A stretch of 64,000 nt of DNA. Origin: Acidobacteriaceae bacterium (lineage in GTDB: Bacteria > Acidobacteriota > Terriglobia > Terriglobales > Acidobacteriaceae). Position numbers and translations under genes: made by a program. Of this stretch, positions 1-64,000 are shown piece by piece. Under the pieces are notes generated by a model that ran no database searches, had not been told where the DNA came from, and saw only the letters and a list, made by a program, of their open reading frames with translations. The stretch lies in assembly GCA_030041435.1 (NCBI GenBank), contig JASHNW010000130.1, positions 1 to 64,000 on the forward strand. The letters run 5' to 3'. The first letter of the stretch is position 1. The number at the start of each line of letters is the position of its first letter.

Positions 1-1739
1 ACGGATCGATTGACTGGCTGTGCTGGCCGGATTTCTCGTCGGGCGCCTGCTTTGCGGCGCTGCTGGGCACGGAGGAGCACGGATACTGGAAGATCTGTCC
101 GAATGGAACTGAATGGAAGACGAAGCGGCACTATCGCGCGCATACGCTGATTCTGGAGACGGTTTTCGAGAACGTGGAAGGCGCGGTGCGGCTGATCGAC
201 TTCATGCCGGTGAGGGAGCGAAATTCCGATGTTGTGCGGGTCGTGGAAGGCGTGCAGGGCAAGATGGACGTGCACATGGAGCTGGCGCTGCGCTTCGACT
301 ACGGGCGGACGGTGCCGTGGGTGACGGCGATCGAGGATGGCATCCGCGCCGTGGCGGGACCGGGCCAGGCGCTGCTGCACGGTTCGATTCCGGTCCATGG
401 CGAGGGGCTGAAGACGGTCGCGGATTTCACGGTGCGGCCGGGCGAGCGGGTGTGGTTCACGCTCACTTATGGCGACTCGACGAAGGCGGCTCCGCAGCGC
501 ATCGAAGCGGAGCAGGCGCTCCGGGATACGGAAGAATTCTGGACCGGCTGGGTTGCCGGGATGAAGTACGACGGCGAGTACTGCGATGCGGTGGAGCGAT
601 CGCTGATTGCCCTGAAGGCGATGACGTTCCGGCCGTCGGGAGGGGTGGTGGCGGCGCCGACCACGTCGCTGCCGGAACAGATCGGAGGGACGCGCAACTG
701 GGATTATCGCTACTGCTGGCTGCGCGACACGACGTTTACGCTGCTGGCGCTGACGCATGCGGGATATTTCGAAGAGGCGACGGCGTGGCAGGACTGGCTG
801 TTGCGGGCCGTGGCGGGCAGTCCGGACCAGGTGCAGATCATGTACGGGCTAAAGGGGGAGCGCCAGCAGATCGAGTGGGAGGCGAGCTGGCTGCCCGGGT
901 ACGAGAAATCGCTGCCGGTGCGCATTGGAAATGCGGCGGCCGGCCAGGTGCAGCTGGATATTTTCGGCGAGATGCTGGACACGTTCTTCCATGCGCTGGA
1001 CAAGATGGGCCGGCACACGCGGCGGGAGTTCGGCGCGCTGATTTTGCTGCTGGAGCGTCTGGAGAAAATCTGGGACGAGCCGGATGCGGGCATCTGGGAA
1101 GTGCGTGGCAACGCGCGGCAGTTCACCTACTCGAAGATGATGGCATGGGTGGCGTTCGACCGCGCAATTCTGATTGCCGAGAAGCTGGGGTGCGAGGCGC
1201 CGCTGGAGCGATGGGCGAAGCTGCGCGATGCGATTCACGCGCAGATCTGCAGCAGAGGGTTCGACAGGAAGAAGAACAGCTTTGTGCAGTACTACGGAGG
1301 TCATGAGCTGGATGCGAGCCTGCTGCTGATGCCGCTGGTGGGTTTTCTGCCACCGACGGATGAGCGGATGAAGGGGACGATCGAGGCCATCGAGCGCGAG
1401 CTGATGCGCGACGGGTTGGTGATGCGGTACGAGACGGAACATGCGAAGGATGGGTTACCGCCCGGCGAGGGAGCGTTTCTGGCGTGCAGCTTCTGGATGG
1501 TGAGCTGCCTGAAGGCGATTGGGCGAACGCGGGACGCGCGGGCGCTGTTTGAGCGTGTGCTGGCGCTGCGCAACGATGTGGGGCTGCTGGCCGAGGAATA
1601 CGATGGGAAGCGGAAGCGCATGCTGGGGAATTTTCCGCAGGCGTTTTCGCACATTGCGCTGGTGAACGCGGCCTTCGACCTGGCGGGAAAGAACGGGGTC
1701 AGGGCGCGGGCGCATCACGCCCAGGCGGCGATGCGGTAA
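1..1739 (+). CDS. Glycoside hydrolase family 15 (glucoamylase/trehalase-like), 5' truncated by window
   Basis: A GH15 enzyme hydrolysing alpha-glucosidic bonds of maltodextrins or trehalose, probably cytoplasmic. The frame is open from the first bases of the window and begins with the family's N-terminal motif GSIDWLCWP, so the true start lies upstream; the GTG at 174 is internal. The (alpha/alpha)6-barrel motif GGTRNWDYRYCWLRD is at 684-728, with the conserved GNFPQAFSH near the C-terminus before the TAA at 1737-1739. About 578 residues are visible, close to full family length. It lies 91 bp upstream of treZ on the same strand, so it probably belongs to a glycogen/trehalose cluster. Some GH15 members are trehalases and others glucoamylases; the sequence alone does not decide which. 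Confidence 0.9.
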   Translation, partial: GSIDWLCWPDFSSGACFAALLGTEEHGYWKICPNGTEWKTKRHYRAHTLILETVFENVEGAVRLIDFMPVRERNSDVVRVVEGVQGKMDVHMELALRFDYGRTVPWVTAIEDGIRAVAGPGQALLHGSIPVHGEGLKTVADFTVRPGERVWFTLTYGDSTKAAPQRIEAEQALRDTEEFWTGWVAGMKYDGEYCDAVERSLIALKAMTFRPSGGVVAAPTTSLPEQIGGTRNWDYRYCWLRDTTFTLLALTHAGYFEEATAWQDWLLRAVAGSPDQVQIMYGLKGERQQIEWEASWLPGYEKSLPVRIGNAAAGQVQLDIFGEMLDTFFHALDKMGRHTRREFGALILLLERLEKIWDEPDAGIWEVRGNARQFTYSKMMAWVAFDRAILIAEKLGCEAPLERWAKLRDAIHAQICSRGFDRKKNSFVQYYGGHELDASLLLMPLVGFLPPTDERMKGTIEAIERELMRDGLVMRYETEHAKDGLPPGEGAFLACSFWMVSCLKAIGRTRDARALFERVLALRNDVGLLAEEYDGKRKRMLGNFPQAFSHIALVNAAFDLAGKNGVRARAHHAQAAMR

Positions 1740-1830
1740 GGCGCGCCGGGGCGGCGCTGGGGCGGAAAAGTGTGCCTGCCCCAGTCACAAAACTTTGCGA
1801 AGAAGATCGACCGGGGAAAGGGAAGGCTGC

Positions 1831-3612
1831 ATGCATCGGTTTCGTGTATGGGCGCCGAAAACGGAACGTGTGCGCGTGGAGGTGGAGGGGGAGAAGATTC
1901 CGCTCAGGCGGGCCGCGGGCGGCTGGTGGGAGGCCGTGGTGCATGCGGCCGGAGCGGGCACGGAATATGCGTATTTGCTGAACGATGAAGATTTGGCGCT
2001 GCCCGATCCGAGGTCGATGGCGCAACCGCACGGTGTGCACGGGAAATCGCAGGTGGTGGACCACGGGGCGTTTGCATGGACGGATGCGAGCTGGGAAGCG
2101 CCGCCGCTGAAGAGCGGGATCATCTACGAGTTGCACCCTGGGACCTTCACGCCGGAGGGCACGCTGGATGCGGCGGGATCGAAGCTGGACGGGCTGCGTG
2201 CGCTGGGCGTGACGCATGTGCAGCTGATGCCGGTGAACGCCTTTGCCGGCAACCATGGCTGGGGCTATGACGGGGTGGATTTGTTTGCCGTGCATGAGCC
2301 GTATGGGGGTGCGGAAGGATTGAAGCGGTTCGTGGACGCTTGCCATGCGAAAGGACTGGCGGTGCTGCTCGACGTGGTCTACAACCACCTGGGGCCGGCG
2401 GGGAATTATCTGGGGAAATTTGGACCGTACTTTACGAGTTCGCACCACACGCCATGGGGCGACGCAGTGAATCTGGAGGACGCGGGGAGCCACGAGGTGC
2501 GCCGGTTCTTCTGCGACAACGCACTGATGTGGCTGCGCGATTATCACATCGACGGGCTGCGGCTGGACGCTGTGCACGCGTACATAGACCGGTCGGCGAT
2601 CCACTTCATGGAGCAGATGGCGGCGGAGGTGCGGGCGCTGGAGGCGCAGACGGGGCGCAGCTACGCCGTGGTTGCCGAGAGCGACTTGAACGATCCGCGC
2701 GTGGTGACTGCGCCGGAGGCCGGCGGGTACGGGATGGACGCGCAGTGGAGCGACGATTTTCATCATGCGCTGTTTAGCGTGCTGACGGGAGACCGCGCCG
2801 GATATTACGCAGACTTCGGGACACTCGGGGATTTGGCGAAGGCGCTGCGTGAGGTTTTTGTGTACGACGGGCGGTACTCCGCGTATCGGGACCGCGTGCA
2901 TGGACGGCCGGTGCCCGGGCTGCCAGGGTGGAGATTCCTGGGCTACTCGCAGAACCACGACCAGGTGGGGAATCGGGCGAAGGGCAAGCGGCTGGAGGAG
3001 CTGTCGGGATTGAAAAGAGCGAAGATTGCGGCGGCGCTGACGATGACGGCGCCGTTTGTGCCGCTGATCTTTCAGGGCGAGGAGTGGGCGGCGAGCGCGC
3101 CGTTCCAGTTCTTCACCGATCATGAGCCGGAGCTGGGCAAGCTGATTTCGGAGGGGCGCAGGAAGGAGTTCGCGGCCTTCGGGTGGGATGCAGCGGACGT
3201 TCCCGATCCGCAGGTGCGAGAGACGTTCGAGCGCTCGAAGCTGAACTGGGCTGAGCGGGGCACCGGGGCTCATGCGGAGATGGTGGAGTGGTACCGGGAG
3301 CTGATCGCGCTGCGCAGGGCGATGCCGGAGCTGACGGATGGGGATCTGCGCAACGTGAAGGTGCGGTTCAGCGAGGCGGAGAAGTGGTTCGTGATGGAGC
3401 GGGGACAGTGCACGGTGGCGCTTTCTCTGGCGGAGGCGCCGGTGGAGATTGCGGCGCCGGCAGGGTCGACAGTGCGGCTGGCGTCAGCAGGAGCAGAGCT
3501 GAGAGCACAGAGCTCAGAGCACGGAGTTCAGGAGGCAGCGCGCAGGGTGCAGATTCTGGCGCTGCCGCCGGATTCCGTGGCGGTGCTGGTCGAGGATGTG
3601 CAGGTACAGTAA
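1831..3612 (+). CDS. treZ: Malto-oligosyltrehalose trehalohydrolase
   Basis: Releases trehalose from maltooligosyl-trehalose, the last step of the TreX-TreY-TreZ route from glycogen. The 593-aa product has an N-terminal beta-sandwich starting HRFRVWAPK and a GH13 barrel. Conserved regions are DVVYNH (181-186), DGLRLDAVHAY with nucleophile Asp246, AESD with acid/base Glu283, and NHDQ (375-378). I chose the ATG at 1831 over an in-frame start at 1795 because a purine-rich ribosome site (GGGGAAAGGGAAGG) lies just upstream and the family begins at this residue. The C-terminus has a degenerate Glu/Ser/Gln stretch before the final strand. TreY and TreX are not in the window and probably lie beyond its left edge. 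Confidence 0.93.
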   Translation: MHRFRVWAPKTERVRVEVEGEKIPLRRAAGGWWEAVVHAAGAGTEYAYLLNDEDLALPDPRSMAQPHGVHGKSQVVDHGAFAWTDASWEAPPLKSGIIYELHPGTFTPEGTLDAAGSKLDGLRALGVTHVQLMPVNAFAGNHGWGYDGVDLFAVHEPYGGAEGLKRFVDACHAKGLAVLLDVVYNHLGPAGNYLGKFGPYFTSSHHTPWGDAVNLEDAGSHEVRRFFCDNALMWLRDYHIDGLRLDAVHAYIDRSAIHFMEQMAAEVRALEAQTGRSYAVVAESDLNDPRVVTAPEAGGYGMDAQWSDDFHHALFSVLTGDRAGYYADFGTLGDLAKALREVFVYDGRYSAYRDRVHGRPVPGLPGWRFLGYSQNHDQVGNRAKGKRLEELSGLKRAKIAAALTMTAPFVPLIFQGEEWAASAPFQFFTDHEPELGKLISEGRRKEFAAFGWDAADVPDPQVRETFERSKLNWAERGTGAHAEMVEWYRELIALRRAMPELTDGDLRNVKVRFSEAEKWFVMERGQCTVALSLAEAPVEIAAPAGSTVRLASAGAELRAQSSEHGVQEAARRVQILALPPDSVAVLVEDVQVQ

Positions 3613-3618
3613 GAGCAG

Positions 3619-4455
3619 ATGAACGAACTCTGGTTCGTGGTCATTCTGTTTCTCAGCTCGACGGGCGCGGGGTTGCTGGGGGCGCTGAGCGGGCTGGGCG
3701 GCGGCGTCGTCATCGTGCCGCTGCTGACCATTGCCTTTCATGTGGACATTCACTACGCCATCGGGGCGTCGCTGGTGTCGGTGATTGCGACTTCGTCCGG
3801 CGCGGCGGCGGCGTACGTGCGCGAAGGGTTCTCGAACATCCGCGTGGGGATGTTTCTGGAAATTGCGACGACGCTGGGCGCGCTGGTGGGCGCGTGGCTG
3901 ACGACCAAGGTGCCGACGCAGGCGATCGGGGTGGTGTTTGGGCTGGTGCTGCTCTATTCCGCTTACGCGTCTCTGAAACAGAAGCACGCGGAGATGACGG
4001 AGAAGCCGGATCCGCTGGCACTGCGGCTGCTGCTGAAGGGCGATGTGCCGGCCGATGACGGCCTGCACCACTACGTGGCGCAGCGCGTGCCGCTGGGCTT
4101 CGGGCTGATGTGGATGGCCGGCGCGCTGTCGGGGCTGCTGGGCATCGGGTCGGGCGCGGTGAAGGTGATCGCGATGGATCAGGCGATGCGGCTGCCCTTC
4201 AAGGTGTCGACCACGACGAGCAACTTCATGATCGGGGTGACGGCGGCGGCCAGCGCGGGACTCTACTGGCGGAGCGGCTACATGGCGCCGTCGCTGGTGA
4301 TGCCGGTAATGCTGGGCGTGCTGGCCGGATCGCTGATCGGGTCGCGGCTTCTGGTGAAGGCTGAGGTGCGGACGCTGAAGATCGTGTTTGCGCTGGTGAT
4401 TGTGGCGCTGGGGATCGAGATGATCGTCCACAGCGCGACGGGGATGGGCGCATGA
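3619..4455 (+). CDS. TauE/SafE family sulfite/anion exporter, membrane permease
   Basis: A 278-aa polytopic inner-membrane protein of the TauE/SafE family, which exports sulfite, sulfoacetate or related organosulfur anions. The N-terminus carries the family's glycine-rich first repeat (GLLGALSGLGGGVVIVPLL), and a second repeat follows near residues 160-185 (GALSGLLGIGSGAVKV). About eight hydrophobic segments are visible, with a polar loop in the middle. It begins 7 bp after treZ, and its stop overlaps the next start (ATGA), so it is translationally coupled to the DUF1634 gene. That pairing is common for this subfamily. The substrate cannot be read from the sequence. Confidence 0.85.
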   Translation: MNELWFVVILFLSSTGAGLLGALSGLGGGVVIVPLLTIAFHVDIHYAIGASLVSVIATSSGAAAAYVREGFSNIRVGMFLEIATTLGALVGAWLTTKVPTQAIGVVFGLVLLYSAYASLKQKHAEMTEKPDPLALRLLLKGDVPADDGLHHYVAQRVPLGFGLMWMAGALSGLLGIGSGAVKVIAMDQAMRLPFKVSTTTSNFMIGVTAAASAGLYWRSGYMAPSLVMPVMLGVLAGSLIGSRLLVKAEVRTLKIVFALVIVALGIEMIVHSATGMGA

Positions 4456-4823
4456 CCTGGAACGATAAGCGGATTGAGACGTGGGTGGGCGTGATGCTGC
4501 GGACCGGCGTGATGCTGGCGGCGGCGGTTGTGCTGGCGGGCGGCGCGTTGTATCTCGCGCAGAATCACGGGCCGCGGCCGGACTACGAGCACTTCCACGG
4601 CGAGCCGGCACACCTGATGAGCCTGCGGGGGATCGGGCATGGCGTGGCGACGGGCGACCCGCGCAGCATTATCATGCTGGGGCTGCTGCTGCTGATTGCC
4701 ACGCCGGTGGGGCGCGTGGTGATGTGCGTGGTGGGATTTCTCTTCGAGCGGGACCGGCTCTATGTGGCGGTGAGCAGCCTGGTGCTGGTGATTCTGCTGT
4801 ACAGCTTGTTCTTTCACAAGTGA
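4452..4823 (+). CDS. DUF1634 membrane protein, partner of the TauE/SafE exporter
   Basis: A 123-aa protein with three predicted membrane segments (about residues 17-37, 75-95 and 102-120) and a short polar loop containing HFHGEP-type residues. It matches DUF1634, a family of unknown function usually encoded right after a TauE/SafE gene. The ATGA overlap with the upstream gene supports coupled translation and a shared complex. The function is inferred from this association only. No terminator is evident after it; a decayed TIGR03435 fragment follows. Confidence 0.8.
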   Translation: MTWNDKRIETWVGVMLRTGVMLAAAVVLAGGALYLAQNHGPRPDYEHFHGEPAHLMSLRGIGHGVATGDPRSIIMLGLLLLIATPVGRVVMCVVGFLFERDRLYVAVSSLVLVILLYSLFFHK

Positions 4824-4861
4824 CGCTGAGCGCGTGGCCGAGACCTGCCGGGCTTCGGCCG

Positions 4862-5002
4862 GGCGGATCCTTCCGAGTTCCGCAAATCGGGCTGATGCTG
4901 CAGTCGCTGCTGGCGGAACGGATTCAGCTCACGGCCAGCCGCCGCCCGAAGGAACTGAATACTGTGTCGATCGATCACATCGAGCGTCCGGCGGAAAACT
5001 GA
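4862..5002 (+). pseudogene. Remnant of a TIGR03435 (soil-associated) family protein
   Basis: A short open stretch reads through LMLQSLLAERIQLTASRR and ends SIDHIERPAEN-stop (TGA at 5000-5002). TIGR03435 proteins, abundant in Acidobacteriota, have a segment like MLQxLLAxRFxL followed by KEL and finish with VIDHxEKPxEN. Here the two pieces are almost adjacent, so most of the protein between them seems to be deleted, and no start codon or ribosome site is evident. I read it as a decayed gene copy. It could instead be only the C-terminal part of such a protein. Confidence 0.45.
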
Positions 5003-5055
5003 GAAAAGCCGGGTTCTGCCGTTACACGGCCATCTGCTTTGCCAGCGACGTGGGG

Positions 5056-5547
5056 CTACGCGTGGGCGCCGACCTCGGATTGCACGTCGGATTGCACGAT
5101 GGCCGCGGCCAGGTCGCGCGAGCTGACCATGCCGGTGAGGATGCGGCCGTGGATTTCAACGGCGGGCACGGCGCGGATTCCTTTCGATGCGAGCAGATTG
5201 GGGCGCAGCGTGACGTCGATCTTTTCCAGGGTGAATTCCATGCTGCCGCGCAGATTCTCCAGGCGCTGCTCGAGGAGCGGGCAAAAGGGGCAGCCGAGCG
5301 CCGTGTACAGCCTCACGGTTTGCGATACGCGCGGGGTAACGGCGGCTGGTGCATCGGCGATGGCGCCGTAGCCCATCAGGCTGGAGACGGCCGGGAATCG
5401 GCGAATGTACTGCCACTGCACGAGCGGCGCGACGACAAGCCAGACCACGGCGAGGAACCACAGATGCCAGTATATGGAGCAGGCGAGACCGCCGAGGTAG
5501 ACGATCCAGGACAGCCAGATCATGGAGAGATGGCACTGTTGTTTCAT
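5056..5547 (-). CDS. Membrane-anchored thioredoxin/glutaredoxin-like protein (CPFC)
   Basis: A 163-aa protein with two N-terminal membrane helices (about residues 8-50) followed by a thioredoxin-fold domain (about 77-155). The fold starts RLYTALGCPFCPLLEQRL, giving a CxxC redox pair, and contains the cis-Pro segment AVPAVEI. It is likely a thiol-disulfide or redox-relay protein tethered to the inner membrane; the partner is unknown. The start at 5547 has a good ribosome site (GGAGGTG, 6 nt spacing). It is the last gene of a minus-strand run after ychF and the ZIP transporter, 83 bp from the latter. Confidence 0.75.
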   Translation of the reverse strand: MKQQCHLSMIWLSWIVYLGGLACSIYWHLWFLAVVWLVVAPLVQWQYIRRFPAVSSLMGYGAIADAPAAVTPRVSQTVRLYTALGCPFCPLLEQRLENLRGSMEFTLEKIDVTLRPNLLASKGIRAVPAVEIHGRILTGMVSSRDLAAAIVQSDVQSEVGAHA

Positions 5548-5630
5548 GGCACACCTCCGGTTGGGGCAAGGATAGGCCGGTTTGACGGAGGCGGCGAGGA
5601 ATATTGCGGGGAAGGACGTTACTTTTGGGT

Positions 5631-6350
5631 TTAGACCGGCGCGAGGACGCGAACGAGAACGAAGAGGGCGACGCCGGCGAAGAAGACCAGGGCCATGCGG
5701 ATGCCGGGCTCGCGGTTGACTTCGGGGACGAGGTCGGTGGCGGCCACGTAGATCGCGACCCCGGCCGAAAGCGGCAGGCCGGCCTCGACCCAGCGCGGGA
5801 GCAAGCCAATGATGAGCACGCCGGCGATGGTGGCGGCGGCGAGGATGATGGCGGAGGTAACCGCGGTGCGGCGGGAGCGACCCGACGCCAGCATGACGGA
5901 TGCGATGGTAAAGCCTTCGGGGACCTTGTGCAGGATGATGGCGACGAAAATGAGCCAGCCAAGAGCGTTCGAGAGAACGAAGCCGGAGGCGATGGCAACG
6001 CCATCGAAGAAGGCGTGCACGGAGAGGCCGAGCAGGACGGAAAAGCCGGTGTGCCGGTGGAGAAACTCGTGCTCGTGGGTTTCTTCGCCGAAGTGGAAGT
6101 GGGGCGTGATGGTGTGTTCCAGCAGGTGGATGGCGCAGTAGCCGGCCAGAACCAGCGCGGGGGCCCAGACCGCTGAGAACTTAATGCTCTCAGGGAGCAT
6201 GTCGAGGATGGCGACGGCCATCATGAAGCCGGCGCCGAGAGCGATGGAGTAGCGGAGATAGCGCTGGGTCCAGTTGCGGCGCACGAGGACCACGCCGCCG
6301 ACGATATCGGCGACGGCGGCGAGACTTCCAAGCGCGAGCGAAAGCAGCAT
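5631..6350 (-). CDS. ZIP family divalent metal transporter
   Basis: A 239-aa polytopic membrane protein of the ZIP family, importing zinc, iron or other divalent metals. The family signatures are present in helices IV and V: HAFFDGVAIASGF and HKVPEGF, containing the metal-binding His/Asp/Glu residues. A His/Glu-rich loop (HFHFGEETHEHEFLHRH) precedes them and may sense or buffer metal. It starts 3 bp after the ychF stop codon, so the two are almost certainly co-transcribed. Its exact metal cannot be assigned. Confidence 0.85.
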   Translation of the reverse strand: MLLSLALGSLAAVADIVGGVVLVRRNWTQRYLRYSIALGAGFMMAVAILDMLPESIKFSAVWAPALVLAGYCAIHLLEHTITPHFHFGEETHEHEFLHRHTGFSVLLGLSVHAFFDGVAIASGFVLSNALGWLIFVAIILHKVPEGFTIASVMLASGRSRRTAVTSAIILAAATIAGVLIIGLLPRWVEAGLPLSAGVAIYVAATDLVPEVNREPGIRMALVFFAGVALFVLVRVLAPV

Positions 6351-6353
6351 AGT

Positions 6354-7433
6354 CTAGCCGCTGTGCCGGATGTGAAGGACGTCGCCGTCCTGGACTAAGT
6401 AGTCTTTGCCTTCGAGCCGCAGTGTGCCCTGGCTGCGAGCGGCCGCTTCGGAGCCGGCGGCGAGCAGCGTGTCCCAGTGGATGGTCTCGGCGCGGATGAA
6501 GTGCTTCTCGAGATCGGAATGGATGGCGCCCGCGGCTTCCTGGGCGCGGGAGCTGGCGGGAACGGTCCACGCGCGGCATTCGTCCTCGCCCACAGTGAAG
6601 AAGCTGATGAGACCGAGCAGCTGGTAGCTGCGGCGGATGAGGCGGACGAGGCCGCTCTCCTGGAGACCGTAGGAGGCGAGGAATTCAGCTGCTTCTTCGT
6701 CGTCCATTTCAGAGAGCTCGGCTTCGACCTTGCCACAAAAGGCAGTGAGGCCGGCGTTGGGGCGGGCGGCGAGATCGGTGAGCTTGTACCTGGCCGCCGC
6801 GGCTTCGAGGTCGGCGCCCAGAGTCGTGCTTTCGGAAAGATTGACGGCGTAGAGGACGGGCTTCTGCGAAAGGAACATGAAGCCGCGGATAAGCTTCTTC
6901 TCTTCGGGCGACATCTCCAGCTCGCGGAGCGGAGTTTCGGCTTCGAGCGAGGCTTTGCAGCGCAGGAGCAGCGCGTTCTCTTTCTCTAGGTCGGGGGTGC
7001 GCATCTTCTTCAGATCTTTTTCGAGGCGTTCGAGGCGCTTTTCCACTTGGGTGAGGTCGGAGAGCATCAGGTCGAACTCGAGGTTTTTGGCGTCGCGGGC
7101 GGGGTCGAGATCGCCGGTGTGGGGGATGGAGTCGTCCTCGAAGGCGCGAAGGACGTGGATGAGGGCGTCGACGTTGCGCAGGCTGGCGAGCAAGGCGGTT
7201 TCCTTGAGTGCTTCCTGGCTGATGGCGGCGACATCGGCGTATTCGACTGTGGCGTGGATGAGCTTCTTCGGGTTGTAGAGGGCGGCGAGGCGGTCGAGCC
7301 GGTCGTCGGGGACTTTGGCGATGCCGAGATGGGCTTCGCGGGAGTAGCCGCGATCCTCGACTTTGGCGTGGGTGAGGATCTTGAAGAGCGAGGTTTTGCC
7401 GACCTGGGGCAGGCCGATGATGCCGGTTTTCAT
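6354..7433 (-). CDS. ychF: YchF/OLA1-type redox-regulated ATPase
   Basis: A TRAFAC-class P-loop protein that prefers ATP, binds ribosomes and is linked to translation and oxidative-stress control. The 359-aa product has a P-loop at residues 7-15 (GLPQVGKTS), a central coiled-coil insertion around residues 120-170 and a C-terminal TGS domain (about 280-355). The length is usual for the family. The P-loop differs from the common GLPNVGKST in having Q for N and TS for ST. It opens a minus-strand operon with the ZIP transporter. Confidence 0.93.
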   Translation of the reverse strand: MKTGIIGLPQVGKTSLFKILTHAKVEDRGYSREAHLGIAKVPDDRLDRLAALYNPKKLIHATVEYADVAAISQEALKETALLASLRNVDALIHVLRAFEDDSIPHTGDLDPARDAKNLEFDLMLSDLTQVEKRLERLEKDLKKMRTPDLEKENALLLRCKASLEAETPLRELEMSPEEKKLIRGFMFLSQKPVLYAVNLSESTTLGADLEAAAARYKLTDLAARPNAGLTAFCGKVEAELSEMDDEEAAEFLASYGLQESGLVRLIRRSYQLLGLISFFTVGEDECRAWTVPASSRAQEAAGAIHSDLEKHFIRAETIHWDTLLAAGSEAAARSQGTLRLEGKDYLVQDGDVLHIRHSG

Positions 7434-7633
7434 GGGTATCCTGAGAGGAAGATTAGAGCAGTTTGGGAATACACGCAGACTTTTTGAGGCTGGTGCAGGG
7501 TGGCTTTTGAGAAAGCCACTTGAGCATGTGCTTTCGGTCTATACCAGTTCCGAAACTGCTGTGATCTTCGATGATAAAGGCTGAGGAGCCAGGATGGGGA
7601 ACGATCGGCGATAGCCGGCTATCCCATGGGCTC

Positions 7634-9952
7634 TCAGAAAGTGGTTCTGAGCCGCAGCATATAGCTTCGCGAAGGGCCGATGGCGTTGCCGGAAAACAAG
7701 CCGCCGAAATCGATCACATCCAGCACGCTGGTCAGGTTCTCCCCGTCGGCCTGGAATTGCACGTCGATTCTCTCCGAACGATAGACCTCCGCACCCGCCG
7801 ACGCACTTACCTGGAAGGAAGGATCGATGCGCCCGCGGGCGAAGTTGATGCGATCGAGGACCTGCCGGCCATACTCGGCTAGCACGGTGGAGGGACTACC
7901 GTCGAATTCAAAGGGAAGGCCGGTGTCATACTGAGCTCCGCCGGCGGCCCAAAATCGCGGACGGATCTGATAACGCCCTCGTCCTCGAACCGTATTCCGC
8001 TGATCCTGGGAATCCGGAAAATGTCCCGTCAGCTGCTCTTCTGCCTGGGTGGCATCGTCGCCCAGAAAGAGGCCGCCGGTAACCGGATTCCAGGCATTGC
8101 CAACCTCCCACGAGTAGCTTACGAAGCCGGAGAAGCGGCGCCAGTCGGGAACTTCGACCTTACCCTCCGCGCCATAGACGATCGCTTTGCGAAAGGCGAT
8201 GGGAAAGCTGATGGTGGTGTTATCGATTTGGTCGTCGTCAGCGTAGTTGTCTGCGAACCTGCGGAAGTAGTTCGCATCCAGCTTGATCTGCCGATGGAAC
8301 GCTTTGCTCAGGCCCCCTTCGTAGTAGTCCCCCACCGAAGGCCGGACGGGCAGGCGAAGGAAGGCAGCCGGATCGAGCGATGCCACCTCGGTCGAACTGG
8401 AGAGAAGGATGTTTTCAAAAGACGGCGTCTGGAAGACGCGGTCGTATGAGAAATGCGCCACGAGGCCGGCAGATGGGAAGTAGCGGGAGATGGAAAAGCG
8501 CGGCTCCACGGCCTGCTTGTTCAGCAACAGCTGATAATGATCCCAGCGAAGACCGGCCGAGAAGGTCCACGTTTGGAGCCGCGCCAGGTCCTGCACGAAG
8601 GCGGACTGTTCGAGGTCAGGGCGCTGGCCGGCGAAGGCAAAGGCGAGCGAGGTGCCCTGGTCAAACTGGGTTGGGTCGGTGATGACGTAACTGAAATCTT
8701 CGTGCAGAAAGATGTTGTCCGATTCAACGCCGAATTTCCACTCATTCCGCCTCCCCTCGGTCGTGACCGTTGCCTTGAAATAGCCTTCGCGAAAGCGGTT
8801 GTGCTGAAACACCTCGACCGGAGTCGATTGCGCACTGGAGTTGAAGTTGTTCGCGTTGTCGCGGACCATGCCGCGATAATCCGCCAGAGTACGCGCGGAG
8901 AAAGTGTGCTGGTACGAGGCGGAGCCCATGGTTTCGAAGTTGTCTGCCGTCTGGCGCTGGCCGGCCGCCTCCTGCACCTGCTCGTTGGGAAGATCGAACC
9001 GGGAGAGCTCGTGACGCACACTTACGCTGAACCGGTCCGCGGGGCTGAAGTCGCGGTCGCAGCGGCCTGAAAAGTCAGCCAGCGTGCCGGTGTTGGAGTA
9101 GTTCTGCGGGACGACCGGATTGAGATAGCGATCTGTCCGGCTGCCGCTGGCGCTGCCGCCAAGAGCGTTCCTGCCCCATGCATATTGCCCCTTCGCGAAC
9201 CCGCTGGCGGTGTCGAAGCTGCCTCCGGCTAAGATCACGTCGCCGTGCAATCCGGCCTGCCAGTTCTGAGCGGTGTTCAATTCAACGACACCGCCCATTT
9301 TCCGCCCATATTCGGCGGCAAACCCCGCCGTGTAGATGCTCATGGACTGCACGTCGTCGGCTTCGATCTCCGGGCCAAAGCTGGGCGAGCGATTGTCGGT
9401 GAGAGGGATTCCATCGATCACAAACTGCGTCTGGTATTCGGAACCGCGCGGATGCAGGACCGCATTGCCTTCGTAGAGCCATCCGGGCTGCGAGTTCACC
9501 AGGTCCTGCAGGGAGCGGCCGGGGATGGAGCCGACCCGGTGCTGGATGAAGGACGCGCCCAGCTGGACGACCGACCCCGGCTCCTCAGGGTCGATGAGAG
9601 TGTTGGCGGCTTTGACGGTGACGGTTTGCTTCACCGTCGGCAGCTTCAACCGGATGAGCTGATGCAAGGGCAGCCGGGACTGGATGGTTAGATCCTGCGC
9701 GACCGGGGCAAATCCCGGCTGCTCGACGGTCAGGCGATATATACCGTACGGCAGCCATTGAACAACCAACTCGCCGTCGAGGTTCGTTTCGAGATTCGAT
9801 CGATACTGATTGGCCTCGCTGAGCAGAGAAACCGTGGTTTGCATTCCACGGCCGGAGGGGCCGGTTACGGTGACGTGCAGTTCGCCGCTGTTGGCCTGGC
9901 ACCATGCCGACGGTGCGCAGAGCAGCAGAAACAATGTCAGCCGCTTCATCAC
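7634..9952 (-). CDS. TonB-dependent receptor with carboxypeptidase-regulatory N-terminal domain (Oar-like)
   Basis: A 772-aa outer-membrane receptor. It has a signal peptide ending near AWCQA, a CarboxypepD_reg-like beta-sandwich (about 22-105), a plug domain (about 120-230, with TQFVIDGIPL and AEYGRKMGGVVELNT), then a beta-barrel ending in the aromatic signature RLRTTF. Such receptors take up siderophores, glycans or peptides by TonB energy. It is shorter than many acidobacterial Oar-like proteins of 1000 or more residues. It is transcribed away from the SDR gene, with 265 bp between them. The substrate is unknown. Confidence 0.88.
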   Translation of the reverse strand: MMKRLTLFLLLCAPSAWCQANSGELHVTVTGPSGRGMQTTVSLLSEANQYRSNLETNLDGELVVQWLPYGIYRLTVEQPGFAPVAQDLTIQSRLPLHQLIRLKLPTVKQTVTVKAANTLIDPEEPGSVVQLGASFIQHRVGSIPGRSLQDLVNSQPGWLYEGNAVLHPRGSEYQTQFVIDGIPLTDNRSPSFGPEIEADDVQSMSIYTAGFAAEYGRKMGGVVELNTAQNWQAGLHGDVILAGGSFDTASGFAKGQYAWGRNALGGSASGSRTDRYLNPVVPQNYSNTGTLADFSGRCDRDFSPADRFSVSVRHELSRFDLPNEQVQEAAGQRQTADNFETMGSASYQHTFSARTLADYRGMVRDNANNFNSSAQSTPVEVFQHNRFREGYFKATVTTEGRRNEWKFGVESDNIFLHEDFSYVITDPTQFDQGTSLAFAFAGQRPDLEQSAFVQDLARLQTWTFSAGLRWDHYQLLLNKQAVEPRFSISRYFPSAGLVAHFSYDRVFQTPSFENILLSSSTEVASLDPAAFLRLPVRPSVGDYYEGGLSKAFHRQIKLDANYFRRFADNYADDDQIDNTTISFPIAFRKAIVYGAEGKVEVPDWRRFSGFVSYSWEVGNAWNPVTGGLFLGDDATQAEEQLTGHFPDSQDQRNTVRGRGRYQIRPRFWAAGGAQYDTGLPFEFDGSPSTVLAEYGRQVLDRINFARGRIDPSFQVSASAGAEVYRSERIDVQFQADGENLTSVLDVIDFGGLFSGNAIGPSRSYMLRLRTTF

Positions 9953-10217
9953 GAATCGCCCTCAGGGTTATCGCTGTGTCCTCGAAAGCTCCGGCTCCTC
10001 TGGAGGCTGGGCCATGCAAGACCTCGAATCCAATGTACTCACCGCGGACGACCCTGGCCAACAGTCTGCCGGCGACGATACGCGGAGCGGACGAGCCTCC
10101 CGTTGAGAGCGACTGAGCTTTGGTAAAGGACGGAGGCCGGGCGCGATCGCCGGAGCGGACGGAGCGCGACCGTGGCCGGTAAGCTGGGTGGAGTCCGAGT
10201 GCGGAGAGGGAATGCGA

Positions 10218-11000
10218 ATGGGGAGTCAGAAACGGGCAGCAGTTGTTACCGGAGGGGCGCAGGGGATCGGGCGGCGAACGGCGGAGCTGCTGGCGGAGCG
10301 CGGGTTTCGCATTGCGATTGTCGACCTGCTGGAGCCGAAAGCGACGGTGCAGGCAATCGAGACGCGCGGCGGCATTGCGTTCGGGTTCGCCGGCGATGTG
10401 ACACGGGAAGACGTTGTCGAGGAGTTTGCGCGGAAGGTATTCGGGCGGTATCAGCGGGTCGATGTGCTGGTAAACAACGCCGGAATCAGCCTGATTCGCG
10501 CGGCAGAGGATACGACACCGAGCGAATACCGGCGTGTGCTCGAGGTGAATCTTGTGGGGCCGTTTCTGCTGGCGCGGGCATTCGGGCGAATGATGCTGGA
10601 GGCGCGACGCGGGTCGATCATCAATGTTGCGTCGATTGCAGGCCTTGTAGCGGTTGCGGATCGTGCAGCCTACAACACGTCGAAGCACGGGCTGGTGGGG
10701 CTCACGCGAACCCTGGCCGCTGAATGGGGAGGGCGCGGGGTACGGGTGAATGCCGTTTGTCCGGGTTGGGTCAAAACCGAGATGGATGCCGCAGATCAGG
10801 CGGCCGGCAGCTATACCGATCCTGACATTACCCAGCGGGTGCCGATGGGACGCTTCGCGAAGCCGGAGGATGTGGCGCGGGCGATTGCGTTCCTGGCGGA
10901 CGACGAGGAGAGCGGCTTTGTGAACGGCCATACGCTCACCGTGGATGGAGGCTGGTCGTCGGATGGGAGCTGGGAGTCAGTGCGGCTGAGCAAGCGCTGA
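10218..11000 (+). CDS. SDR family oxidoreductase
   Basis: A classical short-chain dehydrogenase/reductase of 260 aa. It has the Rossmann motif TGGAQGIG (11-18), NNAG, and catalytic Ser139, Tyr152 and Lys156 (YNTSK). An Asp at the end of strand 2 (IVDLL) points to NAD(H) preference. The C-terminus ends VDGGWSSDGS, typical of 3-oxoacyl-ACP reductase or sugar-dehydrogenase-like SDRs. I placed the start at the ATG at 10218, which has GGAGAGGG about 7 nt upstream; the ATG at 10212 is too close to that site. The substrate is not determinable. Confidence 0.85.
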   Translation: MGSQKRAAVVTGGAQGIGRRTAELLAERGFRIAIVDLLEPKATVQAIETRGGIAFGFAGDVTREDVVEEFARKVFGRYQRVDVLVNNAGISLIRAAEDTTPSEYRRVLEVNLVGPFLLARAFGRMMLEARRGSIINVASIAGLVAVADRAAYNTSKHGLVGLTRTLAAEWGGRGVRVNAVCPGWVKTEMDAADQAAGSYTDPDITQRVPMGRFAKPEDVARAIAFLADDEESGFVNGHTLTVDGGWSSDGSWESVRLSKR

Positions 11001-11405
11001 CGGGACAGCGCATCGGGAGTTCCTGGTTACCGGGCATTCGCCTGCAAGATTGCGTCACGGGCTGCAATCAGCTCAGTGAGCTGCGACGTGGTATCGCGAG
11101 TTGAGGACATCTCGATTGCCGACCCGAGATATCCCATGCAGAGACGTGACCGCCCGGATCGAGTGACGCGCATCGAGGAGTATCGCGAGCGATCGGTCCG
11201 TTTCTGTTTGCACCATGCAATAGTTCAGTTATCAAAGAAGACTGCGCTGCACTCATCGGAATGCAACTAAAGACGCATTGAGCCGGGCACGGTACTTACG
11301 TAACATGCTGCCTGGAAGTGAGTCGAGCGATTTCGAGGTTTCCGGACCCGGGTCATGGTCATCCTGGGAGCACTTTGGCCTGTGTCGAAAACCGCCTGAG
11401 AATGC
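11001..11405. other. Intergenic region, 405 bp, no convincing gene
   Basis: It separates the SDR gene from the c-di-GMP/ABC operon. A 6-bp stem (GCGCTG/CAGCGC) spans the SDR stop at about 10995-11011 but lacks a T-run. A weak sigma70-like pair, TTGCAC (11208-11213) and TATCAA (11230-11235) with a 16-bp spacer, could drive the downstream operon. A 36-codon minus-strand frame at 11027-11137 lacks a ribosome site. Confidence 0.5.
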
Positions 11406-13874
11406 ATGATGACGTTGCGGGTCAAGGCTCTTATTGGCGTGGTGGTCGCAGGAGCCATTGCGAGTTTGTGTCTGGTTCCCCGACTGCCTCCTGAGCATTG
11501 GACTTACTTCTTTGTCTACCTGGCCGCCATCCTGCTCAGTTCCGGGATGAAGGTTGCGCTGCCCAAACGCGACGGGACGATGTCTGCCAACTTCCCGTTC
11601 ATCTTTCTGGGCATTGTGCAACTTTCGCCGTTACAGGCGGTGCTGCTGGCGGCATCGAGCGTCATTGCGCAGTGTCGAATCCGGGTAGTCAAACCTTTCA
11701 CACTCGTACAAATTGTCTTTAATGTAGCCAACGTAACAACGGCCACGGTTCTGGCCACGCTTGTCTATGCGGAGTCGCTGAGACCGCTGCATCACGAGGT
11801 CGCGCCGGCGCTTGCCCTTGCGGCAACAGGTTATTTTCTGGCAAATACCGTCCCTATAGCCCTGGTCATTTCCTGGGACTCGGAAACTGAACCTTTCCGG
11901 CAATGGCGTGAAGAATACCTCTGGTACCTGCCCTTCTATCTGGTTGGCGCCATGCTGGCTGCAGCCGTTAATTTCATCGGCATTATGTTCGGCTGGCTCA
12001 CGTCGCTGCTGCTGATACCGCTGGTCTATATCGTCTATCGCGCTTATTGCGCACAGATGGCCATCGTCCGCGACCGTGAACGGCACATTGTCGAAACTGA
12101 AGCACTGCATCTTCGCACCATCGAAGGGCTGGCGATGGCCATCGAGGCCAAAGATCGCAACACACATCGCCACCTGATGCGAGTGAGAGTCTACGTGTCT
12201 GAGCTGGGAAAGATCCTGGGCCTCGATCCATCGCTCATGAAGGCGCTCCTGACTGCGGCCTTTCTGCACGACATCGGCAAACTGGCTGTCCCGGAACACA
12301 TCATCAACAAGCCCGGCAAGCTCACGCACGAAGAGTTCGAAAAGATGAAGATTCATCCCGTAGTGGGCGCCGACATTCTGGAGCGGGTGCACTTTCCTTA
12401 TCCGGTGGTTCCTATCGTCCGGTCGCATCACGAGGCGTGGGATGGGAGCGGATATCCCGACGGCCTGCGGGGCGAGGAGATTCCAATTGGTGCGCGCATT
12501 CTGACCGTCGTCGACTGTTTCGACGCGCTGGCGTCGGAGCGGCCGTACCGCCGGGCTCTGCCGCTGGACGAAGCCATGACGATGGTTAAAAGCAAGTCCG
12601 GCATCCAGTTCGATCCTGCGATCGTCCGGCTGCTCGAAGCGCGTTATCCCGAGCTCGAAGAACTGGCGCGTCAGCAGATTGAAGAAGTGGAGCCACTGAA
12701 GACGGATTTGTTCATCGAACGCGGCGCCGCGCCAGGCGCAGGATTTGCGCCGGAACCTTCGGCTCAGGCAGCCGCAGGGGTGGCGCAGCATGCTGGATCC
12801 GGCAGCATAGCTGCAGCGATTCACCGCGAGCCGCTTAGCCTGATCGCGGAGGCGAGCCAGGAGGCGAAGGCTATATTCGAGCTGAGCCAGATGCTGGGGA
12901 CATCGCTCGGCGCGCGCGAAATCAGCTCGATGATGTCCATGCGCCTGCAGCCATTGATACCGTTCGATTGCTTTGCGGTGTACCTCAGGCGAGAAACATC
13001 CGTCGCCGCGCAGTATATCGACGGCCGCTGTGCCCGGGCTTTTTCCGCGCAGCCCATCCCCATGGGAGAAGGGCTGTCCGGCTGGGTTGCTGAGAACAGA
13101 CGGCCCATCGTCAACGGCAATCCAACTGTAGAGCCGAATCTGATCGCCGAATGCGGATTGTTTTCCGCACACAGCTCCGCACTCTCGGTTCCGCTCTTCG
13201 ATCTCGGCGGCGACACCTTTGCGGTTGTTACGCTTTATTCCTGCAAACCTGCGGCGTTTACCGACGACCATCTGCGGACCCTGCAGGCAATTGAGTCCCG
13301 ATTCTCGCTCTCCCTGCAAAACGCGATGCGCTTTGAGGCGGCGGAGACCGACGCGAGGGTGGACCGCCTTACCCAGCTTTGGAACACGCAGAGTTTCTTC
13401 CGGCACATCGCCGCGGAAATCGAACGAGTGCAGGTAAATGGCGGGGAATTTGGAGTCGTTGTCTGCGACCTGAATTCCTTCAAGAGCGTCAACGACCGGC
13501 ATGGGCACGCAATCGGCAACGAATTGTTGCGCGCCATTGCCCGGGAATTTCGCTGCTGCTGCGGACCGGCGGATGCCGTTGCCCGCATGGGTGGAGACGA
13601 ATTTGCCTTCCTCTTTTCCTCCCTCAGCCTCGAATCGGCAGACTGGAAGCTGAAGACGCTCGAACAGGGCTTGCAGCGCGCGTGCCACGGCCTGCAGATC
13701 GAAGCCGGCATCTCCGGCAGCATGGGGGTTGCGTTCTGTCCCCGGGACGGTAAGAGTCCGGAAGAGCTGCTGGGCATCGCCGACCGCGGAATGTATCTGC
13801 AGAAGCGCCACTTTTACAGCGCTCATAACAACCGGGAAGCGCCGCCTGTGCTGGCGGGCATTGCAGCATCATGA
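11406..13874 (+). CDS. Membrane HD-GYP / GAF / GGDEF protein (c-di-GMP turnover)
   Basis: An 822-aa multidomain signalling protein. About seven membrane helices (residues 5-215) form a sensor, followed by an HD-GYP phosphodiesterase domain (about 235-415, with HDIGK at 288-292 and GYPDG at 349-353), a GAF domain (about 490-640) and a GGDEF cyclase domain (about 650-815, intact GGDEF at 729-733). It could therefore both degrade and make cyclic di-GMP. The RxxD inhibitory site expected five residues before GGDEF reads GPAD, so product inhibition is probably lost. Its stop overlaps the next start as ATGA, coupling it to an ABC importer. The start is one of two adjacent ATGs, with only a weak ribosome site. 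Confidence 0.9.
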   Translation: MMTLRVKALIGVVVAGAIASLCLVPRLPPEHWTYFFVYLAAILLSSGMKVALPKRDGTMSANFPFIFLGIVQLSPLQAVLLAASSVIAQCRIRVVKPFTLVQIVFNVANVTTATVLATLVYAESLRPLHHEVAPALALAATGYFLANTVPIALVISWDSETEPFRQWREEYLWYLPFYLVGAMLAAAVNFIGIMFGWLTSLLLIPLVYIVYRAYCAQMAIVRDRERHIVETEALHLRTIEGLAMAIEAKDRNTHRHLMRVRVYVSELGKILGLDPSLMKALLTAAFLHDIGKLAVPEHIINKPGKLTHEEFEKMKIHPVVGADILERVHFPYPVVPIVRSHHEAWDGSGYPDGLRGEEIPIGARILTVVDCFDALASERPYRRALPLDEAMTMVKSKSGIQFDPAIVRLLEARYPELEELARQQIEEVEPLKTDLFIERGAAPGAGFAPEPSAQAAAGVAQHAGSGSIAAAIHREPLSLIAEASQEAKAIFELSQMLGTSLGAREISSMMSMRLQPLIPFDCFAVYLRRETSVAAQYIDGRCARAFSAQPIPMGEGLSGWVAENRRPIVNGNPTVEPNLIAECGLFSAHSSALSVPLFDLGGDTFAVVTLYSCKPAAFTDDHLRTLQAIESRFSLSLQNAMRFEAAETDARVDRLTQLWNTQSFFRHIAAEIERVQVNGGEFGVVVCDLNSFKSVNDRHGHAIGNELLRAIAREFRCCCGPADAVARMGGDEFAFLFSSLSLESADWKLKTLEQGLQRACHGLQIEAGISGSMGVAFCPRDGKSPEELLGIADRGMYLQKRHFYSAHNNREAPPVLAGIAAS

Positions 13875-14728
13875 CGGCAGGGGCGGCCGTGCTGCAATGG
13901 CTTGGCCGAACCATCGCCATCGTTCTGCTGGTGATGGCCGGATCCACGGTCCTGGTGCGTTTTGCTCCCGGGTATCTCAGCGATGCCCGCGAGATGGACG
14001 CCCGCTATGCCGATGCGGCGCACGCTGAACTGTCCCAGGAAGCAGCGCGGAGCCGATCGTTGCCGCACATGCTCTCCGCGGAGATCTCCGGATGGGCGCG
14101 AGGGGATGCCGGAATCTCGCGGGAGTACGGAGTTCCTGTATCCGCTCTGATTCTGCCCCGCCTGGCCGTAACCGGCGGTCTGTTGCTGCGATCGATTCTC
14201 CTCGCCTGGACGCTGGCCCTGAGTGCTTCGCTCCTTACCACCGCGGGTCGCAACCCATCGCCGTTCTGGCAGACGCCGGCTACGCTTCTGCTGGCCATAC
14301 CGACGGCCGCTATGGCGACACTTTGCCTGCTGGCGAACAGCGGCGGTCCGGTGCTGGTGATGGCTCTGCTGCTGGCGGCGCGGGACTTCAAATTCCTTCA
14401 TCGCGCCCTGCGCACGGCATGGCTCGATCCGCATGTGCTGCAGGCGCGCGCTCAGGGCCTCAGAGCGCGGCAGGTGCTGCGGGCTCATGTTCTCCCCGCC
14501 ATTGCTCCCCAGCTTGCTGCTCTGGCTTCACTGTCCATCATGACGGCACTGAGCGCGATTGTTCCGGTAGAAGTGATCTTCGATGTGCCGGGACTCGGCC
14601 AGCTGGCCTGGAACGCTGCGCTGAACCGAGATCTTCCTGTGCTGCTGGCGGTGACGATGATCATGGCGCTGGCCGTGGTCATCGGGGGAATGACCCCTGA
14701 TCGCCCGCCGGAGTGGAAGAGCGTATGA
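13871..14728 (+). CDS. ABC transporter permease, DppB/OppB type
   Basis: A 285-aa inner-membrane subunit of an oligopeptide/nickel-type importer. It has an N-terminal helix (about 12-28), a periplasmic segment (about 35-85) and a transmembrane domain (about 95-275) with an EAA-like loop ARAQGLRARQVLRAHVLP that contacts the ATPase. It is somewhat shorter than typical DppB proteins (about 310-340). The start overlaps the stop of the HD-GYP/GGDEF gene (ATGA), and its own stop overlaps the next permease start the same way. Confidence 0.85.
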   Translation: MTAGAAVLQWLGRTIAIVLLVMAGSTVLVRFAPGYLSDAREMDARYADAAHAELSQEAARSRSLPHMLSAEISGWARGDAGISREYGVPVSALILPRLAVTGGLLLRSILLAWTLALSASLLTTAGRNPSPFWQTPATLLLAIPTAAMATLCLLANSGGPVLVMALLLAARDFKFLHRALRTAWLDPHVLQARAQGLRARQVLRAHVLPAIAPQLAALASLSIMTALSAIVPVEVIFDVPGLGQLAWNAALNRDLPVLLAVTMIMALAVVIGGMTPDRPPEWKSV

Positions 14729-15513
14729 AGCTTCGTCCCTCAGCCGCGTGGCTGCTTGCCGTCACGATTCTGGCCGCTGCCATTGTTCTCGCGCGACCAG
14801 GCGCGAGCTACTCGCATCAGGATCGTGCCGAGCCGCTTGCCGCCGCATCGACCCTCCATCCGGCAGGCACCGATGCGCTCGGTCGCGATCGCCTGACGCG
14901 CGTGGCGGCTGCTCTTCTCCTGAGCCTCGTTGGCGCCACTGCTGCGGCGGCGGTAACCACCCTGGCAGCAGCCGGCGTTGGCACGCTCGCAGCCTTCGCC
15001 CCCGCATCCATTGGCTGGCCCGCCATGTTGCTGTGCGATGTCTTTCTCGCCCTGCCCTGGATGTTCCTGCTGCTGATGGTTCGATCGGCTCTCCCTTTGA
15101 CCACTTCTCCCGCGAACTCGGCTGCAATTACGTTCCTGGTCCTTGCGGCGTTGGGGTGGCCGGCCTGTGCGCGGGCTGTCTATCGAGGCGCCCTCAGCCT
15201 GAAACGTTCTGCATGGATGCTCCACGCACACGCCGCAGGACTGCGCGGCAGGCAAATTGTCCGCTATGTGCTTCCTAACCTGATCCCGCTGCTGCTGCCC
15301 CAGTTCCTCATTTGTGTGCCGACGTTCGTCATTGCAGAAGCTAACCTGGGCGCGCTCGGCCTCGGCATCGGTGAACCGCTGCCGTCATGGGGCGGTATGT
15401 TACTCGAACTGGATAACTCCGCAATGCTGCTGCAAACCCGATGGGTCTATTTCCCCGTGGCTTTGCTGATTGCCGTTCTGCTTCTGCTGGAAGCTGTCGC
15501 GGTGGAGGCCTGA
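14725..15513 (+). CDS. ABC transporter permease, DppC/OppC type
   Basis: A 262-aa second permease of the importer. It has an N-terminal helix, the short conserved segment HPAGTDALGRD typical of OppC/DppC, and five further membrane segments including the EAA-like loop HAHAAGLRGRQIVRYVLPN. The C-terminal part (NLGALGLGIGEPLPSWGGML) is the usual DppC ending. I chose the ATG at 14725, which forms an ATGA overlap with the upstream stop and has GGAAGAG upstream, rather than the earlier in-frame GTG at 14713. Confidence 0.87.
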   Translation: MKLRPSAAWLLAVTILAAAIVLARPGASYSHQDRAEPLAAASTLHPAGTDALGRDRLTRVAAALLLSLVGATAAAAVTTLAAAGVGTLAAFAPASIGWPAMLLCDVFLALPWMFLLLMVRSALPLTTSPANSAAITFLVLAALGWPACARAVYRGALSLKRSAWMLHAHAAGLRGRQIVRYVLPNLIPLLLPQFLICVPTFVIAEANLGALGLGIGEPLPSWGGMLLELDNSAMLLQTRWVYFPVALLIAVLLLLEAVAVEA

Positions 15514-15517
15514 GCCG

Positions 15518-17152
15518 ATGCGCAACTCCATTCGTCTCTGTGCCTTTGCCCTGGCGATTCTGGCCGCGGCGCCAGCGAAGACCTGTCTGGCTCAGGCTGC
15601 GCCCCGGATGCCCGGGGAACTGGCGTGGACCATCGGCTATGACCCGAAAACCTTCGATCCGGCAATAGTGGACGACCAGGAATCGGAGCAGGTGCGGTAC
15701 CTGACTGCGGGCGTGCTGCTCCGTTTCAATCGACTGACACAGAAGGTCGAGCCCGAACTGGCAGAGACCTGGAGCGTTTCGGCGAATGGCAGAACTCTGA
15801 CCTTCAGGCTGCGCCTGGGCCTGCAGTTCTCCGATGGCAGCAGCCTCACTGCGCGGGACGCCGCCTGGTCGATCCGGCGTGTTCTGCTGCCGTCGACCCA
15901 TGCACCGGTTGCCGAGGAATTTGTGTCTCCCGGTGAAGTCACGGTCGAGACGCCGGATGCGAGAACCGTAATCGTTCATTTGCCCAAACGAGTAGTTGGC
16001 ATCGGCAAGGTTTTTGACGAGATTGCCATTGAACCGGCTGGCCGGCCCAGCCAGGGCCGCATCACCTCCGGCCCGTTCTTCGTATCTGACTACCATCGCT
16101 CTCTGTATGTGCGGCTGCGCCGCAACCCTCACTTTTATGCGAGGGACGCCGCCGGCGTGGAACTTCCTTATGCTTCCGGCGTACGTCTTGATGTTCTCGA
16201 GAATCCGGAACAGGAGATTCGGCTGTTCCTGCGCGGCGCATACGACGTGATCGACGACCTCCCGCCGGATTACTTCGAACTTTTGAGACGAAAGGATCCG
16301 TCCACCGTACGGGACCTGGGACCATCGCTGAATACCGAACAGATGTGGTTCAATCAGGCGCCGGATGCTCCCATTCCCGCATGGGAAAAAGCCTGGTTCC
16401 GGAATCGGGCATTTCGCATTGCTGTCTCGCAGGCCGTCCATCGCGCCGATCTGGCACGCATCGCATACGAAGGACACGCAACCCCTGCCTACAGCTTCAT
16501 CTCGCCGGCCAACTCCATCTGGTACAACCGCAGCCTGTCCGCGCCGCATACCGATGTCGCCGCCGCGAAGGCTGAACTGGCTGCGGCCGGCTTCCATCTG
16601 AGCGGATCGGTTCTCGAAGATGCGGCGGGACACACGGTTAAGTTTTCTATTCTCACCAACGCGGGTAACGCCGCTCGATTGAAGATGGCGACCCTGATTC
16701 AACAGGACCTCGCAGCCCTGGGCATGCAGGTGACCGTCGTGACGATGGATTTTCCCGCCCTGGTCGAGCGTCTGATGCACACCCAGGACTATGAAGCTTG
16801 CCTGCTGGGACTGGAAAACGTCGACCCCGATCCGAACACCATGATGAACATCTGGCTCAGCTCCTCGCCCAATCACCAGTGGGACCCATCTGAAAAGGAG
16901 CCCGCAACCGCGTGGGAGGCCGAGATCGATCGCCTGATGAACGAGCAGGCCGGCGCCTTGATGAGCTCGGAGCGGAAGCAGGCTGTCGATCGCGTGCAGC
17001 AGATCGTTGCCGACCAGCAGCCGTTCATTTACCTGGTGTATCCAAACGTTCTGGTGGCCGTTTCACCCCGACTACAAGGCGTGCAACCCGCCGTGCTCGA
17101 ACCGGCGCTGACGTGGAATGTCGAGGACCTCCGGCTCAGGGAGGCGCGATGA
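15518..17152 (+). CDS. ABC transporter solute-binding protein, family 5 (DppA/OppA type)
   Basis: A 544-aa extracytoplasmic binding protein. The signal peptide is residues 1-25 (cleavage after CLAQA), followed by the family-5 fold: WTIGYDPKTFDPA near the N-terminus, LAETWSVSANGRTLTFRLR, and the C-terminal domain with WFRNRAFRIAVSQAVHR. It binds peptides or similar ligands for the two permeases encoded upstream. The ATG at 15518 is 4 bp after the permease stop; the earlier in-frame codon at 15470 lies inside the permease gene and would block the signal peptide. Its stop overlaps the ATPase start. Confidence 0.88.
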   Translation: MRNSIRLCAFALAILAAAPAKTCLAQAAPRMPGELAWTIGYDPKTFDPAIVDDQESEQVRYLTAGVLLRFNRLTQKVEPELAETWSVSANGRTLTFRLRLGLQFSDGSSLTARDAAWSIRRVLLPSTHAPVAEEFVSPGEVTVETPDARTVIVHLPKRVVGIGKVFDEIAIEPAGRPSQGRITSGPFFVSDYHRSLYVRLRRNPHFYARDAAGVELPYASGVRLDVLENPEQEIRLFLRGAYDVIDDLPPDYFELLRRKDPSTVRDLGPSLNTEQMWFNQAPDAPIPAWEKAWFRNRAFRIAVSQAVHRADLARIAYEGHATPAYSFISPANSIWYNRSLSAPHTDVAAAKAELAAAGFHLSGSVLEDAAGHTVKFSILTNAGNAARLKMATLIQQDLAALGMQVTVVTMDFPALVERLMHTQDYEACLLGLENVDPDPNTMMNIWLSSSPNHQWDPSEKEPATAWEAEIDRLMNEQAGALMSSERKQAVDRVQQIVADQQPFIYLVYPNVLVAVSPRLQGVQPAVLEPALTWNVEDLRLREAR

Positions 17153-18003
17153 TCCACGAAACGCTTCTGCGGGTCAGCCTGACGGCTGGATACTCCACCA
17201 GACGAGTCCTGCACGAGATTCGCTTTGAGCTGCAGAGAGGCGAAGTGCTGGGACTTGTGGGAACGAGTGGCGCAGGAAAAAGCACGCTGGTGCTTTCTCT
17301 GCTTGGCCTGCTTCCCTGGCGCGGGGGGCGCGTGAGGGGCGAGGTTGAGCTGAACGGCAGAAATTTGCTCGCTCTTTCCGAACGCAATCTGCGCAGGCTC
17401 CGCGGACGCGAGGTTGCTCTGATACCGCAAAGCCCGATGAGCGCGCTCAACTCTGCGATCACTCTGGAAAGACATTTCGACGAGGCCTGGAAAGCCCACG
17501 AGACGCCTGGGCGTGGCGCTTTGGCGAGCAGGCTGCAGCAGTTGCTCGCCGAGGTGCAACTGCCTTGCAATGCAGAATTCCTGCGCCGGCGCCCCTCGCA
17601 AATCAGCGTCGGACAGGCCCAGCGGGTGCTCATTGCCCTGGCGCTGTTACACCAGCCTGCACTCATCATTGCAGACGAGCCTACCAGCGCGCTGGATCCG
17701 GTGACCCAGACGCAGATCGTCAACTTGCTCAGGAGACTCAATCGGCGGCATGGCGTCACGCTGCTCTATATCTCGCATGACCTGGTTTCCGTCCTGCAAC
17801 TGTGCGATCGCCTCGCTGTTCTGAGTGAGGGCGCCATCGTGGAGAGTCTCCCGGTCGACGAGCTCAGCGAGGCGCGTCACGAAGCGACGCTCGCTCTCCT
17901 GGGAGCTCTGCCCGTTCCTGCCGAAACTCTGCTGGCTTTTCGCGACCGGTCAACCCGAGACGCCATCGACCTCAGCGGGGCAGCTAATTACCAAAGACAG
18001 TAA
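17149..18003 (+). CDS. ABC transporter ATP-binding protein, DppD/OppD type
   Basis: A 284-aa ATPase powering the importer. It has Walker A GTSGAGKST (38-46), Walker B LIIADE (172-177), D-loop SALD and switch His210 (YISHDL). The ABC signature is SVGQ (153-156) rather than LSGGQ, an unusual second position. Its ATGA start overlaps the binding-protein stop. Canonical oligopeptide importers carry two ATPases (D and F); only this one is present here, so it may work as a homodimer or borrow a partner from elsewhere in the genome. The C-terminus lacks the typical OppD Cys-rich extension. Confidence 0.87.
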   Translation: MIHETLLRVSLTAGYSTRRVLHEIRFELQRGEVLGLVGTSGAGKSTLVLSLLGLLPWRGGRVRGEVELNGRNLLALSERNLRRLRGREVALIPQSPMSALNSAITLERHFDEAWKAHETPGRGALASRLQQLLAEVQLPCNAEFLRRRPSQISVGQAQRVLIALALLHQPALIIADEPTSALDPVTQTQIVNLLRRLNRRHGVTLLYISHDLVSVLQLCDRLAVLSEGAIVESLPVDELSEARHEATLALLGALPVPAETLLAFRDRSTRDAIDLSGAANYQRQ

Positions 18004-18190
18004 CAACGACGGTTACTAAGGCCCCACAAATACAAACACTTATTAGCCATTGTCACCGGCACAATACAAAGCTACAGTTTCGCCATGCGGATGACGTGCG
18101 TTCCAGCAGTGCCTCCCCAGAGGCGGAACGGAGCTTCCATCGTCAGCCGAAATCAAGTGCGTTGAGTCTCGATTGACTCGAGGGGTTCCT

Positions 18191-20020
18191 ATGCCGCGGC
18201 CACGTTTCCATCTGCCAGCAGTTCTCGGCTTGTCTTTCGCTATGGCAGCCACCACCTTCGCGGGCGCTCAAACCGCGAGCAGCAAAATCTCGCCAGATCT
18301 GGCGGCGGAACCGCCCAATGCCAATGTGCAGGTGATCGTCCAGTACTACAACCCTCCGTCGACGGTCGAGACCGGACTGCTCGGACTGCTGGGCGGCGTG
18401 TTGAAGCTGGTTCTCGGGCCAATCGACGCCATTGTCACCGATATCCTTCCCAGCCAGCTGAATTCGATTGCCGCGGATTCGAATGTTAAATACATTTCGT
18501 TAGATCGTGTCGTAGGCGCGCGGCAGGCAGTCACGATCACAGGGGCGGAATATACGACCGAACCCATCAACGCTCCCGCCGTGTGGCAACAGGGCTATGA
18601 AGGCACCAACATCGGCGTCGCCGTGATTGACAGCGGCATCACACCCGTTCCGGACCTGAACACCAATTCCCAAACTCTCTCCCTGGGCTTGTCGCAGCTG
18701 CTGTCCTCGCTCACTGAAGTCGCTCCCGGGAGAACCGGACGAATCGTCTACAGCCAAAACTTTGTTCAGGGTCAGAACGACGCATTGGATCATTACGGGC
18801 ACGGCACGCACGTCGCCGGCCTGATCGCCGGCAACGGTGCGCTCTCAAGCGGCAAACAGTATTTCAGAACGTTCAGCGGATCCGCTCCAAACGCCAACAT
18901 CATCAACCTGCGCGCGCTCGACGAGAACGGAGAAGGGACGGATTCATCGGTAATCGCCGCAATTGACGAGGCAATTTCCCTCCAGAACACCTATAACATC
19001 CGCGTCATCAACCTCTCGCTTGGCCGCGCAATCTACGAAAGCTACACTCTCGATCCGCTCTGTCAGGCGGTCGAAAAGGCGTGGAAGTCAGGCATCGTCG
19101 TAGTGGTGGCCGCAGGCAACGATGGCCGCAACCAGAATCTCAATCCGGAAGGCTACGGCACCATCGATGCGCCGGGCAATGATCCCTATGTCATCACCGT
19201 CGGCGCCATGAATACGATGGAAACGCCCGCCATCAATGACGACATCATTGCAAGTTATAGCTCCAAGGGACCATCCTTTATCGACCACTTCGTGAAGCCG
19301 GATATCGTAGCGCCTGGCAACCTGGTCACCAGCCTCGAATTTGCTCAGGATCCGCTGGCAACAGATAATCCGTCCTTTTACACGTGGTATTCGTTCTACC
19401 AGACAAACGGCGCCGAAACGCCTTCGCAGTACTACTTTCCCCTCAGCGGCACAAGCATGGCGACCGGGGTCACCAGCGGAGCTGTCGCCGACCTGCTGCA
19501 GGCAGCGCCGCGGCTTACTCCTGACGAGGTGAAAGCTCTTCTGATGGTCAACGGGGACCGCAGTTACTTCCCGGCAACCAGCAGCGTAACTGCCAACGGC
19601 ACCGTTTACAACGCTAACTACGATGTCTTTACCGTCGGGGCCGGATATCTGGACATCGCGAAGACGATCAGCGCTGCTTTGGTGAACGGCGGATCTGTCC
19701 CGGCCGGGACCGCAATGTCGCCAATCGCTTCTTATAATGCGGTCACCGGGAATACAACTGCAGTAACCGATCCGAGCGCCCTCTGGACCGCGACCGGCCC
19801 GTGGTCGGCATCGAGCGTCTATGGAGGCCGGGCTTTTATTTCCGGCGATACTTCGGCCGCATTGTGGGGAACAACTCCCCTGTGGGGTGGGAGCGACCCT
19901 GACGGTTACACGGCACTCTGGGGCAAGACTGCACTCTGGGGCAAGAGCACTCCGGAAGCCGAAACAGCTCTCTGGGGTAAATCGGGGACATCCGGAGAAG
20001 CAGTGCCGCTCGAATATTAG
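18191..20020 (+). CDS. Secreted subtilisin-like S8 serine protease with C-terminal LWG repeats
   Basis: A 609-aa extracellular protease. The signal peptide is residues 1-26 (TTFAGAQ), with an inhibitor-like N-terminal region (about 27-125) and the S8 domain carrying the Asp147 (VIDSGI), His204 (HGTHVAG) and Ser422 (GTSMA) triad. The C-terminal 70 residues contain five copies of an [AP]LWG motif, including a perfect 18-bp tandem at 19913-19948. The ATG at 18191 has a ribosome site (GAGGGGT) and precedes the signal peptide directly. The gene stands alone, followed by a clear terminator. The LWG tail resembles WG-repeat tails of other secreted S8 proteases; its role is unknown. Confidence 0.9.
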   Translation: MPRPRFHLPAVLGLSFAMAATTFAGAQTASSKISPDLAAEPPNANVQVIVQYYNPPSTVETGLLGLLGGVLKLVLGPIDAIVTDILPSQLNSIAADSNVKYISLDRVVGARQAVTITGAEYTTEPINAPAVWQQGYEGTNIGVAVIDSGITPVPDLNTNSQTLSLGLSQLLSSLTEVAPGRTGRIVYSQNFVQGQNDALDHYGHGTHVAGLIAGNGALSSGKQYFRTFSGSAPNANIINLRALDENGEGTDSSVIAAIDEAISLQNTYNIRVINLSLGRAIYESYTLDPLCQAVEKAWKSGIVVVVAAGNDGRNQNLNPEGYGTIDAPGNDPYVITVGAMNTMETPAINDDIIASYSSKGPSFIDHFVKPDIVAPGNLVTSLEFAQDPLATDNPSFYTWYSFYQTNGAETPSQYYFPLSGTSMATGVTSGAVADLLQAAPRLTPDEVKALLMVNGDRSYFPATSSVTANGTVYNANYDVFTVGAGYLDIAKTISAALVNGGSVPAGTAMSPIASYNAVTGNTTAVTDPSALWTATGPWSASSVYGGRAFISGDTSAALWGTTPLWGGSDPDGYTALWGKTALWGKSTPEAETALWGKSGTSGEAVPLEY

Positions 20021-20053
20021 AAACAGGAATGGCGTAGTAGTGCGGTGCTGCGG

Positions 20054-20088
20054 GGAGGGTCGCAGAAAGTGCGACCCTCCTGCTGTTT
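20054..20088 (+). terminator. Rho-independent terminator after the S8 protease
   Basis: A perfect 11-bp stem (GGAGGGTCGCA / TGCGACCCTCC) with a 5-nt loop GAAAG is followed by TGCTGTTT. It lies 34 bp after the protease stop and ends that transcript; the opposite strand could use it weakly for the converging DUF488 gene. Confidence 0.8.
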
Positions 20089-20277
20089 GCGTATCGATAT
20101 CTCCACCGCATCTCTCGCAGTTATCGAGGAAAGCCTCTCATCTTTTCTGCGGGCGGCCTGAAGTTCGCACGGTCGCCGCGCTGGGCGAATCTCTGTCAGA
20201 ACGAATCGATCTCCAGTCCCGGGAATGCTCTGCAAGCCGCGTCCGCTTTCAGACCGTGACGCACGGGCAGAACGAAT

Positions 20278-20625
20278 TCAGATCTTATCGAGGAGCTTTT
20301 GCAGAACCGCGGCTTCGTTGTGCTGCTGGTCTCTGGCGCCATAGATTAACGTGACCGTTCCCCTGGCCGCCTCGTGTTTTAAGAGCGAGAGTTGCTCCTT
20401 ATTCTTCCTGAGTTCCTTCCGGTAGCGCGTCTGGAACTCTGGCCATTTTGCAGGATCGTGGGCAAACCACTTGCGAAGTTCCGTGCTCGGCGCCACTTCC
20501 TTTAGCCAAAGATCGATTTTCGCCTTGTCCTTCGTCAGACCGCGCGGCCAAAGCCGGTCCACCAGGATTCGAGTTCCGTCTTCTTTGTCCGGACGTTCGT
20601 AAGCCCGTTTGATCCGAATATTCAT
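20278..20625 (-). CDS. DUF488 family protein
   Basis: A 115-aa cytoplasmic protein of the DUF488 family. It begins [12 protein letters not shown] and contains the family landmarks [17 protein letters not shown], a W-rich middle ([12 protein letters not shown]) and TLIYGARD near the C-terminus. The function is unknown; members are usually single small genes. A GAGAGG ribosome site is present upstream of the start. It converges on the S8 protease terminator. Confidence 0.85.
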
Positions 20626-20786
20626 GACAGGTGATTGCCTCTCTGATGACCTCGAACAGTTTCAGGCGGTCGTGCACGGTGAGACCGGGACTTTGCTCTG
20701 CCGACCCTGGCTGCGATGGCGTCTCCCTGACAGTGAAGCCACATCATGGCTGCTACGAGCCAACTGCGTCCTCGGTGCATCCTTCG

Positions 20787-21044
20787 TCACTCTGAATGAG
20801 GCGGCCTCGGGCTGGTTATGAAGTCGGGCTTTGGCGGTGAACAGATGGAATCGAACCACCGGCTAATGTAAATCTGAGCATCCGCTTCGCCGCACAAATG
20901 CCGGGCATCAGCCGCATTTGCGGATTCCGCATTCCATCGAAGTACCGTCAGCTGAGACTCGCCACACCGAATCACAAACCAGTGAACCGGGTTATTGGCA
21001 ACCAGGCCGCAGACTTCGCAGCGGTATTCCTGAAGCGATGCCAT
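20787..21044 (-). CDS. Small Cys-rich (zinc-ribbon-like) hypothetical protein
   Basis: An 85-aa protein with a CxxC at the N-terminus (YRCEVCGLV) and two further Cys residues (RCGES, HLCGEA), an arrangement that could bind one zinc ion, followed by an Ile/Trp-rich segment YISRWFDS. The start has a GAGG ribosome site 7 nt upstream. It resembles small conserved proteins I associate with Acidobacteriota; no function is known. It lies between the DUF488 and sigma-factor genes on the same strand, about 160-200 bp from each. Confidence 0.6.
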   Translation of the reverse strand: MASLQEYRCEVCGLVANNPVHWFVIRCGESQLTVLRWNAESANAADARHLCGEADAQIYISRWFDSICSPPKPDFITSPRPPHSE

Positions 21045-21244
21045 GGGAATCCTCGCGTGTGGGCAATGGCATATGTGGGAAGGCCCGTCGTTCCGATGTA
21101 CGGAGCAGAGTGTTCTGCTTTACGGTCTCGAAGATTATCACAACTGCGGACAGAGGCGACGGATGGTGAGCGTACTCTTCGTGGATCCCGCGCATAGGTC
21201 ATCAGCCGGATGCCAAACCGGAACATATGATCCGGTCCGGCAAT

Positions 21245-21928
21245 TCACTGGGACAACTGCTGGAAGCATGGCAGATCCTTTTTCAGCCTCATACCCTGAT
21301 GACTACGCGAGAAGTGGTATGCGAGCGCTCTGCGCAGTTCCGCTCGTCCGCGGCTCCTCCGGGACTTTACCGCGCTTACTGTGATCCCCAGCAGCAGAGC
21401 TGTTCTGCTCGTGGATTCCTCCTGCAGGTCGCAGAGCTCCAAAGCCCTGCGTGCTGCCGGTCTCAGTTCATTCAATCTTGCAAAAAGCAGCGCTTCTCTT
21501 TCTCTGGTCAGACAGGCCGATTCAGCGTCTGGCCGCGGATCAGAGATCTCCAGAGGAGCCTCTGTTTCCTGCTCCGTATTGATTTCGAACGCCGGGAATT
21601 CGCGCGATCGCGATCTTTTTCTTCTCCACATGCGTGCCTCGTTCATGGCAATGCTGATCAGCCACGTAGAAAAGGCAGACTTGCCTTGAAACGTGGAGAG
21701 CTTTACGAATACCTTCATGAAGGTTTGCTGGGCAATGTCCTCGGCATCGTCGGAGTTGCCGGTCATCCGCTGGGCAATCGCGAGAACAGTGCGTCTATAC
21801 CGCCGAACAAGCATCTCGAAGCATGCTGCATCGCCGGCAGTCGCCGCTGCCACGAGCGCGTTCTCCGGGCCTGCGCACGCTGCGGCCGAAGGGGTCTGTT
21901 CTTCCAGTCTGTGCTGTGCTGTCGTCAT
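21245..21928 (-). CDS. RNA polymerase ECF-type sigma factor
   Basis: A 227-aa sigma-70 family protein with only regions 2 and 4, so an ECF or short sigma factor. Region 2 is at about 25-110 (DAEDIAQQTFMKVF, FSTWLISIAMNEARMWRR) and region 4 at about 150-205 (RTALLLGITVSAVKSRRSRGR, a helix-turn-helix). I placed the start at 21928, which has GAGAGG upstream, rather than the longer frame to 22177 whose N-terminal 83 residues have no family resemblance. No anti-sigma gene is adjacent, so its control and regulon are unknown. Confidence 0.87.
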   Translation of the reverse strand: MTTAQHRLEEQTPSAAACAGPENALVAAATAGDAACFEMLVRRYRRTVLAIAQRMTGNSDDAEDIAQQTFMKVFVKLSTFQGKSAFSTWLISIAMNEARMWRRKRSRSREFPAFEINTEQETEAPLEISDPRPDAESACLTREREALLFARLNELRPAARRALELCDLQEESTSRTALLLGITVSAVKSRRSRGRAELRRALAYHFSRSHQGMRLKKDLPCFQQLSQ

Positions 21929-22258
21929 TGCACGGCGTCCTCTCGTCTGGTTCCGATTAAGCCAGATATTCGCAGACGAATGTATTGGACGAAGGTATTG
22001 ATCAACACCTTCGTATCGGCCACGCGCAATTGCTCTGGCGACGCCACAGTGTGTCATCCCCCATCGAACGCTTCTTTCCGCATCGACTGGGCCCCGCGGC
22101 CGATTGATACCAACGTCCAATAGACTGGCGCCCCCTGCATCTGGCACATTGGCCACTGTGTGTCGGCTCCGAGCCAAATCGGGAAGACGCAGTGCGGAGA
22201 TTCACCGGTGGATTTCGGGAATGAGCAGGGAGTGGGCAGGGAGTAGACAGGAGGATCG
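21929..22258. other. Divergent intergenic region between sigma factor and transaldolase
   Basis: These 330 bp hold the 5' regions of two genes read outward. The only clear element is a strong ribosome site (AGGAGG) just before the transaldolase start. The open frame on the minus strand extending to 22177 is low-complexity and lacks codon character. No reliable promoter boxes could be assigned by eye. Confidence 0.4.
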
Positions 22259-23344
22259 ATGAAGGCGACACAGGAACTCCATGATCTCGGGCAGAGTTTG
22301 TGGCTCGACAACATAACGCGCGATTTGCTGGACAGCGGAACCCTGAAGCGTTACATCGACGAGTTTTCCGTCACAGGACTGACATCGAATCCGACCATCT
22401 TTGAGCATGCCATCTCCACCAGCAAATCCTATGACGCGGAGATTGTCCGCCTGGCGGCAAAAGGACTTGCGGGCGAGGAATTGTTCTTTGAAATGGCGTT
22501 GCAGGATCTGACTCGAGCTGCCGACCTCTTCGCCGCGGTGCACCAGCGCACAGCGGGCAATGACGGCTATGTTTCCCTTGAAGTGTCGCCTCTGCTCGCC
22601 TATGACGCCGAGCAGTCGGTGGCTGCAGCGACCAGCTTGCACAGGAAGGCGAATCGTCCCAACCTCTTCATCAAGATCCCGGGGACGAAGGAGGGAAATT
22701 CGGCGATTGAAGGGGCAATCGGGGCTGGCATCCCCATCAACGTCACACTTCTTTTTTCCCGAGACCACTACCTCGCCTCGGCGGACGCTTACATGCGCGG
22801 GCTCGAGCGCCGCATTGCAGCGGGCCTCAGCCCGGATGTTCGATCCGTGGCATCGGTGTTTCTGAGCCGTTGGGACGGCGCAACGATGGACAAAGTGCCC
22901 GTCCCGTTGCGAGACAGACTCGGTGTTGCCGTCGGACAACAGGTTTACAAGACTTACCGCGATATCCTCGACTCGGACCGCTGGCAGCGGCTGGCCAATT
23001 TTGGCGCCCGGCCCCAGAGACTCCTTTTTGCCAGCACCGGCACGAAAGACCCAAAGGCTTCCGACGTTCTCTACATCGGTGCTCTGGCCGCGCCGAACAC
23101 CATCGACACGATGCCTGAGAAGACGTTGCTGGCCTTCGGCGATCACGGCAAGCTGGCCGGAGTTCTTCCGCGCGACGGAGGGGATTGCGAAGCTGTTCTG
23201 GCTGATTTCCAAAAGGCCGGAATCGATCTGGACCAATTGGCGGCCGATCTGCAGTCGCACGGCGCCAAATCCTTCGATGAATCGTGGCAAAACCTGCTCG
23301 ATTCGATCGCGTCAAAGGGCAAACAGTTAAAGATCGCTTCCTGA
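22259..23344 (+). CDS. tal: Transaldolase
   Basis: An enzyme of the non-oxidative pentose phosphate pathway that transfers a dihydroxyacetone unit from sedoheptulose-7-phosphate to glyceraldehyde-3-phosphate. The 361-aa product has the family signature GLTSNPTIF (40-48) and the Schiff-base lysine Lys139 in NLFIKIPGT. The length fits the long form found in actinobacteria, cyanobacteria and acidobacteria. The ribosome site AGGAGG is ideal. It is a single gene with no obvious operon partner. Confidence 0.95.
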   Translation: MKATQELHDLGQSLWLDNITRDLLDSGTLKRYIDEFSVTGLTSNPTIFEHAISTSKSYDAEIVRLAAKGLAGEELFFEMALQDLTRAADLFAAVHQRTAGNDGYVSLEVSPLLAYDAEQSVAAATSLHRKANRPNLFIKIPGTKEGNSAIEGAIGAGIPINVTLLFSRDHYLASADAYMRGLERRIAAGLSPDVRSVASVFLSRWDGATMDKVPVPLRDRLGVAVGQQVYKTYRDILDSDRWQRLANFGARPQRLLFASTGTKDPKASDVLYIGALAAPNTIDTMPEKTLLAFGDHGKLAGVLPRDGGDCEAVLADFQKAGIDLDQLAADLQSHGAKSFDESWQNLLDSIASKGKQLKIAS

Positions 23345-23485
23345 TCCCGGGGTACGCATCAGGCCAACGAGAGCCCGCGGCCGGGCGAGGGCTTCCGGCG
23401 CGGGCGAGAGGATCGCCGCTTGCCAGCCTGCGCAGCGGATCGGCAGTTCCAGCGATTTGCGAACCAACTACCCGCTGCCGGCTGC

Positions 23486-24757
23486 TTAGCTGCCCAGCGC
23501 CTTCCAGCCAATATCCCGCCGGTACGCCATCCCCGCAAACGAGATGCGCCCCATCGCGTCGTACGCCGACGCCAGCGCGTCTCGCAGGGTCGATCCGGTC
23601 GCCGTCACGCCCAGCACCCGCCCCCCGGCCGTCAAAAATTGGCCGCCGTCAGCCGACGTCCCGGCATGGTAGACCTCGACCCCCGGCACCTCGGCCGCAC
23701 GCTCCAGCCCCGTGATCGGATGTCCGACTGTGTACGCACCCGGATAGCCCTCCGAGGCCGCCACCACGCACGCCGAAGCTCCCGGCTTCCACCGGAACTC
23801 CGTCTCGCTCAGCCTCCCTTCCACGCAGGCTTCGAGCGCCTCGACCAGATCGCTCTCCAGCCGCGGCAGGATCGCCTGCGTCTCCGGGTCGCCGAACCGC
23901 GCGTTGAACTCCAGCACCATCGGTCCTTTGGCCGTCATCATCAGCCCGCAGTAGAGCACGCCCGCAAACGGGGTCTCCTCCGCCGCCATCCCGTCCACCG
24001 CCTTCTGCGCGATGTGGCTCAGGATCCACTCGCTCATCTTCGCGTCCAGCATGGAATCTGTCGTATACGCGCCCATCCCACCCGTGTTCGGCCCCCTGTC
24101 GCCTTCCCCAATCCGCTTGTGGTCCTGCGCCGGCACGAGCGGCACGGCATGCTTCCCGTCGCTCAGCACCAGGAACGAAACCTCCTCACCGGTCAGGTGC
24201 TCTTCGATGATGACGCTCGTCTCGGCGGTCCCCAGCAGTTGGCCGCTGAAGAGTCCGGCAATTGCGTGTTGCGCCTCGTCTTTGGACTCGCAGATCAGCA
24301 CGCCCTTGCCGGCGGCCAGCCCGTCGGCCTTGATCACTACCGGCGCGTGAAACAGCTCCAGCGCCCCCAGCGCCTCTTCTTTTGAGCAACACACTGCGTA
24401 GTTCGCGGTCGGGATCATGTGCCGCTGCATGAACCGCTTGGCGTACGCCTTGCTGGTCTCCAGCATCGCCGCTTCCCGCGTCGGCCCGAACACGCGCAGC
24501 CCGCGCCGCTGCATCTCGTCGGCCAGCCCCAGGGACAGCGGCAGCTCCGGCCCCACCACCGTCAGGTCCGGACGCTCCTCAGCCACCACGCGCAGCAGGT
24601 CGCCCAGGTCCTTCTGGCTCACCGGCACGCACCGCGCCCCCTGCGCGATGCCCCCGTTTCCCGGCGCGCACACCACCTCGCTCACTCGCGGCGAGCGCCG
24701 GATCGCCGCACACAGCGCGTGCTCGCGCCCACCCCCACCAATCACCAGAACTTTCAT
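23486..24757 (-). CDS. purD: Phosphoribosylamine-glycine ligase
   Basis: GAR synthetase, the second step of purine biosynthesis, joining glycine to phosphoribosylamine with ATP. The 423-aa product starts MKVLVIGGGGREHAL, has an ATP-grasp fold (about 100-300, with VIKADGLAAGKGV and FNARFGDPETQ) and a C-terminal GARS_C domain. The length and motifs are complete. It is monocistronic here; other pur genes are not in the window. The region of 141 bp downstream has no clear terminator. Confidence 0.95.
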   Translation of the reverse strand: MKVLVIGGGGREHALCAAIRRSPRVSEVVCAPGNGGIAQGARCVPVSQKDLGDLLRVVAEERPDLTVVGPELPLSLGLADEMQRRGLRVFGPTREAAMLETSKAYAKRFMQRHMIPTANYAVCCSKEEALGALELFHAPVVIKADGLAAGKGVLICESKDEAQHAIAGLFSGQLLGTAETSVIIEEHLTGEEVSFLVLSDGKHAVPLVPAQDHKRIGEGDRGPNTGGMGAYTTDSMLDAKMSEWILSHIAQKAVDGMAAEETPFAGVLYCGLMMTAKGPMVLEFNARFGDPETQAILPRLESDLVEALEACVEGRLSETEFRWKPGASACVVAASEGYPGAYTVGHPITGLERAAEVPGVEVYHAGTSADGGQFLTAGGRVLGVTATGSTLRDALASAYDAMGRISFAGMAYRRDIGWKALGS

Positions 24758-24818
24758 CAGGCTTCCCGTCCCCCGGTCCGACTAAGTACTTGTCCGATTA
24801 TCGCAGTCCGGCCTCTCG

Positions 24819-25028
24819 CTACCGCGTCGCCGTCCACGCCTGCCAGAAGACCACAGCCATCATAAACAGGAGGTACACCCGCAGCGCCCACAGGATCAGC
24901 AGCTCGCCGCCGTGCAACTTCCGCCGCGGCACTACCGCCTGCTTCACGCCCACCAGCTGGTCGTGCTCCAGCGTCGACAGGACAAAGCCCGCGTCGGCTT
25001 CGCTCACCTGCTCCGGATGTTTCGTCAA
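24819..25028 (-). CDS. Small single-pass membrane protein downstream of the Nramp-like transporter
   Basis: A 69-aa protein with a charged N-terminal half (about 1-42) and one strong membrane helix near the C-terminus (LLILWALRVYLLFMMAVVFW). It would start at TTG (25026-25028) with AGGAGGGA directly upstream, and begins 8 bp after the transporter stop, so co-translation is likely. No ATG exists in the frame near there. I do not recognise the family. The tight spacing suggests an accessory subunit or regulator of the transporter; this is inference. Confidence 0.55.
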   Translation of the reverse strand: MTKHPEQVSEADAGFVLSTLEHDQLVGVKQAVVPRRKLHGGELLILWALRVYLLFMMAVVFWQAWTATR

Positions 25029-25036
25029 TCTCCCTC

Positions 25037-26458
25037 CTATCGCCCGCCTATCCACGCAAACACCTGCGGAGCCACCACGCTCAGCCCGTACAGCACGCCC
25101 GCTGCTGTCAGCAGCAGCACCACGCCCAGCGCGAGCAGGTTCGCCCAACCCGGGCTCTTCACACCGCCCATGATCTCCTTGTCGTTCACCAGCAAATAGA
25201 GGAAGACCAGCGCCGGCGGCATGGCCAGCACCGCCACCACGTTGACCACCAGCACCACGAATACCAGCGGCAGCCCCGGAATCAGCACAATCGCCCCTGC
25301 CGCCGCCGCGCACAGCCCCAGCACTGCGTAGAACGACATGCCCTCGCTCACCGGCAGGTTCAAACTGTGCGGCCGCCGCGCCACTTCGCCATACGCGTAA
25401 GCCGACGAGGTCGAAATCGTGATCGCCGCCACGATGCCCGCTTCCACCATGCCCAGCGCAAAGAGCGACGCGCCGAACCGCCCAATCAGCGGTTGCAGCG
25501 CCTGAGCAAACTGCGCCGCCTGGAAGTTGTCCGCGCTCATCTGGTGCGCAAAGAGAGGAGCCGTGGCGACGATCGCGCCCAGCGCCGCCGCCGCCGCCAG
25601 CGCTGCGCCCAGCACCGTATCGATGCGCCCAAAGTGGATGTCTTTGATGGTCAGCCCCTTGTCCACCGTCGCGCTCTGCTGGAAAAAGAGCATCCACGGC
25701 GTCACCGTGGCCCCGATGTCGGAGAGCACGATCATCACGGTGTCCCTGGTGAATGGCGGCAGCGGGCTCCACCTCGCAAATGCGTGCCCCACTGTGCCCC
25801 AGTGCGGATGAGTCATCAGCGCGACCGGTATAAAGATCAGGTTGAAGGCCGCAGCGGCCAGCGTCACCCGCTCCCATGTCCAGTAGCGGTGGCTTAAGAG
25901 CGCCGAATACAGGACCAGCAGCGTCACCAGAACCGCCGCCCACGCCGGCACGCCGAAATACCCCAGCCCCGCGCGCACCGCAATGAACTCCGTAATCAGG
26001 GTCAGAAAATTGCCGATCCCGAGGTCGAGAAGCGAAAACCATCCCCAGAACGGCCCGAAGCGCTCGAAGATCAGCTCAGCATGGCCGCGATGCGTCGCCG
26101 CCCCCAGCCGGACGGTCATCTCCTGCACCACCAGCGCCATGACGAACGTCAGCACCACAAACGGCACGAAGAAGCCGATGCCGAACTTTGCGCCCGTCGC
26201 CGCGTAGCTCAGCATGCTGGGGCCGTCGTTCTCGCCCAGCATCACCAGGATGCCCGGCCCGATCAGCAGCCACAGCAGCCACATGCGCGACCGCAGTCCG
26301 CTGCCCCCTCGGGCCGCCGTCACCCGTGCCCGATCGTGGGCGCGGTCGATGTCCTCATGGGTAACAACCACGTCCTCGCCAGCCGCGTCCCGCTCCGTAG
26401 CACGCAGCGGTCGCCCGGATTGTGTGCCCACACTCATCCCTGCTGCCGGCCCTGCCAT
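25037..26458 (-). CDS. Nramp-like divalent metal transporter with atypical binding motifs
   Basis: A 473-aa polytopic protein of the Nramp superfamily with an unusually long polar N-terminus (about 58 residues) and 11 membrane segments. In canonical Nramp proteins TM1 has DPGN and TM6 has MPH, which bind manganese or iron. Here TM1 reads GENDGPS (75-81) and TM6 reads ATVTPWMLFFQQS, so the metal-coordinating Asn and Met are not in their usual places. It may belong to an Nramp-related clade with different selectivity, for example magnesium, or may not move transition metals. It diverges from acnA. Confidence 0.8.
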   Translation of the reverse strand: MAGPAAGMSVGTQSGRPLRATERDAAGEDVVVTHEDIDRAHDRARVTAARGGSGLRSRMWLLWLLIGPGILVMLGENDGPSMLSYAATGAKFGIGFFVPFVVLTFVMALVVQEMTVRLGAATHRGHAELIFERFGPFWGWFSLLDLGIGNFLTLITEFIAVRAGLGYFGVPAWAAVLVTLLVLYSALLSHRYWTWERVTLAAAAFNLIFIPVALMTHPHWGTVGHAFARWSPLPPFTRDTVMIVLSDIGATVTPWMLFFQQSATVDKGLTIKDIHFGRIDTVLGAALAAAAALGAIVATAPLFAHQMSADNFQAAQFAQALQPLIGRFGASLFALGMVEAGIVAAITISTSSAYAYGEVARRPHSLNLPVSEGMSFYAVLGLCAAAAGAIVLIPGLPLVFVVLVVNVVAVLAMPPALVFLYLLVNDKEIMGGVKSPGWANLLALGVVLLLTAAGVLYGLSVVAPQVFAWIGGR

Positions 26459-26884
26459 CCCTGGTGAAGTGTCACGGGTGCGCCTCGAAACCCGGTGTGC
26501 AAACCAGGCAAGCGCGCCTGCTTACGAGTCTACGGTCCCGGAGCCGATCTGTAAACCATAGTTAATATGCGAATGTTAAGAAAAGTTCACACATCGCGCA
26601 GCTGAAGGCCGGCGCCCGCCAGCGAAAGCAGTGCCGCCCAGTTCAAAATCCACCGGTTCTTCGTCTCTAATTTCAGAGTGGAAGGGATAAAATGATTGCG
26701 GTGACGATGAACTCCCGATTCTCGTTTCCGCCGCTTCTTCGGCGCTTCCGGCGCGGCCGTCCCGACCGCGGACGACGCATTTCCGCCTGACCAGCCGCTC
26801 CAGTCCCGCTCCGCCTGACCGCTTCGGGCCCTCCGGCCAGTCGTGAGCGATGAACCTGCGCCCTTCACCATGAAAGGAATCGTC
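26459..26884. other. Divergent intergenic region between Nramp-like gene and acnA
   Basis: These 426 bp include an AT-rich patch (about 26555-26590, with GTTAATATGCGAATGTTAAG) likely to carry promoter elements for one or both genes. A possible 32-codon leader with a good ribosome site occurs at 26692-26790. No riboswitch of a known class was recognised. Confidence 0.45.
26692..26790 (+). CDS. Possible short Arg-rich leader peptide upstream of acnA
   Basis: A 32-codon frame starts ATG at 26692 with GGAAGGG 6 nt upstream and ends TGA at 26788-26790, 94 bp before acnA. The peptide is Arg-rich in its second half (LLRRFRRGRPDRGRR). The DNA there is GC-rich and could fold. The ribosome site is the only positive evidence; it may be chance. 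Confidence 0.22.
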   Translation: MIAVTMNSRFSFPPLLRRFRRGRPDRGRRISA

Positions 26885-29698
<2,814 letters not shown>

Positions 29699-29725
29699 TC
29701 ATCCTGTAGCGATTGCCGTCGGAGC

Positions 29726-29758
29726 ATGCCACCCTTGCCGAGCGAGGGTGGCATTTCT
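29726..29758 (+). terminator. Terminator after acnA
   Basis: A perfect 10-bp stem (ATGCCACCCT / AGGGTGGCAT) with a 9-nt loop, followed by TTCTCTT, 28 bp after the aconitase stop. It separates acnA from the interrupted DoxX gene. Confidence 0.7.
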
Positions 29759-29782
29759 CTTCGCACGAAACGGAGCAGCCTC

Positions 29783-30418
29783 ATGAACTCGCCCGTCTGG
29801 CGTCGCCTCGCCTCCCTCGCCCTATGGATCGCGCTCGTCGTCGAGGCCGCCTGGCTCTCCATTGAGCGCCTCGCCCATCACGCCTCCTGGGACCGCCTCG
29901 CGCAGCCCGTCGTTTTCCTGGCGCTCTTCGCCGTCCTCGCCATTCTGCGTGGACGCCTGGCCTGGTACCCATTCGTCATCCGCGTCTTTCTCGCCTATGA
30001 ATTCGGCTCGGCCGTCGCCGACCGCCTCGGCTGACTCGGACCTCCGGGATCCGGCGTCGCGTGGGGCAACTTCGCGCACTTCGTCGCTTATACGCACCGC
30101 GTGAATGCGTTTCTGCCGGTCAGCTTCGCTTATCCTCTGGCCGTCCTTGCCACCATTTGCGAGTCTGTCTTCACGGTGACGCTCCTTTTCGGCATACGGA
30201 CCCGCGAGGCCTGCGCCGGCGCTGCCATTTTGCTTTTCTGCTTCGGCTCGGCGATGACGGCTTCCGGACTATCGCACGGGCAGTTCTATTACGCGGTCTT
30301 CCTGTTGGCTGCCGGCGCCTGGTACATGTCCGCCATCGATCCAACGTGGTTGAGTCTCGATCGCTTCCTCAGGCGCCGCAACTCCGCTCCGCTCCCTGCA
30401 CCGGCTAACAGCAAATAG
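29783..30418 (+). pseudogene. DoxX-like membrane protein gene interrupted by an in-frame TGA
   Basis: Two open stretches in the same frame, 29783-30034 and 30035-30418, are divided by one TGA at 30032-30034. Read through, the 211-codon product is a DoxX-type protein: N-terminal helices, then FGSAVADRLG-stop-LGPPGSGVAWGNFAHF, then ALAVLATICESVF-like and GLSHGQFYYAVFLLAAGAW segments. DoxX proteins keep the sequence continuous at this point, often with Trp or Leu. The upstream part has a ribosome site (ACGGAG); the downstream part could only restart at 30101 (GTG) and would lack the first half of the domain. It is probably a recent nonsense mutation (TGG or CGA to TGA) or a base error. Confidence 0.75.
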
Positions 30419-30434
30419 CCTCGCACAAACAGAA

Positions 30435-30456
30435 ATGGCCACCCTCGGGTGGCCAT
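30435..30456. terminator. Bidirectional hairpin between convergent genes
   Basis: A near-perfect palindrome, ATGGCCACCC then TC then GGGTGGCCAT, followed by CGGTTTCT. It lies between the DoxX remnant (plus) and the DUF6580-like gene (minus) and can end transcripts from both sides. Confidence 0.65.
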
Positions 30457-30477
30457 CGGTTTCTCTGACGAACTCCC

Positions 30478-31005
30478 CTACGCCGCCAGCTTCTGCGCCC
30501 GCTGCCCCGCCAGCCGGTGCGCAAACATCGGCAGCCCAAACGCCAGTCCCATCACCAGCGTCGTCGAGAGCAAATCGTTCCGGTAGAACGCCAGCCCCGC
30601 CGCATAGCACGCCGTCAGCCCCGCCATTGTGTGCGGATACAGCAGGCTTCCCGCCCACACCGCGTAATTGCTCACCGCGAAGAACGAAGTCGACGCAATT
30701 ATCGGTGCCGCGATCACCCGCGTCACGCTCATCTGCCGGCTCAGCAGAATCCGTCCCAGCACGACCACCGCCGCATACCAGACCCATGTGATCAGATATG
30801 CGCTTGTGTGCCACGCATAGTGGTAGAACGCCACGGTCAGATAAACATCCGTCGCCACAAGCGCCAGCACCGGCCAAACGGCCTCGCGCAGCGGCCGCCG
30901 CGCTCCGAAGTACAGCAACCCGCCGCCTACGGCTGTGAAATTCATCCACGGGTGCGGTATCACCCGGCTCAGAACCGCTACCACCACCAGCAAATATGCG
31001 CCCAT
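30478..31005 (-). CDS. DUF6580-like integral membrane protein
   Basis: A 175-aa polytopic protein with five or six membrane helices. The segment RVIPHPWMNFTAVGGGLLYFGAR resembles the conserved (L/I)PHPxNFTPVGAxALFxGA of DUF6580, a family of unknown function sometimes likened to energy-coupling-factor S components. I chose the ATG at 31005, which has GAGGGA upstream, rather than the longer frame to 31041. It may be an isolated transporter-like subunit; the substrate is unknown. Confidence 0.65.
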   Translation of the reverse strand: MGAYLLVVVAVLSRVIPHPWMNFTAVGGGLLYFGARRPLREAVWPVLALVATDVYLTVAFYHYAWHTSAYLITWVWYAAVVVLGRILLSRQMSVTRVIAAPIIASTSFFAVSNYAVWAGSLLYPHTMAGLTACYAAGLAFYRNDLLSTTLVMGLAFGLPMFAHRLAGQRAQKLAA

Positions 31006-31150
31006 TGATCCCTCAGCAATCCAGAGTCGTTCTGTTCTCATTCTGCGGACCGCGGCGCCGCGCGGTCAAGGCAAGATTACCGCGTCATCAACCGCACACT
31101 TCACCAGGCGAACAAATCGGGCTCAAGATCGGAGACCCGAGTCAGCGCCT

Positions 31151-32221
31151 CTAATCAGGCTGCTGGTGCCCGGCCATAAAGATCCCTTCAATCTCATTGC
31201 CCGGCCCCACATAGACCCACCCGCTGAGCGGTGAATCGCTGGCCGGTTGCGATCCCTCACTGGTGAGCGGCGCGTACCCGAAACGCAGATCCTGAAACTG
31301 CACGGTATGCCAATCCGGCTTCGGCGGAAAATCCGCTCCCGGCGCAGGCAGGGCTCCCCGATCCGCGGTCACCGGCCAGGTCGACCAGTCCAGATACACT
31401 TTGCCCAAATACGACTGCTTCGCCGCCGCCACAGCCGGCGTTACGGGCGGCTTGTAAATCACGTCGGTAAAGTCGTCCGTTGTCACCCGATCGCCCAGCG
31501 TCCGCACCTCGGCCGTCTGATAGTAGTCGTTGGTCTCCATAATCACGTGCCAGCTGAAGGGATCGAGCATGTGCGGCTCCGCGGCCACCCGCAGCAGCGG
31601 CTCCCGCGTATAGTCGCCGCTTCGTACCAGCTCCAGCGCGTGCAGATGTTCGGCATTGCGCACGCCCCACCACATCACGACGACAGCCAGGGCCGCTATC
31701 GCCCAGCCCCTTCCCCGAAAGGACGTTTTTTTCGCACCGATTTCGCGGTCGGCCAGCCCCAGGATGGACGGCACCACCAGAGCCAGCAGCAGCACGATAA
31801 AAATGACCGGATCGAAGATGAAAACGATGCTCCACGCGTACCAATGCGGATTGAACGGGAAGAACGGCCGCAAACCGTAATTGTTTGTAAAGTCCAGCAG
31901 CAGGTGGCTCAGGTCCGCGATCAGGGCAAACAGCCAGAGCAGCGCCCACCGTGGAGCAATCACAGGTTCGCTCCGCCGGAAGCGATGCAGCAGCCACACA
32001 AATCCCACCACCACCAGCGCGATCACCGGCGCAGCGATGAGCGTATGCGTGATGCCGCGATGATGCTCGAGCTCCGCCACCGGACCGCGAAAGCCCCAGA
32101 ACATGTCGATATCCGGCGCTTCCGCCGCCAGGGTCATGGCCAGCGTCGCGTAGGCAGTCTTTCGATTGAAGCCGGAGCGTCCAAGGCAGGCTCCGGTGAG
32201 AAAGTGCGTGACAGGTTCCAT
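31151..32221 (-). CDS. Membrane-bound metal-dependent hydrolase (YdjM/DUF457 family)
   Basis: A 356-aa protein whose N-terminal half (about 1-200) is the DUF457/YdjM-type membrane domain. It has conserved polar residues in MEPVTHFLTGACLGR, EAPDIDMFW, HHRGITHTL and DLSHLLLDFTNNYG, which form a putative metal site. The C-terminal part (about 210-356) is a periplasmic or extracellular region ending near YVGPGNEIEGIFMAG. Members are annotated as predicted hydrolases; an activity has rarely been shown. It follows the OsmC gene on the minus strand after a hairpin. Confidence 0.8.
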   Translation of the reverse strand: MEPVTHFLTGACLGRSGFNRKTAYATLAMTLAAEAPDIDMFWGFRGPVAELEHHRGITHTLIAAPVIALVVVGFVWLLHRFRRSEPVIAPRWALLWLFALIADLSHLLLDFTNNYGLRPFFPFNPHWYAWSIVFIFDPVIFIVLLLALVVPSILGLADREIGAKKTSFRGRGWAIAALAVVVMWWGVRNAEHLHALELVRSGDYTREPLLRVAAEPHMLDPFSWHVIMETNDYYQTAEVRTLGDRVTTDDFTDVIYKPPVTPAVAAAKQSYLGKVYLDWSTWPVTADRGALPAPGADFPPKPDWHTVQFQDLRFGYAPLTSEGSQPASDSPLSGWVYVGPGNEIEGIFMAGHQQPD

Positions 32222-32276
32222 GCCTTTTTTCTGGAACTCAACTTTACGGGCTACCCGCTACCGGGCTTCGAAACAC

Positions 32277-32301
32277 AAGCGCCGCTCCCGAAGCGGCGCT
32301 T
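32277..32301 (-). terminator. Hairpin after osmC-like gene
   Basis: A perfect 10-bp stem (AAGCGCCGCT / AGCGGCGCTT) with a 5-nt loop lies 30 bp past the OsmC stop on the minus strand. The T-run after it is poor (GTGTTTCG), so termination may be partial. Confidence 0.5.
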
Positions 32302-32330
32302 GCCTGTGCCCTGAGCCCTGTGCCCTGTTG

Positions 32331-32759
32331 TTACACCAGCTTCGCATCCAGCGTAATCTGCGCGTTCCCTTTGAAGAGCCGGGAGATGGGGCAGCCGTTC
32401 TTGGCGTTCTGGGCCGCGGTTTCGAAGCTCTGCGCGGTTGCGCCCGGCACTTTCGCCCGCGTGGTGAAATGGATCGCGGTAATGGCGAAGCCGTCGTCGG
32501 TCTTCTCGAACTTCACTTCCGCCGTCGTCTCCAGCGATTCCGGCGTCAGGTTTGCATTGCCCAGCTGCGCGCTCAGCGCCATGGTGAAGCAGCCCGCGTG
32601 CGCCGAAGCGATCAGTTCTTCAGGATTGGTCCCGATTCCGTTCTCGAATCTCGTGCCAAACGAGTATTGCGTGTCCTTCAGCACACCGCTCTGGCTGGAA
32701 ATGGTGCCTCTACCGTCCTTCAGACCGCCGTGCCAGACGGCGCTCGCTGTGCGTAGCAT
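32331..32759 (-). CDS. OsmC/Ohr family peroxiredoxin
   Basis: A 142-aa thiol peroxidase that reduces organic hydroperoxides. The catalytic pair is Cys57 (ASAHAGCFTMAL) and Cys123 (NGCPISRL), with the N-terminal Arg environment and GTNPEELIASAHA typical of OsmC. The length is standard. The ribosome site (AAGGAGAT) is excellent. It diverges from the ROK kinase with 269 bp between. Confidence 0.9.
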   Translation of the reverse strand: MLRTASAVWHGGLKDGRGTISSQSGVLKDTQYSFGTRFENGIGTNPEELIASAHAGCFTMALSAQLGNANLTPESLETTAEVKFEKTDDGFAITAIHFTTRAKVPGATAQSFETAAQNAKNGCPISRLFKGNAQITLDAKLV

Positions 32760-33028
32760 AACAATCTCCTTCGTTGGTTCGTTGTCTTTTGCTGAAACCC
32801 GGGATCATCCTGAACAAGTTCCTGCAGAATCGTACCCATTGGATGCCGTCGAGCGCGTCCGCTGCCTGTGAAATCCGGAGAGACCGGCAGAGGCCGCGGA
32901 ACAGGAATAAACCGCGCCCGCACCATCATATTCGATCCGCGTTGTGCATTGCGCCGGCCGCGCCGGGTGCTGCAAAGTCCTTTTCGCCCCTTTTCCCCCT
33001 CGCGTATGATGGGTTCGCTGCCATCATC

Positions 33029-34015
33029 ATGAAATCCTTCTGCATCGGTATCGATCTTGGAGGCACCAACCTCCGCATTGCTGCTGTCACGCCCGCGGGC
33101 GAACGCCTCGACACCATCAGCCTTCCCACTCGCCTCGCCGCCGGACCACAGGCCGTCCTTGACGACATGGCCTCGTCCATCCGCCAGATTGTGGAGCGGC
33201 AGAACGGAGAGTTGCTGGGCATCGGCGTCGGCAGCCCCGGCCCGCTGGAGCTGCCGCTCGGCGTGCTGCATCATCCGCCCAATCTCCCCGGCTTCGACGG
33301 CCTCAATCTCCGCGCTGAGCTGGAGCGGCGCATTCATCGTCCCGTACAGGTCAATTCCGATGCGAACCTCGCCGCCTATGGAGAATTTCGGCTCGGAGCC
33401 GGCAAGACGTTCGGCGTCCATTCGCTGCTGGCCCTGACTCTGGGCACTGGCGTCGGCTGCGGCATCATTCTCGACGATCGCATCTGGCAGGGCATGCAGG
33501 GCGCGGCCGGAGAATCCGGCCACGGCCCCGTCGATCCGGCCGGGCCTGCGTGCCCCTGCGGCGCACGCGGCTGTCTTGAAATGTACGCGTCAGCTACGGC
33601 GATCGTCCGCCGTGCCGGGGAACTCGGCATCTCATCCCGCGGAGTGAACGGCTCTGCGGCTCCGCTCACCGCCTCCTCGGTTGCAGACCTCGCCACGTCC
33701 GGCAACCCGCGCGCCCGGCAGATTTTCGACGAAGTCGGCCGCGCCCTCGGCCTTTCCCTGGCAAATCTCATTAATGCGCTCGACTTGCCGCTCTACGTCC
33801 TGTGCGGAGGCGTGGTCGCCGCCTGGCCGCTTTTCGCACCGCGCATGTTCGCCGTCGTCCGCGAAATGAGCTACGTCTACCGCATGTCCATGCCCGCCGA
33901 TCCCAGCGTCTTCGAGCCGGGCAAAACGCACATTGCGGCCGCTCAGGTGGCCGATGCCGGCATCCTGGGCGCGGCGCTGCTGCCGCTGGCCGCCGGGGCC
34001 ATTGAGGCCGCATAG
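33029..34015 (+). CDS. ROK family sugar kinase (glucokinase-like)
   Basis: A 328-aa cytoplasmic kinase phosphorylating glucose or a related sugar. It has the phosphate-binding motif GIDLGGTNLRIA near the N-terminus, the sugar-binding/catalytic segment SDANLAAYGEFRLGAG, GTGVGCGII, the ROK signature with ExGH (AGESGHGPVDP) and the zinc motif CPCGARGC. No helix-turn-helix precedes it, so it is an enzyme and not a NagC-type repressor. I chose the ATG at 33029, where the family begins; the longer frame back to 32774 has no homologous character. Confidence 0.88.
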   Translation: MKSFCIGIDLGGTNLRIAAVTPAGERLDTISLPTRLAAGPQAVLDDMASSIRQIVERQNGELLGIGVGSPGPLELPLGVLHHPPNLPGFDGLNLRAELERRIHRPVQVNSDANLAAYGEFRLGAGKTFGVHSLLALTLGTGVGCGIILDDRIWQGMQGAAGESGHGPVDPAGPACPCGARGCLEMYASATAIVRRAGELGISSRGVNGSAAPLTASSVADLATSGNPRARQIFDEVGRALGLSLANLINALDLPLYVLCGGVVAAWPLFAPRMFAVVREMSYVYRMSMPADPSVFEPGKTHIAAAQVADAGILGAALLPLAAGAIEAA

Positions 34016-34192
34016 GCCAGCCGCCGCTCACGATCCACACGGGCTGTGCAAAATGGCGCCACTGCGGCCAGCCAGTGACGCCGCCCGCCCAACTTTTTGT
34101 AGCGACCTGCTTTTGCCCTGTGCTATAAACCTGCAAACCGCTCCCCCCACCTGCCGCCGCGCAGGCCATCTCACCCACGGGGAACCCACGCT

Positions 34193-34729
34193 ATGAATCT
34201 TCACTTTGCAGGACGACCCACGCTCCCGATGCTCTTCCTCTGCGCAGTTGCACTCCTCAGCGCCCGCGCTGCCGCACAGACCACACCCGCCGTGCCGCCC
34301 GTGAAGATGGGCCTGTGGCAGTCGGAGGTCACCATCCAGATGTCGGGCATTCCGAATGCGCCCGCAGGCGCGATGCCTCCCCGCACCATCAGTCAGGAAG
34401 CCTGCATGACCAGCGACAGCTGGAAGAAAGCGATGCAGGGACTACAGGGCCAGCAGCAGGCAGTCGACTGCAGCGTATCCAATATGCAGCAGGACGCACA
34501 CCATTTCACCTTCGACGAGCAGTGCTCGGCGCAGCAGGGACTTACCACCAATGTGCACGTCGATATGCAGCTGGACAGCGACGAGGGCATGCACGGGTCT
34601 GCCGCGGTGACCATGAACGGACCCGGCGTACCCCAGGGCATGACGATGAATTCGACGATCACCTCGAAGTATCTGAGCGACGACTGCGGCGACCTGAAGC
34701 CCGGTGAGCAGAAGACGCTTCCGCAGTGA
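34193..34729 (+). CDS. DUF3617 family periplasmic protein
   Basis: A 178-aa exported protein with a signal peptide (about 1-28, cleavage after RAAAQ). The mature part matches DUF3617: VKMGLWQSEVTIQMSG near the start, then a Cys-containing QEACMTSDSWKK segment and further cysteines (VDCSVSN, DEQCSAQQG, SDDCGDL). Function unknown. It has an AT-rich TATAAA stretch about 60 bp upstream. The next gene follows after 69 bp. Confidence 0.8.
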   Translation: MNLHFAGRPTLPMLFLCAVALLSARAAAQTTPAVPPVKMGLWQSEVTIQMSGIPNAPAGAMPPRTISQEACMTSDSWKKAMQGLQGQQQAVDCSVSNMQQDAHHFTFDEQCSAQQGLTTNVHVDMQLDSDEGMHGSAAVTMNGPGVPQGMTMNSTITSKYLSDDCGDLKPGEQKTLPQ

Positions 34730-34798
34730 ACCGGCTCGCGGGTTCCCTCCGCTGCGGGGAGCGGGCGTTCCAGGACCTTGGCAGTTTAGCCTGAGGCC

Positions 34799-35383
34799 AT
34801 GCTCCCCGAGCTTGCAACATCACGTCTGCTGCTTCGCCCCCTGGAACTCGCCGACGCCGGGCAGGCACAGCAACTGTTCCCGCACTGGGAGGTTGTTCGC
34901 TACCTGAACGCCATTGTTCCCTGGCCCTACCCGCCGGACGGATGCCTCACCTACTATCGCGACATCGCGCTGCCCGCCATGGAACGTGGCGACCAGTGGC
35001 ACTGGACGCTGCGGCTTCGGTCCGCCCCGCAGCAACTCATCGGGTCAATCGGATTGATGCGTGGGGAGACCGACAATCGCGGCTTCTGGCTTGCACTCCC
35101 GTGGCATGGACTGGGCCTGATGACCGAAGCCGTCGTCGCGGTCAACGATTATTGGTTCGATGTGCTGGGATTCAGCGTCCTGCGCGCGCCCAAAGCCGTC
35201 GCCAATCTCGCATCGCGCCGCATCTCGGAGAAGACCGGCATGCGGCTGGTCTCAAGGAACGAGAAAAATTTCGTCTCCGGACGCCTGCCCTGCGAGATTT
35301 GGGAAATCACCGCCGGAGAATGGCGGATTGTGCGCCGGCGGTTCTTTTCCGCCCAGGCCCCTCAACCAGAAGCCCGCGGCTGA
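34799..35383 (+). CDS. GNAT family N-acetyltransferase (RimJ/RimL type)
   Basis: A 194-aa acetyl-CoA-dependent acetyltransferase. It starts LATSRLLLRPLELADAGQ, as RimJ/RimL proteins do, has a central strand (QQLIGSIGLM), the acetyl-CoA loop region GFWLALPWHGLGLMTEAV and the conserved NLASRRISEKTGMRL helix. The usual Q/RxxGxG/A loop is modified to PWHGLG. The substrate (protein N-terminus, amino acid or small amine) cannot be assigned. It converges on the minus-strand VWFA gene with only 3 bp between them. Confidence 0.85.
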   Translation: MLPELATSRLLLRPLELADAGQAQQLFPHWEVVRYLNAIVPWPYPPDGCLTYYRDIALPAMERGDQWHWTLRLRSAPQQLIGSIGLMRGETDNRGFWLALPWHGLGLMTEAVVAVNDYWFDVLGFSVLRAPKAVANLASRRISEKTGMRLVSRNEKNFVSGRLPCEIWEITAGEWRIVRRRFFSAQAPQPEARG

Positions 35384-35386
35384 AGT

Positions 35387-36472
35387 TCACTGGTCGCTGT
35401 CCTGATCCCCGATCGCGAAGTATCCCTTGCGCGCCTGCACCTTCAGGCCCTCCGTCGGGTCCTTGCAGAAAACATCGACCCGGCGGAAGGCGCCATCCAT
35501 GTTCCGGTTGGCAGGGACGTACTGCATTACGTATTGGGTGCGCAACTCTTCTTCGATCTGATCGAAAGCATCCTCGAGCTTCTTGCCGTTGTTGCCCACA
35601 TTGATGACGCGTCCGCCCGTTGCTTGGGTCAGCGACCGCATCTGCATATCGCCCGTATAGCCGATTCCGTAACCGAAATACTGAGCGCGATCGGCGATCA
35701 GGATGACATAAATGATGGAGTTGGCGTTTTCCGCCGCAGCAATGGCCGCTTTGGGCTTCGTCTCGCTGCCTTCATCTTCGCCATCGGTCAGCAGGATCAG
35801 CGCTTTGCGGCCGGTCTCCGTGCGCATCTTGTTGTTCGATGCCAGGTAGACCGCGTCATAGAGCAGCGTGCCTTTGGGTGCCCCGATGGTCGGAACCGGA
35901 CCCTGGCCGATCCCCGGGACGCCCGCCGATCCGCCGCCCGCTGCGGTGTTGATCTGAACCTTATTGATCGCCTGCTCCAACTCGCGGACGTTATTGGTGT
36001 AATCCTGCTCCAGATTGACGCCGACGTCGAAGCTGAGCAGGAAGGCTTCGTCCTTCGGCCTCAGGATCCGCTTCAGAAACGCCGACGCTGACTGCTGTTC
36101 CAGGGGCAGAACGTACTGCTGGCTGCCGCTGGTGTCGATCAGGATGCCCAGCGTCAGGGGCTGATTTGCCTCGGCGACAAAGTTCGAAATCTTCTGCTGC
36201 TGCTTGTCTTCCCATACCGTGCAGTCGTTCTTCGTCAGGTTGGGAATCAGTGCGTTGTGCTTGTCGCGCACGGTGAAGTACTCGCTCACCAGGTTCGACG
36301 TCACATGCAGGGTCTCTCTGGGCGGACCGGCGTCCACCGTCGAGTTATCCGCTGGCACTGAACTGACCGGGGGCGCATCGGGTGACGGAGCCGCCTGGCC
36401 CCACGTCATAGGTACAGCGGTTCCCAAAAGCAATGCCGGAATGATCAGAACACGCAGACAGCGCACATCCAT
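35387..36472 (-). CDS. VWFA-related acidobacterial protein (TIGR03436 type)
   Basis: A 361-aa exported protein: a signal peptide (about 1-26, ending TWGQA), an N-terminal strand-rich region (TVRDKHNALIPNLTKNDCTVWED, typical of TIGR03436), then a von Willebrand A domain with an intact metal site DTSGS (113-117) and TDGEDEG. It probably mediates protein interactions in the periplasm or on the surface. I chose the ATG at 36472, with AAGGGGC upstream; the frame upstream to 36727 is antisense to the divergent gene. It is divergently paired with the similar protein at 36681. Confidence 0.85.
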   Translation of the reverse strand: MDVRCLRVLIIPALLLGTAVPMTWGQAAPSPDAPPVSSVPADNSTVDAGPPRETLHVTSNLVSEYFTVRDKHNALIPNLTKNDCTVWEDKQQQKISNFVAEANQPLTLGILIDTSGSQQYVLPLEQQSASAFLKRILRPKDEAFLLSFDVGVNLEQDYTNNVRELEQAINKVQINTAAGGGSAGVPGIGQGPVPTIGAPKGTLLYDAVYLASNNKMRTETGRKALILLTDGEDEGSETKPKAAIAAAENANSIIYVILIADRAQYFGYGIGYTGDMQMRSLTQATGGRVINVGNNGKKLEDAFDQIEEELRTQYVMQYVPANRNMDGAFRRVDVFCKDPTEGLKVQARKGYFAIGDQDSDQ

Positions 36473-36680
36473 GCCCCTTAGACGGATTCGCTTCCGGATG
36501 GGTACCAGGCAACGAGGGGATCGCCGCTCTGGTAATCTTGAGCATACGCCTTCGTCTCGAACCGAGGGGTGGAGCATCCAATGGATCGGTGCTCCGCGCA
36601 CAGTTCCGGGAGATACGGACAGGTCCACGGATGAGCGCAATTTGCCGATTTTGAGTGCAGGAATTGGGGGTTTCAGGGTG

Positions 36681-38039
36681 ATGCGCGCATTTTGGTTCGG
36701 CGCTCTTTCTTTGGTTCTCGCGGGCACGGCGGTTGCCCTGCAACAGGCGGTACCGGATGCTCCCGCCCCCCAGTCTCAGGCGCAGTCTGCTCCGCCGAAC
36801 GCCCCCGCGCCGCAGACGCCTGGCCCCTCATCGCTCACCAGCCTCACCAGCCAGGTAGCCCCCGGCAAAGCCACGGGCACAGACCAGGATCAGGACCATT
36901 CCGCTGACGCCGCCCAGCACACCAGTTCCGGCGTGGTCCAGGCGCCGGCCAGCCAGACTCCGCCGCCGGATGCGTTCCAGGGCGCGGCGCCGCTTTCCCC
37001 GGCCCCCGGTCAGCCTTTGATTCCGCCGACTCCCAGCGATGTGCCCACATTCCGGACCGGGGTCACCCTTGTGGATGTCCCCACGATCGTCCGCGACAAG
37101 CATCACCAGCTGGTTGCCGGTTTGCCCTCGTGGCGGTTCCGCGTCTATGAGGACGGCGTTCGCCAGCGAATTTACTGGTTTACAACGGACGCCTACCCGC
37201 TTTCCATCGCCTTCGTCATCGACGACACGCTGCCGTCGGACATCATGCAGAGGGTGAACGACAGCCTGTCCGCCGTCGCCAACTCCCTGACCCCGTCCGA
37301 CACCGTCGCCGTTATTACCTATGCCGGTACCGGACCCGACATGATTACCAATTTTACCGGGGCAGCGGGAGCGCGGCTTCCGGCTGCTCTGGTCATGGCG
37401 AAGAGGCCTGGGCAGCAAATGGGCGTCCCTTCCATGGGCGACGACCCACTAAGCAGCGGGCCGACGGTGAATGGCCAGCAGGCCGATCCGACCCTCGCCC
37501 CGCAGATGGGCAACGGCGGATTCCTGATGCTGCCCAAGGAAGTCCATCCGCTGAATGACGCCATCCTTTATGCCGCCGAGCAGCTGGCCAGCCAGCCGCG
37601 CGGCCGCCGCCGCATCATCTACGTCGTCAGCGACGGAAAAAATGAACGCAGCAAAGCGAAATACCAGGAAGTGGTTCAGTTCCTGCTCACCAACAACATC
37701 GCTGTCTACGGAACCGAAGTTGGCGACGCTTCGCTGTGGGGCATTGGGTACCTTGACCGCATGAAGCTGCCGCTGCTGGCTCCGGAGAACGTCCTGCCCC
37801 GTTACGCCATCGCCACCGGCGGCGAGATGCAGGCGGAAATGTCGGAGAACGGCATCCAGAACGCCTTCGTCCACATCACGGAGTCCGTCCGCACCTCCTA
37901 CGACATCGTCTACGCCAGTCACCAGCACACCATCAGCGACAAATACCACTCCATCGACGTCCATGTGGAAGGCCTGCCTGGGCTGACCGTGGAGTCCAAG
38001 GCCGGGTACTATCCGTCTGCGACAGCCGACCAGTATTGA
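36681..38039 (+). CDS. VWFA-related acidobacterial protein with Pro/Ala-rich linker (TIGR03436 type)
   Basis: A 452-aa exported protein: a signal sequence (1-20), a long Pro/Ala/Gln-rich linker (about 21-120), the TIGR03436 N-strand block (VTLVDVPTIVRDKHHQLVAGLPSWRFRVYEDG) and a VWA domain (about 172-440). The metal site is degenerate: DDTLPS (181-186) instead of DxSxS, so divalent metal binding may be lost. The ATG at 36681 has AGGGTG upstream. It diverges from the VWFA gene at 35387-36472, with 208 bp between, suggesting joint regulation. Confidence 0.83.
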   Translation: MRAFWFGALSLVLAGTAVALQQAVPDAPAPQSQAQSAPPNAPAPQTPGPSSLTSLTSQVAPGKATGTDQDQDHSADAAQHTSSGVVQAPASQTPPPDAFQGAAPLSPAPGQPLIPPTPSDVPTFRTGVTLVDVPTIVRDKHHQLVAGLPSWRFRVYEDGVRQRIYWFTTDAYPLSIAFVIDDTLPSDIMQRVNDSLSAVANSLTPSDTVAVITYAGTGPDMITNFTGAAGARLPAALVMAKRPGQQMGVPSMGDDPLSSGPTVNGQQADPTLAPQMGNGGFLMLPKEVHPLNDAILYAAEQLASQPRGRRRIIYVVSDGKNERSKAKYQEVVQFLLTNNIAVYGTEVGDASLWGIGYLDRMKLPLLAPENVLPRYAIATGGEMQAEMSENGIQNAFVHITESVRTSYDIVYASHQHTISDKYHSIDVHVEGLPGLTVESKAGYYPSATADQY

Positions 38040-38135
38040 TCCCCGCGGAAGAGCCGCGCTCCGGCCCTCCCGCCAGGACGATTCGCTCGCTTTCAACCCG
38101 AGGATTGCCCTGTGCAGGAACGAGGCTGCTATCCT

Positions 38136-38158
38136 GTCTCTTAACGTTACGAAGAGAC
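38136..38158 (+). promoter_or_regulatory. Inverted repeat in the 5' region of the RNase J gene
   Basis: GTCTCTT and AAGAGAC (7-bp perfect arms) flank a 9-nt spacer AACGTTACG that itself contains the palindrome AACGTT. It lies 79 bp before the RNase J start and could be an operator or a 5'-UTR stem. No experimental parallel is known to me for this exact element. Confidence 0.35.
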
Positions 38159-38237
38159 CGACAACTCACCCACACAACTGCGCCTGAACAGCCTGCCCTG
38201 AGCGAGCCGCAGGCGATTTGAAGGGCAATTCCTCCTG

Positions 38238-39899
<1,662 letters not shown>

Positions 39900-39991
39900 A
39901 CCCAATTCCGCCACGGCCCGCCGAGCGCATCTCTCCGGGCCCGCCGCGATGATAAACTCCGGCTTTATCCCCCGCACCTCAGGACAATTCA

Positions 39992-42900
39992 ATGAACGTC
40001 TGCCGTCCCCTCTGCCTGCTGGTTCTGGGCGCAAGCACCGTCGTCTTAGCACAACAGAGCCCTCAGCCCGCCGTCCCCTTCCTAGGCGTATCGGGTCCGC
40101 AGCAGTCCAACGACGAGGGCCGCACCGAACTCCCCATGGTCGTGCGCCGCAGCATCAGCTTCCGCGAGATTGGACCGGCTATCTCCGGCGGACGCGTGAC
40201 CGCCGTCGCCGGAGTGCCAGGGAGCCCCGGCGTCTACTACGTGGGCGCGGCCGATGGCGGCATCTTCCGCACCGGCAACGGCGGCATCACGTGGAAAGCT
40301 CTCTTCCAGTACCAGAGTGTAGCTTCCATCGGCGCGCTCGCTGTCGATCCCGTCAATCCGAACATCGTGTGGGCGGGCACGGGCGAAGCTAACATCCGCA
40401 ACGATGTCTCCTTTGGCGACGGCATTTATAAATCGACGGACAGCGGCGCGCACTGGAAGCGCATGGGGCTGGACAACAGCTTCTCGATTTCCGCGATCGC
40501 CATCGATCCCCATCATCCAGACACCGTCCTCGTCGCCGCCATGGGCAGCCCCTGGGCCGACAGCGAGGACCGCGGCGTCTACCGCACCACCGATGGCGGC
40601 GCCACCTGGCAAAAGGTTCTCTACATCGGCCCCGGCATTGGCATCTCCGATCTGGCGATGGATCCGAAAAACCCGCAGATCTTGTTTGCTGCCGGGTATC
40701 GCTTTCGCCGTACGCCCTGGAATTACTCCGATGGCGGGCCGGAGGACGCCATCTACCGCTCCATCGACGGGGGAACGACCTGGCAGCGCCTGAGCGGTCA
40801 CGGATTGCCCGAGCAGCCCGTAGCCCGCATCGGCCTCGCCATCGCGGCCAGCGCACCCAATGTCGTCTACGCCGTGATGGGCTCGAACGCAGGCGTGCTG
40901 TGGCGCTCCGGCGACTCCGGCGATCACTGGAGTCTGGTGAGCAAGGACCAGGAAGTCGACGCGCGCCCCTTCTACTTCTCGCACATCGCTGTCGATCCGC
41001 GCGATCCGAACCATGTCTTCGCGATCTCCAACAATCTCGAGGAATCGAACGACGGCGGAAAGACCTTCAGCCCCATCGCGAAGCAAATCCACGTGGACCA
41101 CCACGCCATGTGGATCGATCCCGCCGGCAGCGGTCGCATCATTGAGGGCAACGACGGCGGCGTGGCGCTTTCGCGCGACAACGGCGCGCACTGGGCCTTC
41201 GTCCACAACATCGCCATCGGCCAGTTCTACCACGTGGCCACCAGCGGCGATCCGCTGTATCTCGTCTGCGGCGGCCTGCAGGACAACAGTGCGTGGTGCG
41301 GCCCGGGCCGCAGCAAAAATCCCTCCGGCATCCTCGATCGCGACTGGTTCGCGCTCAACGGCGGAGACGGAATGTACGCCATCCCTGCTGCCGATAACCC
41401 CAACCTGATTTACAACAGCACGCAAAACGGCGTGTTCCTTATGTTCGATCGCGCATCGCTCCAGGATCACGATATGGAACCTTACCCCCGCGACGTCACC
41501 GGCCAGGGCGTTGCCGACCTGCCGTATCGCTGGGCGTGGAATTCCGCCTTCGCGGTTTCTCCGCAGAATCCCCGGGTGCTCTACGCCGGAGCCAACGTCC
41601 TGTTCAGGAGCGAAGATCGCGGCCGCACCTGGAAAGCCATCAGCCCCGACCTGACCCGCAACGACAAGGCGAAGCAGCAGTCGTCCGGCGGGCCCGTGAT
41701 CAAGGACAACTCCGGCGCAGAGTTTTACGATGCCCTCATCAGCATCGCGCCCTCGCCCAAAGATCCGGGCGTCATTTGGGTCGGCGCCGATGACGGCGAG
41801 GTGCAGCTCACCCGCGACGGCGGCGCCACCTGGAGAAATGTAACCGTCAATATTCCAAATTTGCCTCCCTGGGGCCGGATTGAATCGATTGACCTGTCCT
41901 CCGACGATGCGGGCGAGGCGCTCATCGCCGTGGATCGGCACTTCAGCGGCGACTTCAAACCGTACCTGTTCCGCACCACGGATTACGGCGCCACCTGGCA
42001 GTCCATCAGCGGCAATCTGCCCCAGGTCTACGCGCATGTGGTGCGCCGCGACCTGCACAATCCGCAGCTTTATTACGCCGGCCTGGAAAACGGCCTCTAC
42101 GTTTCATGGGACGCGGGCCAGCACTGGTATCTTTTCGGCCTGGGCCTGCCTCACGCTGCCGTCTACGATCTGGCTCTCAACGCGCGGGACAACGATCTGG
42201 TTGTCGCCACGCACGGCCGCTCGGTTTGGATCCTGGACGACCTCACCCCCTTCCAGCAGTTCACGCCGCAAGTCGCGCAGGAGACGGCACACCTGTTCCG
42301 ACCCCAGGCCGCGCTGCGCTTCTGGCCATGGTCGTCGATTGAGTCGCTGGGCGATGGCGCGTTCTATGGAAAGAACCCGCCCTACGGAGCGCTGCTCAGC
42401 TACTACCTCGCGAAGGAAGTAAAGGACCCGGGCGAGCTCGTCATTTCCGATGCCGACGGCCACGTGGTACGCACGCTAAAAGGAACGCACGAGCTGGAGC
42501 CGGACGAAGCGCCGCCCGACGAGGACGACCTGCCGCCTGCGGCCCGAGCGCAGGAAAGCAGCCAGAGCGCTGCGAAGCGGCCTGAGCAGGAAGAGGCAAA
42601 GCCGGCGCATGCAGCGACACCCTCGCAAACCGAGCAGCAGACCGTGCCGCCCGCTGCAGAGGAAGCGGCCTCCGAGAAGACGAAGGAGATTCCGTGGGTG
42701 CCAACGAAGCCGGGCTTGCAGCGCATCGCGTGGGATCTGCGCGCCGATGGCCCGGTACGCTGGAACGGCGGCAAGGACTTCGAAAAGGGGCCGCGGTCCG
42801 GGGCGCTGGTTCCTCCGGGCGAGTACACGGCGAAGCTGACCATCGGCGGCCAGACCACGACCGGGAATATCACCGTGGTCAACGACGCGGCATCGCATGC

Positions 42901-43378
42901 CGACCCGGCTGACATGCAGGAGCGCTTCCACGTGACGGAGGCCGTTCTGCATCAGCTTTCGCAGTTCGATGTCGCGCTGAATCGCATCGACGCCATCCAC
43001 GCGCAGCTCGACGCTCTGCGTCTCGCCGCCAAAGGCTCGCCCGAAGAAAAGAAGGCCGGGGCGGCCATCGATGCGCTGGAAAAGCAGATGAAAGGAGTCC
43101 AGGCGAAACTGACCAGCAGTCCCGGGGCCGCAGAGGCAACCTTGCGTGTTCCGGACCAGATTCGCGAACACCTGCTCGCGCTCGATCAGGCGCTCGAGGG
43201 CGAAGACGATGCGCCGACCGCCGCTCTTCTCGATCAGAAGAAGCTGCTCAATCCGCAGTACGAGTCAGCAATCCGGCTGTTCAACGGCTTTCTGGCCAAC
43301 GACGTCGCGGCCTTCAACCGAACCATGTCCGAAGAGAAACTGAGCGGCGTGGTAGCCGGAGAAACTTTGCAGCCGTAG
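39992..43378 (+). CDS. Secreted BNR/Asp-box repeat protein (VPS10/sortilin-like beta-propeller)
   Basis: A 1128-aa exported protein with a signal peptide (1-20, ending VLAQ). Residues about 45-770 form one or two beta-propellers built from BNR/Asp-box blades (STDSGAHWKRM, TTDGGATWQKV, SIDGGTTWQRL, SEDRGRTWKAI, TRDGGATWRNV, TTDYGATWQSI). An acidic Pro/Glu/Ala-rich linker (about 825-910) follows, then an alpha/beta C-terminal domain (about 910-1128) with helices predicted to be coiled. Such proteins are annotated as glycosyl hydrolase-like or photosystem-stability-factor-like; no enzymatic residues are evident. It is likely a surface or periplasmic binding protein. Confidence 0.8.
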   Translation: MNVCRPLCLLVLGASTVVLAQQSPQPAVPFLGVSGPQQSNDEGRTELPMVVRRSISFREIGPAISGGRVTAVAGVPGSPGVYYVGAADGGIFRTGNGGITWKALFQYQSVASIGALAVDPVNPNIVWAGTGEANIRNDVSFGDGIYKSTDSGAHWKRMGLDNSFSISAIAIDPHHPDTVLVAAMGSPWADSEDRGVYRTTDGGATWQKVLYIGPGIGISDLAMDPKNPQILFAAGYRFRRTPWNYSDGGPEDAIYRSIDGGTTWQRLSGHGLPEQPVARIGLAIAASAPNVVYAVMGSNAGVLWRSGDSGDHWSLVSKDQEVDARPFYFSHIAVDPRDPNHVFAISNNLEESNDGGKTFSPIAKQIHVDHHAMWIDPAGSGRIIEGNDGGVALSRDNGAHWAFVHNIAIGQFYHVATSGDPLYLVCGGLQDNSAWCGPGRSKNPSGILDRDWFALNGGDGMYAIPAADNPNLIYNSTQNGVFLMFDRASLQDHDMEPYPRDVTGQGVADLPYRWAWNSAFAVSPQNPRVLYAGANVLFRSEDRGRTWKAISPDLTRNDKAKQQSSGGPVIKDNSGAEFYDALISIAPSPKDPGVIWVGADDGEVQLTRDGGATWRNVTVNIPNLPPWGRIESIDLSSDDAGEALIAVDRHFSGDFKPYLFRTTDYGATWQSISGNLPQVYAHVVRRDLHNPQLYYAGLENGLYVSWDAGQHWYLFGLGLPHAAVYDLALNARDNDLVVATHGRSVWILDDLTPFQQFTPQVAQETAHLFRPQAALRFWPWSSIESLGDGAFYGKNPPYGALLSYYLAKEVKDPGELVISDADGHVVRTLKGTHELEPDEAPPDEDDLPPAARAQESSQSAAKRPEQEEAKPAHAATPSQTEQQTVPPAAEEAASEKTKEIPWVPTKPGLQRIAWDLRADGPVRWNGGKDFEKGPRSGALVPPGEYTAKLTIGGQTTTGNITVVNDAASHADPADMQERFHVTEAVLHQLSQFDVALNRIDAIHAQLDALRLAAKGSPEEKKAGAAIDALEKQMKGVQAKLTSSPGAAEATLRVPDQIREHLLALDQALEGEDDAPTAALLDQKKLLNPQYESAIRLFNGFLANDVAAFNRTMSEEKLSGVVAGETLQP

Positions 43379-43448
43379 GCGGGCGAGGATGCGGGAGTGC
43401 CCGTGAGTCCCCTGAATGAGTGCGCCAGGGCCGTTCGGCGACCGAATG

Positions 43449-43904
43449 TCACGCGATGTGCGGTCTCGACAGTTCGTGCGGGCCGGGAATCGTGTCGTCC
43501 TCCACGCCGGCAACGATCGTTCCCTGGTGGTACAGAATCTGCCATCCGCTCGCGGTCCTCTCCCAAACGGTGGCGCGCCGCGTGACGCGTTCGCCCTGGC
43601 GCAGCGTGTAGGTCAGCAGATACGTCTCCAGCCCCAGTTGCCGCAATCCGAAGTCGCTGCATCCCCAGCCGGCGACGGCCGCATCCAGCGGCGGATGCTC
43701 CGTGAGGCCCGCCAGGATAAATCCCCGGCTGTAGCGCCGTCCCGATCCACCCACTTCCCAGTAGCCGGGGGCCATCCTGCGATCGAAGTCGGCGGGCGTC
43801 CTCCCAAATTCTTCCGTGTGAAAAATCGGCTCGTGCCGCCGCAGCTCTTCCAGCACCGGCTCCAGCTCCGGCGCCACCTGCGTGAATGCCCCGAGGCTTG
43901 TCAT
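43449..43904 (-). CDS. DUF4440/SnoaL-like (NTF2-fold) protein
   Basis: A 151-aa single-domain protein of the DUF4440 group within the NTF2-like superfamily. It has a helical start (LEPVLEELRRHEPIFH), APGYWEVGGSGRRYSRGFIL, then strands including ETYLLTYTLR, TVWERTASGWQILYHQGTIV. Members often have small-molecule-binding or unknown roles. It lies between the BNR protein and the ankyrin gene and has no clear operon partner. The ribosome site is weak. Confidence 0.75.
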   Translation of the reverse strand: MTSLGAFTQVAPELEPVLEELRRHEPIFHTEEFGRTPADFDRRMAPGYWEVGGSGRRYSRGFILAGLTEHPPLDAAVAGWGCSDFGLRQLGLETYLLTYTLRQGERVTRRATVWERTASGWQILYHQGTIVAGVEDDTIPGPHELSRPHIA

Positions 43905-44109
43905 GCAGACATTGTAGGGCCGGTCCTGCGCCGCCGCGCAGCCGCATTTGACTTCCGCCGCCGCCCTCGGTAATTTCGTCTCCAGCGCGAAGGGCGCATC
44001 CAGTCCGCGGAAAGGGCCGTGCCCACCTTAGCCGTTCCCACAAATCAGCGAATCTTCTTTCAGCCTCCGTGTGCGGACTCCTGAGGCGCCTCACGAAAGG
44101 AGCTTCGTT

Positions 44110-45771
44110 ATGTCTGAAATCCCCGCCCGCCCCAGCCTCGAACAATACAAAAAGCAGGCCAAAGACCTCCACCGCGCCTGTGCCGCCCGCAATCTCGACG
44201 CCCTCGACAGCATCCGCCGCTGGCATCCTCGCCTCCGCAAGGCCACCGACGATCAGCTCGTCGCCATCTCCCTCGCCGATGCGCAGCTCACCCTGGCCCG
44301 CGCCCATGACTTCCCTTCCTGGCCCAAATTCACCGCGCATCTCCGCACCCTGCAAACTCTGCGCGCCCTCGAAGACCCCTCCACCCCAGCCGCTCTTCGC
44401 GATCCCGTCGCCTTCTTCCTCGAGTTCGCCTCCGTCCCCATCCACGGCTGGCACGCCGCCGGCACCCTCCGCGAGGCGGATCTCATCCTCTCCCGTTACC
44501 CCCACGTTGCCACGGCGAACATCTACACCGCCGCCGTCCTCGCGGACGAGCCCACCCTCCGCGCCTTTCTCACCCGCGATTCGGCTCTCGCCACCGCCAA
44601 AGGCGGCCCGCACCAGTGGGACGCCCTCACGTACCTCTGCTTTTCCCGCTATCTCCGTCTCGACAAGTCCCGCTCCGACGCCTTCACCGCTACCGCCCAC
44701 GCACTCCTCGAGGCCGGAGCCAGCCCCAGCACCGGCTGGTACGAAACCATCGACGACCCGCCCCGCCAGGTTCCCGAAACCGCCATCTACGGCGCCGCCA
44801 GCCTCGCCCAGCACCCCGGCGTCACGCGTCTGCTCCTCGAATACGGCGCCGACCCCAACGACGAAGAGACCCCGTACCACGTCCCGGAAACCTACGACAA
44901 CACCGTCATGCAGATCATCCTCGAGTCCGGTCGCCTCAATGAGCGCTCGCTGGCCTGGCTCGCCGCCCGCAAAGCCGACTGGCACGACGAGAAAGGCCTC
45001 GCTCTCGCTCTCGACCATGGCGCCAACCCCAACTACCTCACCCACTGGCAATACACGCCCTTCCAGCACTCCATCCGTCGCGACAACGGCCTCGTTATGA
45101 TCGAAATGTTCCTCGACCATGGCGCCGACCCGTACCTGCGCAACAGCGCCGACGGCCGCAACGCCTTCCAGATGGCCGCGTACCACGGACGCGGCGACAT
45201 CCTTGAAGCGCTCGAACGGCGCGGCTTTGCCCACACCTGCGACGGCCCCACCGCCGCGCTCGATACCCTCGTCGCCGCCTGCGCGCGCGCCCGTCTCGCC
45301 CAGGCGCAGTCCCTCCTCGCCGCCACGCCCGATTTGCATCAGCAGCTGTTACAAAATGGCGGCGCCCTGCTCGCTCGCTTTGCCGGCGCCGCCAATCTCG
45401 AAGGCGTCCGCACCCTCCTCGATCTCGGAGTCTCTGTCAACGAGCTCTGGCCCGAGGGCGACCCCTACTTCGACAACACCCGCAACTCCACCGCCCTCCA
45501 CGTCGCTGCCTGGCGCGCCTGGCACGATGTGGTCCGCGAGCTGATCGCACGCGGCGCAAATATCCACGCCACTGACGCGCGCGGCCGCACCCCCCTTCAG
45601 CTCGCCGTCAAAGCCTGCGTCGATTCGTACTGGGTCCGCTGCCGCCAACCCGACTCCGTCGCTGCGCTGCTCGCCGCCGGCGCAACCACGCAGGGCATCA
45701 AACTCCCCACCGGCTACGACTCCATCGACGCGATGCTGCTGGCGCAGCGGGCACGGGAGTCGCAGCGATGA
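44110..45771 (+). CDS. Ankyrin-repeat protein
   Basis: A 553-aa protein with several ankyrin repeats. Recognisable units include ETAIYGAASLAQHPGVTRLLL, NAFQMAAYHGRGDILEAL and TALHVAAWRAWHDVVRELI, and the C-terminal repeat contains RGRTPLQLAVKA. The N-terminal 100 residues (PSLEQYKKQAKDL and DAQLTLARAHDFPSWPKF) form a short leader seen in soil-bacterial ankyrin proteins. It has no signal peptide, so it is probably cytoplasmic and protein-binding. The ATG at 44110 has a good ribosome site (AAAGGAG); the earlier frame start at 44071 is not supported. Confidence 0.85.
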   Translation: MSEIPARPSLEQYKKQAKDLHRACAARNLDALDSIRRWHPRLRKATDDQLVAISLADAQLTLARAHDFPSWPKFTAHLRTLQTLRALEDPSTPAALRDPVAFFLEFASVPIHGWHAAGTLREADLILSRYPHVATANIYTAAVLADEPTLRAFLTRDSALATAKGGPHQWDALTYLCFSRYLRLDKSRSDAFTATAHALLEAGASPSTGWYETIDDPPRQVPETAIYGAASLAQHPGVTRLLLEYGADPNDEETPYHVPETYDNTVMQIILESGRLNERSLAWLAARKADWHDEKGLALALDHGANPNYLTHWQYTPFQHSIRRDNGLVMIEMFLDHGADPYLRNSADGRNAFQMAAYHGRGDILEALERRGFAHTCDGPTAALDTLVAACARARLAQAQSLLAATPDLHQQLLQNGGALLARFAGAANLEGVRTLLDLGVSVNELWPEGDPYFDNTRNSTALHVAAWRAWHDVVRELIARGANIHATDARGRTPLQLAVKACVDSYWVRCRQPDSVAALLAAGATTQGIKLPTGYDSIDAMLLAQRARESQR

Positions 45772-45774
45772 GAG

Positions 45775-46204
45775 CTACGGCTGCCCACCGAATGTCGTTT
45801 CCTCAATCTGCGGCGGATTCCGATCGAAGTCGCTGTAGCGAATCCACCGAGGCCGTACGACAAAATACGCGATACCCGGCCAGCTCATCCTTGCTGGCCC
45901 GTCCGGCCATACGCGAAAGTAGATTTCCTGACACCGCCGCAGTTCCTCTCCCGCCGGCTCCACGGCGATTCCCTCATACTGCACCGTCTGCTCACCCGCC
46001 CACCCCACCACAAACGAGCAGGCGGAGCGCGCGGTCAGGTTTGCATACTTTCGCGTTGACTGGACCGTGTCAAAAAATGATCTCCAGCTCGGGGGAAACG
46101 GCAATGCCAACCAGCGCCGATTGCGGATCGCCGTTCGCCGCAATGCTGGAAACAACTCCATAACGGCTGGAACTCATGAACCCGTACAGGAAAGATCGAT
46201 CCAT
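45775..46204 (-). pseudogene. Pyridoxamine 5'-phosphate oxidase-like protein, frameshifted at a homopolymer
   Basis: The N-terminal part (46204-46070) reads MDRSFLYGFM, SSIAANGDPQSALVGIAV and PELEIIF then TGA. The rest (about 46076-45775) continues in another frame as FDTVQSTRKYANL, FVVGWAGEQTVQYEG and WIRYSDFDRNPPQIEETTF. Joined, they make a complete FMN-binding PPOX-fold protein of about 140 residues. On the coding strand the junction is a run of six T (46072-46077); five T would restore one frame. The start has a GAGG ribosome site. It is either a real frameshift or an error in the run. Confidence 0.75.
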
Positions 46205-46354
46205 CGCTCGCCTCACGTATCCGCAAAACGGTGAATGTGCAGCAACGTACCACGAACCGGAGCTCATCTGCCGCCCGTGCCCCCGCCAGGCTGCTACACT
46301 GCCGCAATTGGCAACGACAACTGCCGCTGCAATTCGAGGAGAAAAGCAATCTGC

Positions 46355-47491
46355 ATGAATCCACGCGCGAGCAAGACGAACCTCCCCATGCTGCGCCCTC
46401 GCTGCGCGGCCATCCTGACTGGATTTCTGACCGTCACTGCGCTGGCTGCGGCTCAGACGTCGCGCCCCACTTACCCCACCCGCGACCCCCACACGCCCGG
46501 CTATGTCCAGGCCACCCAGCTCCCCGACGGCGCCGTCCCTCCTGCCGACAAGGACGGCAACTTCATCCTCGGCCCCACGCACCCACCCGCGCCCGAGCTG
46601 TCGGATCATCCCAGCGCACCGCAGGGAAATGTGATTGAGTTCACCATGACGTCCGCCGACAGCAAGTTCTATCCCGGCATCGCGCGCGACCCTGGCACAT
46701 TCGGAACGCCCGATCCGAATGACCCCGACCGGCTCATCGTCACCACCAGCCATCCCCAACCGTGGACCCGCACCATCGACGTCTACGTCCCGCAGCAGTA
46801 CGTTCCTGGCTCCGTGGCGCCCTTCATCGTCGGCGCCGACGGGCCCGACCTCAGCCTGTTCACCGCGCTCGACAATCTCATCGCCGAACACCGCGTCCCC
46901 GTCATCGTCGCCATCTCCATACAGAACGGCGGCGGCGACGCACAGGGCAGCGAGCGTGGTCTCGAATACGACACCATGTCAGGAAAATACGCCGAGTGGG
47001 TGGAGGACGAGGTCCTTCCGCTCGTCGAGGCAAAGTGCAACGTAAAGTTGACGCGTGACCCCAACGGCCGCGCGGCCATGGGAGGCAGCTCCGGCGGAGC
47101 CGTCTCGCTCATCATGGCCTGGTACCACCCCGAGTGGTACCACCGCGTCCTCGCCTACTCCGGCACATGGATCAACCAGCAGTGGCCCTGGGACCCGGCC
47201 ACCCCGCACGGCGCGTGGGGTTTCGTCGACAACCTCATCCCCAACTCGCCGCGCAAACCCATCCGCATCTGGATGGAGGTTGGCGACCGCGACCTGTACA
47301 ACCCCAATGACATGCGCGATGGCATGCACGACTGGGTTGTCGCCAACGAGAAAATGGCCGCCGCTCTGGCGAAGCAGCACTATCACTATCAATTCGTGTT
47401 TGCCGAGAACGCCGGCCACGTCGACCACGCCACGAAGCTTCAAACCCTCCCCGAAGCCCTCGAATACCTCTGGCAGGGCTATCCGAAGTAG
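46355..47491 (+). CDS. Secreted alpha/beta-hydrolase esterase (enterobactin-esterase-like)
   Basis: A 378-aa exported hydrolase with a signal peptide (about 1-33, ALAAAQ). The alpha/beta-hydrolase domain (about 95-375) carries the nucleophile elbow GGSSGG (AMGGSSGGAVS), a likely Asp (EVGDRDLY) and a His near the end (NAGHVDHATK), as in Fes/IroE and feruloyl-esterase-like enzymes. It may release siderophores or plant-ester groups. The ATG at 46355 is preceded by AGGAGA; it lies 150 bp from the divergent PPOX gene. Confidence 0.82.
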   Translation: MNPRASKTNLPMLRPRCAAILTGFLTVTALAAAQTSRPTYPTRDPHTPGYVQATQLPDGAVPPADKDGNFILGPTHPPAPELSDHPSAPQGNVIEFTMTSADSKFYPGIARDPGTFGTPDPNDPDRLIVTTSHPQPWTRTIDVYVPQQYVPGSVAPFIVGADGPDLSLFTALDNLIAEHRVPVIVAISIQNGGGDAQGSERGLEYDTMSGKYAEWVEDEVLPLVEAKCNVKLTRDPNGRAAMGGSSGGAVSLIMAWYHPEWYHRVLAYSGTWINQQWPWDPATPHGAWGFVDNLIPNSPRKPIRIWMEVGDRDLYNPNDMRDGMHDWVVANEKMAAALAKQHYHYQFVFAENAGHVDHATKLQTLPEALEYLWQGYPK

Positions 47492-47563
47492 TGAATATTT
47501 CTCTCGTGGCCAATCGCCGACTACAACGGCCGTAAAATTGGCACTCTGAGACGGCCATCCGCC

Positions 47564-47680
47564 ATGATTTGGAGAGATGCCGTAACAGTAATCGTTATTT
47601 ATGCTGTCTATCGGTTCGCAGCTTACTGTCTCAGGCGTTATCAGAGAGACCGTGAACTCACCGCAACCGGAGTGGATTGA
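47564..47680 (+). CDS. Possible 38-aa membrane peptide upstream of gatB
   Basis: A 39-codon frame starting ATG at 47564 encodes a hydrophobic N-terminal helix (TVIVIYAVYRFAAYCL) followed by a basic tail (RRYQRDRE). It ends TGA at 47678-47680, 32 bp before gatB. It lacks a good ribosome site, and its base composition is lower in GC than its neighbours. It could be a small membrane peptide or chance. Confidence 0.28.
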   Translation: MIWRDAVTVIVIYAVYRFAAYCLRRYQRDRELTATGVD

Positions 47681-47712
47681 TCCCTCCCACTTGCTAAACT
47701 GGAGCTGAACTC

Positions 47713-49188
47713 ATGGCCTCCGCAGTGACCATCCCGCCCGGCATCCGCGCGAAATACGAAGCCGTCATCGGCCTCGAAGTCCACGTCCAGCTGCTGACCG
47801 AAACCAAGGCCTTCTGCGGCTGCGCGAACAAATTCGGCGCGCCTCCGAACACCAACGTCTGCCCGGTTTGCCTTGGGCTGCCCGGTGCGCTGCCGGTTCT
47901 CAACAAGCGGGCCGTCGAGTTCGCCACGCTGGCCTCGCTCGCACTCAACTGCCAGGTCCGCGAGCGGTCGATCTTCGCGCGCAAAAACTACTGCTATCCC
48001 GACCTGCCCAAGGGCTACCAAATCTCTCAGTACGACAAACCCCTCGCCGAGCACGGCTGGCTCGACGTGCCCACGCCGGAAGGCGTGAAGCGCCTCGGCA
48101 TCACGCGCCTCCACATGGAAGAGGACGCGGGCAAGAGCATGCACGAGGGATTTGCCGATTCGGCGACGCATACTTACGTCGATCTCAACCGCTGCGGCAC
48201 GCCGCTCATCGAGATCGTGAGCGAACCGGACATGCGCACCCCGGACGAGGCCTTCGAATACCTTACGCGCCTCAGGGAAATCATTGTCTACACCGGCGTG
48301 AGCGACGGCAACATGGAAGAAGGCTCGCTCCGCTGCGATGCCAACGTCAGCGTGCGTCCCCGCGGCCAGGAGAAATTCGGCACCAAGGCCGAGGTGAAGA
48401 ATGTCAACAGCTTCCGCTTCATCCGCGCCGCGCTCGAATACGAGATCGAACGGCAAATCGAGATCGTCGAATCCGGCGGCCGCGTCGTCCAGGAAACGCG
48501 TCTGTACAACGCCAACGAAGGCCGCACCTACTCCATGCGCTCCAAGGAGCAGGCCCACGACTATCGCTACTTCCCTGAGCCCGATCTGCCGCCGCTCATC
48601 GTCTCCGATGCGTGGAAGGCCGAGATCGCCGGCAAAATGCCGGAACTGCCCGAGGCGCGCCGCGCCCGCATGATCGCCGAGTACGGTATCACGGCGCAGG
48701 ATGCCCAGACCCTCACCGCCACGCGCGCCTTCGCCGATCAGTTCGAGGCTGCCGCGCGCGCCGCGAAGAACCCACGTCGCGTTGCCAACCTCGTGCAGAG
48801 CGAGCTGACCATGCGCCTCAAAGCTGCCGGCCTCGAGCTGGAGCAGTCTCCGATCACGATGAAAGGCGTAGCCCAGGCCGCCGACTTAGCCGAAGACGGC
48901 AAGCTGTCGAGCAAGCAGCTCAAGCAGCTCTTCGACCTCTGCTTTGAACGCAGCGAAGATTTCGGCCCCGTCTATGAGCGCGAAAAACCGCAGCAGATCA
49001 GCGACGCCGCCACGCTCGAGAAAATGATCGACGACGTCATCGCTGCCAACCCGGCTCAGGTGGAGCAATACCGCAAAGGCAAGAAGACGGTCGCGGCCTT
49101 CTTCGTCGGCCAGGCGATGAAGGCCTCGAAGGGCCAGGCCAATCCCGCGCTGCTGAACGAGCTGGTGACGAAGAAGCTGGAAAACTAG
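47713..49188 (+). CDS. gatB: Aspartyl/glutamyl-tRNA amidotransferase subunit B
   Basis: Subunit B of the GatCAB complex, which binds misacylated Glu-tRNA(Gln) or Asp-tRNA(Asn) and passes it to the amidase. The 491-aa product has the family start YEAVIGLEVHVQL, the zinc cysteines CGCANKFGAPPNTNVCPVC, HMEEDAGKSMH, DYRYFPEPDLPPL and the C-terminal YqeY-like domain. Length and motifs are complete. GatA and GatC are not in the window. It ends at CTAG shared with the converging gene. Confidence 0.95.
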   Translation: MASAVTIPPGIRAKYEAVIGLEVHVQLLTETKAFCGCANKFGAPPNTNVCPVCLGLPGALPVLNKRAVEFATLASLALNCQVRERSIFARKNYCYPDLPKGYQISQYDKPLAEHGWLDVPTPEGVKRLGITRLHMEEDAGKSMHEGFADSATHTYVDLNRCGTPLIEIVSEPDMRTPDEAFEYLTRLREIIVYTGVSDGNMEEGSLRCDANVSVRPRGQEKFGTKAEVKNVNSFRFIRAALEYEIERQIEIVESGGRVVQETRLYNANEGRTYSMRSKEQAHDYRYFPEPDLPPLIVSDAWKAEIAGKMPELPEARRARMIAEYGITAQDAQTLTATRAFADQFEAAARAAKNPRRVANLVQSELTMRLKAAGLELEQSPITMKGVAQAADLAEDGKLSSKQLKQLFDLCFERSEDFGPVYEREKPQQISDAATLEKMIDDVIAANPAQVEQYRKGKKTVAAFFVGQAMKASKGQANPALLNELVTKKLEN

Positions 49189-49769
49189 TCGCTGGCAGCC
49201 ATCGGCGCGAGGGCCTCGTTTCTTCGCGCTTCGGTGGTCGCCCACTTCCCCACCCACAGCACCGGCGCGGCAAAATACACCCCCACAAGTCGCGGAATCC
49301 GCTTCAGGTCGGTTGCCAGCGAGTGTGATTCCTCGCCCACCAGCAGCGCCCCGTTGCGAATCATATGCCAGTGCAACGTCGCGGAAAGAATGGTGAAGAT
49401 CAGGCCCGCAACGCCCAGCTGGCGCGTCTGCCGCCCGTCGAGCCATAAGTGCAGCGCTGCGTCGCATCCCAGCGACGTGAGCGGCACGACCACCACGCAT
49501 GCCAGCCACGCCAGCGCTTCGCGCCCGATCTTCAGCGACTGTTGCTGCAGGGCCGAAAAGAAGCCGCAGGTCAGCAGCACATAGGCCGCCTCGACCATGC
49601 CAAAGTGATCCCGCGCGCGGACCTCCATGTGCCGCAGAGCCAGGATGCAGGCGCAGCCGCGCAGCACTGCGGTCAGCATGGAGACTTTCCAGTTCCAGTG
49701 CGTCAGCGGATACAGCAGCTCCGCCATTCTTCCCGCGCTGGGTTCGCGATCTCGGCTGGTTCGGCCCAT
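49185..49769 (-). CDS. Conserved hypothetical membrane protein
   Basis: A 194-aa protein with about four membrane segments (LTAVLRGCACILAL, AAYVLLTCGFFSAL, ALAWLACVVVVPLTSL, LGVAGLIFTILSATLHW) and a fifth near VYFAAPVLWVGKW. I do not recognise the family. I chose the start at 49769, with GGAGGCGGA upstream, rather than the earlier in-frame 49823. It converges on gatB and their stop codons share the palindrome CTAG. Confidence 0.55.
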   Translation of the reverse strand: MGRTSRDREPSAGRMAELLYPLTHWNWKVSMLTAVLRGCACILALRHMEVRARDHFGMVEAAYVLLTCGFFSALQQQSLKIGREALAWLACVVVVPLTSLGCDAALHLWLDGRQTRQLGVAGLIFTILSATLHWHMIRNGALLVGEESHSLATDLKRIPRLVGVYFAAPVLWVGKWATTEARRNEALAPMAASD

Positions 49770-50202
49770 TCCGCCTCCGCTGCTCTCCGGTCGTGCGTGC
49801 TGCTGCCGTTCCGAGAGTCGCATGCAGCCGAAAACCGCCGATCAATGGAGCGTTACATTCTGCATAAATTCATGCGCCCGGTCATCCTTCCGTCACCGTC
49901 ACGGGTACAAGTTACGTTCGTGCGCGGAATTCTGCGAAAAACTGCGAAACTTTGCCTGCAGAGGCGGGTTCACCCTCACGAACGGCGGTCGGTCGTAAAC
50001 ACCGCCCATCCTAAGCACCAGCGGTTCACAGGGAATCCACCGCTCACGTATTGTTGCCGCCGTCTTCCGAGGATTACAGCCCAGCTGACCGGTACAGGCG
50101 CTTACCCTGCGCTGCAGTTCCTCGTGTGCCCGGCTCGTGATCCTCGCCAAACGCCGCCAACAGGCCGCAGCCGTTCCCGGAGCCGCGGAAAGAGTCGATA
50201 CC
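49770..50202. other. Divergent intergenic region upstream of the DUF4382 gene
   Basis: These 433 bp separate the divergent membrane-protein and DUF4382 genes. A short direct repeat CTGCGAAA occurs twice near 49934-49950. Open frames here lack codon character. No clear promoter or RNA element could be assigned. Confidence 0.35.
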
Positions 50203-51624
50203 ATGTCGTCCCACGGTCGTTCCTCCTCCCGCACTTTCCTGGCAGGCCTCGGCGCAGCTTCGCTTGTCATCGCTCTCTTCGTTGCCGGCTGCGGCAACAC
50301 CACCATGTCCGGTACCACCACGACCGGCCAGAACACCGGCGAGGCCTTCGTCGTCGGCACGGACGCGCCGGTAGCGAGCGTTGTCTCCTTCAGCGCCACG
50401 ATTCAGTCGATCGATGCCCTGGCTTCTGACGGCACCAGCGTCTCGCTGGTCAGCGGCAACCCCACCATCGATTTCGCCCGGTACAACGGCCTGCAGACGC
50501 TCGTCGATGCGAACGACGTACCGGCCGACACCTATACCCAGATTTCCGTCACCTTCGCCAGCGCCACCGTCGGCTATCTGCAGACCGGTTCCGGCGCGCC
50601 CACCATTCAGACCCTGCCGGTCAGCTTCACCACGCCGACGGTCACTGCGACGCTGACGAATCCGCTGGTGGTTGCGCAGACGGGTCCGGTCGGCATCCGC
50701 ATGGATTTCCGGCTGGATAAATCCATCCAGACTTCCGGCGGACAGATTGTGGTCTCCAACGGCGACGTGGTGGTCGATCCCACCGTCGACATCACGGCTG
50801 TCGGCCCCAGCGCTCCCGGCGCCTACATCGACGAGTTCGACGCCGGAGTCGTCAACCCAACCCTGTCGACGCAGTCCTTCTCCATCCAGGGTCCGCACGG
50901 TCGCCAGTGGACGATCAACGTGAACGGCAACACCGAATGGGATAACGGCGAGGGCCTCAGCGATCTTACTTCTACCAGCATCGTGCAGATCTCCGGCGTT
51001 CTCGACAAAGCCGACTCCACCATCGACGCCGACGAAGTCGCAATCCTCTCGCAGGACGGTTTCTATGCCGGGGGTCTGGTCACCTATGTCCAGCCCGGCT
51101 CCGGTAACGACAGCGATTTCCAGCTTTATGTTCGTGGCACTCTGCCCGCCAGCGGTGACGGCGTTACGCTCGGACAGATCGCGCAGGTCGACCTCACCGG
51201 CCAGGAGAAATTCTTCATCTACTGGATGCACAACCGATTCACGCAGTTCCTCTTCAACCCCTCCACGCTCCTCGCCGGCCAGCATGTTTCCGTAGGCGGA
51301 ACGCTTGCCGGAGCCGCCAACGGTCAGGCCCTCAGCGTCAAACGCGTGGTCCTGCGTAACTGGGGCTTCAACGGGACCATCGTGCCCGGCTCGATCAACA
51401 GCGGAGACGGCAGCTTCCAGATGCAGGTCAATGGATTCGCCGGCGTGCTGATCCCGCAAACCGTCACCGTCTACACCGCTTCCGGCACGTCGTTCCGCGA
51501 CGGCTTCAGCGGCGTCAGCGATGTCAGCTCCGCGACCACCGTCCGCGTGGTCGGTCTGCTCATCAAAGACCCCACCTCCGGTGACTCTGTCATCCTGGCT
51601 CGTTACGTCGACGACATGGATTGA
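50203..51624 (+). CDS. DUF4382 domain lipoprotein with DUF5666-like repeats
   Basis: A 473-aa lipoprotein with a lipobox at Cys30 (LFVAGC). The N-terminal region (about 45-190) matches DUF4382 (GEAFVVGTDAPVASVVSFSA; DVVVDPTVDITAV). The rest (about 200-470) is beta-rich with repeated QISGVLDKADSTIDADEV and VSVGGTLAGAANGQALSVKRVVL units that resemble DUF5666-type carbohydrate- or polymer-binding modules. It probably sits on the outer membrane surface or periplasmic face. The ATG at 50203 has GGAAAGAG upstream. Confidence 0.8.
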   Translation: MSSHGRSSSRTFLAGLGAASLVIALFVAGCGNTTMSGTTTTGQNTGEAFVVGTDAPVASVVSFSATIQSIDALASDGTSVSLVSGNPTIDFARYNGLQTLVDANDVPADTYTQISVTFASATVGYLQTGSGAPTIQTLPVSFTTPTVTATLTNPLVVAQTGPVGIRMDFRLDKSIQTSGGQIVVSNGDVVVDPTVDITAVGPSAPGAYIDEFDAGVVNPTLSTQSFSIQGPHGRQWTINVNGNTEWDNGEGLSDLTSTSIVQISGVLDKADSTIDADEVAILSQDGFYAGGLVTYVQPGSGNDSDFQLYVRGTLPASGDGVTLGQIAQVDLTGQEKFFIYWMHNRFTQFLFNPSTLLAGQHVSVGGTLAGAANGQALSVKRVVLRNWGFNGTIVPGSINSGDGSFQMQVNGFAGVLIPQTVTVYTASGTSFRDGFSGVSDVSSATTVRVVGLLIKDPTSGDSVILARYVDDMD

Positions 51625-51753
51625 CCGGGAAGCACCAGAACCCACGGAGGCGGCGCGCTCGAATCTGAGCCGCCGCCTCGCTCCTGAGCGGCAGGATTCT
51701 GTCGGCGAAGGACAATCTCAGCGAACCCCCGGTCCGTATTGCAGCAGAGGGAT

Positions 51754-51816
51754 TCCGCTATCCGCTATCCGCTATCCGCTATCCGCTATCCGCTATCCGC
51801 TATCCGCTATCCGCTA
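51754..51816 (+). repeat. Perfect heptanucleotide tandem repeat (TCCGCTA x 9)
   Basis: Nine exact head-to-tail copies of TCCGCTA fill 63 bp between the DUF4382 stop and the TPR stop at 51821, in a convergent intergenic region. Such a perfect 7-bp array is prone to slippage. It lies outside coding sequence and 4 bp from the TPR gene end. Confidence 0.95.
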
Positions 51817-51820
51817 AAAA

Positions 51821-53044
51821 CTACTTCCCCGCGTAAGCAGACCGCATATATTTCCGTGCCAACTCCCCCTGCACGGTGTCGCTGCCGGCATTCAGGACCT
51901 CCTGATACTGCAGCACGGCATTGCCGTGTTCCCCCATCAGGTCGTAGGTCTCGCCGGCCATCAGCAGGCAGCGCCGCTTCAGCTCTGCGCTTGTCGTCGG
52001 CTGAAAGGCGCCTTCGCGATAAGCCTCCACCGCCTCCTGGTATCTCCTCTGACCGCGCAGGCTGTCCCCCAGGCCAAAATAGGCCAGCTCCAGGTGCGCC
52101 GAATCGAAATACCCCGGGCGTTTCGCCAGGTCGATCAGCTGCTCGTAGGTATAGACAGCCTTCATCCCCTCGCCGCCGTCCTTCTCGAGGTTTGCCTGCT
52201 CGAGCTGAAACAGAAAGCCGTGCGGATATTCCGCCGCCAGCTCCCGGGCGACACTCGCCGCCTCCTGGTATTTGCCTTCGCGGCGCAGAAAGAGCATCAT
52301 CGCCGTCCGGGCTTCCACCTGCGTTACCACGCCGTTGGCCGCATCGTCGCGCAGCATCGCCATGCCTTCGGGTTTGGATCCGTGAATCCCCACGAACCCT
52401 ACCAGCAGCTTGAACGCGAACGGGAGCGCCCCGACCACATATTGATACACGCCCGTTACCAGCTTCGCGTCAACGTAATGCGGATCGATCTGCAGCGCCC
52501 GATCGCAGTCGCTCCTCGCCCCCAGCGCCTGCCTGAGCCCGGTGCCGAAGGCCCGCTGCGCCATCCCTGAATACGTAGCTTCCAGGCTCTTCGCCCAGCC
52601 GCGCGCAAAGAGCGCGTTCACGTCGTTCGGGCTTTTCTTCAGCTCTGCGTTGGCCTCGTTCACCGCCTGATCGCCCAGCGCGCGAATCCGCTCCCGCGCT
52701 TGCGGATCCTCGGCGACCGTATGTTTGCCGGTCAGGAAACCGTCGTTAGCGTAGAAGGTTGTATCCAGCAAATCCAGCCGGTTCAGCTCGCTGAAGAGCA
52801 CCGCATCGAGCAGATAGTCCGTCGCGATCGGATCGCCCGGATGTTCGCCCTGTATCTTCTCAAACTGCGCGATTGCATCGTCGTAATCCATGCTGTACAC
52901 GCGCAGGAAGGCCTCCTGCACCGCCGGCTGCCGGTTCAGCGGATCGGTATCCACCGTTTCCGCGTGAACGCGCAGCGATCCCGGCAAGAGAACCAGGGCA
53001 CAAAATCCTGCAACGATTCCTGGGTGAGCCTGCAAGCGCGACAT
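51821..53044 (-). CDS. Tetratricopeptide-repeat protein, exported
   Basis: A 407-aa helical protein with a signal peptide (about 1-28, cleavage after RVHAE). Several TPR-like pairs are visible, for example FLRVYSMDYDDAIAQFEKIQ, TAMMLFLRREGKYQEAASVARELAAEYP and AYFGLGDSLRGQRRYQEAVEAYREG. It has no other domain. It may scaffold periplasmic or outer-membrane complexes. It converges on the DUF4382 gene across the heptamer array. Confidence 0.8.
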   Translation of the reverse strand: MSRLQAHPGIVAGFCALVLLPGSLRVHAETVDTDPLNRQPAVQEAFLRVYSMDYDDAIAQFEKIQGEHPGDPIATDYLLDAVLFSELNRLDLLDTTFYANDGFLTGKHTVAEDPQARERIRALGDQAVNEANAELKKSPNDVNALFARGWAKSLEATYSGMAQRAFGTGLRQALGARSDCDRALQIDPHYVDAKLVTGVYQYVVGALPFAFKLLVGFVGIHGSKPEGMAMLRDDAANGVVTQVEARTAMMLFLRREGKYQEAASVARELAAEYPHGFLFQLEQANLEKDGGEGMKAVYTYEQLIDLAKRPGYFDSAHLELAYFGLGDSLRGQRRYQEAVEAYREGAFQPTTSAELKRRCLLMAGETYDLMGEHGNAVLQYQEVLNAGSDTVQGELARKYMRSAYAGK

Positions 53045-53203
53045 GTCTTCAGGGATTGTAGACGCAGGAACCTGGTCGCTGGGCGGCGACCCTCCAGCGG
53101 ACTCCCCGGCCAGCGAGGCTGCGGCAACGGCAGCCGCGGAGGAACGAGAACCTGCTTTTGCCGGAAAATGCCGGCCGAGGTAACCCCGGACCTGGCATTG
53201 ACC

Positions 53204-54583
53204 CTACTTCGCGCCCTGAAAGCGATACAGCCGCTCGGCGTTGCCGCGCAGCACCAGTCGCGCGATCTCGCTGGCGCGCTCGCGGCTGATCTCGCCATCC
53301 GCCAGCATTCCGGTCAGCGCAATTCCCAGTGCCTCGCGCCCGTTGCTGCTCGCGATCCACGTTGCCTCCGGCCAGCCCATCTCTTCGGAAAACGGATAGC
53401 CATCGCTGCCGAAGAGAACTTTCTCCGGCTCCCACTCCAGCCACTCGCGCAGCCAGCTCGCCTGGGTCCGCGGTGTCATCAGCAGGTCCTGCGACGAAAT
53501 ATCCGCATACACATTCGGCTTTTCGAGCAGCGCCGCGGTCTCACGCTCGTAAGGCCAACCGCCGTGCAGCAGCACGAAGTTCGTCTTCCGCAGCCGCGCA
53601 TCGTTGAACAGCGGCTCCAGCAGCAGCGGATTCACGCCCGCCACGCCAAAGTAGCTCCCATCGCCGGCCATGGTATGCAGATGCACGGCCATGCCCAGCC
53701 GCCCGCAGTCCATGGCGATATACCGGAACAGAAAATCCTGCAGGACCTTGTAGTCCGCGTCGTCCGGCACGCCGCCGCGCGCCCAGCGAGCATATACCTT
53801 CGCGGCCCGGTCCTGCGGCGGATCGCCGAAGTCGAACGACCGCAGATACGCCACTTCAAACTTCACAGCAATCGCGCCGCCGGCCCGCTGCCGCTCCAGC
53901 GTGGGCGCCACCACCTCGCTTAGATATGCATCGAGCGTCGCCGGAACCGCCTTCAATCCCGCTTCTTTGAGATATCGCGCGCGCACCTTGTCTTCCAGCG
54001 GGAAGAATTCTTTTTGGTCCGGCGTCGCCGCCGCCAGCCCGCTGTTGTCCAGCGGAAACAGCAGCGTGTCCACATAGGGCACCCAGCGAAATCGCGGCGG
54101 CTCCACGCCCAGGCCCATGGCCACGCGGTTCGCCACCTGCGTGCCGATGCGGGCCTGATCGAGCACCCAGGCTGGGAAATTCTCACCCTCGCGAGCCTTC
54201 ACTCGTTCGCGCGCCGCGTTCAGCCGCTGCAATCCCGCCGCATCCAGCGGCGGCCTGGCCTCGAATCCCCAGAGAGCTTTCCACGCGTCGGCGAGCCGCG
54301 GAAAATCGTCGCGATACGCAGGTGGTTCCGACTCCGGCTCCAGCGATTCCACCGGCAACGCATCGAATTCGCGATCCGTCGCATCCTCCGGCGGCGCCAG
54401 CACCGGATGCGCGTGATTATCGATCGCCCAGATACCTTCGATCGTCTGTGCGATGCCGGGATCGATATACGGCCCGGCGTGATGCGTGCCCCGATGCCGC
54501 GCGCATCCGCACGCTGCCACCATTGTGGCAAAAACCGCAACCGTCGCCCATCTCCGCGTTGTCCTCACCGTGCGCCCATTCAT
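53204..54583 (-). CDS. Amidohydrolase-superfamily lipoprotein (amidohydrolase_2)
   Basis: A 459-aa protein with an N-terminal lipobox (MVAAC, Cys25) and an amidohydrolase barrel. Residues H57 and H59 (IDNHAHP) are the first metal ligands, followed by VHLHTMAGDGSYF (His), VLLHGGWPYERE (His) and VLFGSDGYPFSEE (Asp). The metal-ligand arrangement fits the amidohydrolase_2 class of decarboxylases or hydrolases. The C-terminus ends with a helix RASEIARLVLRGNAERLYRFQ. The substrate is unknown; a lipid anchor is unusual for this class. Confidence 0.82.
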   Translation of the reverse strand: MNGRTVRTTRRWATVAVFATMVAACGCARHRGTHHAGPYIDPGIAQTIEGIWAIDNHAHPVLAPPEDATDREFDALPVESLEPESEPPAYRDDFPRLADAWKALWGFEARPPLDAAGLQRLNAARERVKAREGENFPAWVLDQARIGTQVANRVAMGLGVEPPRFRWVPYVDTLLFPLDNSGLAAATPDQKEFFPLEDKVRARYLKEAGLKAVPATLDAYLSEVVAPTLERQRAGGAIAVKFEVAYLRSFDFGDPPQDRAAKVYARWARGGVPDDADYKVLQDFLFRYIAMDCGRLGMAVHLHTMAGDGSYFGVAGVNPLLLEPLFNDARLRKTNFVLLHGGWPYERETAALLEKPNVYADISSQDLLMTPRTQASWLREWLEWEPEKVLFGSDGYPFSEEMGWPEATWIASSNGREALGIALTGMLADGEISRERASEIARLVLRGNAERLYRFQGAK

Positions 54584-54747
54584 CCGAATGCTGGGTTGTG
54601 GTTCGCCCTGCGCGAAGCGCTTTCGCCTGGACGGCTGGAACTGGTCTCATAAACCCAATGCACTCGAGGGCGCTGAGGATGAGACCCGCCGCCGAAGCGG
54701 GGCTCAGGCTCCTCGCCGAAACCCCGGCCCTACATATGAGACCAGTT

Positions 54748-56982
54748 CTAGTCCGCGGCCGGCAGCAGCTTCGTCGCCTGTTTCAGCAAATCGGCCTCGT
54801 GCTCCAGCGCCACCGAAACGCGACCAATCTGCACGTCGGCCTGCGTCCACTCGTTCTGCTCGATCGCCTCGCGCACTCCCGGAATCGTCTTCACGCCATA
54901 GCCGGTATAGAACCCGGGGGCGTACAGCAGGTGCTCGAACCAGGGCCGATTCGGCAGTCCGTGCGAATCCGTCAGCAGACGCTCGCTGCGGATCAGATCC
55001 GCGTTCAGCCCCGCCGGCGCAACTCCGCCCGCCGCCGCATACGCCGCGTCGAAGGCCTTCGCTGCGTCCGTCAGATCGTCCGACGCCTCCTCCAGCGGCG
55101 CAAAATTCAGATACGGCGGAATGGCCTCCACCGGCGGCGGCACGAGCGTCTTCTTCGGATCGTAGAGCGCCTTGTACACGCCTTCGGCGATCTCGCGATC
55201 GCGCTCTTTCGCCTCTTCGCGCTTGTCGTCCGCCAGCTTCTGCAACTGTCCGACGTACATGTGCACTGTGTCTGCCAGATCGGAAAACTGGAACGGCAGA
55301 ATATCCGCGTCCGCCATGCGCATCACCATGGTTCCCGCGGTCTGCGCCAGCGCGCGCTCGTAGCCGAAGGTCGTATCCATAAAGTGCGTGTAGTAGTAGA
55401 AATCGTCGTAGGCCGAGTGGTATTGCCCACCGCCCTCGTCTTCACCACCGTAGCCGAGGTCTACGCTGGCTACCCCGAGGTGGTCGATGAAGACGGTGTA
55501 GTCGGATCCGGAGCCGAGGGCTGGAATGCGCAGGTCGGGCCGCGAGCGAATCTCCGCCCGCTCCTGTGGCGTGGCGTTGGCAATGTCCACGAGCCGCACC
55601 CGCTTCCACACCGACATGCCCGTCTCCGGATCGGTGATGTCCTTCACCACGTCGTTAACGAAATTCTCCAGTGAGTGCGATCCTTCGGCGAAGAAATATC
55701 CGCGATCATTCGTATCGGAATTGAAATACGCCACCGCGTGTTCGCGCAGTTCCGCGTCGTGTGCCTCCGCCCACTCCGTCGAGCCCAGCAGGCCGGGCTC
55801 TTCACCGTCCCAGAAGCAGTAGATGATGGTCCGATCCGGCCTCCATCCCTGCTGCAGCAACTCGCCAAAGACGCGTGCCTCTTCCAACTCTGCACTGGTG
55901 CCCGACAGCGGATCCTCCGCGCCGTTCACCCACGCATCGTGATGATTGCCGCGAATCACCCACGCGTCGGGATACTTCGCTCCAGGGATTTTCGCGATCA
56001 CGTCGTACAGCGGCTTGCGATCCCAGTTAAACGACACGGCCAGGTGCGCCTTCGCCGTGCTCGGACCCACGTGGTAGGTGAACGGCAGCCCGCCGCGCCA
56101 CGCTTCCGGGACCGTCTCGCCCTTGAGCGCCTTCAGAAACGGAGTCGCATCGGCATACGAGATGGGCAGCACCGGAATCTTCGTGATGGTTTTCACCTGG
56201 TCGAGCGGAATGAGCTTCACGCCCGGCACCGCACCCACGCCCGGCGTTTGCGGATCGCCCGGATACACCGGCATGTCCATCACGCTGCCGCGCTGCGCGC
56301 CCTCGGCCGGCCGCATAGGGCCGTCCGGATAGGAGTCGCCCTCGAAGTAGCCGTCGTCGCGCGGATCGGAATACAGGATGCAGCCGACAGCGCCGTGCTC
56401 CGCCGCCACCTTCGGCTTGATGCCGCGCCAGCTCTCGCCGTAGCGCGCGATCACAATGGCTCCCTTCACCGAGATGCCCATCCGATCCAGCACTTCGTAG
56501 TCTTCCGGCCGCCCATAGTTCACGTACACCAGCGGCGCCGTCACGTCGCCGTCGCGCGAGTACGCGTTATACGTCGGCAGCTGCTCGCTCGTCTGGTCCG
56601 ACGTCGGATCCACGGCAATCGGCGGTTCCTGCAGCTTTGCCGTGAACGGCTCCGGCCCCAGCAGTTCCAGCTCGCGCGACTTTGGCGTAGGAAACAGCGC
56701 CGAAAACTGCTCGATCTGCGCGTCGAGTCCGTACGACTTCAGCTGCTCCAGCAGCCATTCGGCGTTGTCGTGATCGTAGGGCGAGCCCACATGATGCGGC
56801 CGCGCCGACAGCCGCCGCATATTCTCTTTGATCCGTGCCGCATCCGGCATCGTCCGAAATTTTTGCTCCCAGTTGATTTCCTTTGCAGAATCTTCCGGTG
56901 TGTAGCCGCGCAAAACGTGACCTGCGTCGACCGCATAAGCAGACAGTGCGATCAAACAAACAGCAGCAACCTGAAGACGCAT
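54748..56982 (-). CDS. M28 family metallopeptidase (glutamate carboxypeptidase II/PSMA-like)
   Basis: A 744-aa exported peptidase with a signal peptide (about 1-20). It has a PA domain (about 145-260), the M28 catalytic domain (about 330-560) and a C-terminal transferrin-receptor-like dimerisation domain (about 610-735). Zinc ligands and catalytic Glu are visible in GNHHDAWVNGAEDPLSG, WDGEEPGLLGS, NSDTNDRG and YHSAYDD. It is likely a periplasmic carboxypeptidase or aminopeptidase on peptides. The start has GAGG upstream. It is followed downstream by the amidohydrolase lipoprotein on the same strand after 164 bp. Confidence 0.88.
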   Translation of the reverse strand: MRLQVAAVCLIALSAYAVDAGHVLRGYTPEDSAKEINWEQKFRTMPDAARIKENMRRLSARPHHVGSPYDHDNAEWLLEQLKSYGLDAQIEQFSALFPTPKSRELELLGPEPFTAKLQEPPIAVDPTSDQTSEQLPTYNAYSRDGDVTAPLVYVNYGRPEDYEVLDRMGISVKGAIVIARYGESWRGIKPKVAAEHGAVGCILYSDPRDDGYFEGDSYPDGPMRPAEGAQRGSVMDMPVYPGDPQTPGVGAVPGVKLIPLDQVKTITKIPVLPISYADATPFLKALKGETVPEAWRGGLPFTYHVGPSTAKAHLAVSFNWDRKPLYDVIAKIPGAKYPDAWVIRGNHHDAWVNGAEDPLSGTSAELEEARVFGELLQQGWRPDRTIIYCFWDGEEPGLLGSTEWAEAHDAELREHAVAYFNSDTNDRGYFFAEGSHSLENFVNDVVKDITDPETGMSVWKRVRLVDIANATPQERAEIRSRPDLRIPALGSGSDYTVFIDHLGVASVDLGYGGEDEGGGQYHSAYDDFYYYTHFMDTTFGYERALAQTAGTMVMRMADADILPFQFSDLADTVHMYVGQLQKLADDKREEAKERDREIAEGVYKALYDPKKTLVPPPVEAIPPYLNFAPLEEASDDLTDAAKAFDAAYAAAGGVAPAGLNADLIRSERLLTDSHGLPNRPWFEHLLYAPGFYTGYGVKTIPGVREAIEQNEWTQADVQIGRVSVALEHEADLLKQATKLLPAAD

Positions 56983-57130
56983 TGGCTCCCATCCTCTTCA
57001 GAGCGTTGAGAAGGACCCGCAGATGATGAAGGCAAAGGGGAAAAACTGTTCCTGCCACTATAGCCGATTCGCCACTCCGAGCCCGGCGCGGACTTGCCCG
57101 CGAGAAAAACCCGGGGTTAACCGGATTTGC

Positions 57131-57484
57131 TCAGAAGCGCATCGTCACGCCATGCTCGCCCACCGTCGTAAAGACGTCCAGCAAGCGCGTCCTCCCCAGC
57201 AGTTCTCGCACCCGCTTGCCCAGCTCCACAAGCTCCAGGCTGCAGCCGGCCGATTTCGCGTGCACATACAGGCGCACCAGCGTGCCGAGGCCCATGCTGT
57301 CAATGAAGGTCACACCCGCCAGATCGAGCACGATCCGCCGAGTCTCCGGCATCAGTGGCCTGACTCTGGTGTAGACGATCTCGCTCGCTGCCGTTGCCAA
57401 TCTGCCCTGGCACCGGACGACAGCCGAGTCGCCGTCCCGTTCGATCTCAATCGTCAGAGGCCTTGCAACCGCTTCGTCGGCCAT
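57131..57484 (-). CDS. STAS-domain protein (anti-sigma factor antagonist-like)
   Basis: A 117-aa STAS-fold protein of the SpoIIAA/RsbV type. It has the phosphorylatable Ser63 in the motif FIDSMGLGTLVRL and a hydrophobic beta-sheet core. Phosphorylation by a kinase-type anti-sigma factor would switch its binding; such a partner is not in the window. The ribosome site AAGGAAAG is good. It diverges from the squalene-hopene cyclase gene. Confidence 0.88.
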   Translation of the reverse strand: MADEAVARPLTIEIERDGDSAVVRCQGRLATAASEIVYTRVRPLMPETRRIVLDLAGVTFIDSMGLGTLVRLYVHAKSAGCSLELVELGKRVRELLGRTRLLDVFTTVGEHGVTMRF

Positions 57485-57716
57485 GGGGGCTTTCCTTGTC
57501 GCTGCGATCCGAAGAGGCTATTCCCAGTGCCGGATGATTCTCTCACGGCGACCGCCCGTTTGGCGTTGGGTAATCGGGTTTTACAAAACCTGCCATAAAA
57601 TAACGGCTTTGACTGGACAAATCCGACACTGAGGTATATGTTTCTGCTAAAACCTGTCGATAAGAGACGTGTTTCGCAACGAATTGCTTCAACAAAACCG
57701 GAAAGTCGCGACCGTC

Positions 57717-59741
57717 ATGACATCATCGCCAGCCTCCATCCTGAGCGAAGGCGCCCAGCGCCACGCGAAGTCAGCAGCTATCGCCATCTCCCGCCATACC
57801 CCCACCCAAGCCAGCGGGTCGGCGCTGCTGGCCGCCGCTCATCTTGAATCCCTGCAGCACGCCGACGGCTATTGGGTGGGCGACCTCACCGCAGACTCCA
57901 CACTCCAGTCCGATTACATTCTTCTCCAGATGTGGCTCTACCCCGCCGCTCCTGACGGCTCCTGGAATCCTCCGACCATGCCCAGGATTCGCAAAGCCGC
58001 ACGCGCCATTCTGGACGCTCAGCTCCCCGACGGCGGCTGGAACATCTACGAGCCGGGCCGCTCGGAAATCAACGCAACGGTCCGCGCCTACACCATGCTG
58101 AAGATGACCGGCATGGGCCCCGACGAGCCGCGCATGAAGAAGGCGCGTGCGCTCATTCTGCGCCTCGGAGGACTGCAGGCGTGTAACAGCTATACCCGCA
58201 TCAACCTTAGCTTCTTCGATCTTTTCCCGGGCAAATACTCGCCCACGATCCCTCCGGAGATCATGATCGTCCCCGGCAGCGTCCTCTATGAGATGTCGTC
58301 GTGGACGCGCACCATCATTGTTCCGCTCTCCATCGTCCAGGCCCTGGCGAAACCCATGCCCACCCCCATGCGCCTGCGGGTCGACGAGCTGCTCCACCCC
58401 AACCGCCGTCTGGCGCTGCACCGCAAAGACCGGATTGCGAATCTCTTCGTCCGCGCCGACAAACTCTTCAAGCGATGGGAGCGGCAGAGTGTGCGCCGCA
58501 TTCGCGACCGTGCCATCCGCGAGGCCGAGCACTGGATGCTCGACCGCATGCACTACAGCGAAGGCCTCGGCGCAATCTATCCCTCCATCATGTACTCCAT
58601 CATGGCCATGGATGTCCTTGGCTACGAACGCGACCACCCCGACCTCGAGCAGGCCATTCGCCACATCGACGGCCTCATCCTCGAGGACGGCGAAAAGCTC
58701 ATCGTGCAGCCTGCCAAATCGCCGGTATGGGACACAGCCATTGCCGCCTTTGCCCTTGGCGAGCTCGGGCGGGCCGACGCAGCCCGCATGACCGCGGCCG
58801 CCGACTGGCTGCTGAGCAAGGAGATTCGCCGTCGCGGTGATTGGGCCAGCAAGCGTCCCAATCTAACCCCCTCCGGCTGGGTCTTCGAATTTGCCAATGA
58901 ATTCTACCCCGACATCGACGACACAGCGATGGTGCTGCTCGCCTTGCAGCACGCAAAAGCCGGCGATCCGGCCCGCCAGGCGCGCGCCGAAAATCGGGCC
59001 ATCCAGTGGCTGCTCGGCATGCAGAGCTCCGATGGCGGGTGGGCCGCCTTCGACGTGGACAACAACTGGCAAATCCTCAACAAGGTTCCCTTCGCCGATC
59101 ACAACGCGATGCTCGACCCAACCTGCCCCGACATTACCGGCCGCGTTCTCGAGTGCCTCTGCCGCCGCGGATTCGATGCCGGGAATCCCGCGATCGATCG
59201 CGGCGTGGAATATCTGCTCAAGAAGCAGGAGCCGAATGGCAGCTGGTACGGACGCTGGGGTGTGAACTACGTCTATGGGACTTTCCTGGCGCTGCGCGGT
59301 CTGGCCGCTGCCCGCGTGCCCGCCGCCCTGGATGCCGTCGCGCGCGGTGCACACTGGCTGCGCGAAGTGCAGAACCCCGACGGCGGCTGGGGTGAGAGCT
59401 GCCTCGGCTACGAAACCGGCCGTTTCGAGCGTGCCGTCAGTACGCCATCGCAGACGGCCTGGGCCATCCTCGGCCTCATCGCCGCCGGTGGCCTGCGCAG
59501 CAACGCCGTCAGCGACGGAATCCGCTGGTTGTGTGACAACCAGCAGCCCGACGGCTCGTGGACCGAGGCCGTCACTACGGGCACTGGTTTTCCGGGCGTC
59601 TTCTACATCAGCTACAACCTCTACCGAGATTACTTTCCCCTGCTTGCCCTTGCTGCTTATGACCGGGAGGCGGTGCAGCGGCTCGAACCCGCGTTCGCCG
59701 GCGCGCATGCAGCGCGCATTGAAATGCAGGCATCCGAATAA
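57717..59741 (+). CDS. shc: Squalene-hopene cyclase
   Basis: Converts squalene to hopene, the hopanoid precursor, on the inner membrane. The product is 674 aa from the ATG at 57717 (690 aa if the GTG at 57669 is used). The catalytic motif DIDDT is at 399-403, and QW repeats occur throughout (LPDGGWNIYEPG, SSDGGWAAFDVDNN, EPNGSWYGRWGVNY, NPDGGWGESCLGYE, QPDGSWTEAV). Length and motifs are complete. No hopanoid-modifying hpn genes are adjacent in the window; an unknown gene follows directly. Confidence 0.93.
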   Translation: MTSSPASILSEGAQRHAKSAAIAISRHTPTQASGSALLAAAHLESLQHADGYWVGDLTADSTLQSDYILLQMWLYPAAPDGSWNPPTMPRIRKAARAILDAQLPDGGWNIYEPGRSEINATVRAYTMLKMTGMGPDEPRMKKARALILRLGGLQACNSYTRINLSFFDLFPGKYSPTIPPEIMIVPGSVLYEMSSWTRTIIVPLSIVQALAKPMPTPMRLRVDELLHPNRRLALHRKDRIANLFVRADKLFKRWERQSVRRIRDRAIREAEHWMLDRMHYSEGLGAIYPSIMYSIMAMDVLGYERDHPDLEQAIRHIDGLILEDGEKLIVQPAKSPVWDTAIAAFALGELGRADAARMTAAADWLLSKEIRRRGDWASKRPNLTPSGWVFEFANEFYPDIDDTAMVLLALQHAKAGDPARQARAENRAIQWLLGMQSSDGGWAAFDVDNNWQILNKVPFADHNAMLDPTCPDITGRVLECLCRRGFDAGNPAIDRGVEYLLKKQEPNGSWYGRWGVNYVYGTFLALRGLAAARVPAALDAVARGAHWLREVQNPDGGWGESCLGYETGRFERAVSTPSQTAWAILGLIAAGGLRSNAVSDGIRWLCDNQQPDGSWTEAVTTGTGFPGVFYISYNLYRDYFPLLALAAYDREAVQRLEPAFAGAHAARIEMQASE

Positions 59742-59744
59742 TGA

Positions 59745-60296
59745 ATGACTGCGCCGTTAATCTCCCTTGATCGCCGCCCTCTTTCGGGATACCTTGAAAC
59801 CGGTCCTATGACGCGCCGCGAACTACTCCGCATGATCGTTCTCCGCGCCCGCGCCCACGGGTTCGAGTTCCGCAAGTGGTACGAGGCCAACATTGAGCCC
59901 GACTGGAAGGATCTGAACAGCGCGATCGCGGTCCTCGAATCCGGCCGCCGCTACTACGCCCTGTTGTTTTCTCACGACTTCGCCCGCAATTTCTGGAAGA
60001 AAGGCACGCAGATCAGCTTCATCCTGCCCTCGCAGGAGTACACGCGTCTCGACAAGGACGGCAAGGTGGTTACCATCCAGCGCAAGGCCTTTACCCGCCG
60101 CACCTCGCGTTCCACGTCCAACACCCTCTGGCAGTATCACCTCGAGCAGATGGCCGTCTGGGAGGAACCTCTCCGCTACATTCGGCGCTTCGTCCTCACC
60201 GAAGAGGAGTCGGATACAGCGGCAAACGAATCTGCCTCCGCCGCCGCGCCAATCCGGCGTCGCGGCCTGGCGCGCAGGCCTGTCAACTGGTGCTGA
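59745..60296 (+). CDS. Conserved hypothetical protein downstream of shc
   Basis: A 183-aa cytoplasmic protein, basic and aromatic, with RARAHGFEFRKWYEANIEPDW, RRYYALLFSHDFARNFWKKG and LWQYHLEQMAVWEEPLRYIRRF as the conserved-looking parts. I do not recognise the family. It starts 3 bp after the shc stop, so it is probably co-transcribed; an alternative start at 59808 (MTRRELL) is possible. The last 30 residues are Ala/Arg-rich and may be disordered. A link to hopanoid metabolism is inference from position only. Confidence 0.6.
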   Translation: MTAPLISLDRRPLSGYLETGPMTRRELLRMIVLRARAHGFEFRKWYEANIEPDWKDLNSAIAVLESGRRYYALLFSHDFARNFWKKGTQISFILPSQEYTRLDKDGKVVTIQRKAFTRRTSRSTSNTLWQYHLEQMAVWEEPLRYIRRFVLTEEESDTAANESASAAAPIRRRGLARRPVNWC

Positions 60297-60314
60297 CAGG
60301 GGTCTCTGGTCCGA

Positions 60315-60343
60315 TTGCCGCTCGGAAAAGGAACTGGTATTCT
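60315..60343 (+). promoter_or_regulatory. Sigma70-type promoter of the tRNA-Arg gene
   Basis: TTGCCG (60315-60320) and TATTCT (60338-60343) are separated by exactly 17 bp, ending 18 bp before the tRNA 5' end. Spacing and position fit a strong housekeeping promoter. Confidence 0.6.
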
Positions 60344-60361
60344 CGAAAGAGTCCTGCGAGC

Positions 60362-60438
60362 GCGCCCTTAGCTCAGTTGGATAGAGCGACTGACTACGAA
60401 TCAGTAGGTCGGGAGTTCGAATCTCTCAGGGCGCGCCA
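60362..60438 (+). tRNA. tRNA-Arg (anticodon ACG)
   Basis: A 77-nt cloverleaf. The acceptor stem GCGCCCT (60362-60368) pairs with AGGGCGC (60428-60434), followed by the discriminator G and encoded CCA (60436-60438). The D-arm reads TAGCTCAGTTGGATAGAGC, the anticodon stem-loop CTGACTACGAATCAG with anticodon ACG, and the T-arm contains GTTCGAATC. The 3' half lies 57 bp from an integrase remnant, a typical integration-site setting. Confidence 0.95.
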
Positions 60439-60495
60439 TACAATCAACAACTTACGACGTCCACATCAACCCAGTCAGTCTTGGTATGACGTAAA

Positions 60496-60932
60496 TCAGG
60501 ATTCAGCGGCGCTCTCCTTCCACGCCTCGTTCCGTTGCTTCACGACTCCCGCAACCATCTTGAGCGACGGGTGTATGTACTTCCCAGTCGCAGCAACGCT
60601 CCCATGCCCGAGCACATTCGAGACCAGCTTGAGGTTGCCAGTCCTGGCCAGGAGGTCGGTTGCAAAGCTGTGAGGCGATGAATACAGCACGACATCATCG
60701 GGCAGCATGGCCTCCTTCCTCGCCTCGCGAAATGGCTTCTCCACGGCGGTGAGCGTCATGTGTCCCGTCTGCTATTCTTCGACGGAAACACGAACGGCGA
60801 CGTAGCGCCGCCAGCGAGAGCGCGCAGCCTGTCGCGAACACGATCGCTGAGCGGTACATGACGCTTCAAGTTTCTGGTTTTCCGCTGGGCACGAAGAGAG
60901 CTCTTAAAATAAAGTTGGATTCGCAGGCCGAC
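60496..60932 (-). pseudogene. Decayed tyrosine recombinase (integrase) remnant
   Basis: Two frames together give an integrase C-terminal half. The upstream one (60932-60756) reads QRKTRNLKRHVPLSDRVRD and SPFVFPSKNS; the other (60771-60496) continues QTGHMTLTAVEKPFREARK, YSSPHSFATDLL, LGHGSVAATGKYIHP. These match RxVPL, the WVFPS/GHLTTVEK segment, the HxxR box, LGH and the catalytic Tyr of phage-type integrases. A frameshift lies around 60760-60780, the N-terminal half is missing, the catalytic Arg of the second box is replaced by Pro, and an in-frame stop precedes the upstream piece. It is non-functional, with its C-terminus facing tRNA-Arg. Confidence 0.8.
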
Positions 60933-60990
60933 CTAAGATCAGCAGGGGCCAGGATGAGGACAATCAGCGATTTCGGCATCGAGTGCGCAA

Positions 60991-62250
60991 TCACTGGAAC
61001 AGGCTTAGCGATATGGCGTTGGCCATCGCGGCGTAGCCTGCATCTTTGGGATGGAGATGGTCGCTGCTGTCATACGCGGACAATAGCGTGAGAGGAGCAG
61101 CCGGATCGCGCATCGCCTTGTCGAAGTCGATGACACCATCGAAGGCGCCGCTGGTTCGAATCCACTGGTTCACCGCTTCGCGGATCTGCTCACCTTTGTC
61201 AGTGAAGTAACCTGCTCCTTTGTAGGGCGTGAGCGTGGCGCCGAAGATCCTGATGCCGTGCTCATGCGCACGAGCGACCAACTGACCCAAGCCCTGTTCA
61301 ATATCTTCGGCAGTGAGTTGGTAGCCGGGCTGGTTGGGATTATGGAGCGCCCCGATATCGTTAATGCTCTCCAGCACGATCACGTACTTCACGCCCGGCT
61401 GCGACAGAACATCGCGATCGAACCGGGAAAGCGCATTCGGTCCGACGCAGTGAATGAGAACGCAGTTGCCGCCGATACCCTCGTTGAGGACCGAGAGACC
61501 AACGGTAGCAGGATCGTCATGCAGGCGGACGGCCAGATAGTCGGGCCAGCGATGATTGGCGTTTTCCGTGGCCCAGGCGCCATCCGTGATCGAGTCGCCG
61601 AAAACAACAACCGCCCCGACATGGCTCGCGACGGCTTCAACGTCGATGCCCTTGAGGAAATACCACGAGTCGATCGTGGCCGGCTGGCTCAGCGTCGGAG
61701 AGCTGACTTCGTTGCCGGTCTGAATGTAGTTATCCTGAGCCGCGTCGCCGTGGAAAGATATCTTGCTGATCTGCTGCAGAGGCAGATAGATGCTGACTGC
61801 CACGTTTGCAAAGGCGGGAGTCGCCATGATGACAGGGTCGCTGACAACGAGGGCTCCGGGCGGAATCACGATTGAAGATTGGCCGCCGAAGGTGACGGGA
61901 TGCAGAGACGATATCTCGACGGTCGACCCTCCGGCGCTGAGCCCGACCGTGGCGGCATCGATGCGCAGCGGCTCAATGCCGAATTCGTTCGTGAACCGGA
62001 TGCGCAGCTCCTTGCCGGCAATCGAAGTGTGCACGACCTCGCGAAGCGTGGAGTCGACCAGCGTTGGCGTGGTGTGCCAGGGATCGAAGTCGAATGGCGC
62101 AGTCGCCCAGGTGCCCGTCCACTGCGGCGGAGGCGCGGGGCTCTGGGCGCGCGCAGGGACCGCGTTCATCGCGCCAATCAGAACGGAAAGAATGACGAGT
62201 GTCGAGGACAGGCGGCGTGCAAACAAAAGAGATAGTAGCTTCAGGAGCAT
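60991..62250 (-). CDS. Secreted SGNH/GDSL-family hydrolase
   Basis: A 419-aa exported esterase or deacetylase with a signal peptide (about 1-35, ending PARAQ). An N-terminal beta-rich part (about 40-205) is followed by an SGNH domain (about 210-419) with the nucleophile Ser220 in GDSITDG, GGN, ESINDIG and the Asp397-His400 pair (SSDHLHP). It probably acts on acetylated glycans or lipids. The ATG at 62250 has AGGAGG upstream. It follows the SDR gene by 92 bp. Confidence 0.87.
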   Translation of the reverse strand: MLLKLLSLLFARRLSSTLVILSVLIGAMNAVPARAQSPAPPPQWTGTWATAPFDFDPWHTTPTLVDSTLREVVHTSIAGKELRIRFTNEFGIEPLRIDAATVGLSAGGSTVEISSLHPVTFGGQSSIVIPPGALVVSDPVIMATPAFANVAVSIYLPLQQISKISFHGDAAQDNYIQTGNEVSSPTLSQPATIDSWYFLKGIDVEAVASHVGAVVVFGDSITDGAWATENANHRWPDYLAVRLHDDPATVGLSVLNEGIGGNCVLIHCVGPNALSRFDRDVLSQPGVKYVIVLESINDIGALHNPNQPGYQLTAEDIEQGLGQLVARAHEHGIRIFGATLTPYKGAGYFTDKGEQIREAVNQWIRTSGAFDGVIDFDKAMRDPAAPLTLLSAYDSSDHLHPKDAGYAAMANAISLSLFQ

Positions 62251-62342
62251 GCGGAAGGATTCCTCCTGGAATCGGAAAATCTTGGAACAGTCCCTGTTGC
62301 TGATCGTCGGTCCACTCAGCCTTTGCGGATAAACGCGCGCTC

Positions 62343-63182
62343 TCACTCGCGAACTTTGGGTTTGCGGCGGCGACGCGTTTCGTCTTCGAGCTTGTAGGGC
62401 CAGCTTGCCTGCGTGAAAGCCGCGCCGTCCACCCAGAGTGTTTGTCCACTGACGTAGGTAGCGGCGTCGGATGCCAGGAAAACCACGGCATTGCCTACAT
62501 CTGTGGGCATACCGACCCGGCGCAGTGGCGCCTGCTTTCCCCAGATCGATGCGTAGCGCGGCTCTTCCCGGAGCGTACGATCGATCAGGATAGCGCCCGG
62601 GGCCACGCAATTCACGCGGATGCCGTGGCGACCCAGCTCAATCGCCGCCACTTTGGTCAGCATTTCGATGCCGCCCTTGCTGGCGCTATAGGAAACCAGC
62701 CGCGGGAACGGCACCTTGTTGCAACCGGAGCCGATGTTAATGATTGATCCTCCACCCGTGTCCTTCATCCAAACGGCAGCAGACTGCAGGCAGAGAAACG
62801 AGCCTTTGAGGTTCGTGGCGATATCGCGGTCCCAGTCCGCTTCTGTCAGTTGCAGCAATGGCGCCCAGGTCTGGGTTCCTGCATTATTCACCAGGATGTC
62901 GAGCCGCTCATGATGCTTCGCGAGCGCGGCAATCATCCGCCGCACCTGCTGGCCCGAACGCACATCCGCTCTGACGGGAAATGCCTTGCCGCCAATGGCC
63001 TCGATCTGATTCACGGTTTCCCTGGCCACGTTCGTGTCGCTGAGGTAGTTCACGGCGACGGTGCAGCCGGCGCGTGCCAGCTCCATGGCTATGCCTTTGC
63101 CGATACCCTGTGCCGCTCCGGTCACCAGCGCGAGCCGGTCACGAAGTGGCGGAACTGAGCTGAGTAGACTAGCTGGTTTCAT
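62343..63182 (-). CDS. SDR family oxidoreductase (glucose 1-dehydrogenase-like)
   Basis: A 279-aa classical SDR. It has TGAAQGIG (21-28), NNAG (99-102), catalytic Ser152, Tyr165 and Lys169 (YSASK) and the C-terminal VDGAAF that resembles glucose or gluconate dehydrogenases. Residues in strand 2 (VNYLSD) suggest NADP may be accepted. A basic C-terminal tail (RRRRKPK) is unusual. It lies between a GH2 gene and an SGNH hydrolase, consistent with a carbohydrate-use cluster. Confidence 0.85.
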   Translation of the reverse strand: MKPASLLSSVPPLRDRLALVTGAAQGIGKGIAMELARAGCTVAVNYLSDTNVARETVNQIEAIGGKAFPVRADVRSGQQVRRMIAALAKHHERLDILVNNAGTQTWAPLLQLTEADWDRDIATNLKGSFLCLQSAAVWMKDTGGGSIINIGSGCNKVPFPRLVSYSASKGGIEMLTKVAAIELGRHGIRVNCVAPGAILIDRTLREEPRYASIWGKQAPLRRVGMPTDVGNAVVFLASDAATYVSGQTLWVDGAAFTQASWPYKLEDETRRRRKPKVRE

Positions 63183-63297
63183 CGCTTCCGGTTCACACTC
63201 CTCATTGCAGCGTTGCCTGGGCTGCCGCGAGGATCGTTCGGACAGGTTGATTGAACCGCACGCTCCGATGATCGACCGTCCGCCTCGGTGGCGCCGC

Positions 63298-64000
63298 TCA
63301 GGCGAGTCTGTTCGGCAACCGCTCAGTCACGAAGGAAGCGTGTCCCGACTTGAGTCCGGGAGACGTCGCATTAACCCGCACTCTTCCCGGCTGAAACGTG
63401 GAGCGAACGGCAACTCGCATCAGTCCTCCTTCTGCCTGTAACTCGTGGTCGCAGGGCGCGTGCCATGTCGCCGGCCTGGCCGGATCGACATAGAAGTTAT
63501 ATGAACCGCGATATTCCCCGGGACCCGACACAGAGAATTCGAGGTTATTGCCCGCGTCGATACACAGGTTACCCTCGCGGTCGACGATCTTAGCGGTGAT
63601 CAGTGCTACGTCGGAGCCGTTGGCCCGCACGCGGAACTGGCGCCCGTCTGGCCGGGTCAGCTGCGGCTCCACAGTCAGGACTATGCGCGCCGGATTTCCA
63701 GAGGTGCGCCGCTCGTCGGTGCACACGGGGCGGCCTGCAGAATCGAGCCCCACGGCCTTCAGGCTACCTGGCTCCCAGGAGACGTTCTCCCACGTGCAGC
63801 GCATCTCGGCGTCCGGGGTACGTCGCCCTTTACTGACTCCATTGACGGACAATTCCACCTGCGGGCAGTTACTCCACGCATCGACATTCTGCAGGCCGGA
63901 AAGATTCCAGCTGCTCTGCAGAGCGATACCCGGCCTTTTCGAATAAGGCAGCCACAACGCGTTCTGAAAGATCCGGTACGGCAGCTTGGGGAAGCGGTTG
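63298..64000 (-). CDS. Glycoside hydrolase family 2-type enzyme, C-terminal part only
   Basis: The last about 233 residues of a large enzyme continue beyond the right window edge; the apparent start at 63957 (TTG) is internal, since the frame is open to position 64000 (NRFPKLPYRIFQNAL). Visible are WLPYSKRPG, DAWSNCPQVELSVNGVSKG, WENVSWEPGSLKAV, PQLTRPDGRQFRVRANGSD and EFSVSGPGEYRGSY. These match the C-terminal immunoglobulin-like domains (including a DUF4982-like part) of GH2 beta-galactosidase-like proteins. The catalytic domain is outside the window. Confidence 0.82.
   Translation of the reverse strand, partial: NRFPKLPYRIFQNALWLPYSKRPGIALQSSWNLSGLQNVDAWSNCPQVELSVNGVSKGRRTPDAEMRCTWENVSWEPGSLKAVGLDSAGRPVCTDERRTSGNPARIVLTVEPQLTRPDGRQFRVRANGSDVALITAKIVDREGNLCIDAGNNLEFSVSGPGEYRGSYNFYVDPARPATWHAPCDHELQAEGGLMRVAVRSTFQPGRVRVNATSPGLKSGHASFVTERLPNRLA

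Follow-up and report, generated by a model that had tools for sequence, protein, structure and literature searches.

A conserved gene cluster of Acidobacteriota suggests a protease-fed sensing circuit linked to c-di-GMP

A cluster of signaling, transport, and protease genes in an Acidobacteriaceae genome hints at a protease-fed sensing circuit that is undescribed in the literature searched. Judging from comparative sequence analysis, the co-inherited set is almost certainly a conserved sensory module of Acidobacteriota, a phylum abundant in soil whose signaling is little studied, and this module extends beyond a five-gene operon.

Gene content of the locus

The window, i.e., the whole stretch of DNA analyzed, comprises 64,000 nt from an Acidobacteriaceae bacterium (assembly GCA_030041435.1, contig JASHNW010000130.1, positions 1 to 64,000, forward strand; GTDB lineage Bacteria; Acidobacteriota; Terriglobia; Terriglobales; Acidobacteriaceae). 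All features described here lie on its forward strand. The first gene (11406..13874) encodes a protein of 822 aa, in which Pfam delineates an N-terminal MASE9-like membrane sensor domain (11406..12113), an HD-GYP domain (HD_5; 12132..12623), a GAF domain (GAF_2, residues 521–630; 12966..13295), and a GGDEF domain (residues 651–801; 13356..13808) that retains an intact motif in the alignment and has no RxxD site preceding it. The HHExxDGxGYP signature is present in all 130 distinct homologues (window protein not included) and HDIGK in 119 of them; the window protein carries both the HD and GYP motifs in a 22-row alignment in which the HD-GYP residues are invariant. By these motifs it is a putative HD-GYP c-di-GMP phosphodiesterase, its nearest solved relatives by sequence being a cGAMP phosphodiesterase and a metal-dependent phosphohydrolase. 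GGDEF is an optional part of the HD-GYP proteins of the module.

This gene is followed by those of an OppB-like permease (13871..14728), an OppC-like permease (14725..15513), a family 5 solute-binding protein (15518..17152), and a single OppD/NikD-like ATPase (17149..18003), all identified from open reading frames, NCBIfam, and Pfam (BPD_transp_1 for both permeases, SBP_bac_5, and ABC_tran, respectively). As the first-pass annotation had described, the HD-GYP/permease, permease/permease, and binding protein/ATPase junctions are ATGA overlaps, and a 4-bp gap separates the OppC-like permease from the binding protein; the coordinates and Pfam assignments of the five genes agree as well. By Pfam, the Opp/Dpp-type gene set is complete, with two permeases, a family 5 binding protein, and an ATPase. 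No equivalog cut-off was attained by the importer proteins among the NCBIfam models shown, and the peptide-type label reflects family membership only. In DppA, an acidic residue contacts the peptide amino group; the aligned column is non-acidic in 10/10 relatives and the next one is acidic in 9/10, an outcome that a one-residue shift would alter.

The ATG of the gene for a putatively secreted S8 subtilase (18191..20020) lies 187 bp downstream of the ATPase gene. The two are not tightly coupled, and the subtilase may be under its own promoter. Its assignment is based on the open reading frame, Pfam, triad alignment, structure model, and fold comparison (the query used for Pfam, NCBIfam, and the triad alignment began at 18188, one codon ahead of the ATG). 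The catalytic triad is intact, the Asp-His-Ser residues being present in 28/28 subtilases, and the model matches Tk-SP with a Z score of 44.7, indicative of the S8 fold. At the C-terminal end, the sequence contains a tail of Trp hexapeptide repeats of the xALWGK type (approximately 19770..20000). Tail residues 535–610 have a low-confidence model (pLDDT under 50) and are predicted to be disordered, and we claim no structure for them. The first-pass annotation had overlooked both this gene as a conserved member and the fact that the first protein's membrane region is a recognizable sensor domain.

Conservation and co-inheritance of the module

Among 150 genomes of the order, 37 have a match to the HD-GYP protein (in G133 over the HD part only, and in G148 without the GGDEF part), and all 33 genomes with a close binding protein and all 32 with the subtilase fall within these 37. 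Of the 113 genomes without an HD-GYP match, 12 have a distant binding protein (39% or less). At 34 of 60 distinct HD-GYP homologues with full flanks, the OppC-like permease, the binding protein, and the ATPase are encoded downstream on the same strand, and the arrangement therefore exceeds chance. That unrelated genes can share operons is true in general, but coincidental neighborhood is a negligible explanation here, given the all-or-nothing co-inheritance across genera and the recurrence of the same set in several layouts. Gene order proved to be conserved in relatives, and the suggestion that import and c-di-GMP control are coupled very probably stands, since the set is both conserved and co-inherited. 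What did not hold is the treatment of the five genes as a complete unit: its further members are the Trp-repeat subtilase and, for many relatives, a sigma54 regulator or a sensor domain encoded on its own.

The subtilase is present at 31/35 HD-GYP loci with the importer, compared with 3/25 without it. Of the 60 loci, 10 lack all three of importer, subtilase, and regulator in their neighborhood, and the regulator alone accompanies another 12. The six-gene set is complete in Silvibacterium bohemicum S15 (L105), a cultured soil bacterium. As loci L064–L103 and L104–L183 were fetched via the HD-GYP or binding-protein gene (one source list holding the best 80 of more), a count free of this bias is provided by the subtilase-first search, in which 42/47 copies lie near a gene with the membrane domain of the HD-GYP protein. 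For 19 of the 47, the sensor domain is encoded on its own within 1 kb; five lack a sensor gene within the retrieved flanks, one of them at a contig end. Histidine kinases also carry the sensor domain as a fusion, and one such fusion is situated beside a Trp-repeat subtilase; the sensing role therefore falls to this domain, with the subtilase as genetic partner. Because of this fusion and the 42/47 subtilase neighborhoods, we consider the tie of the sensor domain to the subtilase, as seen in gene context, to be at least as strong as its tie to the importer.

Several other layouts were observed. In L214–L218, sensor–subtilase pairs have no binding-protein gene in their vicinity, and stand-alone sensor domains are found beside subtilases without an adjacent importer (L219–L224, L228); in three loci of the same genus (L220, L221, L222), there is a 4-bp overlap between the subtilase gene and that of the stand-alone membrane domain. 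Nine loci, from other classes, have the subtilase and HD-GYP genes divergent from those of the binding protein and permease; the search model detected no ATPase in these nine, and the second-permease match is weak in several. Loci L234–L242 had been selected for adjacent sensor and binding-protein matches. The phylum-level search was centered on Acidobacteriota. In plasmids, related subtilases were found in 14 records, and the sensor domain gave one weak match, in Natranaerobius, within an HD-GYP protein.

A sigma54 regulator is added to the cluster in about half of the relatives. A PilZ-like C-terminus was found in 25/51 distinct regulators from loci L064–L233 and in 0/12 from L234–L253; a Pfam scan of regulators recovered PilZ in four (L075:10673, L081, L083, L124) and in none of nine others. 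PilZ as a constant part of the module was rejected, as it was not found in 26/51 and 12/12 regulators, respectively. In the window genome, the L081 regulator has 11 sigma54-activator matches, every one of which stops ahead of its PilZ part, and no orthologue was found among them. The best candidate sigma54 promoter sites score slightly higher than base-shuffled sequence, with 8.3 vs. 7.0 upstream of the HD-GYP gene and 8.3 vs. 6.7 upstream of the subtilase, out of 14, and few of them are strong.

Sensor domain and subtilase tail

The membrane domain matches Pfam MASE9 at 26.8 bits in the context of the whole protein and 28.1 bits as a domain alone, both above the cut-off of 24.3, and MASE9 is matched by 56/77 relatives at E 0.1. 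Its structure is predicted with high confidence (pLDDT 94.7), and the model points to an ECF S-component fold with a six-helix core: the first 22 entries of a second fold comparison are all ECF substrate-binding subunits, although helical bundles may attain such Z scores by chance. Foldseek gave no match at E 0.001. Pfam ECF matches are weak and single, and the 5TMR-LYT receptor family (PF07694) is absent from the 19 families matched by any of the 77 members at E 0.1. The helix 1 AXXXA motif, which serves the ECF module, is absent from the window protein; it occurs anywhere in a 25-residue stretch in 17/77 relatives, at no conserved position, and an ECF transporter proper was rejected for lack of this conservation. 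A sorting enzyme was likewise rejected, as there is no Cys or His among the invariant and nearly invariant residues. In the model of the HD-GYP protein, the periplasmic part is short.

The tail hexapeptide is retained in 86/89 subtilase copies, with Trp residues spaced by 6 or 12 in 537/670 intervals. Tail similarity averages 0.47 in 17 same-genome pairs vs. 0.37 in 1018 others; against comparison pairs of matched catalytic identity (14 pairs), same-genome tails fall at a mean quantile of 0.58. Convergence of tails within one genome, expected of one shared signal, is thus not supported.

Possible signaling routes and comparison with known systems

We assign a probability of roughly 40% to a circuit in which products of the subtilase, perhaps its own tail among them, are read by the sensor and set the c-di-GMP level, the importer taking up the ligand. 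The subtilase would act outside the inner membrane, and small products, possibly pieces of its tail, would bind the receptor domain; binding would alter HD-GYP activity and hence the c-di-GMP level. Those products would also be imported by way of the binding protein, either to serve as food or to terminate the signal. Where relatives have an adjacent sigma54 regulator, the output could be partly transcriptional, and c-di-GMP could feed back on a regulator with a PilZ domain, a part of the model weakened by the presence of PilZ in only some regulators. It seems unlikely that the tandem Trp hexapeptides are a signal borne by the secreted protease itself, which would free them so that an S-component-fold receptor reads them out into c-di-GMP (or via a histidine kinase in some relatives) and the importer clears or recycles the peptide.

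Nutrient scavenging is possible, if rather doubtful: the subtilase would digest environmental protein, the importer would take up the peptides, and the receptor would translate the supply of amino acids or peptides into c-di-GMP. The tail would then do no more than anchor the protease to the surface or aid adhesion, with no self-made signal. A secreted protease and a family 5 importer are an ordinary pair for such a role, and the same-genome tails do not converge, unlike a shared signal; yet scavenging leaves unexplained both the nearly universal retention of the hexapeptide (86/89) and the stand-alone sensor domains by subtilases that lack an adjacent importer. The latter, with their 4-bp overlaps in L220–L222, would fit docking, where the membrane domain, bound by the intact tail, anchors or gates the protease or is gated by it, and c-di-GMP reports protease occupancy with nothing freed from the tail. 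A disordered, repetitive tail, as predicted, suits multivalent binding, but docking has no need of an importer, with which the subtilase nevertheless co-occurs, and the ligands known for S-component folds are small (PMC11109136); we find docking quite improbable. Still less credible is a direct co-sensor role of the binding protein, with or without ligand, toward the HD-GYP protein, the importer being secondary. Conservation of the gene order from HD-GYP to binding protein agrees with this, and periplasmic binding folds do serve as c-di-GMP inputs, with SBP_bac_3 (RmcA) the sole one investigated up to 2022 (PMC8846402); the HD-GYP protein, however, brings a receptor-type membrane fold of its own, its modeled periplasmic part is short, and sensor–subtilase pairs exist without a nearby binding protein.

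To our knowledge, few HD-GYP phosphodiesterases have a known input, and the module supplies one large HD-GYP group with a predicted ligand-binding fold, a candidate ligand-making partner, and an importer. Through it, c-di-GMP enzymes would join histidine kinases in the transporter–receptor link of the S-component fold, and food sensing or cell-to-cell signaling in Acidobacteriota gains a testable route. No account of this gene set was found among the open-access papers searched, in agreement with the first-pass annotation, and the resemblances to described systems are partial. E. coli DppABCDF shares two BPD_transp_1 permeases, SBP_bac_5, and an OppD/NikD-like ATPase but has two ATPases, dppD and dppF, whereas the window cluster has one and is embedded in signaling genes. 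Gram-positive bacteria import peptide pheromones (e.g., Opp with Phr and PapR). These systems likewise combine a protease, a peptide, an Opp-type importer, and an intracellular output; the module is probably not a member, and its candidate signal would be part of the protease and be detected by a receptor in the membrane. In Vibrio NspS-MbaA, a binding protein provides input to c-di-GMP. There, as in Pseudomonas RmcA (PMC8846402), a c-di-GMP enzyme cooperates with a periplasmic binding fold; the window cluster instead has a complete importer with a binding protein of family 5, and its enzyme is an HD-GYP protein with its own membrane receptor domain.

Among MASE-type c-di-GMP enzymes, the likeness is to MASE9, the Pfam cut-off of which the window protein just exceeds; we found no paper on this domain in the open-access literature, and what is new with respect to the family is the predicted S-component-like fold and the gene partners. 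No report of this fold in HD-GYP proteins was found there either, and the main text of PMC11109136 mentions neither HD-GYP nor MASE. The fold is known in receptor histidine kinases, namely 5TMR sensors including BtsS and YpdA (Partipilo and Slotboom, 2024; PMC11109136). Both the 5TMR kinases and the module have an S-component fold, predicted in our case, with an extra first helix and no conserved AXXXA, fused to a signaling output. Unlike in these kinases, the output of the module is mostly HD-GYP (and GAF/GGDEF), and its partners are the Trp-repeat subtilase and the importer.

Composition, conservation, and co-inheritance of the gene set

The first-pass annotation had proposed an operon of an HD-GYP protein and a peptide-type ABC importer, and its five genes were confirmed by coordinates and Pfam domains. 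The HD-GYP protein (11406-13874; MASE9 just over the cut-off, HD_5, GAF_2, and GGDEF) is followed by two permeases (13871-14728 and 14725-15513; BPD_transp_1), a binding protein (15518-17152; SBP_bac_5), and an ATPase (17149-18003; ABC_tran). The junctions are also as proposed: three are ATGA overlaps, and the other is a 4-bp gap. The next gene (18191-20020) encodes an S8 subtilase ending in ALWGK-type repeats. The flanking genes, encoding a TonB-receptor-like protein (7634-9952, minus strand), a short-chain dehydrogenase (10188-11000, plus strand), and a DUF488 protein (20278-20625, minus strand), do not belong to the conserved set in the neighbourhoods compared.

Checked for conservation, the same genes recur, among the matches listed, in 40 regions and 80 loci from named records (the best 80 of more). 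The titles of these 80 name Acidobacteriota or a subgroup, the one exception being Nevskia soli. De-duplication of the matches listed gave 109 sensor/HD-GYP genes, 60 of them flanked by 5 kb or more upstream and 8 kb or more downstream. Among these 60, still within the matches listed, an OppC-like permease, binding protein, and ATPase lie downstream on the same strand in 34, a subtilase within 8 kb in 34, a sigma54 regulator within 5 kb in 33, and a stand-alone sensor domain within 9 kb in 15. The subtilase is present in 31/35 loci with the binding protein versus 3/25 without it; ten loci lack the importer, the subtilase, and the regulator alike, and in 12 the regulator is the only one of the three. 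The layout varies: the HD-GYP gene comes first in the window, the order is importer-subtilase-HD-GYP in two fetched neighbourhoods (L091, L092), and three others (L075, L078, L079) are divergent with two regulators in between.

The sigma54 regulators differ in type: among 51 distinct regulators from the HD-GYP-side and subtilase-first loci, 25 have a PilZ-like C-terminus, and Pfam PilZ is found in those of L075, L081, L083, and L124. An HD-GYP paralogue (L101:7974-10778, plus strand) itself ends in a C-terminal PilZ domain, with no importer or subtilase nearby. Another c-di-GMP protein, which combines ETR1_N, PAS, and GGDEF domains (L070:16785-18242, plus strand), lies immediately 3' of a subtilase.

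Across a sample of 150 genomes of the window's order, the HD-GYP protein is matched in 37 (E up to 1e-60), the subtilase in 32 (E up to 1e-60), and the binding protein in 48 (E up to 1e-30), the last splitting into 33 close (at least 41% identity) and 15 distant (at most 39%). All 33 close-binding-protein genomes and all 32 subtilase genomes fall inside the 37; at these thresholds the 113 others contain no subtilase or close binding protein, and 12 of them have a distant one. Coordinates read by hand place the HD-GYP gene and the close binding protein a few kb apart on the same contig in 31/33 genomes. One genus is patchy (4 members with an HD-GYP match, 13 listed without), as for a module retained or lost as a unit. 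In the window genome there is a single MASE9 domain and a single subtilase of the Trp-repeat kind; around its two other HD_5 genes (L232, L233) no partner model matched.

Pairing of the subtilase with the sensor domain

A subtilase-first search found 47 places besides the window. A gene for the N-terminal membrane sensor domain is nearby in 42: stand-alone within 1 kb in 19, and fused to HD-GYP within 1 kb in 10 and within 8 kb in 13. It is missing at five, one at a contig end. One of these five Trp-repeat subtilases adjoins REC-HD-GYP and GAF-GGDEF-EAL genes (L227:524-7167). Stand-alone domain and subtilase overlap by 4 bp in three loci of one genus (L220, L221, L222). Elsewhere (L246:433-2400, minus strand) a PAS-HisKA-HATPase fusion carries the sensor domain, which its own profile detects and Pfam MASE9 does not; a Trp-repeat subtilase and a regulator are its neighbours. 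Since the output can vary with the subtilase staying in place, it is the sensor domain that the subtilase accompanies. Two fusions to hybrid histidine kinases (L249:8803-11097 and L250:6892-10371, both plus strand) have no subtilase within the fetched stretch. A single protein of two tandem sensor domains, lacking an output domain (L245:3553-5211, minus strand), overlaps a Trp-repeat subtilase.

The catalytic triad is invariant (28/28 subtilases), and the modelled prodomain and catalytic domain are Tk-SP-like (Z 44.7). The tail has very low model confidence and is predicted to be disordered. At least four Trp occur within the last 160 residues of 86/89 distinct copies, two exceptions being cut by contig ends and one containing a run of N. 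Trp makes up 8.0% of the last 100 residues versus 0.8% before the last 160, and of 670 Trp-Trp intervals 419 are 6 and 118 are 12. Many subtilases keep a single repeat flavour (TALWGA, SVVWGT, NVMWGS), tails from other classes being of IIWGD or IAWSD types; within one genome, flavours do not converge beyond matched controls.

The sensor-domain profile matches 113/392 genomes of the phylum. Nine loci from other classes, chosen because a sensor-domain match adjoins a binding-protein match, therefore show recurrence of the set, not its frequency. All nine have the binding protein and an OppC-like permease on one strand and, divergently, the subtilase and then sensor/HD-GYP/GAF. The second permease is weak in all (20-43 bits; four pass a later cut), the ATPase model used matches in none, and a sigma54 regulator, never with the PilZ-like end, is next in seven, a contig end being near in the remaining two. 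One regulator of this type (L239:13402-16212, plus strand) has an N-terminal region of TPR repeats instead of PilZ; a subtilase frame there (L239:9195-11195, plus strand) has an HTH_17 match near its start, reflecting a fusion or a start set too far upstream. A Natranaerobius thermophilus plasmid encodes an HD-GYP protein with a weak sensor-domain match (L267:4998-6095) a few kb from a gene annotated as serine protease.

Output, importer, and a possible mechanism

HHExxDGxGYP is intact in 130/130 homologues; GGDEF/GGDDF went undetected in 29/130, some perhaps cut by contig ends, and the window protein keeps GGDEF and lacks the RxxD site. Judged by these motifs, hydrolysis would be the constant output of the HD-GYP proteins. 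No NCBIfam transporter model shown reaches its cut-off for the window importer, so annotation does not give its substrate. Solved-structure relatives of the binding protein include oligopeptide, heme, nickel, alpha-galactoside, and chitin-oligosaccharide binders, topped by AppA in the profile search and AapF in the single-sequence search. At the alignment column of the acidic DppA residue that anchors the peptide amino group, 10 of 10 relatives have a non-acidic residue, but 9 of 10 have an acidic one in the column after it, so displacing the alignment by one position would alter the result. The importer may carry peptides.

In the best-supported reading, the subtilase would make small products outside the membrane, a receptor with an S-component fold would bind them and set HD-GYP activity, and the importer would take them up. 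The gene set, its co-inheritance, and the intact motifs are seen directly in the sequences, and the fold and the tail's disorder are predictions; the ligand's identity, the direction of the effect, and the importer's role are here what we infer. Rival explanations are scavenging without a self-signal, docking by the subtilase tail, and a binding protein acting as co-sensor. A self-encoded peptide signal, the more novel reading, has about one chance in five.

Fold of the sensor domain and known systems

Built from 77 sequences, the model of residues 1-236 (11406..12113) reaches a mean pLDDT of 94.7 and a pTM of 0.90; a helix (4-23) precedes its core. Foldseek returned no match at E 0.001, its best PDB match being TmRibU (E 2e-3). 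In a second structure comparison, the top 22 entries are ECF substrate-binding subunits (Z 14.4 to 9.8; some assigned by entry title), followed by Lnt (Z 8.4) and MreD (Z 7.5); two metal transporters among the 22 are presumably NikM. Helical bundles may reach such Z scores by chance, an explanation that the uniform top list argues against, and an S-component fold is predicted. A sequence search against solved structures gave no match, and Pfam ECF models are touched weakly by single relatives (E 8.7e-4, below the cut-off; E 0.0056 in 1/77). AXXXA is not conserved in the sensor domain and its relatives.

Our literature searches did not find the gene combination, a fold assignment for this HD-GYP sensor, or the link to a Trp-repeat subtilase, and the main text of PMC11109136 mentions neither HD-GYP nor MASE. 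The module's parts are known families. The S-component fold itself is described for 5TMR histidine kinases (PMC11109136), which likewise have an extra first helix and no AXXXA.
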